A DNA stretch of 10,538 nt from a bacterium. Lineage in GTDB: Bacteria > UBA9089 > CG2-30-40-21 > SBAY01. Below, in pieces: positions 1 to 10,538 of this stretch (position 1 is its first letter; each line of letters begins with the position of its first letter). The stretch covers positions 1-10,538 of the forward strand of contig JBFLYA010000132.1 in the NCBI GenBank assembly GCA_040757115.1, read 5' to 3'. The translations under genes were made by a program, and so were the position numbers. The notes beneath the pieces are model-generated. The model saw only the letters and a program-made list of their open reading frames with translations, had not been told where the DNA came from and ran no database searches.

Positions 1-35
1 ATAATTAATTTTTTAATTTTATTTTCAACCCCCAC

Positions 36-51
36 CCCCCAATCTTGGGGG
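36..51. repeat. Perfect C5/G5 hairpin, possible terminator of an upstream gene
   Basis: CCCCCAATCTTGGGGG forms a 7-bp stem with a 2-nt loop. It is followed by GCTTTAAT, which is only a weak T-tract, so a rho-independent terminator for a gene left of the window is possible but not convincing. It resembles the C5/G5 repeat at 272-289 and may simply be another copy of that dispersed family. Confidence 0.5.
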
Positions 52-114
52 CTTTAATAAGGAATTAGGATTGTGGCATTCAAAATGACCAACAATATAT
101 ATTATACGAGGACG

Positions 115-206
115 ATGAAAATAGTAGAGGGTAGAGAGAGAAAGAAGAGGCTTGTCTTTCCTTACTTTCTACTTTCTACTCTCTACTTTCTACTTCCTTA
201 TTTTCA
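115..206. repeat. Imperfect inverted repeat with TTTCTAC tandem units
   Basis: The left arm (about 115-148, purine-rich GTAGAG/AGAGAGAAAG) pairs imperfectly with the right arm (about 157-206). The right arm contains four successive 7-mers of the form TTTCTAC or TCTCTAC. The outer ends are TGAAAATA at 115-122 and TATTTTCA at 199-206. It is non-coding and could fold into a long hairpin in RNA or single-stranded DNA. Confidence 0.7.
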
Positions 207-260
207 GGGGAAACGGACATGAGCCAAGGCTCACAAAGGGCAATGAAAATGGGAGAAGGA

Positions 261-290
261 CAACCCCCTAACCCCCTTTATTAAGGGGGA
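261..290. repeat. Dispersed C5/G5 palindromic repeat
   Basis: An AACCCCCT-type tandem leads into the perfect palindrome CCCCCTTTATTAAGGGGG (272-289; 7-bp stem, 4-nt loop). No T-run follows it, so it is better read as an intergenic repeat of a type common in many bacterial genomes than as a terminator. Confidence 0.6.
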
Positions 291-357
291 ATATCTGTTC
301 TAAACCATAGGATACGAGTCTGTGGATACTATACTAATTCACTAATTCGCTATTTTC

Positions 358-363
358 AGGAGG
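358..363 (+). promoter_or_regulatory. Ribosome binding site of the ABC exporter gene
   Basis: AGGAGG lies 4 nt upstream of the ATG at 368, a slightly short but acceptable spacing, and it fixes the start. It directly abuts the TATTTTCA octamer (351-358) that also bounds the upstream repeat modules. Confidence 0.8.
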
Positions 364-367
364 AACG

Positions 368-2074
368 ATGATTTTATATAAACGGCTCATTAGATACCTC
401 ATTCCACATAAACTACACCTGTGTTTTGCCTTAATTTGTATGCTGATTGTGGCAATTACTACCCTTGCCTTACCCTGGTTTATCAAGGTTGTCCTTGCTA
501 ATGCCTTATCCCAACAAAATGTTGTTCAATTAAACCTGACAATGTGCGCCGCACTTGGGACGGTTGTTATCTGGACATTAGCTCAGTATGGACAGGACTT
601 TCTAATGAGTTATGTTGGGCAAAAGGTAATTTTTACCCTTCGCCAGACCATATTTGAACATCTTACCTTCCTCTCATTAAAATTCTACAAGGATAGACAT
701 ACAGGTGAAATAATATCTCGAATTATCAATGATGTCGCTTTATTAGAGAACTTCATTATTTTTGGTGTCGTAAATATGCTCAAAGAACCTTTAGTTTTAT
801 TAGGAGCGGTTTGTGTTGCATTTTATCTTAATTGGCAGTTAGCACTTCTGTCCCTGATTGTTACGCCTTTTATTGCCCTTTCTATCTTTATCCTTGGCCG
901 AAAGATGAAGAAAATAAGCATTAGAATTCAAAATAGAATTGCAGAAGTAACCACTGGCTTGCAAGAGTTCATTTCTGGTATTCATGTTGTCAAGGTCTTT
1001 GCGATGGAATTTTATGAGCAACAACGGTTTAATGAGATAAACAAAAGATATTTTAATACATTTCTCAAAGGGGTAAAAATTACTGCGGCGGCGACTCCCC
1101 TGGTGCATTTTTTCAGCACGACAGGGACGATTGTAGTTATTTGGTTTGGTGCATATCAGGTTCTTACCGGAGCATTAACGGTTGCGGATTTAATTGCCTT
1201 TGGACTTTATTTAGCCACAATGTCTTCCCCAATTAAGAAATTGACCCAGGTAGTTTTAGTCATCCAACGAGCAATGGCCGCCTGCGAACGCATATTTGAG
1301 GTCGTCGATACGGAAATTCAGATGGCAGAATCTCCTCAAGCAAGAGAATTACCTGTGATTGTCGGTAAGGTAGAATTTGAAAATGTCTTTTTTAGATATG
1401 AGGATGAATTGGTCTTAAACGGCATTAATTTACAGGTTAATCCGGGTGAGGTATTGGCGATTGTCGGTCCTTCTGGAAATGGGAAAACAACTATTATTAA
1501 CCTCATCTCAAGACTTTATGACCCTAATTCTGGCAGGGTAATGATAGATGGTTATGATGTTAAATTGGTTAAAACAGATAGTCTCCGTCAGCAAATAGGT
1601 GTTGTGCCACAAGAGATTATTTTATTCAGTGGTAGTGTGAAAGAAAATATTGCTTATGGCAAGATTGATGCGAGTTTTGATGAGATAGTTGAAGCGGCTA
1701 AAGTGGCTAATGCCCATGAGTTTATTACTCGCCTGCCAGATGGCTATGATACTCAAATAGGTGAGCAGGGGGTAAAACTTTCGGGTGGTCAACGACAACG
1801 ATTAGCAATTGCCCGAGCGATTATTCGTCAACCAAAAATATTAATTTTAGATGAGGCAACATCAGCATTAGATTCTGAATCCGAAACACTAATCCAGGCA
1901 TCATTATCCGAAATTATGAAGCACCAGACAACTATTGTCGTTGCCCACCGCCTATCAACCGTCATAAATGCCAATAAAATTGCTGTGGTAGATAAAGGTA
2001 AAATAATCGAATTAGGCACACATCATGAACTTTTAAAACAGGGAGGACTTTATAGTAAACTTTATGATGTGTAA
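368..2074 (+). CDS. MsbA-like ABC exporter, fused transmembrane and ATPase domains
   Basis: This is an inner-membrane ATP-driven exporter half-transporter, expected to work as a homodimer. The first ~310 residues form the six-helix type-1 exporter domain, with hydrophobic segments near 18-40, 60-80, 133-152, 158-176 and 250-285. The ATPase domain follows: Walker A GPSGNGKTT at 367-375, Q-loop Gln415, signature LSGGQ at 471-475, Walker B ILILDEA at 491-497 and switch His527. At 568 aa it is normal length for the family. The coupling-helix stretch and the NBD sequence (VPQEIILFSGSVKENIAYG) are typical of the MsbA/lipid A exporter group, so lipid A-core or another lipid is the likely cargo, but substrate cannot be settled from sequence. 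The start is supported by AGGAGG at 358. No terminator is visible before the pgpA promoter. Confidence 0.93.
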   Translation: MILYKRLIRYLIPHKLHLCFALICMLIVAITTLALPWFIKVVLANALSQQNVVQLNLTMCAALGTVVIWTLAQYGQDFLMSYVGQKVIFTLRQTIFEHLTFLSLKFYKDRHTGEIISRIINDVALLENFIIFGVVNMLKEPLVLLGAVCVAFYLNWQLALLSLIVTPFIALSIFILGRKMKKISIRIQNRIAEVTTGLQEFISGIHVVKVFAMEFYEQQRFNEINKRYFNTFLKGVKITAAATPLVHFFSTTGTIVVIWFGAYQVLTGALTVADLIAFGLYLATMSSPIKKLTQVVLVIQRAMAACERIFEVVDTEIQMAESPQARELPVIVGKVEFENVFFRYEDELVLNGINLQVNPGEVLAIVGPSGNGKTTIINLISRLYDPNSGRVMIDGYDVKLVKTDSLRQQIGVVPQEIILFSGSVKENIAYGKIDASFDEIVEAAKVANAHEFITRLPDGYDTQIGEQGVKLSGGQRQRLAIARAIIRQPKILILDEATSALDSESETLIQASLSEIMKHQTTIVVAHRLSTVINANKIAVVDKGKIIELGTHHELLKQGGLYSKLYDV

Positions 2075-2090
2075 CAAGATGAAATTTTAG

Positions 2091-2119
2091 TTGACTAAAG
2101 AGTGAAAATATAGTACAAT
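2091..2119 (+). promoter_or_regulatory. Sigma-70-type promoter of pgpA
   Basis: TTGACT (2091-2096), a 17-bp spacer and TACAAT (2114-2119) match the -35/-10 consensus at 5 of 6 positions each. Initiation about 7 nt downstream would be near 2126, only ~7 nt before the pgpA ATG at 2133. The transcript would then lack the AAGG at 2121-2124 and have almost no leader. Confidence 0.7.
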
Positions 2120-2132
2120 TAAGGTTGATAAA

Positions 2133-2672
2133 ATGAATGAGACTTTACATATAAATGGAGAAATAAGAAAGGCGAAATATAAAGACTCAAAGCTAGAAAA
2201 GGCTTTTAATTTTGCGATTAAATTTATTGCCAGTGGCTTTTTTTCTGGATATTCTAAATTTGCCTCAGGCACGGTCGGCACACTTCTTGGCGGTATCCCA
2301 CTTTATTTACTTATTTATTTCCTATGCCATCGTTTCTCTAATCCTGATTTGTGGTATTTTTTACTGGTTATAATCTTAACGATAATAAGCATCTGGTTCT
2401 GCACAAAGGCAGAAATTCTCTTTGAAGAAAAAGATTCAAAAAAAATCGTTTTAGATGAAATTATTGGTTATCTTTTTTGTATGTTTTTTCTCCCATTGCA
2501 TATTTCTTTTATCGTGATAGGATTTGTGTTATTCCGGGCAATGGATGTCTTAAAACCACTGGGCATTCGTAAATTACAAAATCTTCAAGGTGGATTGGGA
2601 ATAATGATAGATGATTGTGCCGCAGGGATATTGACTTGTATTATACTTCATTTTATAAAAAATATAGTGTAA
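2133..2672 (+). CDS. pgpA: Phosphatidylglycerophosphatase A (PgpA)
   Basis: This membrane phosphatase removes phosphate from phosphatidylglycerol phosphate to give phosphatidylglycerol. PgpA family marks are present: KFASGTVGTLLGG at 42-54 (family APGTxGS region), VLDEIIG at 106-112, FRAMDVLKP at 134-142 and GGLGIMIDD at 153-161, which contain the conserved acidic residues. Hydrophobic segments are near 52-66, 73-90, 110-135 and 162-175. At 179 aa it is slightly long; the first ~30 residues are a charged extension. The gene has its own promoter (2091-2119). The pgpA-cinA-thpR order seen here is common in bacteria. The TAA stop (2670-2672) lies inside the GTAAC terminus of the adjacent repeat element, so that element begins at the last base of the preceding Val codon. 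Confidence 0.9.
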   Translation: MNETLHINGEIRKAKYKDSKLEKAFNFAIKFIASGFFSGYSKFASGTVGTLLGGIPLYLLIYFLCHRFSNPDLWYFLLVIILTIISIWFCTKAEILFEEKDSKKIVLDEIIGYLFCMFFLPLHISFIVIGFVLFRAMDVLKPLGIRKLQNLQGGLGIMIDDCAAGILTCIILHFIKNIV

Positions 2673-2962
2673 CTATTCACCGCAGAGACGCAGAGGAACA
2701 GAGAAAAAAGGATTTAAATTAGATTGTGGATACCGGATAGATCTTTTAGTTGAAGAAAAAGTTATCGTAGAATTAAAAGCAGTCGAGCAACTACTTCCGA
2801 TTCACGAAGCTCAACTTTTAACCTATCTAAAAATGATGAATAAAAGGATAGGTTTATTCATCAATTTTAATGTTTTTCTGTTCTAAGAGATGGAATTAAG
2901 CGTATAGCCAATAGATTTTAATTTTTTCTCTGTGTCTGTGCGTCTCTGCGGTGAATAGTTAC
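2669..2962. repeat. 294-bp inverted-repeat element carrying a GxxExxY relic
   Basis: The ends are inverted copies: GTAACTATTCACCGCAGAG from 2669 rightwards matches its complement ending at 2962, with 24 identical terminal bases, followed by imperfect pairing over the GACGCAGAG-type arms. The interior (2711-2921) is the remains of a GxxExxY gene. No obvious target duplication flanks it (left ATATAGT, right GATGAAT). The terminus GTAAC(C/T)(G/A)TTCA is shared with three other elements in this window. It sits between pgpA and the truncated cinA and provides the pgpA stop codon. Confidence 0.85.
2711..2921 (+). pseudogene. GxxExxY-family protein remnant, 5'-truncated and frameshifted
   Basis: Reading from about 2710 gives GFKLDCGYRIDLLVEEKV, then IVELKA and EAQLLTYLKMMNKRIGLFINFN, which is the C-terminal half of the GxxExxY family (about 125 aa; PD-(D/E)xK nuclease-like fold). 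The Asp...Glu-x-Lys core (RIDLLVEE...VELK) is still visible. That frame ends at TAA 2884-2886. The expected C-terminus LRDGIKRIANRF with stop (2883-2921) continues in another frame, so a frameshift occurred in the T-rich run near 2870-2885. The first ~60 residues, including the GxxExxY motif itself, are missing; the left repeat arm abuts the break. There is no start codon or ribosome site. The function of intact members is not firmly established. Confidence 0.85.
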
Positions 2963-2977
2963 GATGAATGAAAAAAA

Positions 2978-3691
2978 ATGCAAGAAGAAGTTTGTAAATT
3001 CAGGATTTTAAAAATAATTGGGTTAACCCAGGAAGAAATCAAGAAAGCATTAGGTGGCCATATCGGTGAAAGCGATAGTGTAAAATTGAATCTTGTGAGC
3101 AATCCTGATGGAAGTATTGACCTCGAAATTAAGATTACGGCAAAAGTAGACCGGATGGCACAAGCCTTACTTTCTGCCGCTGAAAAAGAAATCCGTATAA
3201 AATTACAGGATAATATCTATGGCGTAGATGGAGAGAGATTAGAGGAAGTAGTAGGTTATTTACTTTATCTAAGAAAACTTAGCATAGCCGTGGCTGAATC
3301 CTGCACCGGCGGATTACTTTCTAATAAACTTACAGATGTGCCTGGTAGTTCTCTTTATTATTATGGTGGAATAGTCGCTTATGAGAAAGAAATAAAGATT
3401 AATCTTTTAAATATTCCAACAGAGATAATTGAAAAATGCGGGATAGTTAGTCGGGAAATTGCCACGATGATGGCTAAAGGAATAGCCAGGTTGATGAAAA
3501 CAGACATTGGTCTGGGAATAACTGGCTATGCAGGGCCCGAAGGAGATGAGGTTGGTCTGGTATATATTGGTTTATCCATAAATGATAATTTGAATGTTAA
3601 GGAATTCAGGTTTGTTGGAGAACGAGAAGAAATTAAAGAAAAGGCCGCCTGTGCCGCCTTAGATATGGTCAGAAGGGAGTTATTAAAATGA
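2978..3691 (+). CDS. cinA: CinA lacking its N-terminal domain (KH linker + NMN amidohydrolase)
   Basis: The C-terminal domain (about 95-237) is the nicotinamide-nucleotide amidohydrolase (PncC) fold, which deamidates NMN to NaMN in pyridine nucleotide recycling: AESCTGG at 106-112, VPGSS at 121-125 and TGYAGP at 182-187 are diagnostic. Residues 7-90 match the KH-like linker of full-length CinA (LKIIGLTQEEI; IYGVDGERLEEVV). The usual first domain (MoaB/MogA-like, ~165 aa) is absent, and an in-frame TGA at 2969 blocks any upstream extension. Full-length CinA is about 400 aa; this is 237. No Shine-Dalgarno precedes ATG 2978, so expression is uncertain. The inverted-repeat element ends 16 nt upstream, which suggests an insertion/deletion removed the first domain. 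The gene overlaps thpR by ATGA. Confidence 0.85.
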   Translation: MQEEVCKFRILKIIGLTQEEIKKALGGHIGESDSVKLNLVSNPDGSIDLEIKITAKVDRMAQALLSAAEKEIRIKLQDNIYGVDGERLEEVVGYLLYLRKLSIAVAESCTGGLLSNKLTDVPGSSLYYYGGIVAYEKEIKINLLNIPTEIIEKCGIVSREIATMMAKGIARLMKTDIGLGITGYAGPEGDEVGLVYIGLSINDNLNVKEFRFVGEREEIKEKAACAALDMVRRELLK

Positions 3692-4263
3692 TAGAAGTAA
3701 GAACTTTTGTGGCTATCTCAATGTCACCCCAACTTAAGGAGACATTAAGCAAGTTTCAATCAGAACTAAAAAAGGCTAATGCTGATGTTAAATGGGTAAA
3801 TTCTGATGGCATGCATATCACCTTAAAATTTCTGGGCAATTGTCTTATTGGACAGTTAGAGTCGGTATATCAAATGGTTCTGGAGGCAACCTCGGATTTT
3901 AAACAATTTACACTTTCCCTGACTTCAGTCGGGGCTTTTCCCAGTTTATCAAGCCCAAAGGTAATCTGGGTAGGCGTGGATAAAGGCAAAGAAGAATGTA
4001 TAGAATTATCCAAACGAATAGACAATAACTTACTTAGACTTGGATTTCCAATCGAACAAAGAGAATCTATTCCCCATTTAACATTAGGGAGGATAAAAAG
4101 TCCTCAAAGGAAAGATGATTTGTCTAAATTAATCTCTACCCTAAAACCTCCAGCTTTTGGTCAGATGGAGGTTGCTAAGATAGAGGTAATGGGGAGCCAA
4201 TTGACGCCAAAAGGAGCGCTCTACACCACACTGCAGGAATTACCGCTGATGAAAGAAGAATAG
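3688..4263 (+). CDS. thpR: RNA 2',3'-cyclic phosphodiesterase (2'-5' RNA ligase family)
   Basis: A cytosolic 2H-phosphoesterase that opens 2',3'-cyclic phosphate ends of RNA (historically 2'-5' RNA ligase LigT). The two catalytic HxTx motifs are clear: HITL at 43-46 and HLTL at 130-133, the latter in the family context IPHLTLGRIK. Other family marks are RTFVAI near the N-terminus, KWV at 35-37, LKFLG at 46-50 and GAFPS...PKVIWVGV at 82-97. The length, 191 aa, is normal. AGGGAG at 3674-3679 is 8 nt before the ATG, and the ATGA overlap with cinA implies translational coupling. A repeat-filled gap follows; no separate terminator is visible. Confidence 0.93.
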   Translation: MIEVRTFVAISMSPQLKETLSKFQSELKKANADVKWVNSDGMHITLKFLGNCLIGQLESVYQMVLEATSDFKQFTLSLTSVGAFPSLSSPKVIWVGVDKGKEECIELSKRIDNNLLRLGFPIEQRESIPHLTLGRIKSPQRKDDLSKLISTLKPPAFGQMEVAKIEVMGSQLTPKGALYTTLQELPLMKEE

Positions 4264-4327
4264 ATGCGGTGTCAGTCAATTTCTGTTCCCAGGACGGCTC
4301 CCATTTATTGTTTAGATAGCAAATCCT

Positions 4328-6829
<2,502 letters not shown>

Positions 6830-6833
<4 letters not shown>

Positions 6834-7048
6834 TCGTAGGCATAGGTAAATTTTTAATCCTTGCAGGCATTATCCTGGTTGCAATTGGATGTTTGTTCCT
6901 ATTAGCGAATAAACTTCCATTTATTGGGAAGTTACCCGGGGATATTTTTATCAAAAAAGAGCATTTCTCCTTCTATTGTCCGATAACTACCTGTATCTTA
7001 ATTAGTATAATTTTAACCATTATCTTTTGGCTATTTGGTCGGAGATAA
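6830..7048 (+). CDS. DUF2905 family membrane protein
   Basis: This 72-residue protein with two membrane helices (about 7-27 and 52-69) carries the hallmark loop GKLPGDIFI at 33-41 followed by FSFYCPITTCILISI (46-60), which fits the DUF2905 signature (LPGDI...f.fYfPi.T.i..S). The role of the family is unknown; members are small inner-membrane proteins often found beside DNA-processing or envelope genes. GGAG at 6818-6821 is 8 nt before the ATG, and the ATGA overlap couples it to the preceding small gene. The spoIID-like gene starts 22 nt downstream, so it probably shares the transcript from the ligA promoter. Confidence 0.88.
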
Positions 7049-7070
7049 ACCCTCAGATTAAAAGATAGAA

Positions 7071-8192
7071 ATGAAAAAAATATTTTTAATATTAATCATA
7101 TTAAGTTTAAGCAAAGATTTAGAAGCGATTAACCTCAGAATAGGACTGCTCAATAATGAGAAAGCAGTTAATATTAGTGCCACAGGTTATCTTGAGCTAA
7201 TTGACCTATCTACTGATGAAATACTATTAACTACCTATGGTTGGAAAAATGGATTTATAAAGGTTAATCAAAGTGGATTAGAGGTGAAAGATGTTGGAAT
7301 AATAAGTGGTCCTATTCGGTTAAAACCTATTGTTGGGGCAAATATCCTTGTAAATGGCAATAAATATCGCGGTGAAATAGAAATAGAAACAGGTAGGGAT
7401 GGAATTAAGGTTATCAATGTTGTAGATTTAGAAGAGTATCTTTATGGAGTGATAAAACCTGAGATGACAGATAAAGCGCCAATTGAGGCTTTAAAGGCTC
7501 AAGCCATCATTGCCAGAACATTTGCCATAGATAATCTTAAAAAACATGAAGAAGAAGGATATAATTTATGTTCAAAGATTCATTGCCAGGTATATAAAGG
7601 TATGGATGTCGAATCAGAAAAGACAATCAATGCGGTTGATTCCACTCAAGGACAAATATTAACCTTTGAAGGAGATGTCGCTTCCACATTTTATCATGCC
7701 TGGTGTGGAGGTATAACCGCAAGTGCACAGTCAGTTTGGGGACAAGATATTCCTTATTTACAAGAAGTTTATGACCCATTTTGTAGAAAATCTAATAAAG
7801 GATGGGAGGTGACTTTCTCATTATCTGAAATTAAAGATATACTTAACCGCAATGGTTTTAATATTAGTAATATATCTTCTATTTCCGCAAATTCTAACAC
7901 CAATGGTGGGAGGGTAAAAGAAGTTATAATTAAAAATGGAAATGGAGGATTGACGATTTCAAGTTCTAAGTTTCGATTAATAATGGGTTCAGACAAAATA
8001 TGGAGCACTATCTTTACCATCCGCACAAATGGGGACAGGGTTACTTTTCAAGGTATCGGTAAGGGACATGGAGTTGGACTCTGCCAACAAGGGGCAATAT
8101 CAATGGCAGAATTAGGATATAATTATAAACAAATTTTGGGGTTTTATTATCCAGGAGTTTTTCTAAGCTCAATTATTTCTGAAGGAGAATAA
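7071..8192 (+). CDS. SpoIID/LytB-domain protein, probable peptidoglycan lytic transglycosylase
   Basis: Exported cell-wall enzyme or amidase enhancer of the SpoIID family, which cleaves denuded glycan strands. A short signal peptide is likely (MKKIFLILIILSLS, possible cleavage after LEA near residue 19). The SpoIID domain contains LEEYLYGVIKPEM at 120-132 with the presumed catalytic Glu131, KAQAIIARTFA at 143-152, the paired cysteines Cys167/Cys172 (CSKIHCQVYKG), FYHAWCGG at 207-214, a conserved VWGQDIPYL at 222-230, and the C-terminal KGHGVGLCQQGA at 331-342. 373 aa is normal for non-sporulation homologues. In a Gram-negative-type cell it would act in the periplasm, not in spore engulfment. 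No strong Shine-Dalgarno is seen (AAAAGATAG only); it lies 22 nt after the DUF2905 gene and is probably last in the ligA operon. Confidence 0.92.
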   Translation: MKKIFLILIILSLSKDLEAINLRIGLLNNEKAVNISATGYLELIDLSTDEILLTTYGWKNGFIKVNQSGLEVKDVGIISGPIRLKPIVGANILVNGNKYRGEIEIETGRDGIKVINVVDLEEYLYGVIKPEMTDKAPIEALKAQAIIARTFAIDNLKKHEEEGYNLCSKIHCQVYKGMDVESEKTINAVDSTQGQILTFEGDVASTFYHAWCGGITASAQSVWGQDIPYLQEVYDPFCRKSNKGWEVTFSLSEIKDILNRNGFNISNISSISANSNTNGGRVKEVIIKNGNGGLTISSSKFRLIMGSDKIWSTIFTIRTNGDRVTFQGIGKGHGVGLCQQGAISMAELGYNYKQILGFYYPGVFLSSIISEGE

Positions 8193-8240
8193 ATAGTGGT
8201 AAATAGGGTTCTTCAAAATAGGATTTGGGGGAGACAACAA

Positions 8241-8314
8241 ATAAATATTAAATATCAAATATTAAATATCAAAATTAAATATCAAAATGCAAAATTACAA
8301 ATCAAATTTCAAAA
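8241..8314. repeat. AT-rich tandem repeat of ATTAAATATCAAA units
   Basis: Three to four imperfect copies of ATTAAATATCAAA run from about 8241 to 8290, then grade into AAAATGCAAAATTACAAATC. It resembles the AAATTCCAAAT-type repeat at the right edge of the window (10505-10538). No reading frame is supported. Confidence 0.6.
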
Positions 8315-8518
8315 AGAACTGTAACTATTCAGCCACTGATTGACACGGATTAGCACGGATAAATACAGAGGACAGAAGGCGGAAGGCAGAGGACAACAGG
8401 AGGAAAACCCTTCAGCCTAATTACGGACATGGATACCGGACACGATTCACGAATTTTCCATGTTTCATCCGTGTTTATCTGTGGCTAAACAGTTACAGAT
8501 AATTTTACATTTTGATAT
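8279..8518. repeat. Outer inverted repeat enclosing a GTAAC-ended element
   Basis: ATATCAAAATGCAAAATTA (8279-8297) is complementary to 8500-8518 with one mismatch in 19. Between the arms lies the GTAAC-ended element 8321-8496. Here the GTAAC module is the inner one, the reverse of the nesting order at 4328-4564. The rest of the gap 8193-8640 has no gene; the last part, 8519-8640, is AT-rich sequence upstream of leuD without a convincing promoter. Confidence 0.75.
8321..8496. repeat. 176-bp inverted-repeat element with GACACGGAT arms
   Basis: The left arm starts GTAACTATTCAGCCACTGAT (8321) and continues GACACGGATTAGCACGGATA. The right arm is the imperfect complement ending at 8496 (CCGTGTTTATCTGTGGCTAA, then CAGTTAC). 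The interior is purine-rich (ACAGAAGGCGGAAGGCAGA around 8371-8390) and non-coding. The GTAAC(C/T)(G/A)TT(C/T)A terminus is shared with the elements at 2669, 4328 and 9152. Confidence 0.82.
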
Positions 8519-8640
8519 GTAATTTTTATATTTGCTTTTTGCATTTTGCTCTTTGGAGGAAATTGATAAAAATAGAGGTTTTAAATACCCGCTTAAAAAC
8601 TACAGTTTCTTAGTTTTGCAGAACTCTAAATGGTAAATAC

Positions 8641-8648
8641 GAGGAGGT
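8641..8648 (+). promoter_or_regulatory. Strong ribosome binding site of leuD
   Basis: GAGGAGGT is 6 nt upstream of ATG 8655, a near-ideal Shine-Dalgarno that fixes the leuD start. It contrasts with ligA, ubiE and cinA, which have none. Confidence 0.85.
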
Positions 8649-8654
8649 ATATCC

Positions 8655-9155
8655 ATGATACTAAAAGGTAAGGGACATAAATTTGGTGATGACATAAGCA
8701 CAGATTTGATAGCTCCGGGTAGATATTTCCATTTGCGGTCTAATCTACAGGAATTGGCTAAACATGTGATGGAGGATGCAGACCCAGAATTTGCCTCGAA
8801 AATAAAACCCGGTGATTTTATTGTTGCCGGAAGGAATTTTGGACTGGGTTCAAGTAGAGAACACGCCCCCACCATTATCAAATTAGCCGGAATTAGTGGT
8901 GTCATTGCTCAATCTTTTGCTCGAATATTCTTCCGTAATGCAATTAATGTCGGACTACCAGTGATTGAATGTGAAACTAAAGATATAACTGAGGGGGATG
9001 AATTAGAGGTAGATTTAGAAAAAGGATGCCTGATTAATCAAACAAAAGGCACAACCTCTTATTTCTCCAGATTGCCAGAGATAATGACTAATATCTTGCA
9101 AGATGGCGGATTAGTTGACCATGTTCGTAAATATGGGGATTTTAAATTACAGTAA
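8655..9155 (+). CDS. leuD: 3-isopropylmalate dehydratase small subunit (LeuD/HacB type)
   Basis: This is the swivel-domain subunit of isopropylmalate isomerase, which with the Fe-S large subunit LeuC converts 2- to 3-isopropylmalate in leucine synthesis. The short 166-aa form and the sequence (HKFGDDISTDLIAPGRY at 8-24, GRNFGLGSSREHAP at 59-72, QSFARIFFRNAINVGLP at 86-102) match the prokaryotic LeuD/homoaconitase small-subunit group; a role in a related pathway such as methylmalate or homocitrate cannot be excluded. leuC is not in the window, so the subunits are encoded apart or leuD is an isolated gene flanked by repeats on both sides. Translation starts from a strong GAGGAGGT site. The TAA stop (9153-9155) lies inside the GTAAC end of the next repeat element. 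Confidence 0.92.
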   Translation: MILKGKGHKFGDDISTDLIAPGRYFHLRSNLQELAKHVMEDADPEFASKIKPGDFIVAGRNFGLGSSREHAPTIIKLAGISGVIAQSFARIFFRNAINVGLPVIECETKDITEGDELEVDLEKGCLINQTKGTTSYFSRLPEIMTNILQDGGLVDHVRKYGDFKLQ

Positions 9156-9388
9156 CCGTTCACCGCACAGACGCAGAGAAAAAATTAAAATCTATTCACC
9201 AGAGACAGAAATTTCCTTTTTTTGTGCATTTCGGGTCTTTCGTTGTTTATTAATCTTTTAATACTTACTTTCGACTAACTGTTTTTAAGCCTTTTTAAAC
9301 ATCGAAAAACGCGAAAACCACGAAAAAAAAGATATTTTCCTCTCTGTTTCTCTGCGTCTCTGCGGTAAAGGATTACCTGAACGGTTAC
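9152..9388. repeat. 237-bp inverted-repeat element with a nested second repeat
   Basis: The left end is GTAACCGTTCACCGCACAG (9152). The right end, read on the complement from 9388, is GTAACCGTTCAGG, then a 10-bp insertion, then CCGCAGAGACGCAGAG. Thus the right end carries the GTAACCGTTCAGG tip of the 4328 element attached to the CCGCAGAG arm of the 2669 element. Bases 9174-9196 are an exact 23-nt inverted match to 2910-2932, the 3' end of the GxxExxY relic and its flank. A second inverted repeat is nested at 9216-9331. Confidence 0.82.
9216..9331. repeat. Nested TTTCGTG-type inverted repeat
   Basis: The left arm CTTTTTTTGTGCATTTCGGG (from 9216) pairs imperfectly with the right arm 9297-9331 (complement CTTTTTTTTCGTGGTTTTCG). 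It lies entirely inside the 9152-9388 element and belongs to a different repeat type from the outer arms. It is non-coding. Confidence 0.7.
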
Positions 9389-9399
9389 CAATTTTTTTA

Positions 9400-9428
9400 T
9401 TGACATTATCTTCTATTAATGATAATAT
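9400..9428 (+). promoter_or_regulatory. Sigma-70-type promoter of ubiE/menG
   Basis: TTGACA (9400-9405, perfect -35) is followed after 17 bp by TAATAT (9423-9428); GATAAT at 9421-9426 is a better hexamer with a 15-bp spacer. The -35 begins 12 bp after the end of the repeat element. Initiation near 9434 would leave a leader of about 17 nt before ATG 9451. The TTG of the -35 box is in frame with the gene and can be mistaken for its start. Confidence 0.65.
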
Positions 9429-9450
9429 AAAGGCTCTAAATGAATTCACA

Positions 9451-10182
9451 ATGTCAGACAAAAGACAATATTATGTTCAAAGACTTTTTTCAAATATCGC
9501 CAGGGACTACGATAGGTTAAATCAAATAATCAGTTTTGGACTTCATCATAAATGGCGTAAATTCGCTATTTCAAAAGCATTACTGAAACCAACAGATTTA
9601 ATCCTTGACCTATGTTGCGGAACAGGGGATTGTGGTATCTGTGCGGCTAAAGAAAATCCTCAAGTGAAAGTAATTGGAATAGATTTTTGTGATGAGATGC
9701 TTGAAATTGGAAGAAAAAAGATTGAGAAAAGTGGACTACAGGATAGGATTGAACTGAAAAAGCAAGATATATCCTCTCTTTCGTTTGCAGACAATACCTT
9801 TGATGTTGTCACAATTGGCTTTGGATTGCGACATCTAAATATTGATGAGGTATTTAAGGAGATTAATCGGATACTGAAACCAGGTGGAAGATTAATTACC
9901 TTAGATGCAGGGAGACCAGAGAATATAGTTATTAAAAGGTTACATAAAATCTATTTTTATCATATACTACCTTTATTGGGGAAAATATTTCATGGGAATA
10001 AAGAACCTTATAGTTATCTTCCCCAATCTCTGGATTTATACCTGCCAGATAAAGGACAACTAAAGATATTAATGGAAAAGGCAGGATTTGTGGCTGTCCA
10101 ATATTTTGATTTGAGCTTTGGGGTGGCAACGGTGCATTTAGGATTTAAGGTCAATAATGATACGAATTTCGGTGGTGTCTGA
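9451..10182 (+). CDS. ubiE: Quinone-biosynthesis C-methyltransferase UbiE/MenG
   Basis: SAM-dependent methyltransferase that methylates demethylmenaquinone (MenG) or the ubiquinone precursor (UbiE); an anaerobic-type lineage would favour menaquinone, but the sequence does not decide. Family marks, numbered from ATG 9451: FSNIARDYDRLNQIISFGLHH at 13-33, SAM-binding motif I LDLCCGTGD at 52-60, acidic Asp in IGIDFCDEML near 75-84, NTFDVVTIGFGLRH at 115-128, LKPGGRLI at 142-149 and YSYLPQSL at 187-194. Length is 243 aa, typical. ATG 9451 gives the normal N-terminus (SDKRQYYVQRLFSNIA); the earlier in-frame TTG at 9400 is the -35 hexamer. No clear Shine-Dalgarno is present. A repeat-rich, gene-free stretch follows. 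Confidence 0.93.
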   Translation: MSDKRQYYVQRLFSNIARDYDRLNQIISFGLHHKWRKFAISKALLKPTDLILDLCCGTGDCGICAAKENPQVKVIGIDFCDEMLEIGRKKIEKSGLQDRIELKKQDISSLSFADNTFDVVTIGFGLRHLNIDEVFKEINRILKPGGRLITLDAGRPENIVIKRLHKIYFYHILPLLGKIFHGNKEPYSYLPQSLDLYLPDKGQLKILMEKAGFVAVQYFDLSFGVATVHLGFKVNNDTNFGGV

Positions 10183-10216
10183 AAATAACGCTAATAGTGA
10201 AATCTATGCAGATTTG

Positions 10217-10336
10217 GTGTAAAAAAGGGGATAAGGAGATAAAAGGAGATATGGAGATTATTCATAGTCCTTTGCAAAATTTTAGAATGAATTTATCTCC
10301 TTATCTCCATAATCCCCATATCTCCTTTTCTTACAC
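10217..10336. repeat. GTGTAA/GGAGATA inverted-repeat module, copy 2
   Basis: The left arm starts GTGTAAAAAAGGGGATAAGG and the right arm is the complement of GTGTAAGAAAAGGAGATATG, ending at 10336. It has the same ends and unit type as 4354-4549 but a different, shorter interior, and it lacks the outer GTAACCGTTCAGG tips and the innermost nested repeat. Confidence 0.82.
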
Positions 10337-10391
10337 TATTTCAACCTTTATGCTAGTGCTCTGTCGCTATTCAAGTGATTGATTGGCCGTT

Positions 10392-10434
10392 ATCCCCCGC
10401 TGGCGGGGATCTAATCCTTACCCACAAGTTGGGT
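10392..10434. repeat. Two adjacent short hairpins
   Basis: ATCCCCCGCTGGCGGGGAT (10392-10410) forms an 8-bp stem with one bulged C, and ACCCACAAGTTGGGT (10420-10434) a 5-bp stem. Neither is followed by a T-run, so they look like repeat modules and not terminators. Confidence 0.55.
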
Positions 10435-10504
10435 AACAAGATGAGGTAAGCAAGAATAAACTATAAACGGGAGATTAGAGATTGCAGGAGAGCGGAGTGA
10501 GTGG

Positions 10505-10538
10505 CAAAATTCCAAATCACAAATTCCAAAATACAAAT
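10505..10538. repeat. AAATTCCAAAT-type short direct repeat at window edge
   Basis: AAATTCCAAAT recurs imperfectly (ATTCCAAATCACAAATTCC and so on), running off the end of the window. It resembles the AAAATTACAAATC stretch at 8290-8306. It is probably the arm of a larger inverted repeat whose partner lies outside. Confidence 0.5.

Follow-up and report, generated by a model that had tools for sequence, protein, structure and literature searches.

We find that the four small repeat elements in the window, the 10,538-nt stretch of bacterial DNA analysed here as a whole, are very probably non-autonomous transposable elements that carry the terminal inverted repeats of the ISBst12 group (IS66 family) and are moved in trans by an IS66-type transposase. 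The elements lie where the first-pass annotation had placed them, the tip GTAACYRTTCA or a variant of it is present at all four (Table 1), and none of them contains a transposase gene.

Table 1. Elements of the window and IS66-family genes located between tips in the host genome and in other genomes.
Feature	Coordinates	Strand	Genome	Tips	Content
Element 1	2669..2962	.	window	GTAACTATTCA/GTAACTATTCA	CCGCAGAG quasi-repeat arms and truncated GxxExxY gene
GxxExxY remnant	2701..2886	+	window		C-terminal half, PD-(D/E)XK superfamily; TIGR04256 and PF13366 matches
Element 2	4328..4564	.	window	GTAACCGTTCA/GTAAGCGTTCA	GGAGATA arms
Element 3	8321..8496	.	window	GTAACTATTCA/GTAACTGTTTA	CCACTGAT/GACACGGAT arms
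Element 4	9152..9388	.	window	GTAACCGTTCA/GTAACCGTTCA	CCGCAGAG arms
L071	893-2455		host genome	between inverted tips	PF03050 pseudogene, one TAG and one TAA inside
L080	1339-2843		G004	between inverted tips	PF03050, intact, 468 aa
L079	485-2221		G005	variant tip GTAACTACTCA	PF03050, intact, 522 aa
L081	1242-2455		G014	tip GTAACTATTCA	PF03050, internal TGA

The exact tip sequence occurs 1065 times in the 4.3-Mb host genome (525 forward and 540 reverse), as against 22 copies (9 forward and 13 reverse) of the reversed pattern that served as control in the same genome. The tip is about 50 times commoner than its control, in support of the first-pass annotation. In the window alone, with up to two mismatches allowed, 15 matches to the tip are present vs 9.3 expected, which is weakly above chance. 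In a 1.14-Mb sample, 67 of the 102 neighbouring exact tips lying less than 600 bp apart face each other (+-), the others being arranged as ++ (16), -- (11) and -+ (8); the reversed pattern gave 3 copies and 0 pairs in 1.14 Mb. The tips mostly form inverted pairs with a spacing of 150–300 bp; the tip, GTAACYRTTCA with G or GG often following, measures some 11–14 bp. Tipped pairs make up 2.6% of the 1.15 Mb (of 4.3 Mb) sampled for the copy statistics, from which we extrapolate that tipped elements constitute about 2–3% of the whole genome. Within the host phylum the tip count varies from 2 to 1074 among 19 genomes, and outside the phylum it is mostly close to the control level.

The tipped elements have moved by transposition. 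Exact 8-bp target duplications are found just outside the tips at 39 of 116 inverted pairs, with 0.40 expected from shuffled partners, and in the same 116 pairs there are 4 duplications of seven bases and 0 of nine. A genome of the same genus (G001) has 8-bp duplications at 14 of 36 pairs (0.38 expected) and one from another family of the host phylum (G008) has 15 (0.33 expected), so that they exceed expectation by about 40–100 times in three genomes, with every other length far behind, and all body classes with at least 10 copies include members with such duplications. Because the duplications sit outside the tips, the unit that is moving now consists of tip, body and tip. The search for empty sites in related genomes, which had been proposed as a check, yielded a precise one in G001: a 278-bp element of the host genome (L142:4646) has CGTGGTTA at each side, and the G001 site holds a single CGTGGTTA and nothing else.

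None of the four window elements has an 8-bp duplication, but many related elements in other parts of the genome have one. A 292-bp sibling of Element 1 with an identical arm start (L197) is bordered by a duplication of AATTTCGT, and duplications are found in 9 of the 23 tipped units of the Element 2 body type in the genome sample, in 3 of the 13 units of the mixed CCACTGAT+CCACAGAT type cited for Element 3, and in 15 of the 33 CCGCAGAG units, the type of Element 4. At the G001 site syntenic to Element 1 the element is absent and 50 other bases lie between the shared flanks, which suggests an insertion together with a neighbouring deletion. Elements 2 and 3 are also absent from G001, where the same intergenic regions hold other tipped elements, and Element 4 is shared with G001 at the same site with a different internal length. 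As a population, the tipped elements have the characteristics of MITEs: they are short and present in many copies, they lack a transposase, and they show inverted ends, target duplications and empty sites.

The first-pass annotation knew of no described family with this tip, a view that did not hold, as the tip is the terminal repeat of the ISBst12 group. ISDge4 of Deinococcus geothermalis, a member of that group, is bounded by GTGACTACTCAGCA and GTAACTGCTCAGCA and has an 8-bp repeat (PMC12898284), and two IS66-family elements of Paracoccus are also listed with 8-bp repeats (PMC3281130). The host tip GTAACYRTTCAG matches the ISDge4 end GTAACTGCTCAGCA, and the inverted ends start with GTAA. The first-pass annotation had suggested looking for a transposase gene enclosed by such tips, and IS66-family genes (PF03050) are indeed found between inverted tips in several of the phylum's genomes (Table 1). 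The product of L080 scores 270 bits against the NCBIfam model of IS66 transposases (cut-off 180), and in both L079 and L080 the tips enclose a single ORF, which is the arrangement of the ISBst12 group. We assign the tip to the ISBst12 type since it encloses IS66 genes and since the ends and the 8-bp repeat of ISDge4 agree with it. From the shared ends and the duplication length we infer that the small elements are moved by an IS66 enzyme, of which a functional copy presumably acted recently. Among the IS66 copies found between tips in the host genome, of which the assembly is fragmented, the L071 pseudogene alone is full-length, and no PF03050 gene was detected in the likewise fragmented assembly of G008 despite 717 exact tips (loci L289-L308); the partner transposase of G008 is either lost or missing from the assembly. 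As the assemblies are fragmented, recent multicopy genes may be missing from them. No 8-bp duplication of their own was seen among the tip-bounded IS66 copies inspected. Two further genes, L089 and L097 (about 560 aa, marginal PF03050 matches), were considered as partner transposase and set aside, as no tip pair surrounds them.

An alternative reading, which we consider improbable, is that the bodies are mobile themselves and insert with a preference for sites next to or within the tip sequence, which would then be a target site and not a transposon end. Several untipped CCGCAGAG copies do come after a ...TTCA, the inner end of the tip, and the same kinds of bodies are found untipped in other phyla. 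Against this, in all larger body classes the 8-bp duplications are external to the tips, the empty site lacks the tips as well as the body, and IS66 genes lie between the same tips; for present movement the duplications and the empty site largely refute the tip as a target. It is less likely still that another, unseen transposase that also generates 8-bp duplications moves the elements, with the tip-bounded IS66 genes being incidental. The failure to find an intact tip-bounded IS66 gene in the host genome, or any in G008, speaks for such an enzyme, but the ISBst12 group is matched in ends, in duplication length and in the single-ORF IS66 gene, and tip-bounded IS66 copies recur in several genomes of the phylum. 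Finally, the palindromic nature of the elements and a recurring tetranucleotide before some untipped arms are reminiscent of palindromes of the REP/RAYT-like or IS200/IS605-like kind, which a Y1 transposase moves as single strands, but Y1 single-strand transposition makes no target duplication, and the great excess of 8-bp duplications in three genomes leaves practically no room for it in the case of the tipped units.

We favor an IS66-type enzyme. Mobilisation in trans by one type of enzyme, as put forward in the first-pass annotation, is well supported and is the simplest account of unlike bodies behind a shared tip. In such a mechanism, an IS66-type DDE transposase supplied in trans would recognise the tip of about 11–14 bp and could move any DNA enclosed by two inverted tips that lie within a few hundred bases of each other, duplicating 8 bp of the target upon insertion. 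The bodies are hairpin-like and have short arms of quasi-repeats; several types carry a small gene, either nuclease-like GxxExxY or that of the 23S rRNA intervening-sequence protein. Several such units presumably gained tips and then spread as MITEs and gene-carrying cassettes.

As for the bodies, at least seven arm types are present in the host genome, namely CCGCAGAG, CCACGAAG, CCACTGAT, CCACAGAT, CCACAGAG, GGAGATA and AAGTAGG, and for most of them the distance from the tip has one or two fixed values. G008 has further body types, for example those with GGCTGAAGG and GGATGCTCGATC repeats. The earlier description of the window elements as unlike in their interiors is correct in that the interiors differ, but there are three types and not four, as Elements 1 and 4 both have CCGCAGAG arms, which that description itself already stated. 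In the host and G001 genomes the interiors are not those of IS66, with exact identity to IS66 ends reaching at most 6 or 7 bases beyond the tip and usually less, and one G008 type has 20 bases in all in common with the left end of L071. Derivation of the interiors by deletion within IS66 was rejected for the host and G001, since the shared sequence rarely passes the first few bases after the tip.

In three arm types (CCGCAGAG, GGAGATA and AAGTAGG) a gene is found inside the tips. The host genome has 68 full or partial matches to GxxExxY (PF13366, PD-(D/E)XK superfamily) and 26 matches to the 23S rRNA intervening-sequence protein (PF05635). In some units the GxxExxY or intervening-sequence protein gene is complete. 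Tips together with perfect 8-bp duplications are found, among others, on GxxExxY units (L183, L186 and L188, with an internal stop in L186) and on intervening-sequence protein units (L276, L278 and L279, the latter two with an internal stop). In each of these, IS ends surround a non-transposase gene and have moved with it as a unit, which is the arrangement of a mobile insertion cassette. Intervening-sequence protein genes or their remnants are present in units of similar architecture at L272, L276, L277, L278, L279 and L287, several of which have the same tips and perfect 8-bp duplications. Element 1 is a deletion remnant of a gene-carrying GxxExxY unit: its arms are 41 bp long and 93% complementary, and the last half of the gene is kept (TIGR04256, 1.4e-21, profile positions 52-107 of 116; PF13366, 2.1e-20). 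Gene-less bodies are presumably deletion remnants of gene-carrying units as well; for the remaining arm types no gene-bearing parent was found. In the host-genome sample, a TCGCAGAG body is several times preceded by a different sequence, CACCTGTGCGATTAGACTAATTCA, which may represent a different type of end attached to a similar body.

The hairpin units appear to be older than the tips, since GxxExxY units in other phyla have such arms without the tip. At GxxExxY loci in other phyla, inverted quasi-repeat arms are detected at E <0.001 in 11 of 19 cases vs 0 of 74 control positions, and the tip was not seen at the arm ends inspected. Outside the host phylum the GxxExxY units at L240-L268 are about 430–620 bp long with inverted quasi-repeat arms (e.g. 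AACCGCCGATGAACGCCGAT) and have no common outer tip. CCGCAGAGACGCAGAG arms occur without a tip in other phyla and also at some sites in the host genome. Judged from these sequence comparisons, units that were already in existence probably gained the tip later, and the suggestion of the first-pass annotation that it inserts around existing repeats may in that sense hold as history, with untipped bodies in other phyla, although what moves at present is the complete tipped unit. The arm types that bear tips differ between families of the phylum (L264 and the G008 elements), and identical arms carry either CG or TA tips, which suggests that tips were acquired repeatedly. We speculate that this acquisition could have been aided by the TTCA that some untipped arms share with the inner end of the tip. 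In a wider and quite tentative reading, GxxExxY and 23S intervening-sequence genes belong to a general class of small genes in quasi-repeat hairpin units found across phyla and lacking transposon ends, which can gain the ends of locally active IS elements and which here became enclosed many times by ISBst12 tips, giving rise to a many-bodied population of MITEs and cassettes.

Mobile DNA of this kind is already known, but the range of its cargo is unusual. The elements resemble the ISBst12 group, e.g. ISDge4 (PMC12898284), in their ends, their 8-bp duplication and the single-ORF transposase of the full-length copies, whereas those of the window have no transposase gene and interiors unrelated to IS66. 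Like bacterial MITEs such as MITECca01, which is derived from IS982 (PMC9769881), they are short, present in high copy number and bounded by IS-like inverted ends, with no transposase and an interior mostly unrelated to the parent, but here at least seven body types share a single type of end. MICs and the Tn3-derived TIME/TIME-COMP mosaics (PMC4133298) similarly consist of non-transposase genes or foreign DNA set between transposon ends and are mobilised in trans; they differ from the present elements in transposase family and duplication length, and here every cargo unit has inverted quasi-repeat arms of its own, with GxxExxY or intervening-sequence protein genes as cargo. In gene content and inverted-arm architecture several bodies agree with GxxExxY and 23S rRNA intervening-sequence (PF05635) units, but the GxxExxY units examined in other phyla have no IS66 tip, whereas here both kinds of unit are enclosed by the tip and move with it. 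We found no description of an IS66- or ISBst12-derived MITE in the literature searched, nor of the pattern of tipped units in the GxxExxY literature searched, and a population of hundreds of non-autonomous IS66-type elements whose hairpin-unit cargo is interchangeable appears to be new within that literature. With at least seven body types on one end, the minimal sequence need of an ISBst12 transposase becomes testable, as does the question of how unrelated DNA becomes bounded by transposon ends, and the widespread GxxExxY gene family, which has no assigned role, is now placed on demonstrably moving units.

Some further repeats and junctions in the window deserve mention. The interior of Element 2 has an inner GTGTAAGAA...CTTACAC repeat, and a GGAGATA inverted repeat resembling this interior, also with GTGTAAGAA...CTTACAC, lies untipped at 10217-10335; its flank (AATAACGCTAATAGTGAAATCTATGCAGATTTGGT) is found again elsewhere in the genome. 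Element 3 is enclosed by the arms of another inverted repeat (8243-8297 and 8500-8554) of the AAATATCAAAATGCAAAATTA type, which is a separate, untipped repeat family in the host genome. The tip of Element 1 (GTAAC) provides the stop codon of the upstream ORF at 2133-2672 (window 2666-2672), and the G001 sequence departs right at this stop codon and tip.
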